64,000 nt of DNA from Kutzneria viridogrisea. Its GTDB lineage: Bacteria; Actinomycetota; Actinomycetes; Mycobacteriales; Pseudonocardiaceae. Both the position numbers and the translations under genes were made by a program. This document shows, one piece after another, positions 1 to 64,000 of this stretch (within the stretch, counting starts at the first letter, position 1; the number at the start of each line of letters is the position of its first letter). Under the pieces are notes generated by a model, which was given only the letters and a program-made list of their open reading frames with translations, was not told where the DNA came from and did no database searches. The stretch covers positions 744,001 through 808,000 of the forward strand of contig JACJID010000004.1 of assembly GCA_014138725.1 (NCBI GenBank). The letters are read 5' to 3'.

Positions 1-1
1 G

Positions 2-1123
2 GAGATCCCGGCCTACCAACGACTCCCCGATTCCGAGCTGATCAACATCTCCCGCGCGACCGAGACGAACCTCCAGGTGTTCGCGCAGTCCCTGCGGGAC
101 CGGACCAGCCCGGACCTCGCCGACCTGGCGGGGCCGATCACCACCTCGGCCGCCCAGCGCGCGGGTGAGGGCTTCCCGCTGGACGCCGTGATGGCCGCGT
201 ACAGCACGGGCATGCTGGAGACCTGGCGCGCGATGGTCACCGACGCGCGGCCCGAGGACTTCGCGGATGTGCTGGCCTGCACCGAACTCGTGCTGGGCTA
301 CATCCAGCGGGCCTGCACCGCGGTGGCGGCGGCCTACCTGGAGGAGCGCCGCCGCATGGACAGCGACGAGCAGCACCGCCGGTACACCCTGTTCTCCGCG
401 CTGGTGCGGGGTGAGCCGCCCGAGGGACCGGCCGCCCGCGCCGGGATCCAACTACCCGAGCGCTACCTGGTGCTGAGCCTGACCTTCGAGCAGCACACCG
501 ACGAGCGGGTCGCCGGGGTGGGCGCCGCGATGGCCGCGCAGCGCAAGGTGTACCGGGCCACCGAGGTGCTGCGCCGGTCGGCGGGCGACGGGGTGCTGTC
601 CCTGCTCGACCCCACCGGCGGCACGGTGCTGCTGCCGGTGACCGGCACGGACTGGTCGGCGCTGGTGGCCGAGGTGGGCGCGGCCACCGGGGTACCGGTC
701 CGCGCCGCCGGGGTCCTGGCCGAACCGGCCCAGGTCGCCCCGGCCACCCAGCAGACCGCCGAGATGCTGGAACTCGTTGTGGCGCTGGGCAGACCGCCCG
801 GCCTGTACCAGCTCGCCGACGTGCTGCTGGAGTACCAGCTGACCAGACCGAGCGCGGCCCGTGACGAGCTGGGCAGGCTGCTGGCCCCGCTGGAGCAGCA
901 CCCGGACCTGCTGTCCACAGTGGAGACCTACCTGCGACTGGGCCTGGACCGGCGGCGCACCGCGGCAACCCTGCACCTGCACCCGAACACGATCGACTAC
1001 CGGGTGCGCCGCGCCGTGGCGCTGACCGGGCTCGACCCGGCCGATCCCCAGCAGCTGCAACAGATCGGCGCCGCGCTGGTGATCCGCAGGCTCGGTCAGC
1101 GGGCGCGGGCCGCGCGCAGGTAG
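2..1123 (+). CDS. PucR-type helix-turn-helix regulator (5' end cut off)
   Basis: The reading frame is open from base 2, so the gene begins before the window; 373 residues are visible. The C-terminal segment at about 910-1020 bp (TVETYLRLGLDRRRTAATL, then LHPNTIDYRVRRA) is the PucR C-terminal helix-turn-helix, in which a regulator pairs a non-catalytic sensory body with an atypical HTH near its end. The N-terminal half resembles the all-helical domain shared with the other PucR proteins of this window at 28.9, 30.1 and 32.8 kb. Its last 28 bp overlap the convergent ABC ATPase gene. The GTG at base 77 is an internal codon and not the start. The effector is unknown. Confidence 0.85.
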   Translation, partial: EIPAYQRLPDSELINISRATETNLQVFAQSLRDRTSPDLADLAGPITTSAAQRAGEGFPLDAVMAAYSTGMLETWRAMVTDARPEDFADVLACTELVLGYIQRACTAVAAAYLEERRRMDSDEQHRRYTLFSALVRGEPPEGPAARAGIQLPERYLVLSLTFEQHTDERVAGVGAAMAAQRKVYRATEVLRRSAGDGVLSLLDPTGGTVLLPVTGTDWSALVAEVGAATGVPVRAAGVLAEPAQVAPATQQTAEMLELVVALGRPPGLYQLADVLLEYQLTRPSAARDELGRLLAPLEQHPDLLSTVETYLRLGLDRRRTAATLHLHPNTIDYRVRRAVALTGLDPADPQQLQQIGAALVIRRLGQRARAARR

Positions 1124-1935
1124 CCCAGCACCAGCGCCTCCAGGGTCGGCTGCTCCCCCGCCCAGCCCTCGGGCACCGATTCCCCGCGCACCAACAGGGT
1201 TGCCTGTCGCTCGGTGCTGCTGGCCTGCACGACCCCGTCCACCGAGGCTGCCCGCGAGGCAGGACCCACCAGCACGCGGTGTTCGGCGAGCAGGTCCTCG
1301 ATCGGCCCGGTGAGCCGGACCGCCCCGCCGATCAGCAGCACCAGGTGGTCGCAGACGTCGTGCAGGTCGCTGAGCAGGTGCGAGGACATCACCAGGGTCA
1401 TGCCCCGGTCGGCGACCTCGCCCATCAGCAGCCGCAGCGTCTCGTCGCGGGCCAGCGGGTCCAGGGCCGAGAGCGGCTCGTCCAGCAGCAGCAGGTCCGG
1501 CTCGCGGCCCAGCGCGAGCGCGATGCCCACCTGGGTGCGCGCCCCCTCGGACAACGTGTGCACGCGGGCGTCCAGTGGGACCTCGGCCTGGTCCAGCACC
1601 TGCACGGCACGCCGCTGGGCCCAGCGCTGGTTGAACGCGCGCCCCAGCCGCAGGGTCTCGGCCACGGTGAGCCTGCCGTACAGCGGCCGGTTCTGCGCGA
1701 GGTAGCCGACCTGCGGGTGGGTGCGCCCGGTGGGCCGCTCGCCGAACACGCGCAGCTCGCCGCTGCTCGGCTTGAGCAGCCCGGCCGCCAGCGCGAGCAG
1801 GGTGGACTTGCCCGCGCCGTTCGGTCCGACCAGGGCCGTCACCGCCCCCTCCGGCACGGCGAACTCGCAGCCGTCCAGGGCCCGCTTGCCCCGGTAGGAC
1901 TTGACCAGTCGGTGTGCGCTCAGCGCACTGTCCAT
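1096..1935 (-). CDS. ABC transporter ATP-binding protein
   Basis: This 279-residue protein has a complete nucleotide-binding domain: Walker A GPNGAGKST, a degenerate signature LSEGARTQVGIALAL, Walker B LLLLDEPLSALD and a switch histidine in MSSHLL. The start is the ATG at 1935, which overlaps the gntR stop codon as TGATG, so the two are translationally coupled. It is the last gene of a minus-strand operon of ATPase, permease, GntR and this ATPase. It closely resembles the first ATPase (3322-4188), including an extended C-terminal region after the nucleotide-binding domain. Only one permease is present, so it either shares that permease or forms an alternative complex. The substrate is unknown. 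YtrBCDEF-type exporters respond to cell-wall stress, but that is only a family analogy. Confidence 0.88.
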   Translation of the reverse strand: MDSALSAHRLVKSYRGKRALDGCEFAVPEGAVTALVGPNGAGKSTLLALAAGLLKPSSGELRVFGERPTGRTHPQVGYLAQNRPLYGRLTVAETLRLGRAFNQRWAQRRAVQVLDQAEVPLDARVHTLSEGARTQVGIALALGREPDLLLLDEPLSALDPLARDETLRLLMGEVADRGMTLVMSSHLLSDLHDVCDHLVLLIGGAVRLTGPIEDLLAEHRVLVGPASRAASVDGVVQASSTERQATLLVRGESVPEGWAGEQPTLEALVLGYLRAARAR

Positions 1936-2333
1936 CAGAACTGCCCTTCGCCGGTGGGATAGCGCTCCTCGCGCACGTCCCCGTACAGCGCGTCCACGTC
2001 CTCGCGGCTCAGCCCCGCGTGGTGCGCGCGGTCCATCCACGCCGCCAGCTCCAGGCGCAGCGGTGAGCCGGGCGCGGTCTGCGCGGTCGCCAGCGACCTG
2101 CGCACGAACGTGCCCAGCCCGCGCTTGGCCTCCACCAGGCCCTCCCGCTCCAGCTCCCGGTACGCCTTGAGCACGGTGTTGGGGTTGACCGCCGTGGCCT
2201 CCACCACCTCGCGGGCGGTGGGCAGCCGGTCACCCGGCACCAGCAGGCCGAGCCGGAGCGCCTGCCTGGTCTGCTGGATGATCTGCATGTAGGTGGCCAC
2301 CCCGGACCGTTTGTCGATCCGGTACTCGATCAC
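1935..2333 (-). CDS. GntR-family repressor, YtrA subfamily
   Basis: This is a 132-residue protein starting at GTG 2333 (MIEYRIDKRSGVATY). An N-terminal winged helix carries the GntR signature (GDRLPTAREVVEATAVNPNT, LEREGLVEAKRGLGTFV). It is followed by a short helical tail instead of a large effector domain, as expected for the YtrA subfamily, whose members usually repress their own ABC-transporter operon. The stop codon overlaps the next ATPase start. The likely operator is the 18-bp palindrome at 4234-4251, upstream of the first gene of the operon. A separate weak promoter may lie in the 38-bp gap before the gene. Confidence 0.88.
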   Translation of the reverse strand: MIEYRIDKRSGVATYMQIIQQTRQALRLGLLVPGDRLPTAREVVEATAVNPNTVLKAYRELEREGLVEAKRGLGTFVRRSLATAQTAPGSPLRLELAAWMDRAHHAGLSREDVDALYGDVREERYPTGEGQF

Positions 2334-2371
2334 CCACCCAGCATAGGCATTCACTAGGGATTTGACACAAG
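2334..2371 (-). promoter_or_regulatory. possible internal promoter before gntR
   Basis: This 38-bp gap separates the permease stop from the gntR start. On the minus strand it contains GTGTCA, a 17-bp spacer and TATGCT, a weak -35/-10 pair. Its predicted start point falls only a few bases before the GTG, so a transcript from here would be nearly leaderless. This is inference from sequence only; read-through from the upstream promoter is equally possible. Confidence 0.25.
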
Positions 2372-3325
2372 TCAGCGCACCCGCTCGCGCAGCCACCACA
2401 CCGCGGCCGCCAGCAGGGCCGCGGCCAGGCAGAGGTAGAGCGCCGACTCCAGCCCCTGCAACGGCCAGAAATCCCCCGCCACGCGGTACTCCGCCCACTG
2501 TCCGGCGACCCCGGCCTTCTGGTAGCAGGCCTCCAGCGCGGTACCGGTCTCCGTGCAGTCGCGGATCTTCAGCGAGTCCACGGTGATGGGCTGGCCCGCC
2601 GAGTTGAGGAAGCCGGCGCCGGCCACCCGTTCGCCCGCGGCGAGCTGCTGCCCCACGCCGCCGGTGACCCGGTGGAACGGCACGAGGACCGGCCGCAGCG
2701 CGGCCAGCACGAGGCGGACCACCAGGAAGAGGCCGAGGGCCAGCGCCATGGCGGGCACGGTGCGCCGCACGAGCAGTCCGACCAGCACGCCCAGGGTCAC
2801 CGCGAACACGGCGTAGGCCACCGAGACGAACCCGCTGGTGTCGTAGTTGAGCCACTGGAAGGCGCCCTGCCCGTCCACACCGAGCTGACCGGCCGAGCCG
2901 ATCCAGCCCCGCAGCAGCACCAGCAGCGCCGCCACCAGGACGATCATCGGCAGCAGGCTGACCGCGACCTTGGTCAGCAGCCAACGGGTCCGTCCGACGG
3001 ACTGGGTGAAGGCCAGCACGTAGGTGCCCTGCTCCAGTTCGCGGGCCACCAGCGGGGCGCCCATGAAGGCCCCGGCCAGCGCGGGCAGCACCAGGCAGGC
3101 CACCTGCGCGCACTTCATCAGGTCGTAGTAGCGCCCCTGGAAGTCCTGCACCCCCTTGCGGCACTGCGCCTGGTGCGCGTCGGCCACACAGGGCCCGAGC
3201 CCGTTCTGCTCGATCACGCCCTGACTGCCCGTCCACAGCCAGGCCAGCACCGCGCCGCCGACCACCAGCGTCACCGCCATCACCAGCAGCTGCGCCCGCT
3301 GCTGCCGCCACGCCGCCCAGATCAC
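2372..3325 (-). CDS. ABC transporter permease (ABC-2 like)
   Basis: This 317-residue integral membrane protein starts at GTG 3325, which overlaps the upstream ATPase stop as GTGA. Hydrophobic segments are visible at residues of about 14-33 (LLVMAVTLVVGGAVLAWLW), then near 90-110, 130-155, 185-240 and at the very C-terminus before a basic RERVR end. A large extracytoplasmic loop lies between the last two groups and includes two cysteines (DCTETGTALEACYQ). The layout is that of single-gene ABC-2 permeases partnered with YtrB-type ATPases. It presumably works with the ATPase at 3322-4188. The substrate is unknown. Confidence 0.85.
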   Translation of the reverse strand: MIWAAWRQQRAQLLVMAVTLVVGGAVLAWLWTGSQGVIEQNGLGPCVADAHQAQCRKGVQDFQGRYYDLMKCAQVACLVLPALAGAFMGAPLVARELEQGTYVLAFTQSVGRTRWLLTKVAVSLLPMIVLVAALLVLLRGWIGSAGQLGVDGQGAFQWLNYDTSGFVSVAYAVFAVTLGVLVGLLVRRTVPAMALALGLFLVVRLVLAALRPVLVPFHRVTGGVGQQLAAGERVAGAGFLNSAGQPITVDSLKIRDCTETGTALEACYQKAGVAGQWAEYRVAGDFWPLQGLESALYLCLAAALLAAAVWWLRERVR

Positions 3326-4188
3326 GCCGCCACTCCCTCGCCGTTGGACCTCATGTACGCCAGCACCACGTCCTCCAGACTCGGCGCGCTCGCCCGCCAG
3401 CCCTCCGGCACCTGGGACACGGCGGCCCGGACCAGCGCGGCCGTACCCCGTGCGGAGCTCTGCACGTCGACAACCGGTGCCGGGCCGCGCGGCTGCTGCC
3501 CCGGCGGGCCGACCAGCCAGCGGTGGGCGGCCAGCAGGTGGGCGACCTCCCCGTCGAGCTGGACGCTGCCGCGGTTGAGCAGCACCAGGTGGTCGCACAC
3601 CCCCTGCAACTCCGCCAGCACGTGCGAGGACAGCACCACCGTGATCCCCGTCTGCTCCGCCTCCCGCACCAGGGTGTGCAGGGTCTGCTGGCGCGCCAAC
3701 GGGTCCAGGTCCGCCAGCGGCTCGTCCAGCAGCACCAGCTCGGGCCGCTTGCCCAGGGCCAGCGCGAGCGCCACGCGGGTGCGTTGGCCGCCGGAGAGCG
3801 TGCCGACCTTCGCCGTCAGCGGCACCTGCGCGCGCTCCACCAGCGACCGCGCGTAGTGCTGGTCCCAGGTCGGGTTCATCCGCCCGCCCAGGTGCAGGGT
3901 CTCCGCCACCGTCAGCTGCGGGTAGAGCGGCTTGTGCTGACCGAGGAACGCCAGCTTCGGGTGCACGCCACGCCCACCCGGCCGTTCACCGAACACCTCG
4001 ATCGAGCCCGCCGTGGCACTGGTCATGCCGGTGGCCAGGCCCATCAGCGTGCTCTTGCCCGCACCGTTCGGCCCGACCAGCGCGACCACCCGGTGAGCCG
4101 GAACGCTCAGCGTGCAGTCGCGCAGCGCCCACCCACGCAGGTACTTCTTGCCCAACCCCGCCGCCGCCAGCGGCACAGACTGGTCCAC
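3322..4188 (-). CDS. ABC transporter ATP-binding protein (first gene of operon)
   Basis: This 288-residue ATPase has Walker A GPNGAGKST, an intact signature LSGGQRTRVALALAL, Walker B LVLLDEPLADLD and the switch histidine in LSSHVL. The start is GTG 4188, preceded by an AGGGAGGTG-type ribosome-binding site. The C-terminal 80 residues, with VPEGWRASAPSLEDVVLAYM, are shared with the second ATPase of the operon, which suggests that the two arose by duplication. It leads the operon, and the putative GntR operator lies about 45 bp upstream of it. Confidence 0.9.
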   Translation of the reverse strand: MDQSVPLAAAGLGKKYLRGWALRDCTLSVPAHRVVALVGPNGAGKSTLMGLATGMTSATAGSIEVFGERPGGRGVHPKLAFLGQHKPLYPQLTVAETLHLGGRMNPTWDQHYARSLVERAQVPLTAKVGTLSGGQRTRVALALALGKRPELVLLDEPLADLDPLARQQTLHTLVREAEQTGITVVLSSHVLAELQGVCDHLVLLNRGSVQLDGEVAHLLAAHRWLVGPPGQQPRGPAPVVDVQSSARGTAALVRAAVSQVPEGWRASAPSLEDVVLAYMRSNGEGVAA

Positions 4189-4233
4189 CCGACACCTCCC
4201 TGACTACCCCGTACGAACCAACCTTACCAGATA

Positions 4234-4251
4234 TCACTACTTAAGTAGTGA
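4234..4251. promoter_or_regulatory. 18-bp perfect palindrome, candidate GntR operator
   Basis: The sequence TCACTACTTAAGTAGTGA is a perfect 9+9 palindrome. On the minus strand it sits just upstream of a TAAGGT that could serve as the -10 of the ABC operon (4224-4229), so a bound protein would cover the -35 region. The GntR/YtrA-type repressor encoded in the operon is the obvious candidate ligand. The palindrome is seen directly; the assignment to GntR is inference. Confidence 0.6.
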
Positions 4252-4255
4252 AAGA

Positions 4256-4562
4256 GTGGTTGAGGGGCGTGAGGGGGTAGACGGGGTGCTGCGGGGTTCG
4301 GGCGTGGGGGCGGTGGGCGAGGTTGGCGGGCGGCCCGCGGAGATGCGGCGCGTGTCGGCGGTTGCGGGGCGGCGTGTCGGCGCTAGCGGGGCGGTGTGTT
4401 GGTGGTTCGCGTACGGCGTGTTGGTGATTGCGGGGTGGCGTGTTGGGCGGTCGTGGGCGGCGTGTCCCGCTGTCCGGAGCGCGAGTCCCGTTCAGAGGGG
4501 CGCGAGTCCCGGTGTCCGGAGGGCGAGTCCCGTTCCGGGGAGGGCGAGTCCCGGCGTGAGGG
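4256..4562 (+). repeat. degenerate 21-22 bp tandem array (left part)
   Basis: This gene-free stretch becomes a tandem array from about 4343. Units first read like GCGTGTCGGCGGTTGCGGGG and then change, near 4490, to a second type built on GCGAGTCCCG. Spacing between successive cores is about 20-22 bp, roughly two helical turns. All reading frames are almost stop-free because of composition, but none has a ribosome-binding site or a recognisable product. The array continues into the DUF222/HNH element that begins at 4563. Confidence 0.7.
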
Positions 4563-4670
4563 GTGCGAGTCCCGTTGTGGGGAGGGCGAGTCCCGTTGCC
4601 TGGTGCGCGTGTCCCGTTCTGGGTGTGAGTCCCGGCTTCTGGTGGGTGTTGGAGTTTGCGGGGTGCACAC

Positions 4671-4698
4671 GGGGTGTGTCGGGGTTGGGGGTGTGGGG
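4671..4698 (+). other. guanine-quadruplex motif in element head
   Basis: Four guanine runs of 4, 4, 5 and 4 are separated by loops of 6, 2 and 3 bases, which satisfies the usual G4 consensus. The same arrangement is preserved on the opposite strand in copy 2 (43203-43230). Folding is predicted from pattern only. Confidence 0.55.
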
Positions 4699-4820
4699 TT
4701 GGTTTGGTGCGGGTCCCTCGCGGCGGCCTGTGATCGGGGTTTCCGAGGCATGGGGGGATGCCCCGATTCGCCGACGAGCGTAAGGCCGCCGCTACCCGCA
4801 CAAAACCAACCCCGGGTTGG

Positions 4821-5251
4821 TGGGCGGTGTGCGGGGGTTGGTGCGGTGCGTGTCGGACGTTACGGGGTGGTGTGTCGGCGGTTGGGGTGCGGTGTGTCGG
4901 ACGTTGGGGTGTCGCGTGTTCGGTGTTCTGGGGTGGTGTGTCGGACGTTGCGGGATGGTGTGTCGGCGTGTCCGGGGTGGTGTGTCGGACGTTCCGGTGC
5001 GGCGTGTTCGGTGTTCTGGTGTGGTGTGTTGGCGGTTGCGGGCGGCGTGTCCGGCTGGCCGGAGCGCGAGTCCCGGGCTGGGGAGGCGAGTCCCGTTCTC
5101 GGGCAAGCGAGTCCCGGGCTGAGGGGCGCGAGTCCCGTTCTGGGGTAGGTGAGTCCCGGGCTCCGGTGGGTGAGTCTCGCTGACTGGAGGGTGAGTTCCG
5201 TTGTGGGGTGGGTGAGTCTCGCTGACTGGCCCGGCTTGGGTTGTGGTGTGG
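4821..5251 (+). repeat. 431-bp tandem array present only in copy 1
   Basis: Copy 2 joins the sequence ending ...CCCCGGGTTGG directly to TCACCCACATGGG. Copy 1 has 431 bp between the same two sequences. The extra segment is about 18 units of 21-22 bp. The first ten have cores like GTGTGTCGGACGTT or CGTGTTCGGTGTTCT; the next eight have cores like GCGAGTCCCG or TGAGTCTCG. It therefore repeats the same two-part order (GTGTCGG units, then GAGTCCCG units) as the array at 4343-4640. It may have arisen by unequal exchange or slippage, or as a separate insertion. Confidence 0.7.
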
Positions 5252-5317
5252 TCACCCACATGGGTAGTCGTTGGTGGGCAACGGTTTTGTGGTGGATTGA
5301 GGAGTAGAATTGTTGGT

Positions 5318-6430
5318 ATGACAGCATTCGTGGACGATCGACCCGCCACAGAGGTGTGGCGGTTGGGGGACGCGGAGCTGTTGGGTGATTTGCAGGACGC
5401 GGAAGTGGTTCTGCGGCAAGCGTATGCGAAGGTTCTTGGGTTGGTTGCGGAAGCGGATGCGCGGGGTGTGGCGGAGCGGGTGGGGTATCCGAGCCTGGCA
5501 GAGTTGCTGCGTGGTGTGCTCTGCGTGAGTAAGAAGGAAGCCAGGCAGCGGATCGCGCACGCGGGCGTTCCGGTGGGGGTGGCGTTGGAGCCGGAGCAGT
5601 TGTCGGTGATCAACCGGGTACTGAGAGAACTGCCGCCACACGTGGATCAGACCGAGCGCGGACACGCCGTGGAGGTCCTGGCAGCAGCGGCCCAGTCGCT
5701 GGACGCCTCCAACCTGGTGCCGCTGGGCCGGGAGATCGTCAACCGGCTGGACCCCGACGGGGCGCTACCGGGTGAGGACGAACTCGCCCATCCGCGACGG
5801 GAGTTCCGGTACGACACACGGCGGGACGGGTCAGTACGGTTCCATGGGCGCCTGGACGCGGAGACCGGCGCACTGCTGGGGGCCATCCTCAGCCCGCTGG
5901 CGAAACCACACGACGCCCACGACACACGCACCCTGCCCGAACGGCAAGGAGACGCGTTCGCGGAACTACTGGAAACCAGCACCACCCCCACCGAAGGCGG
6001 AGAACGCTCCCACATCGCAGTAACAGTGCCATACCAGACCCTGCGAACAGGGCTCGGTACCGCCGAACTCGCCCCATCAGCGATCCGCCGACTGGCCTGC
6101 GACGCGAAGGTCCTCCCAGTAGTGCTGGGCAGCAACTCCGAACCCCTCGACATCGGGCGGATCAGCTACACCGTGCCACCCCACCTCCGACGAGCACTCA
6201 TCGTCAGGGACAAACACTGCGCCTTCCCCGGATGCAGAAGACGACCCAGCACCTGTCACGCACACCACATCGTCCACTGGGCCAACGGAGGAGACACCGC
6301 ACTGGCCAACCTGGTGCTGCTCTGTGGAATGCACCATCGACTCATCCACCACAGCGGCTGGACAGTGCGGATCACCAACGGGCGGCCGGAGTTCACGCCG
6401 CCGAGCTGGCTCAGCAGGAGACGGCAGTAG
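5318..6430 (+). CDS. DUF222 domain HNH endonuclease (13E12 repeat family)
   Basis: This 370-residue protein starts at ATG 5318. The N-terminal two-thirds is the DUF222 region (LGDAELLGDLQDAEVVLRQA onward). The C-terminal HNH nuclease domain has a zinc-type motif: CAFPGC, then CHAHHIVHWANGGDT, then LCGMHHRLIHH. It is nearly identical to the protein at 41905-43014, differing mainly at the extreme N-terminus, around residues 105-115 and in the last six residues (WLSRRRQ here, FVKRRN there). Proteins of this family occur in many copies in actinobacteria; their biochemical role is not established. The stop lies only 10 bp before the biotin-transporter gene start. Confidence 0.9.
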   Translation: MTAFVDDRPATEVWRLGDAELLGDLQDAEVVLRQAYAKVLGLVAEADARGVAERVGYPSLAELLRGVLCVSKKEARQRIAHAGVPVGVALEPEQLSVINRVLRELPPHVDQTERGHAVEVLAAAAQSLDASNLVPLGREIVNRLDPDGALPGEDELAHPRREFRYDTRRDGSVRFHGRLDAETGALLGAILSPLAKPHDAHDTRTLPERQGDAFAELLETSTTPTEGGERSHIAVTVPYQTLRTGLGTAELAPSAIRRLACDAKVLPVVLGSNSEPLDIGRISYTVPPHLRRALIVRDKHCAFPGCRRRPSTCHAHHIVHWANGGDTALANLVLLCGMHHRLIHHSGWTVRITNGRPEFTPPSWLSRRRQ

Positions 6431-6440
6431 GCTGCGGTCC

Positions 6441-7049
6441 ATGTTGAGCCTGCATCATGAAGCGCGGACACCAGTGCACGCGGTGCCGGCGGGGCTCAAG
6501 TTGTTGGTGCTGTTCGTGGTGGGCACCGGCAGCTTCTTCGTGCGGTCGATCCCGGTGCTGGGCGGGGCGCTGGTCGCGGTGGCGGGGTGCTACGCGCTGG
6601 CGAGGATCCCGTGGCGGATGGCGGTGCGGCAGTGGTTGGTGGTGCTGCCGTTCGTGGCGGTGATCTTCGTGGTGCAGGGGCTGCTGGTGGACTGGGGCAG
6701 CGCGGTGCTGGTGGCGGAGCGCATCGTGGTGCTGGTGGCGCTGGCCGCGCTGGTGACGTTGACCACGAGGACGGCGGCGATGGTGGCGGCGGTGGAGAGG
6801 TTGCTGGGGCCGTTGCGGCGGCTGGGGGTGCGGCCGGAGCGGGTGGGGCTGGTGGTGGCGATGACGATCAGGTTCGTCCCGGTACTCAAGGAGCAGGCGG
6901 ACCAGGTGCGGGCGGCGCAGCGGGCACGGGGCGTGGAGTACAGCGCGAGGTTCCTGACCCCGCTGCTGGTGAAGACCCTGCGGCTGGCGGACGGGCTCGG
7001 GGAGGCCCTGGAGGCGCGTGGCGTGGACGAGGACGACAGCCGCCTATGA
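6441..7049 (+). CDS. bioN: ECF transporter transmembrane T component, biotin type
   Basis: This 202-residue membrane protein starts at ATG 6441 (MLSLHHEARTPVHAVPAGLK). It has four to five hydrophobic helices between residues 15 and 125, then a cytoplasmic helical region with the two Ala-Arg-Gly signatures of EcfT proteins (QRARGVEYS and ALEARGVDED) that couple to the ATPases. It is followed with almost no gap by a BioY S component and an ATPase, so it is the scaffold of a dedicated biotin importer. The start lies 34 bp after the end of the DUF222/HNH element, so its promoter must be inside the element or further upstream. Confidence 0.85.
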   Translation: MLSLHHEARTPVHAVPAGLKLLVLFVVGTGSFFVRSIPVLGGALVAVAGCYALARIPWRMAVRQWLVVLPFVAVIFVVQGLLVDWGSAVLVAERIVVLVALAALVTLTTRTAAMVAAVERLLGPLRRLGVRPERVGLVVAMTIRFVPVLKEQADQVRAAQRARGVEYSARFLTPLLVKTLRLADGLGEALEARGVDEDDSRL

Positions 7050-7050
7050 T

Positions 7051-7614
7051 GTGGCGGTGCGGACCAAGGATCTCGCCCATGTGGCGCTGTTCGCGGCAAT
7101 CATGGTGGTGCTGGGCCTCTTCCCGCTCATCGAACTGCCGCTGGTGCCCGCCCCGGTCACCGCGCAGACACTGGGAGTGATGCTGGCGGGCTCGATCGTC
7201 GGGGCACGCCGGGGCAGCCTGGCGATCCTGGTGTTCGTGGTGATGGTGGCGGTCGGTCTGCCGGTGCTGCCGGGCGGACGGGGCGGCCTGGGCGTGATAC
7301 TGGGGCCGACAGGCGGTTTCATCCTGGCCTACCCGGTGGGGGCGCTGGTGGTGGGCCTGCTCACGGAACGGCTGTGGCGACGCTACAACCTGGGCTGGGC
7401 GCTGCTGTGCAACGCGGTGGGCGGGGCGCTGGTGATCTACCTGATCGGCATCCCCTACATGGCGGTGGCGGCGGGCCTGCCCCTGGACAAGGCGGTGCTG
7501 GGCTCGGTGGTGTTCCTGCCGGGCGACCTGGTCAAGACCGTGATCGGCTCGCTGGCAGCGGTGGCCGTGCGCAAGTCGTACCCGATGATCGAGGTGCCGC
7601 GTGATCGAGCTTGA
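7051..7614 (+). CDS. bioY: biotin-specific S component BioY
   Basis: This 187-residue integral membrane protein starts at GTG 7051, one base after the T-component stop; GTG 7057 is an alternative. The BioY signature is clear: [17 protein letters not shown] followed by [19 protein letters not shown], then a conserved helix containing [12 protein letters not shown]. Six hydrophobic helices fit the family fold, which binds biotin with high affinity at the membrane. The gene overlaps the downstream ATPase by 14 bp, which supports co-expression as a BioMNY transporter. Confidence 0.93.
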
Positions 7615-8281
7615 CGGGGTCAGCCACTGGTACGGCCAGCGGCAGGTGCTCGCGGACCTCACGCTGAGCCTGGGCGAGCGACGGGTCGGCGTGGTCGGCT
7701 CGAACGGCTCGGGCAAGAGCACCTTCGCGAGGCTGCTCAACGGGCTGCTGGTGCCCGGTGAGGGCCAGGTCAGGGTGGACGGGCTGGACACCCGCAAGCA
7801 GGGCAAGGCGGTGCGCCGCAAGGTCGGCTTCGTGTTCCAGGACCCGGACGTGCAGATCGTGATGCCCACGGTGGGCGAGGACCTGGCGTTCGGGCTCAAG
7901 CACCGGGGCCAGGACAAGGCGGAGATCGCACGGCGGGTGGACGCCGCGCTGGCCCAGTACGGGCTGGCGGAGCTGCGCGAGCACCCGGCGCACCTGCTCA
8001 GCGGGGGCCAGAAGCAACTGCTGGCGATCGCGGCGGTGCTGATCACCGAACCGACACACGTGATCTTCGACGAGCCGACGACCCTGCTGGACCTGGGCAA
8101 CCGGCGGCGCATCGCGCGGCTGATCCGGGACATGGACCAGCAGGTGGTGGTGGTCTCGCACGACCTGGACCTGCTGGCGGACTTCGACCGGGTGCTGGTG
8201 TTCGACAGGGGACGGGTGGTCGCGGACGGCAAGCCGGACGGGTGCATCGCCACCTACCAGGCGATGCACCCGCCGCTGTAG
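7601..8281 (+). CDS. bioM: ECF transporter ATPase, biotin type
   Basis: This 226-residue ABC ATPase starts at GTG 7601 inside the end of bioY. It has Walker [10 protein letters not shown], a Q-loop in [13 protein letters not shown] (typical of EcfA/CbiO proteins), signature [15 protein letters not shown], Walker [13 protein letters not shown] and switch histidine VVSHDLDLL. Only one ATPase is present, so it probably acts as a homodimer with the T and S components, as in BioMNY. The stop codon abuts the convergent glycosyltransferase stop at 8282, leaving no room for a separate terminator. Confidence 0.9.
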
Positions 8282-10030
8282 CTACCGCAGGTCGTAGACG
8301 GTGCTGCCGCCGACGGTTTTCGCGGTGTAGTGGGCGGCGACCCAGTTGGCGATCTCGCTGGAGCCCCGGTCCCGGCCGCCGGACACGTAGTAGCTGATCC
8401 TGCCCTCGGCCACCCACCGCTGGAACTGGGCGAGGGTCGGCGCGGGGTCGCTGCCGTCCCAGCCGCCGATGGCGATGACGGCCTTGCCGCTGCTGAGCTC
8501 CAGTTCGGCGGCCGAGTTGTCACCGGTGGTGGCGGCGGCCCAGGTGCTGGTGGTGGCCTTGAGCACGGCGGTCAGCTCCGCGCTGCTGCGCATGCCCATG
8601 CCGCCGGAGCTACTGGGGCCGGAGGTGGGGATGGACCCGCTGTGCGGCACGGCGGCGGTGGCGATGCCGAACCCGGAGGTCCCGGCGAGTGCGCAGGCCA
8701 GCACCACGGCGATGGCGGCCCGCCTGAGCAGGTCGGCGTGCAGGGCGATCAGCGCGGCGGCGATCACGCAGGTCACCAGCACGGCCCAGCGCAGCGCGGG
8801 CAGCCAGGACAAATCCCTTGCCAGCAGGGCGAAGTCCCAGAGCCCGGTGACCAGAACCGTTGCGGCCAAGGTGATCCGGACCGGGGTGTGCGCGCGGCCC
8901 CGCCACAGGGCACGGCCACCGATCGCGACCAGCGCGGCGATCGAGGGCGCCAGGGCCACCGTGTAGTACGGGTGGATGGTGCCGCTCATGAAGCTGAACA
9001 CCAGCCCGGTGACGAGCAGCCAGCCGCCCCACAGCAGCAGCGCGGCACGCGTGGGGTCGGTGCGCGGCGCACGGCGGCTGAACCACAGTCCGGCCACCAG
9101 CACGATCAGCGCGGCGGGCAGCAGCCAGGACACCTCGGTGCCCATGCTGGCGCCGAACAACCGGGTGATGCCGGTGGCGCCGCCGAACGCGGTGTTGCCG
9201 CCACCGCCCGGGCCCGAACCGCCGAAGATCCGGCCCAACCCGTTGTAGCCCAAGGCGAGCTGCCACAGGCTGTTGTTCGTGGAGCCGCCGATGTAGGGCC
9301 GCGAGGAGGCGGGCCACAGCTCCACCAGCAGCACGAACCAGCTGATCGAGACGACCAGCGCGGCCACGGCACCGGCGAGGTGGATCAGCCTGCGGCGCAA
9401 GGAGGTGGGCGCGGCGACAAGGTAAGCAAGGCCGAAACCGGGCAGCACCAGGAAGGCCTGCATCATCTTGGTGAGGAAGGCGAAGCCGATGGCGACCCCG
9501 GCCAGCGCGAGCCACCGGCCGCTGGCGGTCTCCGTGGCGCGCTGCACGCAGTAGGCGCCCGCCACGAGCAGCAGCACGAGCAGCGCGTCGGGGTTGTCGA
9601 AGCGGAACATCAGCACCGCCACCGGAGTCAGCGCCAGCACGGCCCCGGCGACCAGTCCGGCACCGGCACCGAACCGGCGTCGCACCGTGGCGTACAACAG
9701 GGCGACCGCGGCCACGCCCTCCAGGGCCTGCGGCACGAGCAGGCTCCAACTGGACAGGCCGAACAACCGCACGGACAGGCCCATCACCCACAGCGAGGCC
9801 GGTGGCTTGTCCACGGTGATCGCGTTGCCCGAGTCCAGGGAGCCGAACAGCCAGGCCGTCCAGTCCTGGCTGCCCGCCTGCGCGGCGGCGGCGTAGAAGC
9901 TGTTGGCGTAGCCCGAGGAACCCAGGTCCCACAGGTACAGCACGGCGGTGCCCAGTAGCAGCGCGAGCAGGGCCGGTCTCGCCCACCGCGGGTGGTCAGC
10001 TGTGCGTGTGTCGTTCAGTACCACCGTCAT
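8282..10030 (-). CDS. GT39-family membrane glycosyltransferase (YkcB-like)
   Basis: This 582-residue polytopic protein resembles ArnT/PMT-type glycosyltransferases that use polyprenyl-phosphate sugars on the outer membrane face. Family marks are NSFYAAAAQAGSQDWTAWLF and SGNAITVDKPPASLWVMG near residues 43-85, then about a dozen transmembrane helices. The last 150 residues form an extracytoplasmic domain (AVIAIGGWDGSDPAPTLAQF, then YYVSGGRDRGSSEIANWV) typical of the YkcB branch. The gene follows the sensor kinase gene by 45 bp on the same strand, so they are probably one transcript. The acceptor is unknown. Confidence 0.88.
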   Translation of the reverse strand: MTVVLNDTRTADHPRWARPALLALLLGTAVLYLWDLGSSGYANSFYAAAAQAGSQDWTAWLFGSLDSGNAITVDKPPASLWVMGLSVRLFGLSSWSLLVPQALEGVAAVALLYATVRRRFGAGAGLVAGAVLALTPVAVLMFRFDNPDALLVLLLVAGAYCVQRATETASGRWLALAGVAIGFAFLTKMMQAFLVLPGFGLAYLVAAPTSLRRRLIHLAGAVAALVVSISWFVLLVELWPASSRPYIGGSTNNSLWQLALGYNGLGRIFGGSGPGGGGNTAFGGATGITRLFGASMGTEVSWLLPAALIVLVAGLWFSRRAPRTDPTRAALLLWGGWLLVTGLVFSFMSGTIHPYYTVALAPSIAALVAIGGRALWRGRAHTPVRITLAATVLVTGLWDFALLARDLSWLPALRWAVLVTCVIAAALIALHADLLRRAAIAVVLACALAGTSGFGIATAAVPHSGSIPTSGPSSSGGMGMRSSAELTAVLKATTSTWAAATTGDNSAAELELSSGKAVIAIGGWDGSDPAPTLAQFQRWVAEGRISYYVSGGRDRGSSEIANWVAAHYTAKTVGGSTVYDLR

Positions 10031-10075
10031 GGCAACCAGCCTCGGGCGGGCCGCTGTGCCGACCTTGTGGCGATG

Positions 10076-11554
10076 CTATACGTGAGCTGTGAGGCGGACG
10101 GTGAACACCGTGCGGCCCGGCTCGCTGTCGACCGAAACCGTGCCGTGGTGCGCGGACACGATCGCCGAGACGATCGCCAACCCCAGTCCGGTACTGCCCG
10201 CGGTGCGCGAACGCGAGGTGTCCCCACGCGCGAACCGCTCGAACACCTCGGCCTGCAACGGTTCGGGGATGCCCGGCCCGTCGTCGGCCACGGTGATCAC
10301 GACCTCGCCGCCGGTCCGCGCGATGCCCGCGGTCACGGTGCTGCCCGGCGGGGTGTGCGTGCGCGCGTTGCCGAGCAGGTTGGCCACCACCTGGTGCAGG
10401 GCGGCCTGGTCCCCGGTGACCGTCACGGGCTCGGCGGGCACCTCCAGCCGCCAGGTGTGGTCGGGGCTGGCCACGTGGGCGTCGCTGACGGCGTCCACGA
10501 GCAGCCGGGACAGATCCACCTCGGCGGTGCTCAGCGGACGGCCCGAGTCCAGCCTGGCCAGCAGCAGCAGGTCCTCGACCAGCGTGGTCATCCGGGCCGA
10601 CTCGGACTGGATGCGGCTCATCGCGTGCGAGACGTCCGGGGGCACCGACTCGCGGTGGCGGGCGGCCAGCTCGGCGTAGCCCCGGATGGCGGCCAGCGGG
10701 GTGCGCAGCTCGTGGCTGGCGTCGGCCACGAACTGGCGGACCCGGGTCTCGCTCTCGTGCCGGGCGGCCAGCGCGTCGGCCACGTGCCCCAGCAGGCGGT
10801 TGAGCGCGGTGCCGACCTGGCCGACCTCGGTGCGCCGGTCCGTGCCGGGCACCCGCTCGGACAGCGCCACCTCGCCGCGGTCCAGGCGCAGCTCGGCCAC
10901 CCGGGTTGCGGTGGCCGCCACGCGCCGCAGCGGGCGCAGCGCGACGCCGACGATCAGCGCCCCGCCGAGCCCGGTGGCCACCAGCCCGAGCACGGCCACC
11001 ACGGTCATGACGATCGCGACGTTGGCCAGCGTGTCCTGCACCTCGCGCAGCGGCACCCCGATCAGCTGCACCTGTCCGTCCGGGGACTGCGCGGTGACGA
11101 AGCGGTAGTCGCCCAGCCCGGGCAGGTCGGTGGTGTGCCCGTGACCGTCGACCTGCACGGTGACCAGCTTGCGCTGGGCGGCACCGGTGAGCGGCACCCC
11201 GCAGCCGCTGCTGTCCTGGATCTGCGCGCTGACCCCGTTGGAGCTGAGCTGGGCGATGATCGTGCCGGTGCCCTGCCCCGGGGGGAACGCCGCGCAGGAG
11301 GAGCCGGGCGGGTGCCGGTCCGCTGGCGGCCGGTCGTGCGCCTTCTGGTTGACCTGCGTCAACTGGTCGTCGACCCGGCCGATCAGGTAGCCGCGCAGCG
11401 CCAGCTCGGCGGTCACGCCGATGCCCACGCAGACCACGGCGAGCAGCAGCACGAGTTCCACCAGGAGCCTGGTGCGCAGCGTCCACGGGCGGGTCACGGC
11501 TGGTATCCAACCACCGATCGCTGTGCCCCCGCTGTGCGAGCGCTTGACCTCCAC
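10076..11554 (-). CDS. sensor histidine kinase (no adjacent response regulator)
   Basis: The domains run in the usual order: a first transmembrane helix near residues 27-50, an extracytoplasmic loop of about 110 residues, a second helix near 165-190 (VAIVMTVVAVLGLVATGLGG), HAMP, a DHp domain with the phospho-acceptor histidine in DASHELRTPLAAI, and the ATPase domain with N-box VANLLGNARTHTPPG, G1 VADDGPGIP and G2 STGLGLAIV. The farthest start is GTG 11554 (492 aa); GTG 11497 (MTRPWTLRTRLLVE) is a plausible shorter start. No response-regulator gene adjoins it, which is unusual for this family. Confidence 0.88.
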   Translation of the reverse strand: MEVKRSHSGGTAIGGWIPAVTRPWTLRTRLLVELVLLLAVVCVGIGVTAELALRGYLIGRVDDQLTQVNQKAHDRPPADRHPPGSSCAAFPPGQGTGTIIAQLSSNGVSAQIQDSSGCGVPLTGAAQRKLVTVQVDGHGHTTDLPGLGDYRFVTAQSPDGQVQLIGVPLREVQDTLANVAIVMTVVAVLGLVATGLGGALIVGVALRPLRRVAATATRVAELRLDRGEVALSERVPGTDRRTEVGQVGTALNRLLGHVADALAARHESETRVRQFVADASHELRTPLAAIRGYAELAARHRESVPPDVSHAMSRIQSESARMTTLVEDLLLLARLDSGRPLSTAEVDLSRLLVDAVSDAHVASPDHTWRLEVPAEPVTVTGDQAALHQVVANLLGNARTHTPPGSTVTAGIARTGGEVVITVADDGPGIPEPLQAEVFERFARGDTSRSRTAGSTGLGLAIVSAIVSAHHGTVSVDSEPGRTVFTVRLTAHV

Positions 11555-11574
11555 CTAGCTCGAAGTCCTAACCT
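11544..11574 (+). promoter_or_regulatory. possible promoter of the VOC gene
   Basis: TTGACC at 11544-11549 and TAACCT at 11569-11574 are separated by 19 bp, a loose vegetative-type promoter ending 34 bp before the ATG. The region also overlaps the 5' end of the divergent kinase gene. Confidence 0.3.
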
Positions 11575-11608
11575 CGGTGACGCGGTACCTACTGGAGGGA
11601 GCAGCACG

Positions 11609-11992
11609 ATGGCAGTCGAGCTCAACCACACGATCGTCGCGGCGCGCGACAAGGTGGCCTCGGCCGAGTTCCTGACCGGGATCCTGGGACTGCCCGCGCC
11701 CACCACGTTCGGCCCCTTCTCGGTGGTGCGGGTGAGCAACGCGGTGAGCCTGGACTACCTGCAGACCGAGGACGAGATCCCCCCGCAGCACCTGGCGTTC
11801 AAGGTGGGCGACGAGGAGTTCGGGCCGATCTTCGACCGGATCCGCGCCAGCGGCGTGCAGTACTGGGCCGACCCGCACCACCAGCGGCCCGGCGAGATCA
11901 ACACCGCGGACGGGGGCCAGGGCGTCTACTTCACCGACGCCGACGGCCACAACCTGGAAGTGCTGACCCGCGACTACGGCAGCGGCAGCTGA
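11609..11992 (+). CDS. VOC-superfamily protein (glyoxalase/dioxygenase fold)
   Basis: This 127-residue protein starts at ATG 11609 behind a strong GGAGGGA ribosome-binding site. It has the two-module beta-alpha-beta-beta-beta pattern of vicinal-oxygen-chelate proteins: LNHTIVAARDKVASAEFL at the start, HLAFKVGDEEF in the middle and GVYFTDADGHNLEVLTRDY at the end. The His (residue about 6), His (about 60) and Glu (about 116) positions could form the metal site. The substrate cannot be inferred; such proteins serve as dioxygenases, glyoxalases or antibiotic-binding proteins. It is a single-gene unit ending in a strong hairpin. Confidence 0.85.
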   Translation: MAVELNHTIVAARDKVASAEFLTGILGLPAPTTFGPFSVVRVSNAVSLDYLQTEDEIPPQHLAFKVGDEEFGPIFDRIRASGVQYWADPHHQRPGEINTADGGQGVYFTDADGHNLEVLTRDYGSGS

Positions 11993-12000
11993 GATGAACT

Positions 12001-12036
12001 CGGGGATTCACCCTGCGCCCTCAGGGTGAATCCCCG
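12001..12036 (+). terminator. perfect 15-bp stem hairpin after the VOC gene
   Basis: CGGGGATTCACCCTG pairs exactly with CAGGGTGAATCCCCG across a 6-base loop, 8 bp after the VOC stop. There is no uridine tract, which is common for actinobacterial terminators. Confidence 0.8.
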
Positions 12037-12127
12037 TCCCGTCACCAAATCGCAATCCACACGGGGCGAAACGTTCTCCCCCTCCTGGCGACGTGTCTGG
12101 TCGACAACAACAGGAGGGTCGTGGCTC

Positions 12128-13471
12128 GTGCAACCAGTCCTAGCGGTGGACTTCGGCACGTCGACGTCCTCGGCGGCCCTGGTCGCCGGTGCGGACGTGT
12201 GGCTGGTCCAGGAACCCGGGCAGAACTCGTGGACCTGGCCCTCAGCGGTGTACCTCAACGGGGAACGGCTGCTGGTTGGCCGCGAGGCCGAGCACATGAA
12301 GCGCCTGCAACCGATGAACTTCCGCACCGAGTTCAAGCGGGTGCTTGGCCAGTCCACACCGGTCTGGCTGGGACAGCGCGCCTTCGCCCCGCGCGACCTG
12401 GTGGCCGCCGTGCTCAGTGCACTGCGGGCACAGGCCCTGCGCGAGCTGCGCGGTGCCGCGCTGGACCGGCTCGTGCTGACGGTGCCCGCCAGCTACGGGG
12501 AGGTGGACCCGCGGCGCACGCTGATGATCGAGGCGGGCGAGCAGGCCGGGTTCGCCGACGTGGAGCTGCTGCCCGAGCCGGTGGCGGCGGCCTTCGCGCC
12601 GATCGCGGGCGCCCCGCTCGCCTCGGGGGCGCTGGTGCTCGTGTACGACTTCGGTGGCGGCACCTTCGACACGGCCGTGCTGCGCGTGCTGCCGGACGGC
12701 ACGTACGAGGTGCTGGGCTGCGCGGCACTGGAGGACTGCGGCGGCAGCGACATCGACGCCGCGATGTACCAGTGGCTGCGCGAGCGGTTCCGGTCGAAGC
12801 TGGGCGGGCAGCCCGCCGACGCGGACGCGATCTCGTTGGCGATGGACCTCAACGAGCTGCTGCGCGAGGCCAAGCACCAGCTCACCGAGGTGCCGACCGC
12901 GCCGACCTACTTCGAGCCGCTGCACGAGCAGCTGACCCTGGACCGGGCCCAGCTGGAGCAGATCATCACGCCGATGCTGCGCGACACGGTGCGGTGCTGC
13001 CGCGACCTGCTCGCGAGCACCGGCGTGCTGGTGGAGCAGATCGCCGCGGTGTTGTTGGTCGGCGGCAGTTCGCGCATCCCGCTGGTGTCCCAGGTGTTGC
13101 GCGCCGAACTGCGGCGTCCGCTGCGGCTGACGCAGGACCCGTCGGTGGCCGTGGTGCACGGGGCGGCCCGCTGGGCGGCGGCCGGGGTGCGGACCGTGCC
13201 GCCGCGCGGGCTGGCCGACGGGGCCCGGGCGCTGCGCTGGAAGCTGCCCGGGGACACCGCGACGATCGTGCGCTGGCTGGTGGCCCCGGGCCAGAACTTC
13301 GAGCCCGGTGCGCCGTTGGCGGTGCTGCGGCTGGGCAACGGCTCGCTGTGGCGCATGTTGGCCGGGCACGACTCGGGGCAACTGGTCAGCGTGCACGCCG
13401 ATCCCGGGGACGAGGTCACCTCGGCGGACTGGCTGGTGACGGTGCGCCCGGCGGTGGGAGGCCGGGCGTGA
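12128..13471 (+). CDS. Hsp70-like ATPase, cytoplasmic, no substrate-binding domain
   Basis: This 447-residue protein starts at GTG 12128 behind AGGAGGG. It has an actin/Hsp70-type nucleotide-binding fold: phosphate-1 loop VLAVDFGTSTSSAALV, phosphate-2 loop LVYDFGGGTFDTAVL and adenosine motif AVLLVGGSSRIPLV. At about 380 residues this fold fills most of the protein. The DnaK substrate-binding domain is missing, and only about 70 residues (a beta-rich tail with LRWKLPGDTATIVRWLVAPGQ) follow. The stop overlaps the start of a homologous gene. DnaK-related proteins of this kind are common in actinobacteria but mostly uncharacterised. A role in membrane remodelling with the convergent dynamin-like genes is inference. 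Confidence 0.85.
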   Translation: MQPVLAVDFGTSTSSAALVAGADVWLVQEPGQNSWTWPSAVYLNGERLLVGREAEHMKRLQPMNFRTEFKRVLGQSTPVWLGQRAFAPRDLVAAVLSALRAQALRELRGAALDRLVLTVPASYGEVDPRRTLMIEAGEQAGFADVELLPEPVAAAFAPIAGAPLASGALVLVYDFGGGTFDTAVLRVLPDGTYEVLGCAALEDCGGSDIDAAMYQWLRERFRSKLGGQPADADAISLAMDLNELLREAKHQLTEVPTAPTYFEPLHEQLTLDRAQLEQIITPMLRDTVRCCRDLLASTGVLVEQIAAVLLVGGSSRIPLVSQVLRAELRRPLRLTQDPSVAVVHGAARWAAAGVRTVPPRGLADGARALRWKLPGDTATIVRWLVAPGQNFEPGAPLAVLRLGNGSLWRMLAGHDSGQLVSVHADPGDEVTSADWLVTVRPAVGGRA

Positions 13472-15525
13472 GCGAACGACCGGAGCTGGTGGTCGATCTC
13501 GGCACCGCGACCAGCTCGGCCGCGCTGGTGGTCGGGGACTCGGCGCGGCTGCTCCAGGAGGGCGCGAGCGACTCGTGGGCCTGGCCCTCGGCGGTGTGCG
13601 CGGGCGAGGACGGGCTGCTGGTCGGCACGGCGGCGGTCATCCTGGGGCGGGGCAACGCCGAGGCGTTCCGCTCGGGGCTGACCCAGGACCTGGGCGAGCC
13701 GCGGGTGCTGCTGGCGGGCGAACCGCACGCCCCGCAGGACCTGATCGCCCACCTGCTGCGCGCACTGCGGACGCGGGCACAGCAGGTGCTGGGGTCGGCC
13801 GACCTGGACCGCCTGGTGCTGGTCTCCCCCACCGAGTTCCGGCCGGGGGACCCGAGGCTGCGGCTGCTGGTCGACGCCGGGGAGCTGGCCGGGTTCGAGG
13901 AGGTCGAACTGCTGGACGAGGCGGTGGCCGCCGCCTCGGCGAAGTACGAGGGCGAGGAGCTTGTACCCGGGGACCTGGTGCTGGTGCACGACATCGGCGC
14001 GGGGTTCACCGCGAGCCTGGTGCGGCTGAGCGCCGACGGGGGGCACGAGGTGCTGGCCGTGGCGCACCGCCCGGACCTCGGCGGGGACCAGGTGGACCGG
14101 CTGCTGTTCGCGCACCTGGCGGCCGGGCTGGGCGACACCCACGAGGTGGGCCGGGAGCTGATGGAGTTCACCCGCGGCCTCAAGCACCGGGTGGCGGGGG
14201 CGGACAGCCCGCAGGACTACTTCCGGCCGCTCAAGCGATTGGTTGGTCTGGACCGGGCGGAACTGGAGCGGTTGACCGCGCCGTTGCAGGAGAAGATGGC
14301 CGCCGTGGTGGGCGAGCTGCTCGCGGCACACGTGTCGCGCAGTTCCCCGTTGCGGGCGGCCCTGGTGGTCGGCGGTGGCCACCGCCTGCCGTGGTTCGCC
14401 GAGCGGCTGCGGGCGAAGCTGCGCGTGCCGGTGCTGGCCACCGCCGACCCCGCCAGCGCGGTCGTGCTGGGTGCCGCCCGCTCGGTGGCCACCGCGAGCG
14501 AGCGGGGCGGCGGTCCGCGCGAGGAGTCCGGGCAGCTGCCGGTGGGCTGGCAACTGCCCGGCGAGGTGGCCACGGTGACCCGGCTGGCGGTGCGGGCCGG
14601 TCAGGACTACGCCCCCGACCAGGTGTTGCTGGTGGCCCGGCTGCCCCGCGGTGGGCTGCGCTACCTGCGGGCCGGTGACCAGCCCGGTTCGGTGGCGGCC
14701 TGGCACGTGCGGCCGGGCGACACGATCGTCAGCGACCAGTGGCTGCTCACCAGCGGCCCGCTGCTGGGCAACCCGCCCGAGACCGGCGAGCAGCCGACCG
14801 CGCCCGGCGGCTTCGCGGCACACGCGCCCGAGGAACCGAGCAGGCGCCGGTTCCCGCCGGTGGTGGCGACGGCGCTGGCGGTGGCCGCGATCGCGGTGCC
14901 GATCGCGCTGTTCGTGCACTTCCGCGACAACACCGGCTCGGGCGGCTCCTCGAGCTCCAGCTCCTCGCCGACCACGAGCGACAGCAGTTCCAGTGCCAGC
15001 TCCAGTTCCAGCTACAGCTCGAGCTACAACTACAGCTATTCGCCGACGTACACCTCCACGACGACCACGACCACGACGTCCAGCAGCAGTCCCAGTTCCT
15101 CCGCGCGGAGTTCGCTGTTCGGCTCGCTCAGCAACGACTCCGGGGTGCAGTGGAGCACCTGCTACCAGTTCAGCCTGCTCAACGCCTCCGCCGCCGACTA
15201 CTCGATCGCCTGCGGCAGCCAGTCCCCCTCGCTGGGCACGCAGATCGGCTTCGCCAAGTTCTCCTCCAGCTCGGAGTTCAGCGACTACTTCACCGCCCAC
15301 AAAGGACACGTCGGCAGTTCCGCGGACAGCTGCACGGGGCAGGACTTCTCCGGCACCTGGAACCACAGCAACGCCACCATCGGCCCCAAGGTCTGCTACT
15401 CGACCGGCAGCACCTACCGGATCACCTGGGGCAACACCAGCACGAGGACCATCGCGGTGATCGAGGGCAGCAGCAACAACGCGGTGGACTGGTGGAAGTC
15501 CCACGCCGCGGTGGTCATCCCGTGA
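13468..15525 (+). CDS. membrane-anchored Hsp70-like protein with secreted C-terminal domain
   Basis: The start is GTG 13468, overlapping the previous stop (GTGA). Of 685 residues, the first 380 are an Hsp70-like ATPase fold (VVDLGTATSSAALVV; VLVHDIGAGFTASLV; ALVVGGGHRLPWF). The phosphate-2 loop is DIGAG rather than the DFGGG of its neighbour, so nucleotide hydrolysis may be altered. After the same beta-rich tail as the first gene comes one transmembrane helix near residue 470 (VVATALAVAAIAVPIALFV), a Ser/Thr/Tyr-rich linker of about 70 residues, and an extracytoplasmic domain of about 130 residues with four cysteines (STCYQF, IACGSQ, DSCTGQ, KVCYST). This is a chaperone-like ATPase coupled to an outside domain. 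Confidence 0.85.
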   Translation: MSERPELVVDLGTATSSAALVVGDSARLLQEGASDSWAWPSAVCAGEDGLLVGTAAVILGRGNAEAFRSGLTQDLGEPRVLLAGEPHAPQDLIAHLLRALRTRAQQVLGSADLDRLVLVSPTEFRPGDPRLRLLVDAGELAGFEEVELLDEAVAAASAKYEGEELVPGDLVLVHDIGAGFTASLVRLSADGGHEVLAVAHRPDLGGDQVDRLLFAHLAAGLGDTHEVGRELMEFTRGLKHRVAGADSPQDYFRPLKRLVGLDRAELERLTAPLQEKMAAVVGELLAAHVSRSSPLRAALVVGGGHRLPWFAERLRAKLRVPVLATADPASAVVLGAARSVATASERGGGPREESGQLPVGWQLPGEVATVTRLAVRAGQDYAPDQVLLVARLPRGGLRYLRAGDQPGSVAAWHVRPGDTIVSDQWLLTSGPLLGNPPETGEQPTAPGGFAAHAPEEPSRRRFPPVVATALAVAAIAVPIALFVHFRDNTGSGGSSSSSSSPTTSDSSSSASSSSSYSSSYNYSYSPTYTSTTTTTTTSSSSPSSSARSSLFGSLSNDSGVQWSTCYQFSLLNASAADYSIACGSQSPSLGTQIGFAKFSSSSEFSDYFTAHKGHVGSSADSCTGQDFSGTWNHSNATIGPKVCYSTGSTYRITWGNTSTRTIAVIEGSSNNAVDWWKSHAAVVIP

Positions 15526-17038
15526 TGAGCCGCTCGTAGCTGCGTACCAGCACCTGCGCGGCCTGCCGGGTGGCCCGGGAGTAGGCGGGGTCGACCGCCC
15601 GCGCCGACCAGTGCGCGATGCGGTCGGCGGCGCGGGTCCGCACCAGCTGCGGCGGCGATCCCTCGGGCAGGCCGAGCCGGGCCGCCGTGCTGGTGCCGTG
15701 TTCGCCGGTGACCCGGGCCAGCTCGGCGCTGTCGGCGGGGTCGAAGCGCAGTTCCCCGTTGTAGTGCTGGCGCAGCACCCGCAGCTCGGCGAACCCGTGC
15801 TCGTCCAACTCCGCCTGGCGCAGGTGCGCGACGGCCTGTTCCACGGTGAACCGCTGCACCGGGCCGAGGTCCAGCCGTGCGGGCAGGGCCAGGGCCTGGT
15901 CCACGGCCTGCCGCAACTTGATCAGGTCCGCGCGGTTGCCGAAGTGCCCGGTGAGCAGCCGCCGGAACTCCGTCATGCCGCTGCGGTCCAGCAGCAGCTT
16001 CCGCAACTGTGGCAAGCGATCCACGCCCTCAGCACGGATCAGCCCGCAGGCCAGGTGCACCCCGTAGCGGTCCAGCCTGCGCAACAGTTGTGCCCGCCGC
16101 CGCGCCGGTACCGGCAGGTCCTCGTACGGCCTGCTGGCGAAGAACGGGCCTCGGGCAAGCCTGCGGTCCAGCAGCGCGGGATCGCCCGCGGCCAGCGCGA
16201 GCAGGTCGGCGAACTCCTGCTCGGTCAGGGTCGCCGCGCCCTCGGCCACCTTACTGGCCACAGGCCGCAGGTCGTACACCATGCGCCGCGCGCCGGAGAC
16301 GGTCATCATGCGCTCGGCGATGCGATAGCCCTCGCCCAGTGGGTCGGGGTACTGCGGCCACAGCAGTTCCACCTTGGTCAGCGCGCCGACGGCCGTGACC
16401 GGGGTCGCCGCGCCGAAGGCCGCGCCCTGGAACTCGGCCATCAGCTCCTCGTCGCCCGCGGCCAGCCCACGGCAGAAGACCAGCACCACGGCGTGCGCCC
16501 GCGCGGCGTGCGAGATCGTCGCCCTGCGCACGTCGGAGGCGGTCAACCGCAAGGTGCGCAAGGTGTTCTCCTGATCGGCGCCCAGGTGCGAGTCCAGCCC
16601 CGGGGTGTCCACCAGGTCGTACGCGGCGAGTTCGGCGTTGTCCAGCAACACCTCCAGGTAGTCGATGCTGGTGAGCACCTCGTTGTTCCCGCTGAGCACC
16701 GCCAGCTCCGCCAGCGGCCACTCCTGGCTGCCGCCACCCCGCAGGTGCACCACCAGCCGCTCCCGCCCGCCCCGCTCGACCTGCCGCAGCCAGCTCACGT
16801 TGTAGGTCAGCTCGCGGGCCCCGGTCGCCACGACCTCGTTGCCCAGCAAGGCATTGGCCAGCGTGGACTTGCCGGAACTGATCCGCCCCACCAGGGCAAG
16901 GCGCATCGGCTGGGTCACCTGCCTGGCGGCGTCGCGCAGGCTCAGCCGTGCGTCCTCCAGTGCGGGCGAGCCGCCGAGCTGGCGCAGCGCCCGCTCGAAG
17001 GCCTCGGCGGTGCGCCGCCGTAACGCCTCGTCACTCAC
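15515..17038 (-). CDS. dynamin-like GTPase (second of pair)
   Basis: This 507-residue protein starts at GTG 17038, overlapping the stop of the upstream dynamin-like gene by 8 bp. The GTPase motifs are G1 GRISSGKSTLANALLG, G3 DTPGLDSHLG and a G4-like LTKVELLW. The rest is alpha-helical and has no obvious transmembrane segment. Paired dynamin-like proteins, one with a membrane-inserting region and one without, recall IniA/IniC of mycobacteria and DynA/DynB of Streptomyces. The 3' end overlaps the convergent Hsp70-like gene by 11 bp. Confidence 0.82.
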   Translation of the reverse strand: MSDEALRRRTAEAFERALRQLGGSPALEDARLSLRDAARQVTQPMRLALVGRISSGKSTLANALLGNEVVATGARELTYNVSWLRQVERGGRERLVVHLRGGGSQEWPLAELAVLSGNNEVLTSIDYLEVLLDNAELAAYDLVDTPGLDSHLGADQENTLRTLRLTASDVRRATISHAARAHAVVLVFCRGLAAGDEELMAEFQGAAFGAATPVTAVGALTKVELLWPQYPDPLGEGYRIAERMMTVSGARRMVYDLRPVASKVAEGAATLTEQEFADLLALAAGDPALLDRRLARGPFFASRPYEDLPVPARRRAQLLRRLDRYGVHLACGLIRAEGVDRLPQLRKLLLDRSGMTEFRRLLTGHFGNRADLIKLRQAVDQALALPARLDLGPVQRFTVEQAVAHLRQAELDEHGFAELRVLRQHYNGELRFDPADSAELARVTGEHGTSTAARLGLPEGSPPQLVRTRAADRIAHWSARAVDPAYSRATRQAAQVLVRSYERLITG

Positions 17039-18941
17039 CGGTCCGCCCGTACTCGGCGGCCCGGTCGGCGATCGTGGCGCGGCGGTGCAGCAACGGCGCG
17101 AGTTCCTGCTCCAGCACGGCAAGTCGCTCGGCCGCCTCGCGCTGACTGGCCCGCTCGGCGTTGCGGACCCGCTCGGACTCCTCCTGCGCGCTCTGCTGTG
17201 CGGCCCTGACCCGGCTGTGCAGTTCCGCGGTCAGCGCTTGGCCGAACTCCGCGAGCACGGCGTCGACCACCTCCTGCACGTGCCGGTACTGGCTGCGCCG
17301 CAACGGTTCCAGCTCGTGGCGCAACGCCAGGGCGCGCTGCCTGCGCTGCTGCTCGCGGCTGGCCTCCATCGAGGTCCGGTACCCGTTGCGGGCGCCGAAC
17401 AGCGTGCCCAGCGCGCTGCCCAGCACCCCGCCGATGGCCGCGCCGATGCCGGGCAGCAGGGAACCCAGTGCCGCGCCGAGCACCCCGCCCAGCGCGCCGC
17501 CCGCACTGGTGCCCGCGATCATGCTCTCGGTGGCACGGATGCCCTCGGCGCCGCGGTCCGTTCGCTGCTGGCCGCCGGTGACCTCCAGGCTGGGCACCGG
17601 CGGCGGGGGCAGGCCACCCAGCCGCTGCTGGGCCAGCGGCAGCTCGCTGGCCAGCACCAGCTCGCGCTGCACCGCCGCGGTGCGCCGCACGGCCAACTCG
17701 TTGACCGTGCCGATGACGGCCGCCGCGTCGGAGACCAGCTTGTCCACCAGCTGCTGCGGGTGGTCCAGGTAGCGGTCCAGCAGCAGGTGGTACGAGTCCA
17801 CGTCACCCCACAGGCCGTCCAGCTCCTCGCCCGCCCTGGCCAGCAGCTCGCGGCGCACGCCGGTCAGCGCGGTGGTCAGCCGGTCGTGCCAGCTGCCCGC
17901 CTCGGCCAGCCGGTCCAGTTCCCGCCTGCGGGCCCGCAACTGCTCGCGCAGGTCCTGCTGGGCCTGTTCGGCCGAGCCGCGCAGTGCGGCCCGCTCGCCC
18001 TGCAACGGGGTGATCAGCGCGGTCACCGCGGTGTCCAGTTCGGACAGTGCGTCGCCGAGCAGCACCGTGGTGCGCCTGCGCGACAGCGCCGACCAGATGA
18101 CCCGCTCCAGCTCCTCGAAGTTGCTCAGCTCCAGGTCCTCGGGATCACCGTGGGCCAGGTACGCGAGCTTGGCGTGCGCGGACACCGCCACCACGCGCAG
18201 CCGCTCCCGAGGGCGGCCGGTGACCTCCGCCAACTTGGTCCGCGCGTCCTCGGCCAGCTCGGTGCAGTCGCCGACATCGGCCTTGGTCAGCACGAACAGC
18301 AGGCCGTCCTCGTCCCCGGTGACCCGGGCCGAACGGCTGGCCCTACGCAGGAACTCCAGCTCGCTCTCGGTCAGCGGCTGGGTCAGGTCCACCACGAACA
18401 GCAGCGCGTCGGCCCCGGGCAGGAACCCGGTGGTCACGGTGGTGTGCTCGGCGTGCACCCCGCCGACCCCGGGAGTGTCCACCAGGGTCAGTCCCGAGCG
18501 CAGCCGGGGATTGGGCGTGCGCACGGTGATCATGCGGGCCCGCTTGGTGTTGTGCGGGTTGCCGCTCTCGGTGGCGTAGCCCGCGATCTCGGCGCGGTCG
18601 ATCCGCCTGCGCAGCACCGAGCCGTCGGCCTGCTCCAGGGTCACCTCCACCTCCTCGCGCTCGGCGTAGGAGGCGGCGATGACCAGGCTGGTCGCGTACA
18701 CGGTGTCCACCGGGAACAGGTCCGGCTCGGCGAGCAGGGCATTGAGCAATGTGGACTTGCCCCGCTTGAACTCACCACAGATCACCGCCGTGAGCCTGCC
18801 CGCGGACAGCCGGTGCCGGGCCGCGGCCAGTCGGCGCCGGGACTCCACCGCCCGCCTGCGGGCCAGCAGCGGGTCCAGCTCGTCCACCCAGTCCAGCAGT
18901 TCGAGGCGCTGTTGCTCGAACCCGCTCACAAGCTCGCTCAT
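17031..18941 (-). CDS. dynamin-like GTPase with glycine-zipper membrane segment
   Basis: This 636-residue protein starts at ATG 18941. Its GTPase motifs are G1 GEFKRGKSTLLNALL, G3 DTPGVGGVHA and G4 LTKADVGD. Long helical stalk regions follow. Near residues 485-530 there is a striking glycine/alanine-rich hydrophobic stretch (GALGGVLGAALGSLLPGIG, then AAIGGVLGSALGTLFGA), which could insert in membrane like a dynamin paddle. A charged coiled-coil-like tail (AQQSAQEESERVRNAERASQ) ends the protein. It is first in a two-gene operon. Bacterial dynamins fuse or repair membranes; its partner and trigger here are unknown. Confidence 0.85.
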   Translation of the reverse strand: MSELVSGFEQQRLELLDWVDELDPLLARRRAVESRRRLAAARHRLSAGRLTAVICGEFKRGKSTLLNALLAEPDLFPVDTVYATSLVIAASYAEREEVEVTLEQADGSVLRRRIDRAEIAGYATESGNPHNTKRARMITVRTPNPRLRSGLTLVDTPGVGGVHAEHTTVTTGFLPGADALLFVVDLTQPLTESELEFLRRASRSARVTGDEDGLLFVLTKADVGDCTELAEDARTKLAEVTGRPRERLRVVAVSAHAKLAYLAHGDPEDLELSNFEELERVIWSALSRRRTTVLLGDALSELDTAVTALITPLQGERAALRGSAEQAQQDLREQLRARRRELDRLAEAGSWHDRLTTALTGVRRELLARAGEELDGLWGDVDSYHLLLDRYLDHPQQLVDKLVSDAAAVIGTVNELAVRRTAAVQRELVLASELPLAQQRLGGLPPPPVPSLEVTGGQQRTDRGAEGIRATESMIAGTSAGGALGGVLGAALGSLLPGIGAAIGGVLGSALGTLFGARNGYRTSMEASREQQRRQRALALRHELEPLRRSQYRHVQEVVDAVLAEFGQALTAELHSRVRAAQQSAQEESERVRNAERASQREAAERLAVLEQELAPLLHRRATIADRAAEYGRTGE

Positions 18942-19117
18942 GGGGCCTCCGCTCGGTAGGCTTCCCCCCACTCATCGCCGCGCGAGCCGATTCGTAACCC
19001 CGGTCTTCTCGATCTTGACCAGCCCTGTGACGAGCGGCCGGACGGGGGTTGGCAAGATACCCGTCTTGGCGGAAGGTTTTACAGCTCGTACAGGCCGCGC
19101 ACGCGGGAAGGATCTCG

Positions 19118-19645
19118 GTGAACGCCCAGACCGCTCAGATGGACGACCTACAGCTCATCGCGCTGCCCACCGCGGTGAGCTGCACCGAGATGTTCGTCCG
19201 GTTCGCACTGTCCGAGTGGAACCTCCGCGCGATGCTGGAGCCCGCCGTCTACGTGGGCAGGGAACTGGTCGGGTCCATGGTGGCCACCGCGGCCCTGCAC
19301 ACCCCCGGGCTGATCACGGTGCGGCTGCGGCTGCGCGGGGACAGCCTGGTGGTCGAGGTGGAGGACATGCTGGTCGCCTTCCCGCCCACCGTTCCGGTGA
19401 CCCTGTCCGGCTACCACGCCGGGGTGGTCTCGCTGGCGGGGCGCGGCAACCTGCTGTGGTGCGAGCTCGCGCTGCCCACCGGCCTGGACGCCGCCTCGGT
19501 ACGCCTGCCCCGCCGGGAGCAGCGCCGCTCACCAGCGGCGGAACAGCTCGGCGAGGAGCGCAGCGAGGTGGACCCGCAGGTGATCCAGCGCATCTTCACC
19601 GCGCTGAGCCAGCCCCCGCAGGGCGGTTCTGAGTGGCATCGCTAG
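19118..19645 (+). CDS. ATP-binding (HATPase-like) regulatory protein
   Basis: This 175-residue protein starts at GTG 19118 with AAGGA about 6 bases upstream. The fold resembles anti-sigma-factor-type histidine-kinase ATPase domains: LQLIALPTAVSCTEMFVRFA at the start (a common entry in RsbW-like proteins), a central ITVRLRLRGDSLVVEVED, and the glycine-rich return AGVVSLAGRGNLLWCELALP. The classical N and G boxes are weak, so catalysis is doubtful. Proteins of this type often sit near Cvn conservons in actinomycetes; one lies 3 kb downstream on the other strand. The target is unknown. Confidence 0.7.
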   Translation: MNAQTAQMDDLQLIALPTAVSCTEMFVRFALSEWNLRAMLEPAVYVGRELVGSMVATAALHTPGLITVRLRLRGDSLVVEVEDMLVAFPPTVPVTLSGYHAGVVSLAGRGNLLWCELALPTGLDAASVRLPRREQRRSPAAEQLGEERSEVDPQVIQRIFTALSQPPQGGSEWHR

Positions 19646-19800
19646 ACAATTGTCAATAGCTTTGCGAATTCTCACACAGCACTTGACATCGCACTGCGTC
19701 ATCGCAGTTGAACGTTTGATCACCGGGTAGGCGGTACCGCTCACGGAGTAACGACTTGTAGCGTCCGGACGAACTTTTCCCACGGCATTCCGGAGCTGGC
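19646..19800 (+). promoter_or_regulatory. upstream region of the prenyltransferase gene with two palindromes
   Basis: GACAATTGTC (19645-19654) is a perfect 10-bp palindrome touching the upstream stop codon. ACTGCG-TCAT-CGCAGT (19693-19708) is a second inverted repeat, starting 5 bp after a TTGACA (19683-19688). No convincing -10 box follows TTGACA. These could be operator sites for the prenylindole pair; the evidence is the symmetry only. Confidence 0.35.
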
Positions 19801-20880
19801 ATGACGTCGACCGAACCTTCGTTGCGCCGACTCGCGAACGACCAGGTGCGCGCCCTGGCCTCGGCGGTCGGGCTGGGGACTCCGCAGGTCGCGGAAGAAC
19901 TGGTCACGGAATTACTCGGCGTGGCGGGCACCCATCCGCTGTGCACGCCACCGCATTGGCAGTCGGACATCTCCGACGACCAAACTCCAGTGGAATTCTC
20001 CATAGCTTTCGACACCGCTGGCAATCCGACGCTGAGAATGCTCGGCGCCCCGGTGGCCAGACCGGGCGACGGACAGGTGGCCGCCGCGCTGCGCCTGCTC
20101 GCGACCTGGGCCGACCGGTACCAGCTGTCCCTGGACCGGTTCGAGGCCGTGCGGGAACTGTTCCTGCCCCCGAACGCCCAGGGCTTCGGTCTGTGGTTCT
20201 CGGTGATCTTCCGCCCGGAGCCCGAGTTCAAGGTCTACCTCGACCCCAACGCGCGCGGCGGGGCCCAGGCACCCGCGCTGGTCGCCCACGCGCTGCGCGT
20301 GCTCGGCCTCGCGCCGGCCCACCCGGTGATCGCCCACCACGCGCTGGCCCGCCCGCAGGACCGGTTCGCCTTCTTCGCGCTGGACCTGCACGCCGGGGCG
20401 CAGGCCCGGGTCAAGGTCTACGTGGCACACCACGAGGCGGGGGCCGAGGTCGCCGAGCGCGCCTGCCTGGCGGTACCCGGTGTGGACCCGGAGCAGGTCA
20501 GCGCGTTCTGCCGGACAGTGGGCGGCCCGCTGCCGTTCACCACCCGCCCGTTGATCTCCAGCTACTCGTTCAGCGACCCCGGATCGGCGGTACCGGACAA
20601 CTACTCGCTCTACGTGCCCGTGCGCGAGGCGGTGGCCGACGACGAGGTGACCCTGAACCTCCTGCGCACCGTGCTGCGCGAGCAGGGCCTGCGCCCCGAC
20701 GTGCTCGAACAGGCCCTGCGCGGCATCGCCCGCCGCCCGCTCGCCGAGGGTGTCGGCATGATCCCGCACGTCTCCCTGCGCACCGGCAGCACCCGCCAGG
20801 GCCTCACCGTGTACCTGTCCACCGAGGCCTTCCACACCACCCCCGCCCGCTCCCGAACCGGCCACCACAGCCACGCCTGA
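19801..20880 (+). CDS. aromatic prenyltransferase, DMATS family (indole/tryptophan)
   Basis: This 359-residue protein starts at ATG 19801. It shows the pattern of the bacterial dimethylallyltryptophan synthases, which fold as an ABBA barrel and use soluble DMAPP without a DDxxD motif. The N-terminal acceptor region is SDISDDQTPVEFSIAFD. The diphosphate-binding basic positions appear in FKVYLDPNARG and ARVKVYVAHH, with later SYSFSDPGS and MIPHVSLRTG. Streptomyces enzymes of this family that prenylate tryptophan at C6 are encoded beside a tryptophanase, exactly as here. Product regiochemistry cannot be read from the sequence. Confidence 0.87.
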   Translation: MTSTEPSLRRLANDQVRALASAVGLGTPQVAEELVTELLGVAGTHPLCTPPHWQSDISDDQTPVEFSIAFDTAGNPTLRMLGAPVARPGDGQVAAALRLLATWADRYQLSLDRFEAVRELFLPPNAQGFGLWFSVIFRPEPEFKVYLDPNARGGAQAPALVAHALRVLGLAPAHPVIAHHALARPQDRFAFFALDLHAGAQARVKVYVAHHEAGAEVAERACLAVPGVDPEQVSAFCRTVGGPLPFTTRPLISSYSFSDPGSAVPDNYSLYVPVREAVADDEVTLNLLRTVLREQGLRPDVLEQALRGIARRPLAEGVGMIPHVSLRTGSTRQGLTVYLSTEAFHTTPARSRTGHHSHA

Positions 20881-20964
20881 CCCCGCGAGTCCCGCCCACA
20901 GCGCAACCGCCCACCCCGTACCGGAAGCGCCGACCCCCGCAGCCCCGACCCTAGGGAGCACCCC
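20881..20964 (+). other. 84-bp gap with dispersed-repeat remnants
   Basis: It begins CCCCGCGAGTCCCGCCC and later has CGTACCGGAAGCGCCGAC. These match the two unit types of the intergenic repeats at 4.3-5.2 kb and 58.9-59.1 kb. It ends with an AGGGAG ribosome-binding site 6 bases before the tryptophanase start. Confidence 0.5.
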
Positions 20965-22335
20965 ATGCCGCTGATGGAGCCGTACCGGATCAAGGTCGTC
21001 GAGCCGATCCCGATCCTGACCGCACAGCAGCGGGCCGAGGCGCTCGCGCGGGCCGGGTACAACCCGTTCAACCTGCGCGCCGACGAGGTCACGATCGACC
21101 TGCTGTCGGACTCGGGCACCGGCGCGTTCTCCGCGGCCCAGCAGGCCGCCGCCGCGCTGGGTGACGAGTCCTACGCCGGTGCCCGCTCCTGGTTCCGGTT
21201 CCACGAGGTGGTCAGCGACCTGACGGGCTTCCCGCACATCTATCCCGTGCACCAGGGGCGTGGGGCGGAGCGGATCCTGTTCGGCGCGCTGCTCAAGCCG
21301 GGGCAGGTCTCGCTGAGCAACACGCACTTCGACACGACCCGCGCCAACGTGGAACTGCTCGGCTGCCAGGCGCGCGACCTGCCGTGCCCGCAGGCCAAGG
21401 ACCTGGACAGCCAGTACCCGTTCAAGGGGGATCTCGACCTGGACGCGGCGCGCGCCGCGCTGGCCGAGGAGCCCGGCCGGGTCGGCATGGTGATCGTGAC
21501 GATCACCAACAACGGGGGCGGCGGGCAGCCGGTGTCCATGGCGAACCTGCGCGCGGCCCGCGAGCTGTGCCGGGAGTTCGGGGTGCCGCTGGTGCTCGAC
21601 GCCGCGCGCTTCGCGGAGAACGCGTGGCTGGTGACCCAGCGCGAACCGGGCTACGAGTCGCACAGCCCCACCGAGGTCGCCAAGGAGGCGTTCGGCCTGG
21701 CCGACGCGGCCGTGGCGAGCCTGAAGAAGGACGGCATCTCGCCGATGGGCGCGTTCCTCGCCGTGCGCGACCAGGAGCTGGCCGACCGCTGCGAGCTGGT
21801 GCTGATCGCGACGGAGGGGTTCCGCACCTACGGCGGGCTGGCCGGGCACGAGCTGGACCGGCTCGCGCAGGGCCTGCGCGAGGTGCTGGAGCCGGACTAC
21901 CTGCGCTCGCGTGCGGCCACCACCGCGTACCTGGCCCAGCTGGCCAACGACGGCGGGGTGGACGTGGTGCAACCGCCCGGCATCCACGCCCTGTACCTCA
22001 ACGCGGGCAGGCTGCTGCCGCACATCCCGCCGGGCCGGTTCCCCGGTCACGCGCTGGCCAGCCAGCTCTACCTGGAGGGCGGGATCCGGTGCGCCGAACT
22101 GGGTTCGCTCTACCTGGGCACCCTGGACGAGCACAACGAGCTGGTGGCCCCCGCCCCGTACGAGCTCGTGCGGCTCGCGCTACCGCGCCGGGTCTACACC
22201 CAGAGCCACTACGAGTACGTGGCCGAGGTGCTCGCCGGGATCGCCAAGCGCCCCGAGAGCGTCCCCGGCTACCGCCTCACCCACTCCCCCGCCCTGCTGC
22301 GCCACTTCAACTGCCGACTGGAACCGGTGTCATGA
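20965..22335 (+). CDS. tnaA: tryptophanase (tryptophan indole-lyase)
   Basis: This 456-residue PLP enzyme of the beta-eliminating lyase family starts at ATG 20965. It has YRIKVVEPIPILTAQQRAEA at the start, the active-site lysine in ASLKKDGISPMGAFLA, and HQGRGAERILFGAL and FRTYGGLAGHEL as family landmarks. It splits tryptophan, or a ring-substituted tryptophan, to the indole plus pyruvate and ammonia. Beside a DMATS-type prenyltransferase the natural substrate is probably prenyltryptophan, giving prenylated indole. No TnaC-like leader peptide or transporter is present. The stop overlaps the convergent conservon gene by 6 bp. Confidence 0.92.
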   Translation: MPLMEPYRIKVVEPIPILTAQQRAEALARAGYNPFNLRADEVTIDLLSDSGTGAFSAAQQAAAALGDESYAGARSWFRFHEVVSDLTGFPHIYPVHQGRGAERILFGALLKPGQVSLSNTHFDTTRANVELLGCQARDLPCPQAKDLDSQYPFKGDLDLDAARAALAEEPGRVGMVIVTITNNGGGGQPVSMANLRAARELCREFGVPLVLDAARFAENAWLVTQREPGYESHSPTEVAKEAFGLADAAVASLKKDGISPMGAFLAVRDQELADRCELVLIATEGFRTYGGLAGHELDRLAQGLREVLEPDYLRSRAATTAYLAQLANDGGVDVVQPPGIHALYLNAGRLLPHIPPGRFPGHALASQLYLEGGIRCAELGSLYLGTLDEHNELVAPAPYELVRLALPRRVYTQSHYEYVAEVLAGIAKRPESVPGYRLTHSPALLRHFNCRLEPVS

Positions 22336-22920
22336 CACCTTCGGCTCGGCGGCGGGCAGCCGGCTCATCGCGTGCTCCAGCAGCTTGATCAACGCGAGCT
22401 TGCTGGAGTCCTTCTTGCGCGCGTCGCACGCCACGACCGGGATGGAGTCGTTGATCGCCAGCGCCTTGCGCACCTCGTCGGCCTCGTAGTCGTAGGAGCC
22501 CTCGAAGTGGTTGACCGCGACCACGAACGGGATGCGCCTGCGCTCGAAGAAGTCGATGGCGGCGAAGCTGGCCTCCAGCCGCCGGGTGTCGATCAGCACG
22601 ATCGCCCCGGCGGCCCCGTAGGCCAGTTCGTCCCACATGAACCAGAACCGGTCCTGGCCAGGCGTGCCGAACAGGTACAGCACGATGCGCGGACTGACCG
22701 TGATGCGGCCGAAGTCCAGCGCCACCGTGGTGGTGGTCTTGCCCTCGACCCCGGCCAGGTCGTCCACCCCGGAGCTGGCTTCGGTGAGCAGCTCCTCGGT
22801 GCTCAGCGGGGGTATCTCGCTGACCGAGCCGACCAGCGTGGTCTTGCCCACGCCGAAACCGCCCGCCACCAGCACCTTCACCGAGGCCGGGATGATCTGC
22901 TCAGAGTGCACGGACACCAT
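22330..22920 (-). CDS. cvnD: conservon Ras-like GTPase CvnD
   Basis: This 196-residue small GTPase starts at ATG 22920, with the start lying inside the end of the DUF742 gene (20-bp overlap). It has G1 GGFGVGKTTLV, a T in EGKTTTTVALDFG, G3 GTPGQDRFWFMWDEL with glutamine in the catalytic position, and a G4 variant AVNHFEG. It is the output GTPase of a Cvn conservon, thought to act like a membrane-associated G-protein relay. Confidence 0.92.
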   Translation of the reverse strand: MVSVHSEQIIPASVKVLVAGGFGVGKTTLVGSVSEIPPLSTEELLTEASSGVDDLAGVEGKTTTTVALDFGRITVSPRIVLYLFGTPGQDRFWFMWDELAYGAAGAIVLIDTRRLEASFAAIDFFERRRIPFVVAVNHFEGSYDYEADEVRKALAINDSIPVVACDARKKDSSKLALIKLLEHAMSRLPAAEPKVS

Positions 22921-23272
22921 CGAGTACCGCCTGGAGGAGATCCCGGCCGGGCGCGCTGGCGACCTGCTCGGGGGCACGGACAACAACATCACCGCGTTCG
23001 ATCAGGTCGCTGAGCAGCACCTTGGCCACCACCAGCGGCAGGTCCACGTACGCGGCCAGCTCGGCGATCGACAGCGGTTGGCGGCACAACCGCAGGATCG
23101 CCTGGTGCTCGGGCCCCAGCCCGAGCGGGTCGCCGCCGGAGTCGACGGCCATCACCTGGGTGGCCACGTCCAGCCAGCCGGTGGCCGGTCTGGTGCGCCC
23201 CCGCGTCATGGCATAGGGACGGACCAGCGGCCCGGCCTCCTCGTCGAACCAGTGGTCCGGCGGCTGCGCCAC
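22901..23272 (-). CDS. cvnC: conservon DUF742 protein CvnC
   Basis: This 123-residue protein starts at GTG 23272, 2 bp past the CvnB stop. DUF742 proteins carry a winged-helix-like fold. The marks are LVRPYAMTRGRTRP near the N-terminus, then LGPEHQAILRLCRQPLSIAE and VLLSDLIERGDVVVRAP at the C-terminus. It links the roadblock and GTPase members of the conservon. An in-frame CTG slightly upstream is a less likely start. Confidence 0.92.
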   Translation of the reverse strand: MAQPPDHWFDEEAGPLVRPYAMTRGRTRPATGWLDVATQVMAVDSGGDPLGLGPEHQAILRLCRQPLSIAELAAYVDLPLVVAKVLLSDLIERGDVVVRAPEQVASAPGRDLLQAVLDGVRAL

Positions 23273-23274
23273 GT

Positions 23275-23691
23275 TCAGGCTCCCTGCTCCGCCGCACTGC
23301 GCGGGGCGGCGGTCAGATAGGCACCGACCTGCTTGACCAGCAGGTTCATCTCGTACGCGATCTGGCCCACGTCGGCGGTCTCCTCGGCGAGCACCGCCAG
23401 GCAGGCGCCCCGGCCCGCCGCGGTGACGAACAGGAACGCGTGCTCCATCTCCACGATCGTCTGACGCACCTGGCCGCCGCCGAAGTGCCGCCCGGTGCCC
23501 TTGGCCAGGCTCTGGAAGGCCGAGGCCATCGCCGAGAGCTGGTCGGAGTCGTCCCGGGACAGCCCCCGCGACTTGCCGATCAACAGGCCGTCCGCGGAGA
23601 GCACCACCGCGTGCCTGGCGTCCACCACCCGCTCCACCAGGTTGTCCAGCAACCAGTTGAGGTCGGTCTCGGAGTGCGCCTTGTCGTTCAT
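23275..23691 (-). CDS. cvnB: conservon roadblock/LC7 protein CvnB
   Basis: This 138-residue roadblock/LC7 protein starts at ATG 23691. It has LNWLLDNLVERVVDARHAVV, ADGLLIGKSRGLSRDDSDQL and FLFVTAAGRGACLAVLA, the standard layout of MglB-like GTPase partners. It sits 15 bp after the kinase-like CvnA gene and immediately before CvnC, so all four are one transcript. Confidence 0.93.
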   Translation of the reverse strand: MNDKAHSETDLNWLLDNLVERVVDARHAVVLSADGLLIGKSRGLSRDDSDQLSAMASAFQSLAKGTGRHFGGGQVRQTIVEMEHAFLFVTAAGRGACLAVLAEETADVGQIAYEMNLLVKQVGAYLTAAPRSAAEQGA

Positions 23692-23706
23692 CAGTCCTGA
23701 CTTTCC

Positions 23707-26112
23707 CTATTCCCACGTGTTGTCCGCGCCGACCACGGGAACGCCCTGGTCCGCGCGCCCCAGCCGGGTGCCGCGCTGGAAGGCCGCCATCGTGTCGCGG
23801 ACCTCCTCCGGTGAGCGCTCAGCGGGCTCACCGTCCACTTCGGACTCGTCGTTGAGGTCCCCGCGCAGCTGCGGGGCGAGGCTGGACTGCGGTTGGCGCT
23901 GCGGCAACTGGGGCTTGACGCCCTCGGGCCGTCCCTGCGGTATGGCCAGCGAGTCGGTGTGCGGGCCCTCGTCGCGGGCGGGCTCGTGCTCGGGCCACTG
24001 CGGGGCGAGTACCGGTTCCACCACCGGCGGCGGGGTGGTGCGCACCGACTCGGCCAGCCGCGAGCGGGACAGCGCCCAGAACTCGTCCAGTTCGGTGCCC
24101 GACAGCGAGTCGGCCACCTGCTCCTGCTCGGGCTGGGCGGGCACCTCGCGCTCGTGCACGGACTCGAGATCCTGCCTGCGCGCCAGCACCTGCGTGGGGA
24201 TCAGCACGATGGCACGGGTCCCGCCGTACGGGGACACCCGGAACTCGACGTTGATCTCCAGCTTGTGCGCCAGCCGCGCGATCACGAACAGGCCCAGCCG
24301 GGAGTCGGCCTTGAGCGCCATGGCGTCGAACTCGGGCGGGTCGGCCATCATCGCGTTGGCCCGGTCCCGGTCCCCCTCGCTCATACCCAGGCCCTGGTCC
24401 TCCACCTCCACCACCACGCCCTTGGCCACCAGCACGCTGCTGACCAGCACCTGGGAGCGCGGCGGGGAGAAGGTGGTGGCGTTGTCCACCAGCTCGGCGA
24501 TCAGGTGGATCGTGTCGGCCACGGCGGCGCCGACCACGGCCACGTCCGGCCCGTGCTGGACCTGGACCCGGTGGTACAGCTCGGTTTCCGAGACCGCGGC
24601 GCGCAGCACGTCGACCAGCTGCACGGCCTTGCGCCAGCGCCTGCCCGGCTGCTCGCCACCGAGGATGATCAGGTTCTCCGCGTTGCGGCGGGCACGGGTG
24701 GCCAGGTGGTCGAGCTGGAACAGCCGCTCCAGGCGCTGCGGGTCCTCCTCGCCGCGCTCCATCGCGTCCAGGATCTTCAGCTGGCGGTGCACCAGGCCCT
24801 GGTTGCGGTGGGCGATGCCGAGGAACACGTTGTGCACGCCGTCGCGGGCCTGCGCCTCGGTGACGGCCGCGGACACCGCGGTGTACTGGGCGGCGTTGAA
24901 GGCCACGGCCAGCTGGCCGATCTCGTCGCGGCCGTAGTTCAGGTCGGGCATCTCCTCGCGCACGTCGACCGTCTCACCGGCGCGCAGGCGGCGCACGATG
25001 TCGGGCAGCCGGTGGGTGGCCAGCTCCAGTGCCTCGGCGCGCAGCCGCGCCAGGCGGGTGACCAGCGCCTTGTCCACCAGAGTGCTGGAGACCCGCATGG
25101 CCACGATGATCGCCACGATGGCGGCCAGCAGGGCCAGGATGCTGCCGACCAGCACGCCGACCAGCTTGCCGTTGCCGTCGGACAGCGCCTGGGCGGAGAC
25201 CTCGTCGGCCTGCGTGACGGTCATCGCGATCAGGTCGTTGGAGACCTGGTTGGTGATCCGGTCCCAGTCCGACTCGGAGATCGGCAGCCCGCTGGTGGTG
25301 CCCTTGGGCCAGGCCCCGCGCTCGATCAGCCCGTTCTCCGCGTCGACCAGCTTGTGCCAGGAGTCGGTCGCGGTCAGCTTGCGGTACTTCTCGGCCACCG
25401 CCTCGCGCAGGAAGGGGGCGGTCTTGTCCAGCTCGGCGTGGTAGGAGCCGACCAGGGAGGTGAAGTCCAGGTGGTCGGCGGTGCTGAGCTGGCTGGTGCT
25501 GAAGGCCCCGGAGATCACCGAACTGGCCCGGGACATCAGGTCGGAGGCGCGGAAGACCGAGGTGGCCGCGATGCCGCCCTGGGTGGCGGTCACGTCGGGC
25601 ACGATGCGGGCCTGGGTGTCGAACAGGCTGGTCGCCGCGTCCAACAGGGTGTTGTAGAAGGCGTACACCTGGGTGCGGTCGATGCCGCCGGTGTCCACCG
25701 CGGAGCGGATCCTGGGCAGCTGGTCGAGGCTGGTGTTCAGCGTGCGGACCCGCTGCACGACCTCGTCGGGCGCGTTGTCCAGGATCGCGGTGATCGCGGT
25801 CTTCATCGAGGTCAGCGCCTGGTCGGTCTGCTGCTGCTGGTCGTGCAGTGCGCGCAGGCCGATCGCGGGCCGCCCCAGGTAGGCGACGCTGAGCTGGCGC
25901 TCCTTCTGCGCCGAACCCAGGGCGGTGACGGCCGGGATCGACACGTCGCGCACGCCGGAGGCGACCTGACGTGCGTAGAAACCGTCGAAAACCAGGTACG
26001 ACGCGGCGGCCACCCACATCACGATGAGCGTGATGCTGGGGATCAGAACAACACCGGCCAGCCGCGTTCTGATCGAACCGTGCTCGGCGGTGGTTTCACT
26101 CTTGTTCTTCAC
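23707..26112 (-). CDS. cvnA: conservon sensor kinase-like protein CvnA
   Basis: This 801-residue protein starts at GTG 26112. It has a transmembrane helix at about residues 20-40, a large extracytoplasmic nitrate/nitrite-sensing (NIT) type domain to about 315, a second helix (LVGVLVGSILALLAAIVAI), HAMP, a DHp-like segment (HRNQGLVHRQLKILDAMERG) and an ATPase domain with N-box LIAELVDNATTFSPP and G2 RLGLFVIARLA. A long acidic/glutamine-rich tail of about 170 residues ends the protein. In Cvn systems this protein signals to CvnB, CvnC and CvnD rather than to a response regulator. Confidence 0.92.
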   Translation of the reverse strand: MKNKSETTAEHGSIRTRLAGVVLIPSITLIVMWVAAASYLVFDGFYARQVASGVRDVSIPAVTALGSAQKERQLSVAYLGRPAIGLRALHDQQQQTDQALTSMKTAITAILDNAPDEVVQRVRTLNTSLDQLPRIRSAVDTGGIDRTQVYAFYNTLLDAATSLFDTQARIVPDVTATQGGIAATSVFRASDLMSRASSVISGAFSTSQLSTADHLDFTSLVGSYHAELDKTAPFLREAVAEKYRKLTATDSWHKLVDAENGLIERGAWPKGTTSGLPISESDWDRITNQVSNDLIAMTVTQADEVSAQALSDGNGKLVGVLVGSILALLAAIVAIIVAMRVSSTLVDKALVTRLARLRAEALELATHRLPDIVRRLRAGETVDVREEMPDLNYGRDEIGQLAVAFNAAQYTAVSAAVTEAQARDGVHNVFLGIAHRNQGLVHRQLKILDAMERGEEDPQRLERLFQLDHLATRARRNAENLIILGGEQPGRRWRKAVQLVDVLRAAVSETELYHRVQVQHGPDVAVVGAAVADTIHLIAELVDNATTFSPPRSQVLVSSVLVAKGVVVEVEDQGLGMSEGDRDRANAMMADPPEFDAMALKADSRLGLFVIARLAHKLEINVEFRVSPYGGTRAIVLIPTQVLARRQDLESVHEREVPAQPEQEQVADSLSGTELDEFWALSRSRLAESVRTTPPPVVEPVLAPQWPEHEPARDEGPHTDSLAIPQGRPEGVKPQLPQRQPQSSLAPQLRGDLNDESEVDGEPAERSPEEVRDTMAAFQRGTRLGRADQGVPVVGADNTWE

Positions 26113-26411
26113 GGCTCTCCACGAAGTGCGGAATCAACGCTGCGATTCGGGCGACCACCGCTGGCGTGTTGATCTTCCGATTGCGGTGGCGAATCTAGCA
26201 CGCGGCACTTTGCCTGCAAACGGGTGATCAGGCGAACACCAGGTGCCGTAGATCACTGCCGCGATGAACGCGCAGCGTACAGCGACGAACGGTCGCAACC
26301 GACCGTCCGACTGTTCACATTCACAGTTGATCAAGTGGTGTGAACGCCCGTTCCGGGGCCTTCACCCTTTTGGCGGTTCGTTCGGCGTGATCTGTCTGAG
26401 ATAGGTCTCGG
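26113..26411. promoter_or_regulatory. divergent control region between cvnA and the amine oxidase
   Basis: This 299-bp gap must hold the promoters of both divergent genes. GTTCACA (26313-26319) and TGTGAAC (26339-26345) form an inverted repeat around a TTGATCAA (26327-26334), a plausible regulator site. No clear -35/-10 pair was found. Confidence 0.35.
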
Positions 26412-28037
26412 GTGCCCGGTTCCAGTGCGTTCCACCAGTTGCGCCGACTCGCCGCTGACCACCGCGCCGCCGAACGACTGGGCATGCCCGTCGCGGAGTT
26501 CCGCGAGACCCGGCGGGCGGGCGCACTCAGCCGCCGCGAACTGCTGCGCCTGGGTGCTGCCGCCGGCGGCGGCCTGCTGCTCGCGAGCTCCGCGCCCGCC
26601 GCCGCGGCACCCCTGCGCGACAGCGCCCCGCGGGTCGCCGTGATCGGCGCGGGCATCTCCGGCCTGAGCACGGCGCTCACCCTGCGCGACGCCGGACTGC
26701 CCTGCACCGTGTACGAGGCCGGGGACCGCGTCGGCGGGCGCATGTACAGCGAGCGCCGCTACTGGGCGGGCGGGCAGACCTCCGAGTACGGCGGGGAGCT
26801 GATCGACTCCGAGCACAAGTCGATCCGGGCGCTGTGCGAGCGGTTCGGGCTGCCGCTGGTCGACGTCGCGGCGGCTCGTCCCGCGGGCAGCCGCGACGTG
26901 CTGCACTTCGGCGGCGCGTACTACGGCCAGGACCAGTTGGTCGCCGATTTCGGCCCGGTCTACCGGGCGGTCCGGGCCGACCTGCGCGCCGCGGGCGAGA
27001 TGCCCACCTGGCGCGGGGCCACCGCGGCCGGGGTCGAGCTGAGCACGATGAGCGTGGCGGAGTGGATCGAGACCCGGGTCCCCGGCGGGCGCAACTCGGT
27101 GATCGGCCGGTTCATCGACGACGCCTACGACGTGGAGTACGGGGCGGAGACCGTGGACCAGACCGCGGTCAACCTCGTCTACCTGCTGTCCGGGCAGGAC
27201 GACCTGAACGACCCCTCGGTCTGGGGTCAGTCCGACGAGCGCTTCCACATCGCGGGCGGCAACCAGCGCCTGCCCGAGGTGATCGCGGGCAGCCTGCCCC
27301 CGGGCACCGTGGAGTTGGGCTGGCGGCTGACCGCGCTGGCCGCCAACCCCGACGGCACGCAGACCCTGACCTTCAGCTGTGACGGCCGCACCCGCACCGT
27401 GCGGGCCGACCACACGGTGCTGACCGTGCCGCTGGCCGTGCTCAAGCGGCTGGACCTGGGCCGCGCCGGGTTCGACCCGCGCATGCGTGGCGCCATCGCC
27501 GCGATGCGCATGGGGTACTGCACCAAGTTGAACGTGCAGCTGCGGTCGCGCGTGTACGAGGGCCGCGGTCCGTGGCCGGGGGTCGCCAGCGGACGGGCCT
27601 TCTCCGACCTGGGCTTCCAGCAGACCTGGGACGCCACCTGGGGTCAGCCGGGGCAGCAGGGCATCCTCATCCAGTACGGCGGGGGCAACGGCGCGTGGCG
27701 GTTCCAGCCCGCCGGGCCGTTCCTGCGGGCCGAGGACCGCACCGTGCGGCAGGCCGCCGAGCAGGTCCTGGACAACGTGGACCTGGCGCTGCCCGGGGTG
27801 CGCCGCGCCTGGACGGGCCGCGCCACGCTGTCCGCCTGGCACCTGGACCCCAACACGCTCGGCGCCTACAGCTGCTACCCGATCGGGTACTGCCACCGCT
27901 ACGCGGGCTACGAAGGCACCCGGCAGGGCAACGTGCACCTGGCCGGTGAGCACACCAGCTTCGAGTCCCTGGGCTTCATGAACGGCGGGGTCGAGTCCGG
28001 CCAGCGCGCCGCCCGGGAGATCATCGGCTCGGTGTGA
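26412..28037 (+). CDS. flavin monoamine oxidase family protein, Tat-exported
   Basis: This 541-residue protein starts at GTG 26412; ATG 26484 is an alternative. A twin-arginine signal is visible (LSRRELLRLGAAAGGGLLLA, cleaved near SAPAAAA). Then come the FAD dinucleotide motif VAVIGAGISGLSTALTL, the GGRM flavin-contact motif and the C-terminal FAD motif HLAGEHTSFESLGFMNGG. The fold is that of monoamine and L-amino-acid oxidases, which release aldehyde or keto acid, ammonia and hydrogen peroxide. The amine substrate is unknown. It stands alone, divergent from the conservon. Confidence 0.9.
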   Translation: MPGSSAFHQLRRLAADHRAAERLGMPVAEFRETRRAGALSRRELLRLGAAAGGGLLLASSAPAAAAPLRDSAPRVAVIGAGISGLSTALTLRDAGLPCTVYEAGDRVGGRMYSERRYWAGGQTSEYGGELIDSEHKSIRALCERFGLPLVDVAAARPAGSRDVLHFGGAYYGQDQLVADFGPVYRAVRADLRAAGEMPTWRGATAAGVELSTMSVAEWIETRVPGGRNSVIGRFIDDAYDVEYGAETVDQTAVNLVYLLSGQDDLNDPSVWGQSDERFHIAGGNQRLPEVIAGSLPPGTVELGWRLTALAANPDGTQTLTFSCDGRTRTVRADHTVLTVPLAVLKRLDLGRAGFDPRMRGAIAAMRMGYCTKLNVQLRSRVYEGRGPWPGVASGRAFSDLGFQQTWDATWGQPGQQGILIQYGGGNGAWRFQPAGPFLRAEDRTVRQAAEQVLDNVDLALPGVRRAWTGRATLSAWHLDPNTLGAYSCYPIGYCHRYAGYEGTRQGNVHLAGEHTSFESLGFMNGGVESGQRAAREIIGSV

Positions 28038-28063
28038 GCACGGCTGGGCGGGACTCGCGGGCT

Positions 28064-28591
28064 TCAGGAGCAGTGCTGGGCCTTGGCGAACGCGCTGTCC
28101 AGGGCCTTGTTCTTGCGCAGTTGGGCGGTCGGGTCGCCGGCGTCGCCCAGCTGCGCCATGCTGTCGCGCATCGCGGCCACGGCCTTCTCGTAGCTGGCGG
28201 TGTCGGTGATCGAGGCGCCGCTCAGCGTGGTCTTGGCCTTGGCGAGGCTCTGTTGGGCCGAGGTCAGTGCGCCCAGCGCCTTGTCCACGGCCTCCTGCCC
28301 GCCCTCCACCGGGGCGGGACCGGCCTTCTTGATGCCCTCGGCCAGGGACTGCACGGCGCCGGACACGGTGTCCAGGTAGCCGACCAGGCTGGCTCTGGCC
28401 TGCTGCGGGTTGGCCGGGTCCACCGTCGGGGCCTGCGCCAGTTTGGGCGACTCCGACTTGGCCGACTGGCAGATCTGGTCCACCCAGGCCACCGCGGGCG
28501 CGTCCGGGTCGGGCGGGGGCGCCGCCGCGGTGCCACAGCCGCCGAGGGCCAGCACGGCGAGCACGGCACCGGCGAGGAGGCGAGGATTCAT
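28064..28591 (-). CDS. small lipoprotein, function unknown
   Basis: This 175-residue protein starts at ATG 28591. A signal peptide (MNPRLLAGAVLAVLALGGCG) ends in the lipobox LGGC, so it should be lipid-anchored on the outer membrane face. The mature part is alanine-rich and helical with conserved-looking cysteines in WVDQICQSA and at the C-terminal AQHCS. No enzyme motif is visible. Similar helical lipoproteins are frequent in Pseudonocardiales. A single repeat-like unit (GGCGGGACTCGCGGGC) lies in the 26-bp gap to the amine oxidase. Confidence 0.75.
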   Translation of the reverse strand: MNPRLLAGAVLAVLALGGCGTAAAPPPDPDAPAVAWVDQICQSAKSESPKLAQAPTVDPANPQQARASLVGYLDTVSGAVQSLAEGIKKAGPAPVEGGQEAVDKALGALTSAQQSLAKAKTTLSGASITDTASYEKAVAAMRDSMAQLGDAGDPTAQLRKNKALDSAFAKAQHCS

Positions 28592-28769
28592 GGCAGCAAG
28601 GTATGACCCGCAACACGGTGGAACAAGAGCCGTAACACCGATTGTCATCAACGCTCCGAGACCGCTCGGCGTTTTTGTGGGATGAGCACAGTTATCAGGA
28701 TCGCACAAAACTGTCGTACGGTTTCATCACATACAACAAACACGAGAAACTGTCACGAAAAATTCGCCT

Positions 28770-28799
28770 TTGACAGCTGACGTAGATCGAACTTATGAT
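28770..28799 (+). promoter_or_regulatory. strong vegetative-type promoter of the PucR pair
   Basis: A consensus TTGACA (28770-28775) and a near-consensus TATGAT (28794-28799) are 18 bp apart. Transcription would start near 28806, about 60 nt before the first PucR gene. The surrounding 270-bp gap is unusually AT-rich for this genome. Confidence 0.7.
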
Positions 28800-28865
28800 C
28801 GCGGTCACAAATTACCGACCAGTAGCCAAGAGCGCGGCAGCCCGTTTTGTGCGAGCGACTAGGGG

Positions 28866-30131
28866 ATGATCATGCCGACGGAATTGGGCACTCGAGTCCC
28901 GACGGCGCGTCGTAGCGCCGAGGTCCTCGGGGAGGGCAACGCACGCGGCAGAGCGATCCAGCTCTGGATCTCGCTGCCCCCTGACCTGGTGCAACGGTTC
29001 CGGCCACACGTGCAGCCGCTGGCCAGGGACATGATCCGCGAGATCCAACTGGCGGTGCCCGCCTATGCGCTGCCACTGCGCGGTGAGTTCGGCAAGGTGA
29101 TGACCAGCAGTATCGAACAGGCGATTCTGCGCTGTATGGACACCGCCGAGACCCAGGCCCGGCATGACGAGCAGTGGGCGGGTGTGTTCCGCCATCTGGG
29201 ACGAATCGAATTCACCGAGGGCCGCAACCTGGACCACCTACAGACCGCGTACCGGGTCGGCGGGCGGGTGGCCTGGCGGCACGTGGCCGCGTTCGGCCAG
29301 CAGCAGCGGCTGCCCGCCGAGGTGTTCAGCGTGGCCGCCGAGGCCATCTTCGCCTACGTGGACGAGTTGTCCGCGCTGTCCATCGAGGGCTACACCGCGG
29401 CACAGGCCGAGGCGGTGGGCTCCACCGAGCGCCGCCGCCGCAGGTTGCTGGAGCTGATCCTGTCCGAGCCGCCCGCCTCCCCGCAGGCCATCGCCGAGGC
29501 GGCCAAGCTGGCCCGCTGGCGGCTGCCCGAGCGGGTCACGGTGATCGCCCTGGAGCAGCGCGCCGACCAGCACCGCATCCCCGCGCCCGCGTTGCAGGTC
29601 GACGGGCTGGTGGACCTGGAGGGCGACCGGCCCTGCGTGCTGACCGCCGCCCCGCCGCGCGCCCTGCACCAGCTCGCCAGGTCCCTGCAGGGCTGGCGGG
29701 CCTGCGTGGGCCCGACGGTGTCCCTGGGCGAGGCGGCCGTCTCACTGCGACTGGCCCGGCGGGCGATCACCCTGGTGCAGCGCGGGATCATCCCGGACCG
29801 CCCGGTGACCTGGTGCGAGGAGAACCTGTCCCAGCTGTGGTTGCTGGCCGACGAGTTCCTGGTGTCCAAGCTGGTGGAGCGCACGCTGGCCCCGCTGGCC
29901 GGGCTGACCACCAAGCAGCGCGACCGGATCGCGGAAACCCTGTTGGCCTGGCTGGAAACCCGGGGCGGCGCCCCGGAGGTGGCCGAGCGCCTGCGCATCC
30001 ACCCGCAGACCGTGCGCTACCGCATGCGGCAGGTGGAGAAGCTGTTCGGCCCCAGCCTCGCCGACCCCGACGCCCGGCTGGACCTGGAGATCGCGCTGCG
30101 CGCCCAGCACCTGCTGTGGTCGGCTCGGTGA
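28866..30131 (+). CDS. PucR-type HTH regulator, first of tandem pair
   Basis: This 421-residue protein starts at ATG 28866 or ATG 28872. It has an all-helical N-terminal domain (LPPDLVQRFRPHVQPLARDM, then YRVGGRVAWRHV and EAIFAYVDELSALSIEGYT), a middle GGDEF-like region without catalytic residues, and the PucR C-terminal HTH (LLAWLETRGGAPEVAERL, IHPQTVRYRMRQVEKLFG). It overlaps the next regulator by 4 bp. The four similar proteins in the window suggest recent family expansion. The effector and targets are unknown. Confidence 0.87.
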   Translation: MIMPTELGTRVPTARRSAEVLGEGNARGRAIQLWISLPPDLVQRFRPHVQPLARDMIREIQLAVPAYALPLRGEFGKVMTSSIEQAILRCMDTAETQARHDEQWAGVFRHLGRIEFTEGRNLDHLQTAYRVGGRVAWRHVAAFGQQQRLPAEVFSVAAEAIFAYVDELSALSIEGYTAAQAEAVGSTERRRRRLLELILSEPPASPQAIAEAAKLARWRLPERVTVIALEQRADQHRIPAPALQVDGLVDLEGDRPCVLTAAPPRALHQLARSLQGWRACVGPTVSLGEAAVSLRLARRAITLVQRGIIPDRPVTWCEENLSQLWLLADEFLVSKLVERTLAPLAGLTTKQRDRIAETLLAWLETRGGAPEVAERLRIHPQTVRYRMRQVEKLFGPSLADPDARLDLEIALRAQHLLWSAR

Positions 30132-31327
30132 CCCGAGCGACCGCGTCGGCGCTGACCGGGCTGTGGTCGGCGCTGCCCCCGCAGTTGGCCGCGCTGCTGG
30201 GGCCCCGCGTGCGCGAGGTGGCCGTGCAGATCGAGGCCGAGGTGCAGCACTGCGTCCCGGAGCTGTACCGGCCGGGCAACCCGCAGTTCGGCGCCGACCT
30301 GACCGCGGCCATCGAGTCGGCCGTGGCGCAGTTCGTGGACCGGCTGGCCGACCCGGACGCCCCGCAGGCCGACCGGGCCAAGGTGTTCCGCGACCTGGGC
30401 CTGGTCGGTCCGAGCCTGGACGCGCTGCAGACCGCCTACCGGGTCGGCGCCCGCGCCGCGTGGCGGGAGGTGTCGCGGCTGTGCCGGGACGCCCGGGTGC
30501 CGATCCGCACCCAGTGCCTGATCGCCGAGGCGATCTTCGCCTACATCGACGAGCTGTCCGCGCTGTCGGTGGAGGGGCACGCACTGGCGAGGGCGGCCCA
30601 GGCAGGTTCGGTGGAACGCAGGCGCCGACAGCTGCTGGAGCTGATCCTGTCCGGAGTGGACAGTGCGTCCCCCGCGCTGACCGGGCTGGCCGAGGCGGTG
30701 CACTGGCCGGTGCCCGAGCGGGTGCTGGTCGTGGCGCTGGAGGGCACCGAGCCCGCGCTGAACCAGCAGGTGGACCCGCGGGTGCTGGTCGACCTGGAGG
30801 GCGAGCAGCCGTGCATGGTGGTGTCCGATCAGGACCGTGACCTGGTGGCGCGGGTGGCCGAGGGCCTGCCGCGCAGCTGGCGTGCGGCGGCCGGACCCGG
30901 TGTGCCGCTTGGCGAGGCGCAGCGTTCACTGGTCTGGGCGCACCGCACGCTGGGACTTCTCCGCCGCGGGCTGCTCGCCGAGCAGCGGCTGACCTGGTTC
31001 GACAACCACATGTCCCAGCTGTGGCTGCTGCTGGACCCGTTCATGGTGCGGCAGATGTCCGAGCGGGCGCTGGCTCCGCTGGCCGAGCTGACCGGCAAGC
31101 AGCACACCAAGTTGAGCGAAACCCTGTTGGCCTGGCTGGAAACCCGGGGCAGCGCCGAGGAGCTGGCCCAGCGGCTGGACATCCACCCGCAGACCGTGCG
31201 CTATCGCATGCGGCAGTTGGAGAAGCTGTTCGGTGACCAGTTGGCCGCGCCCGGCGCGCGGTTCGACCTGGAGGTCTCCCTGCGGGCCAGGCGCAGCTTG
31301 GAGCTGGTGGGCGAACTGGACCGGTGA
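30128..31327 (+). CDS. PucR-type HTH regulator, second of tandem pair
   Basis: This 399-residue protein starts at GTG 30128, overlapping the preceding stop (GTGA). It is homologous to the first regulator across its length: YRVGARAAWREVSRLCRDA, EAIFAYIDELSALSVEGHA, then the C-terminal HTH LLAWLETRGSAEELAQRLD and IHPQTVRYRMRQLEKLFG. It arose by tandem duplication. The pair may form hetero-oligomers; that is inference. Its stop codon is inside a 10-bp-stem hairpin shared with the convergent surface-protein gene. Confidence 0.87.
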   Translation: MTRATASALTGLWSALPPQLAALLGPRVREVAVQIEAEVQHCVPELYRPGNPQFGADLTAAIESAVAQFVDRLADPDAPQADRAKVFRDLGLVGPSLDALQTAYRVGARAAWREVSRLCRDARVPIRTQCLIAEAIFAYIDELSALSVEGHALARAAQAGSVERRRRQLLELILSGVDSASPALTGLAEAVHWPVPERVLVVALEGTEPALNQQVDPRVLVDLEGEQPCMVVSDQDRDLVARVAEGLPRSWRAAAGPGVPLGEAQRSLVWAHRTLGLLRRGLLAEQRLTWFDNHMSQLWLLLDPFMVRQMSERALAPLAELTGKQHTKLSETLLAWLETRGSAEELAQRLDIHPQTVRYRMRQLEKLFGDQLAAPGARFDLEVSLRARRSLELVGELDR

Positions 31328-31344
31328 CGGCTCACCGTCACCGG
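31321..31344. terminator. bidirectional hairpin between convergent genes
   Basis: CCGGTGACGG pairs perfectly with CCGTCACCGG across the loop CTCA. The left arm contains the stop codon of the second PucR gene, and the right arm ends 8 bp before the stop of the surface-protein gene. Confidence 0.7.
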
Positions 31345-31352
31345 TCCCCAGC

Positions 31353-32585
31353 TCAGCCCCGTGCCCGGCGCCGCTGCACCAGCAGCAGCCCGATGCCCGT
31401 CAACAGCAACAGCGCGCCGAGGCCGATCGGCCACGCCACCGAGGCCCCGGTGTAGGCCAACCCGGTCGGCGTGGTCGGCGTGCTGCCGTCCACCGGCGGC
31501 ACCACGGGCGCGGTGCTCGTCGTGGTCGGCAGCGGCTCGCTGGTCGGCGTGCCGATCGTGGACGTGGCCGAACCCGAGGTCGTTGACGTCGTGGTCGGTG
31601 CCGTGGTTGTCGTGGTCGGCGGCGCGGTCGTCGTGGTGGTCGGCTTGGTCGTCGTGGTGGTGGTCGGTGCCGTGGTCGTGGTGGGCGCCGTCGTGGTGGT
31701 GGTCGGTGCCGTGGTGGTCGTGGTCGGCGGCGCGGTGGTCGTCGTGGTCGTGGTGGGCGCCGTCGTGGTCGTGGTCGTGGTCGTCGTGGTGGGCGCCGTG
31801 GTTGTCGTGGTCGTGGTCGTGGTCGGCGGCACCGTGGTTGTTGTCGTGGTCGGCGCCGTGGTGGTCGTGGTCGGCGGGGTGGTCGTGGTGGTGGTCGTCG
31901 GCGCCGTGGTCGTGGTGGTCGGCACGGTCGTGGTGGTGGTGGTGGTCGTCGGCGGGGCGGTGGTGGTGCTGGTCGGCGGGGCGTCGGCCACGGTGAAGCT
32001 GATCAGCTGGGCGTCCTGCCCGGCGTCCAGGGTGCAGGCCGAGGTGAAGGTGCCCAGCCCGGTCGCGGTGCCGTCGGGGCGCTTGGGGGTCAGCGTGGTG
32101 GCGAAGTTGCCCACCGTCACCGTGGAGGCGCCCGGCTTCGGGATGACCGCGGTCGGCACCGAGCCGGAGGCCACCGTCTCGAAGGACCCGGAGGCGGGCA
32201 CCGGGGTCTTCGGAATGGACAGCCCCGGAATCTTGATGTCCAGCGGGGAACCGGCCACGGAGAGCGTCACCCCGGCCTCGGCGGTGCCTTCCACCGTGCT
32301 CGCGCCGACCAGGCTCAGCCCCTGGGTCGCGGTCGGCGGCACGGTGGCCGTCGCGGAGAAATCAGTGGTCCTCAACTCCCCGCCCACGGTGGCCGGGGTG
32401 TCGATGGTCGCCCTGATCCGCACGGACAGCACCTGGTTGCCGATCAGCGGGAACGGGCAGGTGAAGGTCAGGGTCTTGTCCACCTTGACCGGGGCCGCGC
32501 TGCTCAGCCCGGCACCGACTCCGACACCGAGCAACACCACCCCCGCCGCTGTCCCGGCTAACAGTCGAGCATTCCGCACACGCAT
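31353..32585 (-). CDS. DUF6801-type cell-wall protein with threonine stalk and LAYTG sortase motif
   Basis: The start is taken as ATG 32585 because AGGGAG lies 8 bases before it; ATG 32591 is too close. The 410-residue protein has a signal peptide (about 30 residues), a beta-rich domain of about 170 residues matching DUF6801 (TFTCPFPLIGNQVLSVRIRA; LVGASTVEGTAEAGV), and a threonine stalk of about 150 residues (runs of 3-9 Thr broken by AP, VP or PP). It ends in a sorting signal: LAYTG, a hydrophobic helix and RRRARG. LAXTG is the recognition type of actinobacterial class-E sortases, so the protein should be covalently bound to peptidoglycan. The stalk is encoded by a near-microsatellite of GGTGGTCGTGGTCGG-like units. 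Confidence 0.85.
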   Translation of the reverse strand: MRVRNARLLAGTAAGVVLLGVGVGAGLSSAAPVKVDKTLTFTCPFPLIGNQVLSVRIRATIDTPATVGGELRTTDFSATATVPPTATQGLSLVGASTVEGTAEAGVTLSVAGSPLDIKIPGLSIPKTPVPASGSFETVASGSVPTAVIPKPGASTVTVGNFATTLTPKRPDGTATGLGTFTSACTLDAGQDAQLISFTVADAPPTSTTTAPPTTTTTTTTVPTTTTTAPTTTTTTTPPTTTTTAPTTTTTTVPPTTTTTTTTTAPTTTTTTTTTTAPTTTTTTTAPPTTTTTAPTTTTTAPTTTTAPTTTTTTKPTTTTTAPPTTTTTAPTTTSTTSGSATSTIGTPTSEPLPTTTSTAPVVPPVDGSTPTTPTGLAYTGASVAWPIGLGALLLLTGIGLLLVQRRRARG

Positions 32586-32591
32586 TCTCAT

Positions 32592-32802
32592 ATCTCCCTA
32601 ATCGAGGAGGGGAGAGCCCAGGTTACCCATCAGTAAAAATGCGCAGAAAACTACAGGAATGCGCGCGAGAAATTAGAGGACAGCATAGTTGTCAGCTATC
32701 GTCAAAACTCCGATCGCGAACTGTCGACAGGGAACAAGAACCGATTCAGCGCCGGGGGTGGTGTTACTGTGCCAGCCCGGAGCGGAACCGGAGGTGGCGA
32801 GC
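32592..32802. promoter_or_regulatory. divergent control region, surface protein / PucR
   Basis: This AT-richer 211-bp gap serves both divergent genes. GTTGTCAGCTATCG and similar TTG-containing segments could be -35 elements, but no convincing promoter pair was identified. GGAGGT stands 7 bases before the PucR ATG. Confidence 0.4.
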
Positions 32803-34050
32803 ATGACGGCTGACCTCAGCACAGCGCCGAGCAGCGCACCGGCCGAGCTGTGGGCGCAGCTGCCCAGGGGCCTGGTCGGGCAGTTGGCGCCCTGCGCGGG
32901 TCGACTGGCCAAGGAGATCCTCAGTGAGATCCAACAGCAGGTACCGGTCTACGCGGTACCGCTGAGCGGCCGCTTCGGGCAGTACCTGGTGCAGATCGTG
33001 GAGCGGGCGATCCGGCGCTGCTTCGAGAGCGTGGCCGACCCGCGGGCCTCGGGCGAGGACTGGAACGCCATGCTGCGCGAGGCGGGGCGGCTGGAGTACC
33101 TGGCCGGGCGCAACATGGACGCGTTGCAGACCGCGGTGCGGGTGGGCGCGCGGGTGGCGTGGCGGCGGGTGGCCGAGGTGGGCCGCACCGAGCACATCCC
33201 CACGCAGACCCTGCTGGTACTGGCCGAGGCGATCTTCGCCTACGTGGACGAACTGTCCACTGTGGCCATCGAGGGCTACACCCAGGCGCAGACCCAGGCC
33301 AGCGGGGCCGTGGAGCGCAGGCGCCGGGAACTGCTCAAGCTGCTGCTGGCCCAGCCGCAGGCCCCGCGCAGGGCCATCGAGGAGCTGGCGCTGGCCGCGA
33401 ACTGGACGCTGCCCGAGCAGATCAGCGTGCTGGTGCTGGAGTACCGCGAGGAGTACTTCGAACCGCCGATCTCCGTGCTGGGCAACGACGTGCTGGTCGA
33501 CTTCGAGAGCGAGGAGCCCTGCCTGCTCGCGCCCGGCACCGGGGAGCGGCTGATCGCGCTGAGCGAGTGGCTGGGCGACCGGCGGGCCGCGGTGGGGCCC
33601 ACCGTGCCGGTGGCCGAAGCGGCGGCCGCACTGGACTGCGCGCGGCGCACGCTGGCCCTGTGCCAGCGCGGGATCATCGACTCGGCCGGGCTGGTGTTCA
33701 GCGAGCAGCACCTGTCCACCCTGGTGCTGCTGTCCGACGAGTTCCTCGCCGAGCACCTGGCCCAGCGCGGGCTCGCCGCGTTCGCCGGGCTGACCGACAA
33801 GCAGCGCTCGCGGCTGACCGCCACCCTGCTCGCCTGGCTGGAGACCCGGGGCGGCATCAACGAGATCGCGGCCCGGCTGGAGATCCACCCGCAGACCGTG
33901 CGGTACCGCATGCACCAGATCGAGGACCTGGTCGGCGACAAGCTGGCCGACCCGCACCAGCGGCTGGAACTGGAGCTGGGCCTGCGCGCGCTGCGGCTGA
34001 CCCGGCCGGAGGTCACCGGGGACGAGCCCGAGGATCACCAGTTCGAGTAG
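32803..34050 (+). CDS. PucR-type HTH regulator
   Basis: This 415-residue protein starts at ATG 32803 behind GGAGGT. Its organisation matches the tandem pair upstream: LPRGLVGQLAPCAGRLAKEI, VRVGARVAWRRVAEVGRTEH, EAIFAYVDELSTVAIEGYT, and the C-terminal HTH LLAWLETRGGINEIAARLE and IHPQTVRYRMHQIEDLVG. It is divergent from the sortase-anchored surface protein and may control it; this is inference from position. A short unrelated tail (EVTGDEPEDHQFE) follows the HTH. Confidence 0.87.
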   Translation: MTADLSTAPSSAPAELWAQLPRGLVGQLAPCAGRLAKEILSEIQQQVPVYAVPLSGRFGQYLVQIVERAIRRCFESVADPRASGEDWNAMLREAGRLEYLAGRNMDALQTAVRVGARVAWRRVAEVGRTEHIPTQTLLVLAEAIFAYVDELSTVAIEGYTQAQTQASGAVERRRRELLKLLLAQPQAPRRAIEELALAANWTLPEQISVLVLEYREEYFEPPISVLGNDVLVDFESEEPCLLAPGTGERLIALSEWLGDRRAAVGPTVPVAEAAAALDCARRTLALCQRGIIDSAGLVFSEQHLSTLVLLSDEFLAEHLAQRGLAAFAGLTDKQRSRLTATLLAWLETRGGINEIAARLEIHPQTVRYRMHQIEDLVGDKLADPHQRLELELGLRALRLTRPEVTGDEPEDHQFE

Positions 34051-34095
34051 CGCGCTGGGACGGCGGTCGCCGCTGACCGCTGTCAGGATGGCGCC

Positions 34096-34488
34096 ATGTC
34101 GATCGCCACCGCCGCCACCACCGACCGCGCCTGGGCCGAACGGCTGCGGTCGTGGATACCCGAGGACTCGGCCGACGTGCTGGCGCTGGGCGGCTCGCTG
34201 TCCGCGGCGCTGACCGCGCGCGGGCACCGGGTCAGCGACATCCCCGTGCAGCGCGGCGGTTACGACGTGGTGCTGAGCAGGCACGTGCTCACCGCGCAGC
34301 CGGACCCGCTGCTCGCGCTGCGCCGGTGGATCCGCCTGCTGCGGCCCGGCGGGCGGCTCGTACTGGTGGAGATGATCCCGCCCGCCGCGCTGGAGGCCGC
34401 GGTGCGCCCGCTGGTCAGCGGGGTGCTGCTGGAGCCGCTGACCGACCCCGCCCTGCACGAGCCCTACGCCCTGCTGGCCCACGTCTGA
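34096..34488 (+). CDS. short methyltransferase-like protein
   Basis: This 130-residue protein starts at ATG 34096. It resembles the core of class I SAM-dependent methyltransferases: a motif-I-like strand and turn (SADVLALGGSLSAALTARGH), a motif-IV-like YDVVLSRHVLTAQPDPLLA and the post-motif LRPGGRLVLVEM. Motif I lacks the usual E/DxGxGxG sequence and the protein is half the usual length, so SAM binding is doubtful. It may be a degenerate or regulatory remnant. The last 25 bp overlap the convergent epimerase gene. Confidence 0.6.
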   Translation: MSIATAATTDRAWAERLRSWIPEDSADVLALGGSLSAALTARGHRVSDIPVQRGGYDVVLSRHVLTAQPDPLLALRRWIRLLRPGGRLVLVEMIPPAALEAAVRPLVSGVLLEPLTDPALHEPYALLAHV

Positions 34489-35393
34489 CCCCGGGCGGTC
34501 TGCGCGATGGCCTCGTCCACCGACCGCGGGCTCGTCGGCTCGATGAACAGCTCGTCCAGCAGCAGGCCGTCCAGGTGCTTCATGGCCAGGCCCGGCTCGT
34601 TGCCCGCGAGGCGGTTCACCGCGCCGCCGAGCCGCAGCAGTGCCCGGACCACACCTGCGGGCGCCCTGCGGACCACTCGCGGCCTGCCCACTGCCTCGGC
34701 GATGCGGCCGAACATGTCGTGCCAGGTCAGGTTCTCCTGCACCACGGGAAGGTCCTCGCCGCTGGCACGCTCCAGCGCCTCGGCCGCGGCGGCACCGACC
34801 GCCGCCGCGCTGGTGGCCGGGCTGCCCCCGGGCGGGGCGTACAGCGGGGACCGCGAGCGCGCCCACTTGAACAGCGGCACCGACCACATCGGCACCCGGC
34901 CCGGCGCGCTGCCGAACACGTACGGCACCTCCAGCACCGCCACGGGCAGGTCCGGGCCCGCGGCGGCACGCCCCAGGCGCGCCTGCTCGATGCGGCTGCG
35001 GACGTACGGGTGCTTCGCGGCCAGCTGCCAGTCGGGGCGGGTCCGCGCGAAGTAGGTGTAGTACGAGCCGAGCACGACCGCCCGCGTGCAGCCCACCTCA
35101 CCGGCCGCGCGCAGCAACGCCACCGCCGGCACCACGTTGCCCGCGTGCAGTGCCGGGGCCACGGGACGCTTGTGGCCGACGCGGTCGTCCATGCCCCCGG
35201 CGAACACCAGCCCGTCATGGCCCGCCAGCAGGTCGCGCAGCCGCTCGGCACCGGCCGAGGACACGTCCACAGCGCGGTCGATGCCGTCACGAGCTGTGCG
35301 GGCCACGGCCGTGACCTCGTGCCCGCGCTGGAGGAGTTGCGCACGGACGTGGTGCCCGAGCAGGCCGCTCGCGCCCACCACCAAGATCCTCAT
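34464..35393 (-). CDS. NAD-dependent epimerase/dehydratase family protein
   Basis: This 309-residue short-chain reductase of the extended/atypical group starts at ATG 35393. It has the Rossmann motif MRILVVGASGLLGHHV, a strand-4 LVFAGG and an ACTIVE-site-like tyrosine region in VLGSYYTYFARTRPD rather than a clean YxxxK. The C-terminal half carries VLEVPYVFGSAPGRVPMW, typical of extended enzymes. The natural substrate may be a nucleotide sugar or a carbonyl metabolite; the sequence does not decide. It is divergent from the 2-oxoglutarate oxygenase gene. Confidence 0.8.
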   Translation of the reverse strand: MRILVVGASGLLGHHVRAQLLQRGHEVTAVARTARDGIDRAVDVSSAGAERLRDLLAGHDGLVFAGGMDDRVGHKRPVAPALHAGNVVPAVALLRAAGEVGCTRAVVLGSYYTYFARTRPDWQLAAKHPYVRSRIEQARLGRAAAGPDLPVAVLEVPYVFGSAPGRVPMWSVPLFKWARSRSPLYAPPGGSPATSAAAVGAAAAEALERASGEDLPVVQENLTWHDMFGRIAEAVGRPRVVRRAPAGVVRALLRLGGAVNRLAGNEPGLAMKHLDGLLLDELFIEPTSPRSVDEAIAQTARGQTWASRA

Positions 35394-35478
35394 ACCGCCG
35401 ATCCTCGCCGAAGTGGCAAGTGGGGTCCAGCAGGTGGGCCACGTCGACGCACCCGGCCACAAGTGGTTGCATCGGGCC

Positions 35479-36441
35479 ATGGCCACCCTTCCCGTGATCG
35501 ACCTGACCCGCCCGCACAGCGGTGAGCTGCTGGAAGCCGCGCACGACATCGGGTTCTTCTACGTCGCGGGCCACGGCGTACCCGAGGAACTGGTCACCGG
35601 GATCTTCGAGCAGTCCCGGCGGTTGTTCGCCCTGCCGCCCGATCGGTTGCGGGCCATCGAGAACCTGCGCTCCGCCCAGTTCCGCGGCTACACCCGGGTG
35701 GGCACCGAGCACACCGGCGGCAGCGCGGACTGGCGCGAGCAGCTCGACGTGGGCCCTGAGCGCGAAGCGCTGCGGCTGGGCCCGCAGGACCCGCGGTACC
35801 TCGGGCTGATCGGCCCGAACCAGTGGCCCACCGAACTGCCCGAGCTGCGCACGACCACCCTGGCCTGGCAGGCCGAGGCGCAGCGGGTGAGCCTGGCCGT
35901 GCTGCGCTCACTGGCCCTCGCGCTCGGGCAGTCCCCGGACTACTTCGACGGCTGGTTCGACGAGGAGGCCGCCGTGCACCTGAAGCTGGTGCACTACCCC
36001 GGTCGGCAGTCCACCGAGGGCGAACAGGGCGTCGGCGCGCACAAGGACTACGGCTACCTCGCGCTGTTGCAGCAGGACGAGGTCGGCGGCCTCCAGGTGC
36101 AGACCCCGGACGGACGGTGGATCGACGCGACCCCGCTGCCCGGCACGTTCGTGGTGAACATCGGCGAGATGCTGGAGATCGCCACCGAGGGCTACCTCAA
36201 GGCCACCAACCACCGGGTGGTCAGCCCGCCCGCGGGCGTGGACCGCTACTCGGCGGCGTTCTTCCTGGCCCCGCGCCTGGACGCCGTGGTCCGGCCGCTG
36301 AACCTGCCGCCCGAACTGGCCGCCCAGTCCACCGGGGTCACCGAGGACCCGGACAACCCGCTGCTCGCCGCGTACGGGGAGAACGCGCTGCTGGGCTGGC
36401 TGCGCTCACACCCCGCGGTGGCCCAGCGCTGGTGGCGTTAG
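35479..36441 (+). CDS. 2-oxoglutarate/Fe(II) oxygenase, isopenicillin-N-synthase family
   Basis: This 320-residue protein starts at ATG 35479. The N-terminal DIOX_N domain is seen in LPVIDLTRPHSGELLEAAHD, then IGFFYVAGHGVPEELV. The iron facial triad is H and D in VGAHKDYGYLALL (about residues 190-192) and the distal H in ATNHRVVSPP (about 247). The 2-oxoglutarate-binding Arg-x-Ser is RYSAAFF. The family includes IPNS, ethylene-forming and hydroxylating enzymes; the substrate cannot be assigned. It shares a 4-bp stop overlap with the convergent regulator. Confidence 0.9.
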   Translation: MATLPVIDLTRPHSGELLEAAHDIGFFYVAGHGVPEELVTGIFEQSRRLFALPPDRLRAIENLRSAQFRGYTRVGTEHTGGSADWREQLDVGPEREALRLGPQDPRYLGLIGPNQWPTELPELRTTTLAWQAEAQRVSLAVLRSLALALGQSPDYFDGWFDEEAAVHLKLVHYPGRQSTEGEQGVGAHKDYGYLALLQQDEVGGLQVQTPDGRWIDATPLPGTFVVNIGEMLEIATEGYLKATNHRVVSPPAGVDRYSAAFFLAPRLDAVVRPLNLPPELAAQSTGVTEDPDNPLLAAYGENALLGWLRSHPAVAQRWWR

Positions 36442-37085
36442 CTCGCGGGCCAGCGCTGCACGATCAGCGCGGCCTGCACGCGGTTGCGCACCCCGAGCTT
36501 GGTCAACAACGTGGACACGTAGCTCTTCACGGTGGCCTCGGTCAGGCCCAGCTCGCGGGCGATCGCGCTGTTGGACCGGCCGTCGGCCAGCAGGTCCAGC
36601 ACCTGCCGCTCCCGCACGCTCAGCGCGCGCAGCGCCCGGGTCTCGGCCAGCTGGGCGCCCGCGGAACGCAGGCGGGGCATGATGCGCGCGGCCACCCTCG
36701 GGTCCAGCACCACCCCGCCCGCCGCCAGGTCCAGCACCGCGCGCACCAGGCTCTCCGGCTCGGCGTCGGACAGCAGGAAGCCGTGCGCCCCCGCCTCCAG
36801 CGCGGCGGCCACCACCTCGTCCACGTCGGCGTCGCCGAGCACCGCGACCACCGGCGGCTCGGGCAGCCCGCGCAGCGACCGCACGGAGATCAGGCCCTCG
36901 GTGCTCAGCAGCACCACCGCGGGCCGGTGCGCGCGGACGGCGGGCAGCAGGTCGGCGCCGGTACCGGACTCGGCGACCACCTCGATCCGGCCACCGGCCT
37001 CCAGCAGTACGCGCAGGCCCAGGCGCAGCGGCACCTCGTCCGCGGCGAGCACCAGGCGGACCGCATCACCCGAGCTGTCGACCAC
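36438..37085 (-). CDS. NarL/LuxR-type regulator with degenerate receiver domain
   Basis: This 215-residue protein starts at GTG 37085. The C-terminal LuxR HTH is intact (LSVRERQVLDLLADGRSNSA, then ELGLTEATVKSYVSTLLTKL). The N-terminal receiver is recognisable, but the phospho-acceptor position, normally Asp in VVLLD, is Ser (AVVLLSTEGL). The conserved Lys of GFLLKD is also Ser (GFLLSDAEP), while the acidic pair ADE remains. Phosphorylation at the usual site is therefore impossible, and control may be by a ligand, a partner or abundance. The stop lies 4 bp across the oxygenase stop. It is the last gene after the der operon, 11 bp downstream of der. Confidence 0.87.
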   Translation of the reverse strand: MVDSSGDAVRLVLAADEVPLRLGLRVLLEAGGRIEVVAESGTGADLLPAVRAHRPAVVLLSTEGLISVRSLRGLPEPPVVAVLGDADVDEVVAAALEAGAHGFLLSDAEPESLVRAVLDLAAGGVVLDPRVAARIMPRLRSAGAQLAETRALRALSVRERQVLDLLADGRSNSAIARELGLTEATVKSYVSTLLTKLGVRNRVQAALIVQRWPAS

Positions 37086-37096
37086 TGCGCCCCCAG

Positions 37097-38512
37097 TCAG
37101 TTCTTGCGCGGCTTCTTCTCCCTGACCCGCACCGACACCTGGATCGGCGTGCCCACGAACCCGAACTGCTCACGCAGCTTGCGCTCGATGAACCGGCGGT
37201 ACCCGGCCTCCAGGAAGCCGCTGGTGAACAGCACGATCGTCGGCGGCCGGGTCTGCGCCTGGGTGGCGAACAGGACCTTGGGCTGCTTGCCACCGCGCAC
37301 CGGCGGCGGGGTCGCCGCGATCAGGTCGGACAGCCAGGAGTTGAGGATGCCGGTGGGGATGCGCGAGTCCCAGGAGGTCAGCGCGGTGCGCAGGGCCGGG
37401 GCCAGCTTGCGCACGGCACGCCCGGTGAGCGCGGAGATGTTCACCCGCTCCGCCCAGGGCACCCGCACCAGCCCGCGCTCCAGCTCCTTCTCCAGCTGGC
37501 CGCGCCGGTCCTCGTCGACCAGGTCCCACTTGTTCATCGCCAGCACGCAGGCCTTGCCCGCGTCCACCACCATGGACAGCACGCGCAGGTCCTGCTCGCT
37601 GATCGGCTCGCTGGCGTCCAGCAGCACGATGGCCACCTCGGCCGCCTCGATCGCCGCCTTGGTGCGCAGCGAGGCGTAGTACTCCATGCCGCTGGCGAAG
37701 TTGACCCGCTTGCGCAGCCCCGCGGTGTCCACGAAGCGCCACACCTCGTCGTCCAGCTCGACCAGCGAGTCGACCGGGTCCACCGTGGTGCCCGCCACCG
37801 AGTCGACCACCGAGCGCTGCTCGCCGGTCAGCTTGTTGAGCAGGCTCGACTTGCCCACGTTGGGCCGCCCCACCAGCGCCACCCGGCGCGGGCCGCCCAC
37901 CGGCTCGCCGATCAGGTCGCGCGGGGTCTCCGGCAGCGCGGCGAGGATCGCGTCCAGCAGGTCGCCCGAGCCACGCCCGTGCAGACCGCTGACCGGGTGC
38001 GGTTCGCCCAGCCCCAGCGACCACAGCGCGGCCGTGTCGGCCAGCAGCCGGTCGTCGTCCACCTTGTTGGCCACCAGCAGCACCGGCCGCTTGGACCGGC
38101 GCAGCACCTTGGCAACGGCCTCGTCGGTGCTGGTGGCGCCCACCGTGGCGTCCACCACGACCAGCACGGCGTCGGCGCTGTTCATGGCCACCTCGGCCTG
38201 CGCGGCCACCGAGGCCTGCAACCCCGTCGCGTCGGGCTCCCAGCCGCCGGTGTCCACCACGGTGAACCGGCGGCCGTTCCACAGCGCGTCGTAGCTGATC
38301 CGGTCCCGGGTCACGCCCGGCACGTCCTGCACGACCGCCTCGCGGCGGCCCAGGATGCGGTTCACCAGGGTGGACTTGCCCACGTTGGGCCGCCCGACCA
38401 CGGCGAGCACCGGCTGCGGCGTGACCGCCTCACCGGACTCACCGTCCAGGGCACCCTCGTCGAGGACCGCCCACTCGGCCTCGTCGCTCCAGGTGCCGTC
38501 CAACTCAGTCAC
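37097..38512 (-). CDS. der: ribosome-assembly GTPase Der (EngA)
   Basis: This 471-residue protein starts at GTG 38512. It has two tandem GTPase domains, each with G1 GRPNVGKS (about residues 40 and 213), G3 DTGG and DTAG, and G4 NKVD and NKWD, then a KH-like domain in the last 100 residues (HIPTG-type region to REKKPRKN). Der binds the large ribosomal subunit precursor. About 35 acidic N-terminal residues precede the first domain, as usual for actinobacterial Der. The start overlaps the plsC stop by 4 bp. Confidence 0.95.
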
Positions 38513-39180
38513 GAGATCTCCTTGCTAGCGCCGATGCCGGGACCACTGTCCCGCCGGCGGTCGAGTTCGGCGACCAGAGCCGCCAGTTCGCCGCGGACCC
38601 GCTCGGTGGCGGCGGTCAACGCGGCGCGGCCCTTGTCGGCCGGAAGTTCGAAGGGGTCGCCGACCAGCACGTCCACCACGGGGCGGAAGCGCCGCTTGGC
38701 GCCGTCGGGGCGCAGCGTGCCGCGGCAGGCCACCGGCACGACCACCGCGCCGGAGCTGCGCGCCAGCCAGGCCGCGCCGTTGTGCGCGCTGTCCACGTCA
38801 CCGGCACCGCGCGTGCCCTCGGGGAAGATGCCCACCAGTCCGCCCGAGCGCAGCACGCGCACGGCCGTCATCAGCGGTCCGCGGTCCGGGGCGTCCCGGC
38901 GCAGTGCGATCTGGCCGATCCTGCGCAGGCCCTTGCCGAGCAGGCCCCTGAACATCTCCTGCTTGATCAGGAAGACCGGCCGCCTCGGCAGCACCGCGAA
39001 CAGGATCGGGCCCTCCAGCATCGTGCTGTGGTTGGCCACCACCAGGACCGGGCCGGTGCGCGGCACGTTCTCCGCGCCCCGCACGCGCAGCCGGTAGAAC
39101 GGGGTGAAGATCCAGGTGCCCAGCCAGCGGGCGAGGCCGTGCAGCCGGGGCCAGGAGCCCTCGGGCAGCTCACCGCTCAC
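38509..39180 (-). CDS. plsC: 1-acyl-sn-glycerol-3-phosphate acyltransferase (PlsC family)
   Basis: This 223-residue protein starts at GTG 39180, overlapping the cmk stop region. The acyltransferase block-I motif is NHSTMLEG, where the usual HX4D reads HX4E. Block III is present as FPEGTRG, and block IV as VVPVACRG. One hydrophobic segment near the N-terminus would attach it to membrane. It is located in the conserved cmk-plsC-der order of actinobacteria. The Asp-to-Glu change in block I is unusual and could alter activity. Confidence 0.88.
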
Positions 39181-39886
39181 GGCCGCTCCCGGTCGGCACC
39201 TTGAGCATGTCGCGCTCGGACACCATCGCCAGCAGCTCGGCCTGCACCCCGGCCAGATCCAACTCGGTGGTGTCCAGCTCCACCGCGTCCTCGGCGGGCC
39301 GCAGCGGTGAGGTGGCCCGGGACGAGTCGTAGGCGTCGCGGCGCTGCACGGAGGCCAGCGTGGCGCTCAGGTCCGTGCTGTCCTGGCGACTGCGCCGCTG
39401 GGCCCTGGCCTCGGCGGAGGCGGTGAGGTAGACCTTCAGCGCCGCGTCGGGCGCCACGGTGGTGCCGATGTCGCGGCCCTCGACCACGATGCCGCCCACG
39501 GTGTCCAGAGCCTCGGTGATGATCCGCCGCTGCTCGGCGACCAACTGGGCCCGCACCTGCGGCACCGCCGACACCGGGGACACGGCCGTGGTGACCTCCT
39601 GGCCGCGGATCTCCGCCGACACGTCCGCACCGTCCACTGTGGTGGCCTGCGCCCCCGGGTCGGTGGACAGCCCGATCCGCGCCCGCTGGACGACCTCGGT
39701 CACCGCCGCGGCGTCGGTCGGGTCCACCTGGGCGCGCAGCACCGCCAGGGTGGCCGCCCGGTACATCGCGCCCGTGTCCAGGTAGGCCGCGCCCAGCGAG
39801 CCGGCCAGCCGACGTGCGACGGTGGACTTGCCGGTGCCCGACGGCCCGTCCAGGGCCACCACACCCAGCAACTCTCCGTGTTCCAC
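39170..39886 (-). CDS. cmk: (d)CMP kinase
   Basis: This 238-residue cytidylate kinase starts at GTG 39886. It has P-loop ALDGPSGTGKSTVARRLA, then YLDTGAMYRAATL for nucleotide contact, VVEGRDIGTTVAPDA for CMP binding and the lid KVYLTASAEARAQRRS. It phosphorylates CMP and dCMP with ATP, in the cytoplasm. It sits between aroH and plsC in an operon and overlaps plsC by 11 bp. Confidence 0.95.
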   Translation of the reverse strand: MEHGELLGVVALDGPSGTGKSTVARRLAGSLGAAYLDTGAMYRAATLAVLRAQVDPTDAAAVTEVVQRARIGLSTDPGAQATTVDGADVSAEIRGQEVTTAVSPVSAVPQVRAQLVAEQRRIITEALDTVGGIVVEGRDIGTTVAPDAALKVYLTASAEARAQRRSRQDSTDLSATLASVQRRDAYDSSRATSPLRPAEDAVELDTTELDLAGVQAELLAMVSERDMLKVPTGSGRER

Positions 39887-39968
39887 CGCGCGCCTCCCAG
39901 GCAGTGCAGGACCGTGTCCCCACCATTCTGCCTGGTGACCACCTGACCGGCCGAATCCGGTTCCCGGG

Positions 39969-40331
39969 TCAGTGTGGCAGGTCGGTGCGCAGGGCCGCCG
40001 CGCCCCGCAGGTAGGCGTGCTTGATCTCGGCGCGGGTCAGGTCCGTCTCCACGTGCGCCAGCAGCCGGATCACCCTCGGCATCGCCCCCGGCACGTCGAT
40101 CTCCGTCGCGGAGAGCAGCGGCACGTCCGCCAGCCCCGCCATGCGCGCGGCGTAGGCCGGGAACTCGCTGGTCACGTCCGGTGTGGCGGTCAGCACAACG
40201 CTGATCAGGTCATCGGCCGTCAGCCCGTTGCGGCCGAGCACCTCGGCCACCAGCTCGGCCGTCGCCGCCAGCACCTGCTCCCGCTCGTCGGCCTCGATCT
40301 GGGTCGCGCCGCGCACCGCTCGCACTGCCAT
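39969..40331 (-). CDS. aroH: monofunctional chorismate mutase AroH
   Basis: This 120-residue protein starts at ATG 40331. It is of the AroH type (trimeric, Bacillus-like): VRAVRGATQIEADEREQVLA with the catalytic Arg, TPDVTSEFPAYAARM with a core turn, and the basic RVIRLLAHVETD near the C-terminus. It converts chorismate to prephenate for phenylalanine and tyrosine. It leads the aroH-cmk-plsC-der set; an 82-bp gap separates it from cmk. Confidence 0.93.
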   Translation of the reverse strand: MAVRAVRGATQIEADEREQVLAATAELVAEVLGRNGLTADDLISVVLTATPDVTSEFPAYAARMAGLADVPLLSATEIDVPGAMPRVIRLLAHVETDLTRAEIKHAYLRGAAALRTDLPH

Positions 40332-40411
40332 GCCCCGACCCTAGCCCGTGCAACCTCGCCGCGTACTTCGGCGTAGAGCAGGCAGTACCACTTGGTCGTT
40401 GGGGAGTTGAC

Positions 40412-41908
40412 GTGGCAGGACGCTCGGTCGCCGCTCTGGTCGGCAAGATCGCGCTGGCAATGGTCTCCGTGCTCGTGCTCGGCGCCACCGGGCTGGCCTG
40501 GGGCACCTTCCGCGAGTTGCAGGGGCTCGGCACCTCGCAGGCGATCTCCGGGGAGAGCAGCCCACCCGGCAGCACGCAGAACATCCTCGTGCTGGGGCTG
40601 ACCACCCGGAAGGGCATGAACGGGGAGGACCTACCCAAGGAGGTGCTCGACAACCTGCACGCCGGGGACTCCAGCGTCGGGGGCTACAACACCAACACCA
40701 TGATCGTGCTGCACGTGCCCGGCGACGGCAGCAAGGCCCAGGCTGTGTCCGTGCCCCGTGACGACTACGTCACCTTCGTGGACGGCCCGCTGCTCGGCAG
40801 CACCAAGGGCAAGCTCAAGGAGGCGTACGGCAAGGCCAAGGAACAGGAGCAGGAGCGGATCTACGCCCAGGGCGAGCGCGACCCCGCCACCCTCGAGCAG
40901 AAGGCCCGCGAGGCCGGGCGCGTGTCCGTGCGCAAGAACGTGGAGGCCCTGCTCAACATCCACATCGACCACCTCGCCGAGATCAGCCTCGCCGGGTTCT
41001 ACGACCTCGCCACCCAACTCGACGGCATCGACGTGTGCCTCAAGCACGCCACCAGCGACACCAACGCCGGGGCCAACTTCAAGCAGGGCCGCCAACACCT
41101 CAACGGCGCCCAGGCGCTGGCCTTCGTGCGGCAGCGCGACAACCTGCCCAACAACGACCTCGACCGCACCCACCGGCAGCAGGCCTTCCTCGCTTCCATC
41201 ACCACCAAGCTCAAGGAGCAGGGCGTCTTCGGCAACCTCGGCAAGCTCCAGGGCATGATCGACGTCGCCACCAAGGACGTGGTCATCGACAAGGGCTGGG
41301 ACCTGCTGTCCTTCGCCCAGCAGGCGCAGAACCTGACCGGCGGCAACATCGAGTTCCACACCCTGCCGATCAAGGGCTACGCCAAGGACCCCAACGACCC
41401 CAGCTCCGACATCAACCTCATCGACATCCCCTACGTCCAGGCCCTCGTGCAGACCCTGTTCAACCCCGCGCCCGCCGCCGCGCCGACCGCCCCCACGACC
41501 ACGACCCCCGCCCCTCCCCCCATCAAGGGCGGCGGCTCCACTGTGGACGTGCGCAACGGCATCGGCGAGGACGGTCTCGCCGCCAAACTCGCCAACGCCC
41601 TGTCCGGCTACGGCTTCACCAAGGGCGAGGCCACCTCCGTCGCCCCCCAGGCCTCCTCGCAGATCTTCTACGGCACCGGCGCCAAGGAGGACGCCCTCAA
41701 GCTCGCCCAGTTCTTCGGCGGCATCAAGGCCACCGCCAGCACCTCCGCCGCCCCCGGCCACGTCGCACTCTGGATCGGCAAGGGCTTCACCACCCCCACC
41801 GCCCTCGCCGGTGCCACCGCTGCCACGCCCACCACCACCGTGCCGGTGCCCACCGAGGGCCCGCAGGGCGGCGCCGTGGACGGCGGCGGAATCCCTTGCG
41901 TGGACTAG
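40412..41908 (+). CDS. LytR-CpsA-Psr (LCP) cell-wall ligase with LytR_C domain
   Basis: This 498-residue membrane protein starts at GTG 40412, with GGGGAG 5 bases upstream. It has an N-terminal transmembrane helix (LALMVSVLVLG-type segment, residues 12-33), then the LCP catalytic domain with VSVPRDDYVTF, and RQRDNLPNNDLDRTHRQQAF, whose Asp/Arg residues bind pyrophosphate and polyprenol. After a Pro/Thr linker (TTTTPAPPPIKGG) comes the LytR_C domain (VDVRNGIGEDGLAAKLANAL). Such enzymes attach wall glycopolymers to peptidoglycan (arabinogalactan in mycolata). The stop overlaps that of the convergent HNH gene in the sequence CTAG. Confidence 0.92.
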   Translation: MAGRSVAALVGKIALAMVSVLVLGATGLAWGTFRELQGLGTSQAISGESSPPGSTQNILVLGLTTRKGMNGEDLPKEVLDNLHAGDSSVGGYNTNTMIVLHVPGDGSKAQAVSVPRDDYVTFVDGPLLGSTKGKLKEAYGKAKEQEQERIYAQGERDPATLEQKAREAGRVSVRKNVEALLNIHIDHLAEISLAGFYDLATQLDGIDVCLKHATSDTNAGANFKQGRQHLNGAQALAFVRQRDNLPNNDLDRTHRQQAFLASITTKLKEQGVFGNLGKLQGMIDVATKDVVIDKGWDLLSFAQQAQNLTGGNIEFHTLPIKGYAKDPNDPSSDINLIDIPYVQALVQTLFNPAPAAAPTAPTTTTPAPPPIKGGGSTVDVRNGIGEDGLAAKLANALSGYGFTKGEATSVAPQASSQIFYGTGAKEDALKLAQFFGGIKATASTSAAPGHVALWIGKGFTTPTALAGATAATPTTTVPVPTEGPQGGAVDGGGIPCVD

Positions 41909-43014
41909 TTTCTTCGCTTGACGAAGCTCGGCGGGGTGAACTCCGGCTGCCCGTTGGTGATTCGTACTGTCCAGCCGCTGTGGTGGATGAGTCGGTGGTG
42001 CATTCCGCACAGCAGCACCAGGTTGGACAGTGCGGTGTCTCCTCCGTTGGCCCAGTGGGTGATGTGGTGTGCGTGGCAGGTGCTGGGTCGTCTTCTGCAT
42101 CCCGGGAATGCGCAGTGCTGGTCCCTGACGATCAGTGCTCGTCGGAGGTGGGGCGGCACGGTGTAGCTGATCCGCCCGATGTCGAGTGGTTCGGAGTTGC
42201 TGCCCAGTACTACTGGGATCACCTTCGCGTCACAGGCGAGTCGGCGGACCGCTGATGGGGAGAGTTCGGTGGTGCCGAGCCCGTTCTGGAGTGTTGTCAG
42301 CGGGATCGTCACCGCGATGTGGGGGCGTTCCCCACCCTCCGTCGGCGTGGAGCTGGTCTCCAGCAGTTCCGCGAACGCGTCCCCTTGCCGTTCGGGCAGG
42401 GGGCGGGTGTCGCCTGCGCCGTGTGGTTTCGCCAGCGGGCTGAGCACGGCCCCCAGCAGTGCGCCAGTCTCCGCGTCCAGGCACCCCTGGAACCGTACTG
42501 ACCCGTCCCGCCGTGTGTCGTACCGGAACTCCCGTCGCGGATGGGCGAGTTCGTCCTCACCCGGTAGCGCCCCGTCGGGGTCCAGCCGGTTGACGATCTC
42601 CCGGCCCAGCGGCACCAGGTTGGAGGCGTCCAGCGACTGGGCCGCTGCTGCCAGGACCTCGACAGCCTGCTCCCGGTCGGCTGCACCGATGTGTGGCGGC
42701 AACTCCCGTAGCACCCGGTCGATCACCGACAACTGCTCCGGCTCCAGTGGAACTGCCACCGGAACCCCCGCGTGCGCGATCCGCTGCCTGGCTTCCTTCT
42801 TGCTCACGCAGAGCACACCGCGCAGCAACTCCGCCAGGCTCGGATACCCCACCCGCTCCGCCACACCCCGCGCATCCGCTTCCGCAACCAACCCAAGAAC
42901 CTTCGCATACGCTTGCCGCAGAACCACTTCCGCGTCCTGCAACTCACCCAACAGCTCCGCATCCCCCAACCGCCACAACCCTGCGGCAGGCCGAGTCTCC
43001 ACGAATGCTGTCAT
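41905..43014 (-). CDS. DUF222 domain HNH endonuclease, copy 2
   Basis: This 369-residue protein starts at ATG 43014. Its DUF222 region and HNH domain (CAFPGC, CHAHHITHWANGGDT, LCGMHHRLIHH) match the copy at 5318-6430 over almost the whole length. The last six residues (FVKRRN) are outside the repeated segment, because the DNA homology ends at 41925, so the insertion junction lies inside the end of the reading frame. The gene is convergent with the LCP gene and overlaps its stop. Confidence 0.9.
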   Translation of the reverse strand: MTAFVETRPAAGLWRLGDAELLGELQDAEVVLRQAYAKVLGLVAEADARGVAERVGYPSLAELLRGVLCVSKKEARQRIAHAGVPVAVPLEPEQLSVIDRVLRELPPHIGAADREQAVEVLAAAAQSLDASNLVPLGREIVNRLDPDGALPGEDELAHPRREFRYDTRRDGSVRFQGCLDAETGALLGAVLSPLAKPHGAGDTRPLPERQGDAFAELLETSSTPTEGGERPHIAVTIPLTTLQNGLGTTELSPSAVRRLACDAKVIPVVLGSNSEPLDIGRISYTVPPHLRRALIVRDQHCAFPGCRRRPSTCHAHHITHWANGGDTALSNLVLLCGMHHRLIHHSGWTVRITNGQPEFTPPSFVKRRN

Positions 43015-43338
43015 ACCAACAATTCTACCCCCCAATCCACCACAAAACCGTTGCCCACCAACGACTACCCATGTGGGTGACCAACCCGGGGTTGGTTTTG
43101 TGCGGGTAGCGGCGGCCTTACGCTCGTCGGCGAATCGGGGCATCCCCCCATGCCCCGGAAACCCCGATCCAAGGCCGCCGCGAGGGACCCGCACCAAACC
43201 AACCCCACACCCCCAACCCCGACACACCCCGTGTACACCCCGCAAACTCCAACACCCACCAGAAGCCGGGACTCACACCCACAACGGGACACGCGCACCA
43301 GGCAACGGGACTCGCCCTCCCCACAACGGGACTCGCAC
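41925..43338 (-). mobile_element. DUF222/HNH repeat element, copy 2
   Basis: This is the inverted counterpart of 4563-6407. From right to left it has four or five GAGTCCCG units (to about 43250), the G-rich head with the quadruplex motif, a 75-bp segment starting with CGGGTCCC and containing ATGCCCCGATTCGCC, and the HNH gene. The 431-bp array of copy 1 is absent here. It is inserted between the LCP gene end and a DUF1015 gene. Confidence 0.7.
43203..43230 (-). other. guanine-quadruplex motif, copy 2 head
   Basis: On the minus strand, guanine runs of 4, 4, 5 and 4 with loops of 6, 2 and 3 bases occur at the same position relative to the HNH gene as in copy 1, so the pattern has been kept. Confidence 0.55.
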
Positions 43339-43379
43339 TGAGCTGGTGTGCGCGGACCCAGCCGCCAGCCACTACCCGC

Positions 43380-44561
43380 TCACAGGTCGGCCAGCAACAG
43401 TCCGCTGTGCGGCTTCGGGGTGAAGTAGGTGGCCTTCCTGGGCATGCGCTGGCCCTCGGCGTGCACGGCGAGCACGTCGGCGTACGGCACCGGCGCGAGC
43501 AGCAGCACGGCGTCCACCCCGGGGCCCGGCAGGCGGCCAGCGGGTAACGGGCGCAGGGCGGGCCCGTCCGGGTCCACCCCGAGTGCCTCGCGGACCAGCA
43601 ACTGCTCGACCAGCCCGTGGTCGATGCGCGGTTCCGGCTCCAGGGCACCGAGATCGGGCAGGGTGACGCGCAACACGGTGTCCCCGGCGAGCACCACGAC
43701 CACGCCGGGCACCAGCGGTGGCGCGGGGTCGGACACCTGGCTGACGGCCAGTCCGGCGGCGCGCCACCGGCGGGCCAGTTCCGCGGCGTCGAGCCCGGTG
43801 CCGACCAGCGCGCGGTGAATCGCGCCGACCCGCAGCCTCGGTCCGCCGGTGATCAGCGCGAGCAGGGCGCCCCGTCCCGCAGCGGTGGCGGCGGCGACCC
43901 GGTGGTTGCCGTCGGCCACCAGCAGGGACTGGTCCTGCGCCCAGGCGATCAACTCGTCCTGGCGCGGGCCGGGTCCCTGCAACCACAGCTGGTGGCGCCG
44001 CCCGCCGGAGTCCACGATGGACACAGCGGGGTCGCCGAGGTCCGCGCAGGTCTGGTCGACCAGCTGGGTCAGCACCGGACCGCCCTCGACCGGCACGAGC
44101 AGCGCGGCACTGGTGGCGCAGCCCAGCCCGGCGAGCATGGCGGCGCGCTCGGCTACCACGTTCGGGTAGACCTCCTCGGTGTGCCGCACCCGGCTGAGCC
44201 CGTCCGGGCCCACCGCCTCCGGGTCGACCACGCACAGCAGGCCGTGCGCCGTGCCGTCCGGACCGTCCACTCGGTACGGCGCGACCACCTGGTGCACGCG
44301 CCGGTAGTGGTTGGCGCGCAGGTGCGCCAGTGCGGTGCGGGCGATCGGCAGCGCATCGGCCAGGCCGAAACCGCTGGCCAGCGCGGTGGGCGTGCGGTGC
44401 GGGTGCTGCACGGCCAGCAGGGAGCCGCGCTCGGCCCCCGCCGCGGCCAGTGCGGCGATCACCCGGTCCGGCTCGGCGAACTCGTCAACGTCGGGCCCGG
44501 GGACCCCGCCCCGCGCCACCCATCCGTCCCGCACGGGACGCACCCAGCCGCTCATCCCCAC
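43380..44561 (-). CDS. DUF1015 family protein
   Basis: This 393-residue protein starts at GTG 44561 (ATG 44555 is an alternative two codons in). Family marks are LLAVQHPHRTP-type early sequence, the motif LLVADGNHRVAAA near residue 210 and the C-terminal ending MPRKATYFTPKPHSGLLLAD. DUF1015 proteins are widespread and of unsettled function; the ADGNHR histidine resembles ParB/Srx-type nucleotide sites. The gene is monocistronic here, beside the second repeat element. Confidence 0.88.
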   Translation of the reverse strand: MGMSGWVRPVRDGWVARGGVPGPDVDEFAEPDRVIAALAAAGAERGSLLAVQHPHRTPTALASGFGLADALPIARTALAHLRANHYRRVHQVVAPYRVDGPDGTAHGLLCVVDPEAVGPDGLSRVRHTEEVYPNVVAERAAMLAGLGCATSAALLVPVEGGPVLTQLVDQTCADLGDPAVSIVDSGGRRHQLWLQGPGPRQDELIAWAQDQSLLVADGNHRVAAATAAGRGALLALITGGPRLRVGAIHRALVGTGLDAAELARRWRAAGLAVSQVSDPAPPLVPGVVVVLAGDTVLRVTLPDLGALEPEPRIDHGLVEQLLVREALGVDPDGPALRPLPAGRLPGPGVDAVLLLAPVPYADVLAVHAEGQRMPRKATYFTPKPHSGLLLADL

Positions 44562-44621
44562 ATCATGAGCCCCCTTGCTATCGGACGGGCATCAGTGAAG
44601 CGCTCCAGTTAGGGTGTGGGC

Positions 44622-45092
44622 GTGAACGTCGAGGTGACCCCGCTGCCAGGTATCGGCACTCGTCAGGATTTCCAGACCAGATCAGGCAAGCGGGTGGGCG
44701 TGATCACACACCGGGACGGCCGGTTCGAGCTGATCGTCTCCCGCAACGACGACCCGGACGCCTGCTCCGCGTCGATCCCACTGACCGCTGAGGAGACGGC
44801 CACGCTGTCCAGCCTGCTCGGCGCCCCGCAGCTGGTCTCACACCTGGGCCGCAACACCGGCATCGAGACCCGGCAGCTGCCCATCGCGCCCGGCTCGCCC
44901 TTCGCGGCGGCGACACTGGGCGACACCGCCCTGCGCACCAGGACCGGTGCCTCGGTGGTGGCGGTGGTGCGCGCGGGCACGGTGCACCCCTCCCCCGGAC
45001 CCGAGTTCGGTTTCGCCGCGGGCGACCTGGTGGTCGTGGTCGGCACCGAGGACGGGCTGACAGCCGCCGCCGCGATCCTCGCCGAGGGCTGA
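44622..45092 (+). CDS. TrkA-C domain regulatory subunit of cation antiporter
   Basis: This 156-residue cytoplasmic protein starts at GTG 44622 (GTG 44616 possible). The N-terminal VEVTPLPGIGTRQDFQTRSG and the C-terminal TrkA_C/RCK-C domain (ASVVAVVRAGTVHPSPGPEF, FAAGDLVVVVGTEDGL) match subunits of KhtT/AmhM type, which gate a Kef-like antiporter in response to ions or nucleotides. It is followed after 5 bp by the antiporter gene, so it forms a two-component transporter. Confidence 0.9.
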   Translation: MNVEVTPLPGIGTRQDFQTRSGKRVGVITHRDGRFELIVSRNDDPDACSASIPLTAEETATLSSLLGAPQLVSHLGRNTGIETRQLPIAPGSPFAAATLGDTALRTRTGASVVAVVRAGTVHPSPGPEFGFAAGDLVVVVGTEDGLTAAAAILAEG

Positions 45093-45097
45093 GCGGC

Positions 45098-46270
45098 ATG
45101 CACGACACCGCGGTCTCCCTGGTCGAGCTCGGCGCCGTGTTCTTCGGACTGGGCATCCTCGGGCGGTTCGCCTGGCGGATCGGGGTCTCCCCGATCCCGC
45201 TCTACCTGATCGGTGGGCTGGCCTTCGGGCAGGGTGGGCTGATCCCCTTGCAGGGCATCGGGGACTTCACCGAGCTGGCCGGCGAGATCGGGGTCGTGCT
45301 GCTGTTGTTGCTGCTGGGCCTGGAGTACTCGGCCCAGGAGCTGGTCACCGGGCTGCGCCGGTCCTGGCTGGCCGGGCTGGTGGACCTGGCGCTCAACGCG
45401 ACCCCGGGCGCGCTGGTGGCGGTGTTGCTGGGCTGGGGCCCGATCGGCGCGCTGGCCATGGCCGGGGTCACCTACATCTCCTCCTCCGGCATCGTCGCCA
45501 AGGTCCTCGGCGACCTGGGCCGCCTGGGCAACCGGGAAACCCCGGTGATCCTCGCGATCCTGGTGTTCGAGGACCTGGCGATGGCCGTCTACCTACCGAT
45601 CCTGACCGCGGTGCTGGCCGGGGTGACCCTGCTGGGCGGGCTGTCCGCGGTGGGCGTCTCGCTGCTGGCGATCACCGTGGTGCTGGTCATCGCGCTGAAG
45701 TTCGGCCGCTACGTCTCGGCGGTGGTGGACAGCCCCGATCCCGAGGTGTTCCTGCTGCGCGTGCTGGGCGCCGCACTGCTCGTCGCCGGGCTGGCCTCGC
45801 AGTTGCAGGTCTCCGCCGCGGTCGGCGCCTTCCTGCTGGGCATCGCGATCTCCGGCTCCACCGCGGAGAACGCCACCAAGCTGCTGGAGCCGCTGCGGGA
45901 TCTGTTCGCCGCGCTGTTCTTCGTGGTGTTCGGCCTGAACACCGACCCCAAGTCGATCCCGCCGGTGCTCGGCGCCGCGATCGGGCTCGCCCTGGTCACC
46001 ACACTGACCAAGGTGGCCACCGGTTGGTTCGCCGCGTCCCGGGTGGGCGTGGCCAGGATGGGTCGGCTGCGCGCCGGGGCGGCGCTGGTGGCCCGCGGCG
46101 AGTTCTCGATCGTGATCGCCGGGCTGGCGGTGGCCTCCGGCGCGGTCGACGGTGAGCTGGCCGCGCTGGCCACGGCCTACGTGCTGTTGATGGCGGTGAT
46201 CGGTCCGGTGGCGGCACGTGTCGTGGAGCCGCTCACCCGGCTCGCGCAGCGCAAGCTGTCCCCGCGGTAA
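45098..46270 (+). CDS. CPA2-family cation/proton antiporter
   Basis: This 390-residue integral membrane protein starts at ATG 45098. It has about 12 hydrophobic helices, with the Kef-type marks LIGGLAFGQGGLIPL, GVVLLLLLLGLEYSAQEL, an unwound helix in TYISSSGIVAKVLGDL, and VFEDLAMAVYLPIL with its acidic residues. It exchanges K+ or Na+ for H+. It works with the TrkA-C subunit encoded just upstream (as in the KhtTU type). Confidence 0.92.
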   Translation: MHDTAVSLVELGAVFFGLGILGRFAWRIGVSPIPLYLIGGLAFGQGGLIPLQGIGDFTELAGEIGVVLLLLLLGLEYSAQELVTGLRRSWLAGLVDLALNATPGALVAVLLGWGPIGALAMAGVTYISSSGIVAKVLGDLGRLGNRETPVILAILVFEDLAMAVYLPILTAVLAGVTLLGGLSAVGVSLLAITVVLVIALKFGRYVSAVVDSPDPEVFLLRVLGAALLVAGLASQLQVSAAVGAFLLGIAISGSTAENATKLLEPLRDLFAALFFVVFGLNTDPKSIPPVLGAAIGLALVTTLTKVATGWFAASRVGVARMGRLRAGAALVARGEFSIVIAGLAVASGAVDGELAALATAYVLLMAVIGPVAARVVEPLTRLAQRKLSPR

Positions 46271-46291
46271 CACGGCGACAGCGGACGCAAG

Positions 46292-46303
46292 TTCTTGCAA
46301 GAA
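46292..46303. promoter_or_regulatory. candidate LacI-type operator
   Basis: TTCTTGCAAGAA is a perfect 12-bp palindrome 31 bp before the LacI-family ATG. It resembles the CTTGCAG-type sites reported for MalR in Streptomyces. It probably mediates autoregulation. Confidence 0.55.
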
Positions 46304-46333
46304 TTTTGCGTACGTTGTCGTATGCTTGCGGCC

Positions 46334-47344
46334 ATGACCCGACGACTTGCCGAAGTCGCCCAGAAGGTCGGCGTGAGCGAGGCCACCGTGAGCCGCGTGC
46401 TCAACGGCAAGCCCGGCGTGTCCGACGCGACCAGGGCCGCCGTGCTGACCGCGCTGGACGTGCTGGGCTACGAGCGGCCCACCCAGTTGCGCGGCCAGCG
46501 CTCCCGGCTGGTCGGCCTGGTGCTGCCCGAGCTGCAGAACCCGATCTTCCCGGCCTTCGCCGACGTGGTGGGCAACGGGCTGGCCCAGCGCGGTTTCACC
46601 CCGGTGCTGTGCACCAGGACCGCGGGCGGGGTCAGCGAGGCCGACTACGTGGAACTGCTGCTGCAACAGCACGTGTCCGGGGTGGTGTTCGCGGGCGGCC
46701 TGTTCGCCCAGGCCGACGCCTCGCACGAGCACTACCGGCGGCTGACCGAGCGCGGGCTGCCCGCGGTGCTGGTCAACGCCGCCGTGTCCGACCTGCGCTT
46801 CCCCAAGGTCTCCTGCGACGACGCGGTGGCCGCCGAGCAGGCGCTGGGCCACCTGCTCTCGCTGGGCCACGAGCGGGTGGGCATGGTGCTGGGCCCGCAC
46901 GACCACGTGCCCTCCCAGCGCAAGCTCGCCGCGTTCCTGACCGGGGCGGCGCGGGCCGGGGTGGTGGTGCCCGAGCACGCCGTGGAGCACGTGATGTTCT
47001 CCCTGGAGGGCGGGCAGGCCGCGGCGACCAGGCTGCTGCGCAACGAGATCACCGGCATCGTCTGCGCGAGCGACCCGCTGGCGCTTGGCGCCATCCGCGC
47101 GGTGCGCAGGGCCGGGCTGCGCGTGCCCGAGGACGTGTCGGTGGTCGGCTTCGACGACTCGGCCTTCATGAACTGCACCGACCCGCCGCTGACCACGGTG
47201 CGTCAGCCCATCGAGGCGATGGGCCGCGCGGCGGTCGACCTGCTGGTGAGCCAGATCGACGGCGGACCGGCCTCCACCGAGGAGCTGCTGTTCGAGCCGG
47301 AGCTGGTGGTGCGCGGGTCCACGGCGCCCGCTTCCCGCCTCTAG
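46334..47344 (+). CDS. LacI-family transcriptional regulator
   Basis: This 336-residue protein starts at ATG 46334; ATG 46322 lies 4 codons earlier. It has an N-terminal LacI HTH and hinge (RLAEVAQKVGVSEATVSRVL, NGKPGVSDATRAAVL), then a periplasmic-binding-protein-like sugar domain (VGLVLPELQNPIFPAFADVV, and VSVVGFDDSAFM near the C-terminus). It precedes an alpha-glucoside ABC operon and is probably its substrate-released repressor. If transcription starts at the nearby promoter, the message would have almost no leader. Confidence 0.92.
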   Translation: MTRRLAEVAQKVGVSEATVSRVLNGKPGVSDATRAAVLTALDVLGYERPTQLRGQRSRLVGLVLPELQNPIFPAFADVVGNGLAQRGFTPVLCTRTAGGVSEADYVELLLQQHVSGVVFAGGLFAQADASHEHYRRLTERGLPAVLVNAAVSDLRFPKVSCDDAVAAEQALGHLLSLGHERVGMVLGPHDHVPSQRKLAAFLTGAARAGVVVPEHAVEHVMFSLEGGQAAATRLLRNEITGIVCASDPLALGAIRAVRRAGLRVPEDVSVVGFDDSAFMNCTDPPLTTVRQPIEAMGRAAVDLLVSQIDGGPASTEELLFEPELVVRGSTAPASRL

Positions 47345-47373
47345 TCGAAAAGTTGCGAAATCCCGTCGACATC

Positions 47374-47382
47374 TTGCGGCAA
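47374..47382. promoter_or_regulatory. weak operator-like site before the sugar-binding gene
   Basis: ATCTTGCGGCAATTC contains TTGC-G-GCAA, an odd 9-bp inverted repeat like half of the upstream palindrome (TTGCAA). A TTGCGAAAT lies 20 bp before it. It could be a second site for the LacI regulator, within the promoter of the binding-protein gene. Confidence 0.3.
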
Positions 47383-47440
47383 TTCGTTCGTCGTGTTTAT
47401 GGTGTGCGCCACACTCCACCCTCGCAGTCGGAGAGCGCCC

Positions 47441-48805
47441 ATGAGAACGAAGTCCTTGACAGTCGCCGGGTCCTCGGTGCTGGTGGCCGCGCTCGGCCTC
47501 AGCCTGGCCGCCTGCCGCGGCTCGTCCGATGACGGGGCCGCGGGCGGCACCGTGACGATCTCGATCAACGGCCAGCCCCCGCAGACCCAGGCGTTCGAGC
47601 GCAAGAACTTCGACGCCGACGTGGCCGAGTTCCAGAAGTCGCACCCGAACATCAGGCTGGAGACGCACGAGGGCTTCATGGACCCGAAGACGTTCTCCGC
47701 CAAGCTGGCCGGCGGCCAGCTGGAGGACGTGTTCTACACCTACTTCACCGACCCGGCGCAGCTGATCGCCAGGCACCAGGCCGCCGACATCACCGACTAC
47801 GTCAAGGACGTGCCGCACGTCTCGGAGCTGCAACCACAACTGCTCGACGTGTACCGGGACGACAAGGGCAGGCTCTACGGGCTGCCCACGGCCAACTACA
47901 CGATGGGCCTGCTCTACAACCGGGACCTGTTCACCAAGGCGGGGCTGAACCCCAACCAGCCTCCGAAGACCTGGGACGAGGTCCGCGAGGACGCCAAGAA
48001 GATCAGCGCGCTGGGCAACGGCGTGGTCGGCTACGCCGACTACAGCGCCAACAACCAGGGCGGCTGGCACCTGACCAGCTGGCTGTACTCCGAGGGCGGC
48101 CAGGTCGCCCGCAAGGACGGCGCCACCTGGAAGGCCGACTTCAACAACGACAAGGGCAAGGCCGCACTGCGAACCCTGCACGACATGCGCTGGACCGACA
48201 ACACCATGGGCAGCAAGCAGTTGCTGCAAATCGAGGACGTGCAGCGGCTGATGGGCGGCGGGCAGTTGGGCATGTACCTGGCGGCCCCGGACAACGTGCC
48301 CACGGTGGTCAACCTGTTCAAGGGCGACTACGCCACCTACGGCCTCGCTCCGATGCCCGGCGGTAAGGGCACGCTGATCGGCGGTGAGGGGTACATGATC
48401 AATCCCAAGGCCACCCCCGCCAAGATCAAGGCCGCGCTGACCTGGTTGCAGTGGAAGTACCTCAACCCCGAGCGCATCGACGCCAAGCTGGCCAGCTACA
48501 AGGAACAGGCGCAGCCGATCGGCCTGCCGGTGCCGCCGGTGCCCGACATCTGGACCGGGGCGGCGCGCACCCAGCAGGAGCAGGTCAAGGCCAAGTACGC
48601 CACCGTGCCGCTGAAGAACTTCCAGCCCTACGTGGACGGGGCGAGCAGCCTCAAGGGCCACCTGGAACCGCCCAACGCCCAGCAGGTCTACACGGTTCTC
48701 GACGGGGTCATGCAGGCGGTGCTGACCGACCGCGACGCCGACGCCGCCAAGCTGCTCGCCGACGCCGAGCAGAAGGTCAACTCCGTGCTGGCGACCATCC
48801 GGTGA
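47441..48805 (+). CDS. sugar-ABC transporter substrate-binding lipoprotein
   Basis: This 454-residue protein starts at ATG 47441 with GGAGAG 5 bases upstream. A signal peptide ends in the lipobox LSLAAC (Cys about residue 25), so the protein is lipid-anchored. The mature part has the solute-binding fold of the MalE cluster (VTISINGQPPQTQAFE; YGLPTANYTMGLLYNRDLF; EGYMINPKATPAKIKAALTW). The downstream permeases and GH13 glucosidase point to an alpha-glucoside or maltodextrin ligand. The stop overlaps the first permease start. Confidence 0.92.
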   Translation: MRTKSLTVAGSSVLVAALGLSLAACRGSSDDGAAGGTVTISINGQPPQTQAFERKNFDADVAEFQKSHPNIRLETHEGFMDPKTFSAKLAGGQLEDVFYTYFTDPAQLIARHQAADITDYVKDVPHVSELQPQLLDVYRDDKGRLYGLPTANYTMGLLYNRDLFTKAGLNPNQPPKTWDEVREDAKKISALGNGVVGYADYSANNQGGWHLTSWLYSEGGQVARKDGATWKADFNNDKGKAALRTLHDMRWTDNTMGSKQLLQIEDVQRLMGGGQLGMYLAAPDNVPTVVNLFKGDYATYGLAPMPGGKGTLIGGEGYMINPKATPAKIKAALTWLQWKYLNPERIDAKLASYKEQAQPIGLPVPPVPDIWTGAARTQQEQVKAKYATVPLKNFQPYVDGASSLKGHLEPPNAQQVYTVLDGVMQAVLTDRDADAAKLLADAEQKVNSVLATIR

Positions 48806-49686
48806 GCACCGCGGCGCTGCGGCGCAGGATCACCGAGAACCTGACCGCGTACGGGATGTTGTGCGCCGCGCTGGTGTGCTTCGCGGTCTTCTCCTGGTAC
48901 CCGATCGTGCGGGGCGTGCTGCTCAGCTTCCAGCAGGTCAACTTCGTGACCGCGCCGGACTGGGTGGGCCTGGAGAACTTCCGGCGGCTGCTGGCCGACC
49001 CGCTGTTCTGGACGGCCTGGCGCAACACGGCGCTGTTCACCGGGCTCGCCCTGGTGTTCGGCTTCGCCCTGCCCTTCGCCGTCGCGGTGCTGCTCAACGA
49101 ACTCCGGCACGGCAGGGCGTACTTCCGCCTGGTCGTCTACCTCCCGGTGATGCTGCCGCCCGTGGTCGTCGCGCTGCTGTGGAAGTGGTTCTACGACCCG
49201 GGTCCCGGCCTGTTCAACACCGCGCTGCACGCGGTCGGGCTGCCGGGGCTGAGCTGGCTGGACTCCTCGGGCACCGCGATGATCTCGCTGGTGCTGGTGT
49301 CCACCTGGGCCAACATGGGCTCGGCCACCCTGATCTACCTGGCCGCGTTGCAGACCATTCCCGGTGACCTGTACGAGGCCGCGGAGCTGGACGGGGCCGG
49401 GCTGTGGCGGCGGCTGTGGCACGTCACCGTGCCGCGGACCCGGTTCGCCCTGCTGGTGATGCTGCTGCTCCAGATCGTGGCCACGATGCAGGTGTTCACC
49501 GAGCCGTACGTCATGACCGGCGGCGGCCCCGAGGACTCGACGGTGACCGTGTTGCTGCTACTCTACAAGTACGCCTTCGTGTACAACGACTTCGGCACGG
49601 CCAGCGCGCTGAGCCTGCTGCTGTTCGCGGTGCTGGGCGTCTTCTCCTTCCTGTACATGCGAGCCACGCGCAGGGCGGAGTCATGA
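48802..49686 (+). CDS. sugar ABC permease, MalF type
   Basis: This 294-residue permease starts at GTG 48802, overlapping the binding-protein stop. It has six hydrophobic helices and the EAA loop that docks the ATPase (YEAAELDGAGLWRRLWHVTV). It forms a pair with the next gene. Confidence 0.93.
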   Translation: MSTAALRRRITENLTAYGMLCAALVCFAVFSWYPIVRGVLLSFQQVNFVTAPDWVGLENFRRLLADPLFWTAWRNTALFTGLALVFGFALPFAVAVLLNELRHGRAYFRLVVYLPVMLPPVVVALLWKWFYDPGPGLFNTALHAVGLPGLSWLDSSGTAMISLVLVSTWANMGSATLIYLAALQTIPGDLYEAAELDGAGLWRRLWHVTVPRTRFALLVMLLLQIVATMQVFTEPYVMTGGGPEDSTVTVLLLLYKYAFVYNDFGTASALSLLLFAVLGVFSFLYMRATRRAES

Positions 49687-50552
49687 GGACGCTGGTCTCC
49701 ACCTCGCAGCTGCACAGCAGGCGCGGCAAGTCCTTGTACTGGCTGGTGTTCGGCCTCGTGGCGGTCGTGTTCACCGTCGGGTTCGTGTTCCCGCTGCTGT
49801 GGCTGTTCCTCGGGGCCATGAAGTCCCCGGCCGAGCTGGCACACGTGCCGCCGCCGGTCCTGCCCGGGCAGTTCGGCGTGCGGACCTTCACCCAGGCCTG
49901 GGACTTCATGGACCTGGGCCGGTACTTCCTCAACACCGTGCTGGTGGTCGCCGGGGCCTGGCTGGTGCAGCTGGCCTTCGACGTGCCCGCCGCGTACGCC
50001 CTGTCCAAGCTGCGGCCCAAGTGGGGCAACGTGGTGCTGGGGCTGATGCTGGCCACGTTGATGCTGCCCGCCTCGGCGGTGCTGGTGCCGACCTACCTGA
50101 CGATCACCGATGTGCCGCTGCTGCACGTGAATCTGGTCAACAACCCGTTGGCGATCTGGCTGCCCGCGGCGGCGAACGCGGTCAACATCTACCTGCTCAA
50201 ACGGTTCTTCGACCAGATACCGAACGAGCTGCTCGAAGCGTCCACACTGGACGGTGCTGGGCCGGTGACCACGCTGTGGCGCGTGGTGCTGCCGCTGTCC
50301 CGGCCGGTGCTGGGCGTGGTCTCCATCACCTCCGTGGTGGCCGCGTGGAAGGACTTCATCTGGCCACTGCTGGTGTTCCCGGATCCGGCGAAGCAGACGC
50401 TGAGCGTGGCGTTGCAGCGCTTCGCCCCGGACACCCCGATCAACCTGCTGCTGGCCGGGCTGGTGCTGGCCAGCCTGCCGACGATCGCGGTTTTCCTGAT
50501 CTTCCAGCGCAACATCCTGGCCGGCCTGACCGCCGGCGGCGTCAAGGGCTGA
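49683..50552 (+). CDS. sugar ABC permease, MalG type
   Basis: This 289-residue permease starts at ATG 49683 (ATGA overlap). It has six transmembrane helices and the EAA loop LLEASTLDGAGPVTTLWRVVL. The operon includes no ATPase, so the transporter probably uses a shared MsiK-type ATPase, as is usual in actinomycetes. Confidence 0.93.
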   Translation: MRTLVSTSQLHSRRGKSLYWLVFGLVAVVFTVGFVFPLLWLFLGAMKSPAELAHVPPPVLPGQFGVRTFTQAWDFMDLGRYFLNTVLVVAGAWLVQLAFDVPAAYALSKLRPKWGNVVLGLMLATLMLPASAVLVPTYLTITDVPLLHVNLVNNPLAIWLPAAANAVNIYLLKRFFDQIPNELLEASTLDGAGPVTTLWRVVLPLSRPVLGVVSITSVVAAWKDFIWPLLVFPDPAKQTLSVALQRFAPDTPINLLLAGLVLASLPTIAVFLIFQRNILAGLTAGGVKG

Positions 50553-50574
50553 ACGCCCTGGGGAGGGACGAGGC

Positions 50575-52158
50575 GTGTCCGAACAGTGGTGGCGCGGAGC
50601 CGCGATCTACCAGGTCTACGTGCGCAGTTTCGCCGACGGCAACGGGGACGGCACCGGGGACCTCGCCGGGCTTCGGGCCCGGTTGCCGCACATCGCGGAA
50701 CTGGGGGTCGACGCGATCTGGCTCAACCCCTGGTATCCCTCGCCGATGGCCGACTCCGGCTACGACGTCTCGGACTACCGGGACATCGAGCCCGCGTTCG
50801 GCACGCTGGCCGAGGCGGAGAAGTTCATCGAGGAGGCGCACGCCCTGGGGCTGCGCGTGATCATCGACATCGTGCCGAACCACTGCTCGGACGCGCACCG
50901 CTGGTTCGCCGAGGCGGTGGCCGCCGGGCCGGGTTCCCCGCAGCGGGACAAGTTCTGGTTCCGCCCGGCCAGCCAGCGGCCGCCCAACGACTGGCAGTCC
51001 CGCTTCGGCGGACCGGCCTGGAGCCGGGTGCCCGACGGCGAGTGGTACCTGCACCTGTACAGCCCCGAGCAGCCGGACCTGAACTGGCGCAACGCCGAGG
51101 TGCGCGCGGAGTTCGAGGACGTGCTGCGCTTCTGGTTCGACCGGGGCGTGGACGGGTTCCGCATCGACGTGGCCGACGGGCTGGTCAAGGACCCGCTGCT
51201 GCCCGACGTGCACGGCCGCACCGAGGGGCAGCTGCCCTTCTCCGATATGGACGGGGTGCACGAGATCTACCGCGACTGGCGGCGGATCGCCGACAGCTAC
51301 CAGGACCCGCGCGTGTTCGTCGGTGAGATGTGGCTGCCCGACCCCGAGCGCTTCGCCCGCTACCTGCGCCCCGACGAGCTGCACTCGGCGTTCAACTTCG
51401 ACTTCCTGGCCTGTCCCTGGCGGGCCGACCGGCTGCGCGCGGTGATCAATTCCACAATGGACGCACACGCACTGGTTGGTGCGCCCGCGACCTGGGTGCT
51501 GTCCAACCACGACGTGACCAGGCACGTGACGCGGTACGGCCGCGCGGACACCTCCTTCGAGTTCGCCGACCGGCAACAGGGTGCGCCCACCGACCCGGTG
51601 CTGGGCCTGCGGCGGGCCCGGGCCGCCGCGCTGCTGACCATGGCCCTGCCCGGCGGGGTCTACGTGTACCAGGGCGAGGAACTGGGTCTGCCCGAGGTGG
51701 AGGACCTGCCCGACGAGGTGCGCCAGGACCCGGTGTTCGCCAGGACCCAGGGCCGCGACCCCGGCCGGGACGGCTGCCGGGTGCCGATCCCCTGGGGCGG
51801 CACGCAACCGCCCTACGAGTTCGGCACCTCGGCGCGGACCTGGTTGCCGCAACCGGGGAACTGGTCCGGGCTGACGGTGGCCGCGCAGGTCGGCGACTCC
51901 GAGTCGGTGCTCAGCCTGTACCGGGGCGCGCTGGCCCTGCGGCGCGCGCTGCCCGCGCTGGGCGACGGGTCCCTGCGCTGGCTGGACTCGGCCGCCGGGG
52001 TGCTGGCCTTCACCCGCGACGAGACGTTCACCTGCGTGGTGAACCTCTCCGAGGCCAGCATCGCCCTACCGGCACACGAGGAGGTCCTGCTGACCAGCGG
52101 TGCCCTGCGTGAGGGCCAACTGCCGCCGGACACGACGGCGTGGCTGCGCACCGCCTGA
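50575..52158 (+). CDS. GH13 alpha-glucosidase (oligo-glucosidase type)
   Basis: This 527-residue cytoplasmic enzyme starts at GTG 50575 with GGGGAGGGA upstream. The four GH13 regions are DIVPNH, GFRIDVADGL (nucleophile Asp about 200), VGEMWLPD (acid Glu) and LSNHDVTRH (transition-state Asp). There is no signal peptide. It would hydrolyse the maltose- or isomaltose-like disaccharide brought in by the linked transporter. The stop is 3 bp from the convergent PBP-like gene. Confidence 0.93.
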   Translation: MSEQWWRGAAIYQVYVRSFADGNGDGTGDLAGLRARLPHIAELGVDAIWLNPWYPSPMADSGYDVSDYRDIEPAFGTLAEAEKFIEEAHALGLRVIIDIVPNHCSDAHRWFAEAVAAGPGSPQRDKFWFRPASQRPPNDWQSRFGGPAWSRVPDGEWYLHLYSPEQPDLNWRNAEVRAEFEDVLRFWFDRGVDGFRIDVADGLVKDPLLPDVHGRTEGQLPFSDMDGVHEIYRDWRRIADSYQDPRVFVGEMWLPDPERFARYLRPDELHSAFNFDFLACPWRADRLRAVINSTMDAHALVGAPATWVLSNHDVTRHVTRYGRADTSFEFADRQQGAPTDPVLGLRRARAAALLTMALPGGVYVYQGEELGLPEVEDLPDEVRQDPVFARTQGRDPGRDGCRVPIPWGGTQPPYEFGTSARTWLPQPGNWSGLTVAAQVGDSESVLSLYRGALALRRALPALGDGSLRWLDSAAGVLAFTRDETFTCVVNLSEASIALPAHEEVLLTSGALREGQLPPDTTAWLRTA

Positions 52159-52161
52159 CCG

Positions 52162-53580
52162 TCAGGTCATCGGGATGCCGAAGCGCTCCACGAGGTAGCC
52201 CGCGAGCTGGTGCAGCACCGCGATCGGGTCCCCCTCGCTCTGCACGGCCAGCACGAACCTCGGGTGGTCGGCGGGCAGCACCGCGACACCGCAGTGCCTG
52301 CCCGCCCCACAGGCCCCGGCCAGGCCGCTGACCGAAAATCCAGTCAGGACAGGTAACCGCAGCTGGTCCCGGGTCGCCCGCGCCGTGTCCGGGCTGACCG
52401 CCCGCACCCCGTCGGGCCGGGGCTGGGCCACCGCCGAGCCGTCCGGGGTGGTCTCGGCGGCCACCACCCTCGGCGGCACGCGGATTCCGTCGTTGGCGAT
52501 CGCCTGGTACATCCCGGCAAGCTGCACCAGCGTGGTGGTCAGCCCACTGCCCCTGGCCACCTGCCCCGCGGTCGCCGCCGACCACTGCTCACGCGGCAGC
52601 ACCGCACCGGCCTGCTCACCGGGCAGCCCGATCCCGGTGTGCTGACCGGCACCGAAGTGGTCGACCAGCTCCGCCATCCGGTCCGAGGTGACCGTGCCGT
52701 ACTCCACGGCGCCCGCGGTCGGCACCACGCCCAGCACCGGTCCCGGCTCGATCGCGGTGAGCCCGCCGGTCAGCGCGTAGACCTCGGCCGAGCGCGCGTC
52801 CAGCACCACCACCCCGGCGGCCGCCGCCTGCTCGGCCTGGAACTGCACGTCGGTGTCCAGGGTGAGCCGCAGGCCCGAGCCGGGCACCGCGACCTTGTCG
52901 TCCCGGTCGGTACCGGGCAGTTCCAGCGAGTCGCTGCCGGAGGCGGTGTCGACCACCCGCTTGCCATCCGACCCGCGCAACTGGTTGTCCCAGGCCGTCT
53001 CGATCCCGGACAGCCCGTGCATGGCCCCGGACTGCCAGATCGCGGTGCCCACCACCCCGGCGGCCAGCCGCCCGTTGGGGTAGACCCGCTCCAGGCGCGG
53101 TTCCGCCCGCACCACCGGGTAGCGCTTGGCGATCAGGATCGCGCTGCCGGGGTCGGCGGTCTCGGCCAGTACCTGGTAGCCGAGCTCGGCGCGCACGGCG
53201 CCCAGCAGCCCCTCCCCGCCGACCATCTGGTGCACGTAGTCGGCGAGCCGCTGCGTGTACTCCTCATACGTGCGGCCCAGTCCCAGCGCGGCCAGCCCCT
53301 CGGGGTCGGCCTGCCAGTCGGCGCGCAGCTGGCGCGGGTTCATCGACAGGGTTCTGGCCTCACGGGTGTAGGCCAGCGGGTGGCCGTCCCGGTCGGTGAT
53401 CTGCCCGCGCTGGGCGAACACCGTCATCGGGGTGGCCCGCTGCTTCTGCGCGGCCTGCGAGAGCGTGGCCGCGTCCACCACCTGCACCTGGACCAGTCTG
53501 GCCGCCACCACGACCAGTACGAACACCAGCAGCAACCGGCTGCGTGCGATCCTCGGCGCCAAACCGACCCTCGCCGCCAC
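52162..53580 (-). CDS. class-B penicillin-binding-protein homologue lacking catalytic motifs
   Basis: The start is taken as GTG 53580, with GGAGG 8 bases before it; 53610 is a possible longer start. The 472-residue protein has an N-terminal transmembrane helix, a PBP-dimer domain (AQRGQITDRDGHPLAYTREA; LERVYPNGRLAAGVVGTAIW; GIETAWDNQLRG) and a truncated transpeptidase region. The SxxK position reads PVLG (AIEPGPVLGVVPTAGAVE). The segment normally bearing SxN is missing, because the next match, HFGAGQHTGIGLPGEQAG, follows almost at once. The KTG position reads LAG (VSGLAGACG). It cannot act as a transpeptidase, but the reading frame is intact, so a scaffold or regulatory role is likely. Confidence 0.85.
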   Translation of the reverse strand: MAARVGLAPRIARSRLLLVFVLVVVAARLVQVQVVDAATLSQAAQKQRATPMTVFAQRGQITDRDGHPLAYTREARTLSMNPRQLRADWQADPEGLAALGLGRTYEEYTQRLADYVHQMVGGEGLLGAVRAELGYQVLAETADPGSAILIAKRYPVVRAEPRLERVYPNGRLAAGVVGTAIWQSGAMHGLSGIETAWDNQLRGSDGKRVVDTASGSDSLELPGTDRDDKVAVPGSGLRLTLDTDVQFQAEQAAAAGVVVLDARSAEVYALTGGLTAIEPGPVLGVVPTAGAVEYGTVTSDRMAELVDHFGAGQHTGIGLPGEQAGAVLPREQWSAATAGQVARGSGLTTTLVQLAGMYQAIANDGIRVPPRVVAAETTPDGSAVAQPRPDGVRAVSPDTARATRDQLRLPVLTGFSVSGLAGACGAGRHCGVAVLPADHPRFVLAVQSEGDPIAVLHQLAGYLVERFGIPMT

Positions 53581-53838
53581 CCTCTGCGCCTCCGTCACCA
53601 AGATCAGCACGACCTGAGCAGGGTCCCATCAACCGTTCGGGTGAGGAAAGGGCCGGAACGGGGGTTTCGAGATGCCGGATCGGCGGGAATGTAGGGGAAT
53701 TAGGGGTTGGCCAATGGCCGCCCAGACGGAATGGTAACGATTCAGCGAGGTCCGGAGCGAGCAGGGTCACACCTATGGAACGCCCTGGTCTCGCTTACCA
53801 TCGGGCGTCATGACATCGCCGTCGGGAGTGCGAACAGC

Positions 53839-55716
53839 ATGACAACGCAGGTGCCGCAACAGCCAGAACACCTCACGCTGGCCGGGGAATTCCCGGCGGT
53901 CGAGCGCGAGCAGTGGCGACGCTCGGTGGAGGCTGTGCTGCGCAAGTCCGGCGCACTCGGCGAGGACGGGCACCCGAGGGCAGAGGACCTGCTGGCGACC
54001 ACCACCTACGAGGGCATCGCCATCCAGCCGCTCTACACGGCCGAGGACCCCGTGCCGCCCGCCGGGCTACCCGGCCTGGCGCCGTTCGTGCGGGGCAGCC
54101 AGCCCGCGGGCTCCGCCCTGTCCGGGTGGGACGTGCGCCAGCGGCACGCCGACCCCGACCCCGCGGTGACCAACCGCGAGGTACTCGCCGACCTGGAGCA
54201 CGGTGCGGCCTCGGTGTGGCTGGTCACCGGCGAGTCCGGGCTGCCCGTCGCGAGCCTCGGTGACGCCCTCAACGGCGTGTACCTGGAGCTGGCCGGGGTC
54301 GTGCTCGAACCCGGTGCGCAGTTCGCCGAGTCCACCAGGGCGTACCTGGAACTGTTGCGGGACAACGAGGTCACCCCGAGCGAGGCCACCGGCAACCTGG
54401 GGCTGGACCCGCTGGGCTGGCAGGCCCGCACCGGCTCGGCCCTGGACCTGGACCAGGCCGTGCGGCTGGCGGCGGACTGCGCGCGCAGCCACCCCAAGCT
54501 GCGGGTGCTGGTCGCCGACGCGCTGCCTTACCACGACGCGGGCGGCAGCGACGCGGAGGAACTGGGCTGCTCCATCGCGGCCGGTACCGCCTACCTGCGC
54601 GCGCTGACCGAGGCCGGGCTGGACGTGGACACCGCCTGCCGCCTGGTCGAGTTCCGCTACGCGGCCACCGCCGACCAATTCCTGACCATCGCCAAGCTGC
54701 GTGCGGCGCGGCGGCTGTGGGACCGGGTCAGCCAGGTCGCGGGCGCCTCCCCCGCGCACCGCGCGCAGCACCAGCACGCGGTGACCTCCTCGGCGATGCT
54801 GACCCGCCGCGACCCGTGGGTGAACATGCTGCGCACCACCCTGGCCTGCTTCGCCGCGGGCACAGGTGGGGCCGACGCGGTGACCGTGCTGCCCTTCGAC
54901 GCGGCGATCGGCCTGCCCGACGGCTTCGCCCGGCGCATCGCGCGCAACACCCAGGCGCTGCTGCTGGAGGAGTCGCACCTGGCGCAGGTCATCGACCCCG
55001 CGGGCGGCTCCTGGTACGTGGAGAGCCTGACCGAGCAGCTGGCCCGCACCGCGTGGAGCTGGTTCCAGGAGATCGAACGCGCCGGTGGCCTGGCCGCCGC
55101 GCAGTCCAGCGGGCTGGTCGCCGACCGGCTCGCGGCCACCTGGCAGCGCCGCCGCGACAACATCGCGCACCGCCGCGACGCCATCACCGGGGTCAGCGAG
55201 TTCCCCCACCTGGCGGAGAAACCCGTACAGCGCAAGCCGGTCCCGCAGGCACCCGGCGGCGGCCTGCCGGTGCTGCGCTACGCCCAGGACTTCGAGGAGC
55301 TCCGGGACCGCTCCGACGCGGTACTGGCCGAGACCGGCCACCGCCCCCAGTTGTTCCTCGCGACGCTGGGGCCGGTGGCCGTCCACACCGGACGGTCCAC
55401 CTTCACCGCCAACCTGTTCAACGCGGGCGGCATCGAGACCCCCGCCGCGGGCGCCACGGCCGGGGCCGAGGAGGTGGTCGCGGCGTTCACCGCCAGCGGG
55501 GCCACCATCGCCTGCCTGTGCTCGGCGGACAAGGTCTACGCCGAGCGCGCCGCCGAGACCATCGCCGCGCTCAAGGCGGCGGGCGCGCGCAGGGTGCTGC
55601 TCGCGGGCAGCCCCAAGGCCTGGGCCGAGGTGGGCGCCGACGGCTTCGTGTTCGCCGGGTGCGACGCGCTGCGGACCCTGACCAACACCTACCGCGAGTT
55701 GGGGGTTTCCCGATGA
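53839..55716 (+). CDS. mutA: methylmalonyl-CoA mutase small (beta) subunit
   Basis: This 625-residue protein starts at ATG 53839. It has the TIM-barrel fold of methylmalonyl-CoA mutases with [13 protein letters not shown]-type entry, RARRLWDRV-like and [20 protein letters not shown] regions, then a degenerate cobalamin-type domain that lacks the DxHxxG histidine. It has a structural role in the heterodimer. It overlaps the large-subunit start by 4 bp. Confidence 0.95.
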
Positions 55717-57890
55717 TCCCGAGTTTCGCCGACGTGCCCCTGGGCGAGCCGGAGGTCCAGGGCGGCCCGGACGACTGGCGCAAGGCCGTGCTGGCCGCCA
55801 CCGGCAAGGACAGCGACGCGCTGGTGTGGGAGGCGCCCGAGGGCATCGGGGTCAAGCCGCTCTACACCGCCGAGGACCTGGCCGGCGTGGACTTCCTGGG
55901 CACCTACCCGGGCATCGCCCCGTACCTGCGCGGCCCGTACCCGACGATGTACGTCAACCAGCCGTGGACCATCCGCCAGTACGCGGGCTTCTCCACCGCC
56001 GAGGAGTCCAACGCCTTCTACCGGCGCAACCTGGCCGCCGGGCAGAAGGGCCTGTCGGTGGCCTTCGACCTGGCCACCCACCGCGGCTACGACAGCGACC
56101 ACCCGAGGGTCTCCGGCGACGTGGGCATGGCCGGGGTGGCCATCGACTCGATCTACGACATGCGCCAGCTGTTCGACGGCATCCCGCTGGACCGGATGAG
56201 CGTGTCGATGACCATGAACGGCGCGGTGCTGCCGGTGCTGGCGCTGTACATCGTGGCCGCCGAGGAGCAGGGGGTGGCCCCGGAGCAGCTGGCCGGGACC
56301 ATCCAGAACGACATCCTCAAGGAGTTCATGGTCCGCAACACCTACATCTACCCGCCGCAGCCCTCGATGCGGATCATCTCCGACATCTTCGCGTTCACCT
56401 CGCAGCGGATGCCGAAGTACAACTCGATCTCCATCTCCGGCTACCACATCCAGGAGGCCGGGGCCACCGCCGACCTGGAGCTGGCCTACACCCTGGCCGA
56501 CGGGGTGGAGTACCTGCGGGCGGGCATCGGCGCCGGGCTGAGCGTGGACACCTTCGCGCCGAGGCTGTCGTTCTTCTGGGCCATCGGCATGAACTTCTTC
56601 ATGGAGGTGGCCAAGCTGCGCGCGGCCCGCCTGCTGTGGGCCAAGCTGGTCAAGGGTTTCGACCCGAAGAACCCCAAGTCGCTGTCCCTGCGCACGCACT
56701 CGCAGACCTCCGGCTGGTCGCTGACCGCGCAGGACGTGTTCAACAACGTGGCCCGCACCTGCGTGGAGGCCATGGCCGCCACCCAGGGGCACACCCAGTC
56801 CCTGCACACCAACGCGCTGGACGAGGCACTTGCCCTGCCCACCGACTTCTCCGCCCGCATCGCGCGCAACACGCAGTTGTTGCTGCAACAGGAATCCGGC
56901 ACCACGCGGGTGATCGACCCGTGGGGCGGCAGCGCCTTCGTGGAGCGGCTGACCTACGACCTGGCGCGGCGGGCCTGGGCGCACATCACCGAGGTCGAGC
57001 AGGCCGGTGGCATGGCCAAGGCCATCGACGCGGGCATCCCCAAGCTGCGCGTGGAGGAGGCAGCGGCCCGCACCCAGGCACGCATCGACTCGGGCCGTCA
57101 GCCGGTGATCGGGGTGAACAAGTACCGGGTCGAGGAGGACGAGCAGATCGAGGTCCTCAAGGTGGACAACGCCGGGGTGCGCGCCCAGCAGCTGGACAAG
57201 CTGCGCAGGCTGCGCGAGGAGCGCGACGAACAGTCCACACAGGACGCACTGCGCGCGCTGACCGAGGCGGCCGGCGGCGGGGGCAACCTGTTGGAGCTGG
57301 CCGTGAACGCCGCCCGCGCCAAGGCCACCGTCGGCGAGATCTCCGACGCGCTGGAGAAGGTCTACGGGCGGCACGCCAGCCAGATCCGTACCATCTCCGG
57401 TGTGTACCGCGACGAGGCAGGCAAGACCGGCAACGTCGCCGCCGTGCAGGAGCGGGTCGCCCACTTCGAGCAGGAGGAGGGCCGCCGCCCGCGCATCCTG
57501 GTCGCCAAGATGGGCCAGGACGGGCACGACCGCGGCCAGAAGGTGATCGCCACGGCCTTCGCCGACCTGGGCTTCGACGTGGACGTGGGCCCGCTGTTCC
57601 AGACCCCGGCCGAGGTGGCCCGCCAGGCGATCGAGGCCGACGTGCACATCGTCGGCGTGTCCTCGCTGGCGGCCGGTCACCTCACGCTGGTGCCCGCGCT
57701 GCGTACCGAACTGGACGAGCTGGACCGCGCGGACATCATGATCGTGGTGGGCGGCGTGATCCCGCCCGCGGACTTCCCCGCGCTGCGCGAGGCGGGGGCC
57801 GCGGCGATCTTCCCGCCGGGCACGGTCATCGCCGAGGCCGCGCTGGACCTGTTGGAGCAGCTCGGCACCCAGCTGGACCACGCGAGCTGA
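55713..57890 (+). CDS. mutB: methylmalonyl-CoA mutase large (alpha) subunit
   Basis: This 725-residue catalytic subunit starts at ATG 55713. It has the substrate barrel with the catalytic region [14 protein letters not shown] and [31 protein letters not shown], and the C-terminal B12 domain with the cobalt-ligand motif GQDGHDRGQ and later GVSSLAAGH and [11 protein letters not shown]. It interconverts methylmalonyl-CoA and succinyl-CoA using adenosylcobalamin. Confidence 0.97.
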
Positions 57891-58885
57891 TGGCGCGCAG
57901 GCCCATCGACGTCCGCGAGTACGCCAAGGGAGTGCTCGACGGTTCGCGCACCATGCTGGCCAGGGCGATCACCCTGGTGGAGTCGACCCGCCCCGACCAC
58001 CGCGAGCTGGCCCAGCAGTTGCTGGTCGAACTGCTGCCGCACGCGGGCGGCGCGCACCGGGTCGGCATCACCGGTGTGCCCGGCGCGGGCAAGTCCACGT
58101 TCATCGAGGCGCTGGGCACCAACCTGACCGGCGCCGGACACCGGGTCGCCGTGCTCGCGGTCGACCCCTCGTCCAGCCGTACCGGGGGCAGCATCCTCGG
58201 CGACAAGACCCGCATGGCGCGGTTGGCCGTGGACGACAACGCCTTCGTGCGGCCCTCGCCGACCTCCGGCACGCTCGGCGGGGTCGCCCGCGCCACGCGG
58301 GAGACGGTGGTGCTGGTGGAGGCCGCCGGCTACGACGTGGTGCTGATCGAGACGGTCGGCGTCGGGCAGTCGGAGATCACGGTCGCCAACATGGTGGACT
58401 GCTTCCTGCTGCTCGCGCTGGCCCGCACCGGGGACCAGTTGCAGGGCATCAAGAAGGGCGTGCTGGAGCTGGCCGACCTGGTGGCGGTGAACAAGGCGGA
58501 CGGCCCGCACGAGCCCGACGCGCGCAAGGCCGCCCGCGAGCTGAGCGGTGCGCTTCGCTTGCTGCACACCGGGAACACCTCCTCGTGGGCGCCGAAGGTC
58601 GTGACGTGCAGCGGGCTGACCAACGTCGGTCTGGACACGATCTGGGAGACCGTGGAGCAGCACCGCGCCGTGTTGCAGGACAGCGGGGAACTGGACGCAC
58701 GGCGGCGCAAGCAGCAGGTGGACTGGACCTGGTCCATGGTGCACGACCAGTTGCTGTCCCAGCTGCACGGCAACCCCGCCGTCCGCGCGCTGGCGCCCGA
58801 ACTGGAACGGGCCGTGCGCGAGGGCGAGCTGACCGCCACCCTCGCCGCCGACCAACTCCTCGCCGCCTTCCGCGACCAGGCCTGA
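57890..58885 (+). CDS. meaB: mutase-protecting GTPase MeaB
   Basis: This 331-residue G3E-family GTPase starts at ATG 57890 in TGATG overlap with mutB. It has P-loop [14 protein letters not shown], the [18 protein letters not shown] metal and switch region, and NKADG for base recognition. MeaB loads and protects adenosylcobalamin on the mutase. It completes the mutA-mutB-meaB operon. Confidence 0.96.
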
Positions 58886-59074
58886 CTCGGCGAGTCCCAG
58901 CGCGCGACCACCCCGTGCCGCGCGTGTCGGCGCTTCGTGTGCGGTGTGTCGGCGCTTGGCGCGCGGTTTCCCAGATCGCGGGAGCCCGTACCGCAAGTGC
59001 GAACTCGCTGTACCGCAAGCGCCGACACGCGGTACCGGAAACGCCGACACGCGCGGGTTTCCCCAGGCCGGGAC
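58886..59074. repeat. dispersed 22-bp repeat units with inverted orientation
   Basis: In this 189-bp convergent gap, left-hand units read like CGCGTGTCGGCGCTTCGTGTG. After GCGGGAGCCC the units run in the opposite sense (TACCGCAAGCGCCGACACGC, 22-bp period). GTGTCGGCGCTT and AAGCGCCGACAC are exact inverse complements, so a hairpin is possible. It could terminate both convergent genes. A GAGTCCC unit is at the left edge. Confidence 0.55.
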
Positions 59075-59998
59075 TCAGGGGTGTAGGGCGCGGCGGAGTG
59101 AGTCGAGCTTTTCGGCGACCATGCGCTTGCTCACCGCGGCGGCACGGACCATGCCGCTGCCGTGGAAGGTCCCCGGGAAGTGGTGGACCTCGGTCGGCAC
59201 CCCGGCCTGGATCAGCCGGTGGGCGTAGACCAGGCCCTCGTCGCGCAGCGGGTCGAACTCGCAGGCCGACACGTAGGCCGGGGGCAGGCCGGTGAGGTCC
59301 TCGGCGCGGGCCGGTGCCGCGTACTGGGTGGCGGGCTGCCCGCCGAGGTAGTACCGCCAGCTCAGCTCGGCGTTGGGCCGGTGCCACACCGGGGTGTCGG
59401 TGAACTGGGTCATCGACGGGGTCGCCAGCCGGTCGTCCAGCTCGGGGATGCCCAGGTACTGGAAGCACAGCGCGGGCCCGCCCCGGTCCCGGGCCAGCAG
59501 GGCCAGCGCGGCGGCCAGTCCCCCGCCCGCGCTCTCCCCGGCCACGGCGATCCGCGCCGGGTCCACGTCCAGCTCTGCGGCCTTGGCGGCGACCCACTCC
59601 AGCGCGGTGTAGCAGTCCTCCAGCCCGGCGGGGAACGGGTTCTCCGGGGCGAGCCGGTAGTCCACCGACACGAGGACCACCCCGAGTTCGGCGGACAGTT
59701 GCAGCGCGTTGGGGTGCTCGGTGTCCAGGTCGCCGAGCACGAAGCCGCCGCCGTGGATGTTGACCAGCGCGGGCAGCGGGCCGCTCAGACCGGTCGGGCG
59801 GTAGACCCGCACCGGGACGTCCGGGCTGCCCGGCACGAGCACGTCCTCGACGGTCATCGGCACCGGTGGGGTGTACGCCGGCAGGTGCGCGCGCATCTCG
59901 TGCATGCCCGCCCTGGCCTTGGCCGGGTCGTCGAAGGTCGTGCCCTGCGGCAGCATCGCCAGCCAGGGGGTCAGTTCGGGGTCGATCGCGTAGCTCAT
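59075..59998 (-). CDS. alpha/beta-hydrolase, HSL (GDXG) family
   Basis: This 307-residue esterase or lipase starts at ATG 59998. It has the oxyanion motif NIHGGGFVLGD, nucleophile Ser in VAGESAGGG, Asp in EFDPLRDEG and His in FPGTFHGSG. Bacterial HSL enzymes hydrolyse short acyl esters; the substrate is unknown. It is divergent from the PucR-like gene. Confidence 0.92.
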   Translation of the reverse strand: MSYAIDPELTPWLAMLPQGTTFDDPAKARAGMHEMRAHLPAYTPPVPMTVEDVLVPGSPDVPVRVYRPTGLSGPLPALVNIHGGGFVLGDLDTEHPNALQLSAELGVVLVSVDYRLAPENPFPAGLEDCYTALEWVAAKAAELDVDPARIAVAGESAGGGLAAALALLARDRGGPALCFQYLGIPELDDRLATPSMTQFTDTPVWHRPNAELSWRYYLGGQPATQYAAPARAEDLTGLPPAYVSACEFDPLRDEGLVYAHRLIQAGVPTEVHHFPGTFHGSGMVRAAAVSKRMVAEKLDSLRRALHP

Positions 59999-60092
59999 GC
60001 TGATCATGATCCGGCGCGGGCCGGCCCCGGCCCAGCCGACAGGCGGCGCGAATGGACCGGCCCGCACCCGCCACGTGGCTAACCTGGTCGCC

Positions 60093-61106
60093 GTGGAGGG
60101 CTTGGTGCTGCGACTGTCCGAGCTGGACGCCGACGCGGCGAGCGCCGTGCGGGTGATCGGCTTCTTCGACGCGCTGATCGAGCAGCGGGCGAGCCTGGAC
60201 CGGCTCGTCGCCAGCACGGCGCGGCTGACCGAGTGCCCGGTCGGGCTGCACGTGCCCGCCAGCGGGGTGCGGGTGCGCGCGGACGCGGACGGGGTGCCGC
60301 TGCCGGGGCCGCCGAGGCCGACCGCGGGTGCCGGGCTCACCGGGGGCGGACGGGTCTGGCTGGAGCGCGACGGGGCTGCCACGGCGCTCGATCCGCTCAT
60401 CCTGGAGCGGCTGGCCATCGCGGCCGGTCTGTTGTTGGAGCAGAACCGGCACCGGCTGCCCGAGCTGGGCGATCCCGCGCTGACTGAACTTTCGGTCAGC
60501 GCCTCGGCGGGTGAGGCGGAGCGGTCACGGGCCCTGCACCTGCTGGGCATCGACCTGGACGCGCCGATCCGGGTGCTGGCCGTGCCGGGCGGGCACTGGC
60601 CGGGCCCCGAGCCGCAGGCCCCGCTGGGTTCGGCGCTGGCCGTGCTGGTCGCCGAGGACTGGCAGGCGCCCCAGGGCATCGCGGTCGGGGTCGGTCCGCG
60701 GGTGACGGCCATCGAGGCCCCGCGCTCGTGGCGGGCGGCCCGCACCGCCGCCCGGTTCGCGGTGCCGGGGCAGAGCGAGGTCGTGCGCTGGGAGGACCTG
60801 GGCGGGCTGGCGGTGCTGGCCGACGCGCTCGGCGAGCCCGAACTGTCCTCGGTGCCCGACGTGCTGGCGCTGCGGCGGTTGGCGACCGAGCCGGGCGGTG
60901 CGGACACGCTCGCCCTGCTGGCGGCGGTGGTCAGCACCGACTCGGTGCGCAAGGCGGCCGCGCTGGTACACCGCCACCACAGCTCGGCGGCGGCCAGGCT
61001 GGCACGGGCCGAGACGGCGCTGGGCTTTTCCGTGCACGGACCGGCGGGCCGGTTCCGGCTCACGCTGGCTCTGGCCCTACTGAGATTGCGTGAGACCGCA
61101 ATTTGA
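60093..61106 (+). CDS. PucR-like regulator with short GAF-like N-terminal region
   Basis: This 337-residue protein starts at GTG 60093. No clear domain is visible before residue 240, apart from a GAF-like body (RLTECPVGLHVPASGVRVRA). The C-terminal 80 residues are the PucR HTH (AAVVSTDSVRKAAALVHRHH, SSAAARLARAETALGFSVH). It precedes an NCS1 permease; this position fits a family in which PucR regulates purine or pyrimidine uptake and catabolism. It differs from the 28.9-34 kb PucR cluster by lacking their all-helical N-terminus. Confidence 0.75.
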   Translation: MEGLVLRLSELDADAASAVRVIGFFDALIEQRASLDRLVASTARLTECPVGLHVPASGVRVRADADGVPLPGPPRPTAGAGLTGGGRVWLERDGAATALDPLILERLAIAAGLLLEQNRHRLPELGDPALTELSVSASAGEAERSRALHLLGIDLDAPIRVLAVPGGHWPGPEPQAPLGSALAVLVAEDWQAPQGIAVGVGPRVTAIEAPRSWRAARTAARFAVPGQSEVVRWEDLGGLAVLADALGEPELSSVPDVLALRRLATEPGGADTLALLAAVVSTDSVRKAAALVHRHHSSAAARLARAETALGFSVHGPAGRFRLTLALALLRLRETAI

Positions 61107-61265
61107 TCAAACTTCACTCGAACAGCCGTAGTACCCCGGCCAAAAAATGCTCAACGTGACGACCGCTGCGCCCTTTGGGGGTAGTGGTTTGCGCTGGCCG
61201 CCGGGATACACGTCACGCTGTGTGTAGTAACTTTCCGACCACCAGCTAGTGGGAGGACGCGGCCG
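61107..61265 (+). promoter_or_regulatory. upstream region of the NCS1 permease gene
   Basis: This 159-bp gap is relatively AT-rich near its start. It contains TACACGTCACGCTGTGTGTA, a 5-bp-arm inverted repeat that could be an operator. GGGAGGA stands 8 bases before the permease GTG. No thiamin (TPP) riboswitch signature was recognised. Confidence 0.3.
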
Positions 61266-62663
61266 GTGGGTGAAACAGCGGAGCACGACTATTCAACCGG
61301 CGCGGCAGGTGTGGTCCCCATGGACCAACGCCGCTCCCAGTACCACTTCGTGGCGTTGTGGGTGACCCTCGCGGCCGGGTTCACGTACCTGTTCCTGGGC
61401 TTCCAGTACCACGACGCGGGCTACTCGCTGCTGGAGGCGGTGGGCGCGGGCGCGATCGGCGCGGTGGCCTACTTCCTGTACGCCCTGCCCGCGGCCTACC
61501 TGGGCTCCACCACCGGCCAGACGCACGCGCTGCTGACCAGGTCGGTGTTCGGCCGGATCGGCTCCGCGCTGGCCACCCTGCTGCTGGTGGGGGTGGCGGC
61601 GGGCTGGACCGCGTTCGCCTTCAACCTGCTGGCCACCCTGTTCGACGGCCTGTACGGCTGGGGCCACATCACCCTGGTCAGCGTGCTGCTGGCGGTGCTG
61701 GGCATCGCCAACAACCTGTTCGGCTTCAAGGGCATCGCGGGCTTCGCGCGCTGGGTGGCCGCCCCGCTGATGATCATCTGGGTGCTGTTCCTGGTGGTCA
61801 AGGGCCTGACCACCACCCCGGGCCAGGCGCTGGCGGCCCGTCCCGCCGGCACCGTGGAACTGCCGTTCCTGGCCGGGATCGGCGTGGCCGTCGGCTCGGT
61901 GATGTGGGGCAACGAGCCGGACACCTGGCGCTACGGCAAGCCGAAGCTGTTCTGGCCGGTACCCGCGTTCGCGGTGGCCTTCGCCGTGGGGCTGGTGCTG
62001 TTCGTCGCGGGCGGCTGGATGATGGCCGAGCTGTCCGGGCAGGGCCAGTACGACTTCGGGCCCGCCTACCGCTACGTGGTGCAGTACTCGCTGTTCGGCG
62101 CGCTGTGGCTGGGCGCGGTGGTCGCCGTGGTGCTGCTGGTGTCGATCAACGACGGCAACTACTACGAGATGATCAACGGCGGGCAGAACGTGCTCGGCCA
62201 GCTGCCCGGCTGGCGCCGCTGGCACACCTGCCTGCTGATGGCCGTGATCGCCGCCGTGTTCACCTGGTTGTTCCCCAGCGTGGAGGACGGTTTCTTCAAG
62301 GTGGCCAGCTGGTCCTCGATCGCACTGCCCAGCATCACGGTGGTGATGTGCGTGGACCGCTTCCTGCTGCCGAGGCTGACCGGGCTGACCCGGCCGGTGG
62401 ACCAGGTGCCCAGCTGGCGCGAGGCGGCCACCGCGAACTGGCCCGGCCTGGTGTCGGTGGCGCTGGCCGTGGGCTTCGGCGCCTGGGGCCTCGGTTTGTT
62501 GCCCTGGCAGGACTCCGCGCCCGCCGCGGGTCTGGTGCCGGTCGAGACCTGGCTGCTGGCCGGGCTGCTCTACGCTGCCCTAGCCGCTGCCGTCGCGAAG
62601 CGACCGCTGGCCACCACGGTGCTCGGCTTCGGCAGGCGGCTCCGACACCACGGTGACGTCTGA
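61266..62663 (+). CDS. NCS1-family nucleobase/cofactor permease
   Basis: This 465-residue, 12-helix permease starts at GTG 61266. NCS1 marks are GFQYHDAGYSLLEAVGAGAI and LPAAYLGSTTGQTHALLTRS, with MWGNEPDTWRYGKPKLF in the middle. The TenA-like gene follows after 15 bp. NCS1 proteins linked to TenA (CytX group) are proposed to import hydroxymethylpyrimidine or thiamin breakdown products; the ligand here is an inference. Confidence 0.88.
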   Translation: MGETAEHDYSTGAAGVVPMDQRRSQYHFVALWVTLAAGFTYLFLGFQYHDAGYSLLEAVGAGAIGAVAYFLYALPAAYLGSTTGQTHALLTRSVFGRIGSALATLLLVGVAAGWTAFAFNLLATLFDGLYGWGHITLVSVLLAVLGIANNLFGFKGIAGFARWVAAPLMIIWVLFLVVKGLTTTPGQALAARPAGTVELPFLAGIGVAVGSVMWGNEPDTWRYGKPKLFWPVPAFAVAFAVGLVLFVAGGWMMAELSGQGQYDFGPAYRYVVQYSLFGALWLGAVVAVVLLVSINDGNYYEMINGGQNVLGQLPGWRRWHTCLLMAVIAAVFTWLFPSVEDGFFKVASWSSIALPSITVVMCVDRFLLPRLTGLTRPVDQVPSWREAATANWPGLVSVALAVGFGAWGLGLLPWQDSAPAAGLVPVETWLLAGLLYAALAAAVAKRPLATTVLGFGRRLRHHGDV

Positions 62664-62678
62664 GGGAGCATCGCAGCA

Positions 62679-63335
62679 ATGACCGCTTCGGCACGCGAAC
62701 TGCTGGCAGCCGCCAGGCAGGACCTCGCCCCCGGCGAGCACGAGAACCGCCTTGTCCCGCTGATCGCCCAGGGCACCGCCCCGCGCGCCGCGATCGCCGC
62801 GCTGGCCGCCGAGCAGCACCGCATCATCGTCAGCGACTGGCGCAGTTTCCTGGTGCTGGCCTCCCGCTCGCAGGACCCGGCGGCGGGCAGCTTCTTCAGC
62901 GACCTGGCCGCGGGCGAGGTGCTGGCGCTGGACAACCTCAAGAAGTTCGCCGCCGCGGCGGGCCTGGACGAGCAGGCGCTCAGGGACTACCGGCCGCGCG
63001 CGGGCTGCCAGGCCTACCCGTCCTACCTGGCCTGGCTGGCGCTCAACGGCGAGCCCAGCGACGTGGTGCTGGCCGTGGTCGCCAACTTCTCCGCCTGGGG
63101 CTCCTACTGCGGCACGGTCGCCGCCGCCCTGCGCGAGCACTACGGCTTCGACGACGAGGGCTGTGGCTTCTTCGACTTCTTCGCGACGCCCGCGCCCGGC
63201 GGGGACGAGGCGGCACTGGCCGTGGTGCAGGCCGGGCTGGACGCCGGTCGCGGCACCGACCAGGCTCGCGAGTACGGCCGCCTGTTGCAGTCCTACGAGC
63301 TGATGTTCTGGAACACCCTGGCCGAGATCTCCTGA
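62679..63335 (+). CDS. TenA/Thi-4 family protein
   Basis: This 218-residue all-helical protein starts at ATG 62679. It has the heme-oxygenase-like fold of TenA (LVPLIAQGTAPRAAIAALAA; AYPSYLAWLALNGEPSDVV; YELMFWNTLAEI). Cysteines appear in RPRAGCQAYP, GSYCGTV and EGCGFF. The classical TenA catalytic Cys neighbourhood (PCYW-like) is not evident, so thiaminase II activity is uncertain. Adjacency to the NCS1 permease suggests salvage of a thiamin-related base. Confidence 0.78.
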   Translation: MTASARELLAAARQDLAPGEHENRLVPLIAQGTAPRAAIAALAAEQHRIIVSDWRSFLVLASRSQDPAAGSFFSDLAAGEVLALDNLKKFAAAAGLDEQALRDYRPRAGCQAYPSYLAWLALNGEPSDVVLAVVANFSAWGSYCGTVAAALREHYGFDDEGCGFFDFFATPAPGGDEAALAVVQAGLDAGRGTDQAREYGRLLQSYELMFWNTLAEIS

Positions 63336-63342
63336 AGCCGCG

Positions 63343-63397
63343 TGTCATGAAAGTGCCGTTCCTGGCACCTGACGCCAGGAACGGCACTTTCATGACA
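63343..63397. terminator. perfect 24-bp-stem hairpin between convergent genes
   Basis: Bases 63343-63366 pair exactly with 63374-63397, with a 7-base loop (ACCTGAC). The right arm contains the stop codon of the HD-GYP gene. The arm begins TGTCATGAAAGTGCCGTTCC. From memory, a similar ATGAAAGTGCCGTTC motif recurs in intergenic hairpins of related Pseudonocardiales genomes. Confidence 0.85.
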
Positions 63398-64000
63398 TGT
63401 TCGGGGGCAGCACCAGGTTGCCGCTGCTGGTGGTCTCGCGGCGGCGCAGTTCGCCGACCTTGCCCTCGCGCAGCAGGTCCAGGAACAGGTCCACCACGTC
63501 CGGGTCGAACTGGGTGCCCCGGCCCAGTCGCAGCTGCTCGGCGGCCGCGGCCACGCTCAGCGCCGGCTGGTAGGGGCGGTCCACCAGCATGGCCGCCCAG
63601 GAGTCGCAGACGGCCAGGATCCTGGCCTCGACCCGGATCCCGTTGCCCACCAACCGGGACGGGTAGCCGTTGCCGTCGTAGCGCTCGTGGTGCTGGCGGA
63701 TGATGTCGGCCACCACGCCGAAGCCGGGCACCATCCTGGCCAGCCGGTAGCCGTACTCGGGGTGCTGGCGCACCAGCCGCCACTCGTCCTCGTTCAGCGC
63801 GGTGGGCTTGGTCAGCACCGCCTCCGGGATGACGATCTTGCCGATGTCGTGCAGCCGCCCGGCCAGCTCGGCGTTGCGGGCGGTGGCCTCGTCCTGGCCC
63901 AGTGCGGTGGCCAGGGTCATCGTCCACCGGCTGATGCACAGGCTGTGGTCGTGCGCGCCCAGCTGGGCGTCCACCTCGTCGGCCACGTGGCTGAGGTAGT
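63390..64000 (-). CDS. HD-GYP domain protein (5' end beyond window)
   Basis: The reading frame is open to the window edge; the visible part is the HD-GYP domain. It has HDIGKIVIPEAVLTK, HPEYGYRLARM and QHHERYDGNGYPSRL, with the metal ligands of c-di-GMP phosphodiesterase-like or related HD hydrolases. The last 12 residues (SSGNLVLPPNMS) run into the hairpin at 63343-63397. The N-terminal domain, which would show the sensor type, is outside the window. Confidence 0.9.
   Translation of the reverse strand, partial: YLSHVADEVDAQLGAHDHSLCISRWTMTLATALGQDEATARNAELAGRLHDIGKIVIPEAVLTKPTALNEDEWRLVRQHPEYGYRLARMVPGFGVVADIIRQHHERYDGNGYPSRLVGNGIRVEARILAVCDSWAAMLVDRPYQPALSVAAAAEQLRLGRGTQFDPDVVDLFLDLLREGKVGELRRRETTSSGNLVLPPNMS

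Follow-up and report, generated by a model that had tools for sequence, protein, structure and literature searches.

DUF222/HNH genes and long imperfect hairpins in Kutzneria viridogrisea: a candidate hairpin-ended mobile family

Two copies in the window and their family in the genome

The window, the whole 64,000-nucleotide stretch of Kutzneria viridogrisea DNA analysed here, carries two DUF222/HNH genes on opposite strands. Copy A lies at 5318–6430 on the forward strand (370 aa; PF02720 E 1.6e-31, PF01844 E 9.8e-05) and copy B at 41905–43014 on the reverse strand (369 aa), and Pfam detects DUF222 and HNH in both genes and nothing else. BLAST of the window against itself aligned the copies in two opposite-strand blocks: a non-coding head, 4563–4821 (forward) against 43338–43080 (reverse), with 98.1% identity over 259 bp, and the leader plus gene, 5249–6407 against 43083–41925, with 91.05% identity over 1162 bp. 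The leader itself (5249–5317, forward) is immediately 5′ of the start codon and is conserved in 15 close copies. A preliminary description of this DNA had presented the two copies as near identical across the HNH gene and the region upstream; both blocks bear this out, but the identity is not continuous, as a 427-bp array of degenerate short repeats fills the gap between head and leader (4822–5248) in A and is missing from B. A second array of short degenerate repeats, with GTGTGTCGG and GCGAGTCCCG units, runs from 4290 to 4650, 5′ of hairpin A and overlapping the start of the common head, and 4352–4648 is self-similar to 4872–5229 in the same BLAST. Elsewhere in the window, a 137-bp palindrome at 58919–59055 is composed of short GTGTCGGCG units, the same as in the arrays around copy A, and has no hairpin-model match, and a short inverted repeat at 63349–63391 (GAAAGTGCCGTTCCTGGC, 18/18 arm positions) is unrelated in sequence to the head.

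The DNA that gene A has in common with B stops at 6407, and the last codons and the stop codon are flanking sequence. The same sharp right end is seen across 15 copies of this genome, in which the frequency of the commonest base is mostly 0.6–0.9 until about TCAGGCGAAGA and about 0.3–0.5 thereafter. Each of the 15 close copies draws its last codons and stop from its own flank, with an in-frame stop 12–22 codons past the common Glu codon in 14 and none within 29 codons in the other; for A and B, the preliminary description had noted a sharp end inside the coding frame on the 3′ side that leaves each copy its own last residues. The HNH stop of copy B overlaps, in the CTAG at 41905–41908, the stop of a convergent open frame (40412–41908), and one further locus (L059) appears similar, so that some copies sit at the stop codon of a neighbour.

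The element is not confined to the two copies first described. A search of the 10.25 Mb genome returned 16 heads at 84–100% identity and three at 73–75%, a further row at 68% being the palindrome read backwards; three more heads lie beside distant paralogues, and remnants lie beside others. The DUF222/HNH genes comprise 13 near-complete copies at 86–100% identity (one with an internal stop), two split copies and many more distant relatives. Among the 15 close copies the distance from the head start to the start codon ranges from 214 to 1128 bp. The hairpin model described below gave 43 matches in the genome, and all 22 that were listed are forward matches, 5′ of a DUF222/HNH gene and on its strand, while the remaining 21 are probably opposite-strand echoes. 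One of the 22 (C1:421132) is the outer head of a tandem pair. Tandem heads of different subtypes were noted 5′ of a single HNH gene at locus L054 (3038–3152 and 3672–3787; C1:421096 and C1:421740). Within this genome the hairpin subtypes go with the paralogue types. A scan 3′ of the genes of this genome revealed no second hairpin of the head type; two copies have palindromes on that side, paired at 16 and 17 of 19 arm positions, with no likeness to the head. Beside one copy (L063), an array of near-perfect tandem repeats of GAGTCCCG 5′ of the hairpin suggests a recent local expansion.

A covarying hairpin at the core of the head

The head is built around a 115-bp imperfect palindrome, located at 4697–4811 (forward) in copy A, where 17 of 18 arm positions pair and a model match spans 4696–4813, and at 43090–43204 (reverse) in copy B, where it is identified by arm pairing and a model match. 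The outer stem of the hairpin contains a G.A mismatch and is followed by a CCCT bulge, a second stem and an apical stem–loop, with AGCGTA between the inner stems. The statement that no terminal inverted repeats were seen thus needs qualification: the head core is itself an inverted repeat (17/18 outer arm positions), although neither window copy has a 3′ hairpin of this kind. The covariance model (R2), which was built from relatives, recovers both known hairpins in the window and no third, with one extra row (E 0.09) that we regard as noise.

The layout of the hairpin is kept beside paralogues only 26–30% identical in protein, in which both sides of the stems have changed, so the conservation of the head extends to other copies and to distant paralogues. 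In a MAFFT alignment of 16 diverse hairpins, in which the relatives came from a structure-aware model, 80.3% of cells pair, compared to 68.3% in shuffles and 42–52% with the partner slid, and double-sided changes occupy 75 cells compared to 28.2 in shuffles and 8–25 when slid. For the same sequences, the number of further pair types is not exceptional (54 of 500 shuffles are equally high) and the apical stem is weak, with 51% of cells paired. A CCC–GGG pairing proposed by RNAalifold was dropped, as the facing bulge is not G-rich in every relative.

The composition of the arms bears on the nature of the folded strand. In the outer 18 positions of 96 distinct hairpins (1728 positions), selected using the TANNNT motif discussed below, 1649 are Watson–Crick pairs and the rest are A.G (50, most of them where the conserved mismatch lies), A.C (14), G.T (3) and others (12); the scan required at least 14 of 18 Watson–Crick positions with the first three paired, and favours neither G.T nor A.C. 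The G.T count refers to the inward strand, and the other strand would give 14, mostly common to related copies. As a functional RNA of the inward strand would tolerate G.U, the near-absence of G.T in these sequences fits a DNA hairpin better than an RNA. Matched changes in palindromes could also arise by template-switch correction, but the persistence of the mismatch and bulges, which such correction would be expected to erase, argues against it. The hairpin may function as folded DNA, either as a single strand or as a cruciform.

Hairpin pairs and occupied sites in relatives

The covariance model finds the hairpin in 12 of 150 genomes of the family, K. viridogrisea included. In Kutzneria sp. 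CA-103260, 35 of the 40 hairpins listed (79 in all) lie within 1 kb of a DUF222 gene (42 listed of 58). All 35 of these listed, gene-adjacent hairpins point inward, 20 on the 5′ side at 351–382 bp and 15 on the 3′ side at 298–478 bp. The chance of this arrangement is about 1e-64 if copies are assumed to be independent, which they are not, so that the figure overstates the case. Of the 42 listed genes, only 21 lie within 1.5 kb of a hairpin in the list. Across 14 elements, left and right hairpins show about the same likeness within an element as between elements (0.936 vs 0.931).

Among 80 type-A loci the model gave 33 matches at only 16 loci, and nine (eight in Lentzea and L228 in Labedaea) have an inverted hairpin pair at both ends. 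Terminal inverted repeats are thus present in Kutzneria sp. CA-103260, in genomes G109 and G147, in the eight Lentzea loci and in the Labedaea locus, and absent from the window copies. Four other Labedaea loci carry the model's hairpin on the 3′ side, and on the 5′ side several Labedaea loci carry a palindrome of another, shorter kind. In Lentzea sp. NBRC 105346, unrelated 70-bp palindromes occur at both ends of the DUF222 gene at one locus (L267) and on its 3′ side at another (L272). No target-site duplication was seen by eye, at element ends mapped less finely than to the base.

Two sites in Lentzea provide a comparison of presence and absence. In Lentzea aerocolonigenes, an insert of about 2.36 kb 3′ of typA contains both hairpins and extends beyond them by about 85 and 180 bp, and locus L268 matches this insert at 100%. 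Among 23 other Lentzea genomes, 15 show the two flanks but nothing that matches the insert, with just 2 bases between the flanks in G408; seven have pieces related to the element, which in L280 and L285 include a whole palindrome standing alone, and the last lies near a contig edge. At the second site, after groEL, six of 24 Lentzea genomes (L. aerocolonigenes included) have the 5′ hairpin and gene within the DNA covered, five have a lone hairpin beside the right flank, in five the right flank has no whole hairpin beside it (G408, among these, seems to retain a piece of an arm), and eight could not be judged from the DNA covered. A tree of the typA and groEL ends, whose labels identify just three of the five hairpin-free genomes, places the hairpin-plus-gene state in two separate clades with modest support (0.783 and 0.724), so that repeated gain or recurrent use of one site and repeated loss are both possible. 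Five lone Lentzea hairpins (L280, L285, L289, L348 and L353) share an extra left part, GGCGAAGCCGAGGCGTGTGAACC, which was not noticed in two full elements, and in this they resemble a non-autonomous relative.

For the window copies, no HNH gene was found within 1.5 kb beside the downstream gene of copy A in seven relatives that have this gene (37–57% identical), or beside the upstream gene of copy B in 11. This gives absence for A and B, and no exact empty site because synteny is lost; the preliminary description had called for a comparison of empty sites, and Lentzea shows presence and absence at two single sites. Its view of a mobile unit whose non-coding 5′ part is conserved like the protein is supported, since copies confined to one locus in related genomes and heads without conservation were both looked for and neither was found, with the qualification that some Lentzea species have one element in common at the locus after groEL. 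The element is probably mobile; what the sequences show directly is that single sites have it in some genomes and lack it in others.

A REPtron-like reading and its alternatives

At the level of sequence, the copies are repeated, the hairpin covaries, inverted hairpins flank the gene in several genera and the element is present or absent at single sites. We consider it probable, at about 0.6, that A and B belong to a mobile family that ends in long DNA hairpins and encodes a DUF222/HNH nuclease. As in some relatives, a complete element would consist of a hairpin, the gene and a second, inverted hairpin, each hairpin pointing inward; in the window copies the only hairpin is the 5′ one, and the right end lies inside the gene. 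In such a system, DUF222 would bind the hairpin, the HNH domain would nick at or beside it, and copying or pasting of the unit would pass through an intermediate that is single-stranded or formed in break repair. The closest working analogy may be the REPtrons (TnpAREP/RAYT), in which the gene lies beside or between palindromes in both orientations, palindromes are also dispersed alone, and irregularities in the stem influence how one REP group is recognised (PMC8266576). In both cases inverted palindromes would flank a nuclease gene and also occur dispersed and alone, which here holds for relatives, whereas the window genome has 5′ hairpins only. The differences are an HNH gene in place of the HUH transposase (TnpAREP) and the size of the hairpins, about 115–150 nt here, while REP palindromes are given as 20–40 bp (PMC3733652). 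If the likeness holds, the hairpin-end logic of REP/RAYT systems may apply to a second class of nuclease as well.

Repeats of the REP13E12 or DUF222-HNH type are about 1.4 kb long, and genes A and B, being DUF222 plus HNH (PF02720 and PF01844), multicopy and dispersed, match their features. The literature names REP13E12/DUF222 repeats as repetitive (PMC10589994) and, for Mycobacterium tuberculosis, describes them as having no defined function, prone to gene conversion and containing a putative prophage attachment site (PMC13061034); the titles and abstract openings covered describe no hairpin at their ends. We examined 28 DUF222 loci of the order, one per genome, 27 of them from other families and two with a flank cut at a contig end. 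The hairpin model gave no match on the 28 up to E 0.1, and no long palindrome lies outside the matched region in the 27, one of which has a 68-bp palindrome overlapping the 3′ end; the single locus from the same family (L330) has a palindrome 278 bp upstream. The REP13E12 label given in the preliminary description is therefore right for the protein family and is not supported for the head, which sets the elements described here apart from those DUF222 loci outside the Pseudonocardiaceae. An order-wide search found the hairpin in 8 of 298 genomes, a count that says little about absence because only 12 candidate places were scored per genome, and DUF222 genes are present in 48 of 61 sampled genomes of the order. 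A conserved hairpin of fixed geometry offers a concrete substrate for tests of REP13E12-type repeats, and the spread of DUF222 repeats becomes testable in non-pathogenic soil actinomycetes.

The hairpins could instead be REP- or MITE-like intergenic repeats that spread independently, at which DUF222/HNH units land or recombine, or between which such units were captured, in which case they would not be ends acted on by the nuclease. Numbers of hairpin matches and DUF222 genes, where matches may include opposite-strand echoes, are 43 and 0 in G119, 5 and 0 in G350, 2 and 0 in G134, and 43 and 1 in G078, and hairpins where no DUF222 gene was found suggest that something else may spread them. Of 13 loci sampled from G119, G350 and G078, 11 have their lone hairpin flanked on either side by predicted open frames, and the five lone hairpins among the 24 genomes at the right end of the groEL site point the same way. 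Against it stand the gene-adjacent hairpins listed for Kutzneria sp. CA-103260, all pointing inward at narrowly spread distances, the subtypes that track paralogue types in the window genome, and the typA insert with both hairpins together, and we regard independent spread as rather unlikely.

It is also conceivable, though unlikely, that A and B are old insertions homogenised among paralogues and no longer moving. REP13E12 loci of M. tuberculosis are called gene-conversion hotspots (PMC13061034), the heads of A and B (98%) are more alike than the genes (91%), split copies are present, and one element occupies the same groEL locus in several Lentzea species, all of which would fit this view. 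Copies at different places with sharp ends, and presence and absence among congeners, speak against it.

The outward strand of the hairpin usually carries a −10-like motif, TANNNT, which is TACGCT in both window copies, at 4777–4782 on the reverse strand in A, a position conserved in many relatives, and at 43119–43124 on the forward strand in B, as read from the sequence. In 19 long hairpins picked by palindrome alone, a set with five different cores and many close relatives that leaves out 10 of 29 palindromes as short or unrelated, TANNNT is present in all. It occurs in 17 of 22 hairpins picked by the covariance model, being missing in all four of G119 and the one of G250, and it can be read in three of the five lone hairpins at the Lentzea groEL site. 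The expectation is 0.11–0.14 per hairpin, and the other strand has the motif at the same place in none. A count of 96 of 96 was not used, as those hairpins were selected by this motif and the count is circular. In 26 DNA folds, of which the motif-picked set supplied 19, mean pairing is 0.95 in the −35 region, 0.90 in the spacer and 0.46 in the −10 box (0.17–0.90 for single hairpins). A promoter scan of 4550–5350 with the E. coli-type consensus gave no promoter, which leaves the TANNNT pattern as the basis of the promoter-like reading.

Single-strand promoters are known, one being the complementary-strand origin of M13. Another is Frpo, whose fold is described as mimicking a duplex for the host RNA polymerase (PMC11541004). 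The hairpin may share with Frpo-type promoters a layout in which one strand holds −35-like and −10-like boxes in its 5′ arm, and in the predicted folds the −10 box is much less paired than the rest of the arm; unlike them, it is not on a conjugative plasmid, and 5 of the 22 model-picked hairpins lack TANNNT. A quite unlikely extension of the hairpin-ended reading, drawn from these motifs, is that the element moves via single-stranded DNA, with its ends as single-strand promoters and the strand released by an HNH rather than an HUH enzyme. The hairpin at the 3′ end of each separated strand would carry the −35-like and partly open −10-like boxes, and the host RNA polymerase could make an inward-pointing primer for second-strand synthesis. 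If true, prokaryotes would have a type of hairpin-ended transposon that the titles and abstract openings of the literature found do not describe.

The HEARO RNA of IscB systems is a structured element 5′ of an ORF and is mobile. These features recur here, and the only solved-structure matches of the HNH domain are IscB proteins (best E 8.3e-05), which with the conserved asymmetric bulges and the covariation could suggest that the head is a structured non-coding RNA partnering the HNH protein, as HEARO/omega RNA does with IscB. We consider this very unlikely given the 3 G.T among 1728 outer-arm positions on the inward strand, the hairpins inverted at both ends, the window head folded as RNA being no more stable than shuffled sequence (z −0.45), and Rfam giving no family at gathering score in the window, with one chance-level match to a miRNA family (E 0.17). 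The window genes also differ from HEARO/IscB in having no RuvC in Pfam, DNA-like arms and, in relatives, paired inverted hairpins; neither an IscB protein with RuvC and HNH nor an Rfam model match was found in the window, and the NCBIfam guided_IscB model scores far below its cut-off (20.2 of 175 bits, E 0.00026). A guide-like RNA was accordingly set aside as the main reading, the arms having almost no G.U-type pairs and the hairpins occurring in inverted pairs in relatives.

PADLOC matched neither of the two window proteins, and the hairpin had no match in 72,556 plasmid records. A DUF222/HNH gene was found in one of 50,697 phage records: MT835797.1, from human faecal samples, has a relative with 31% identity at 8071–9192.
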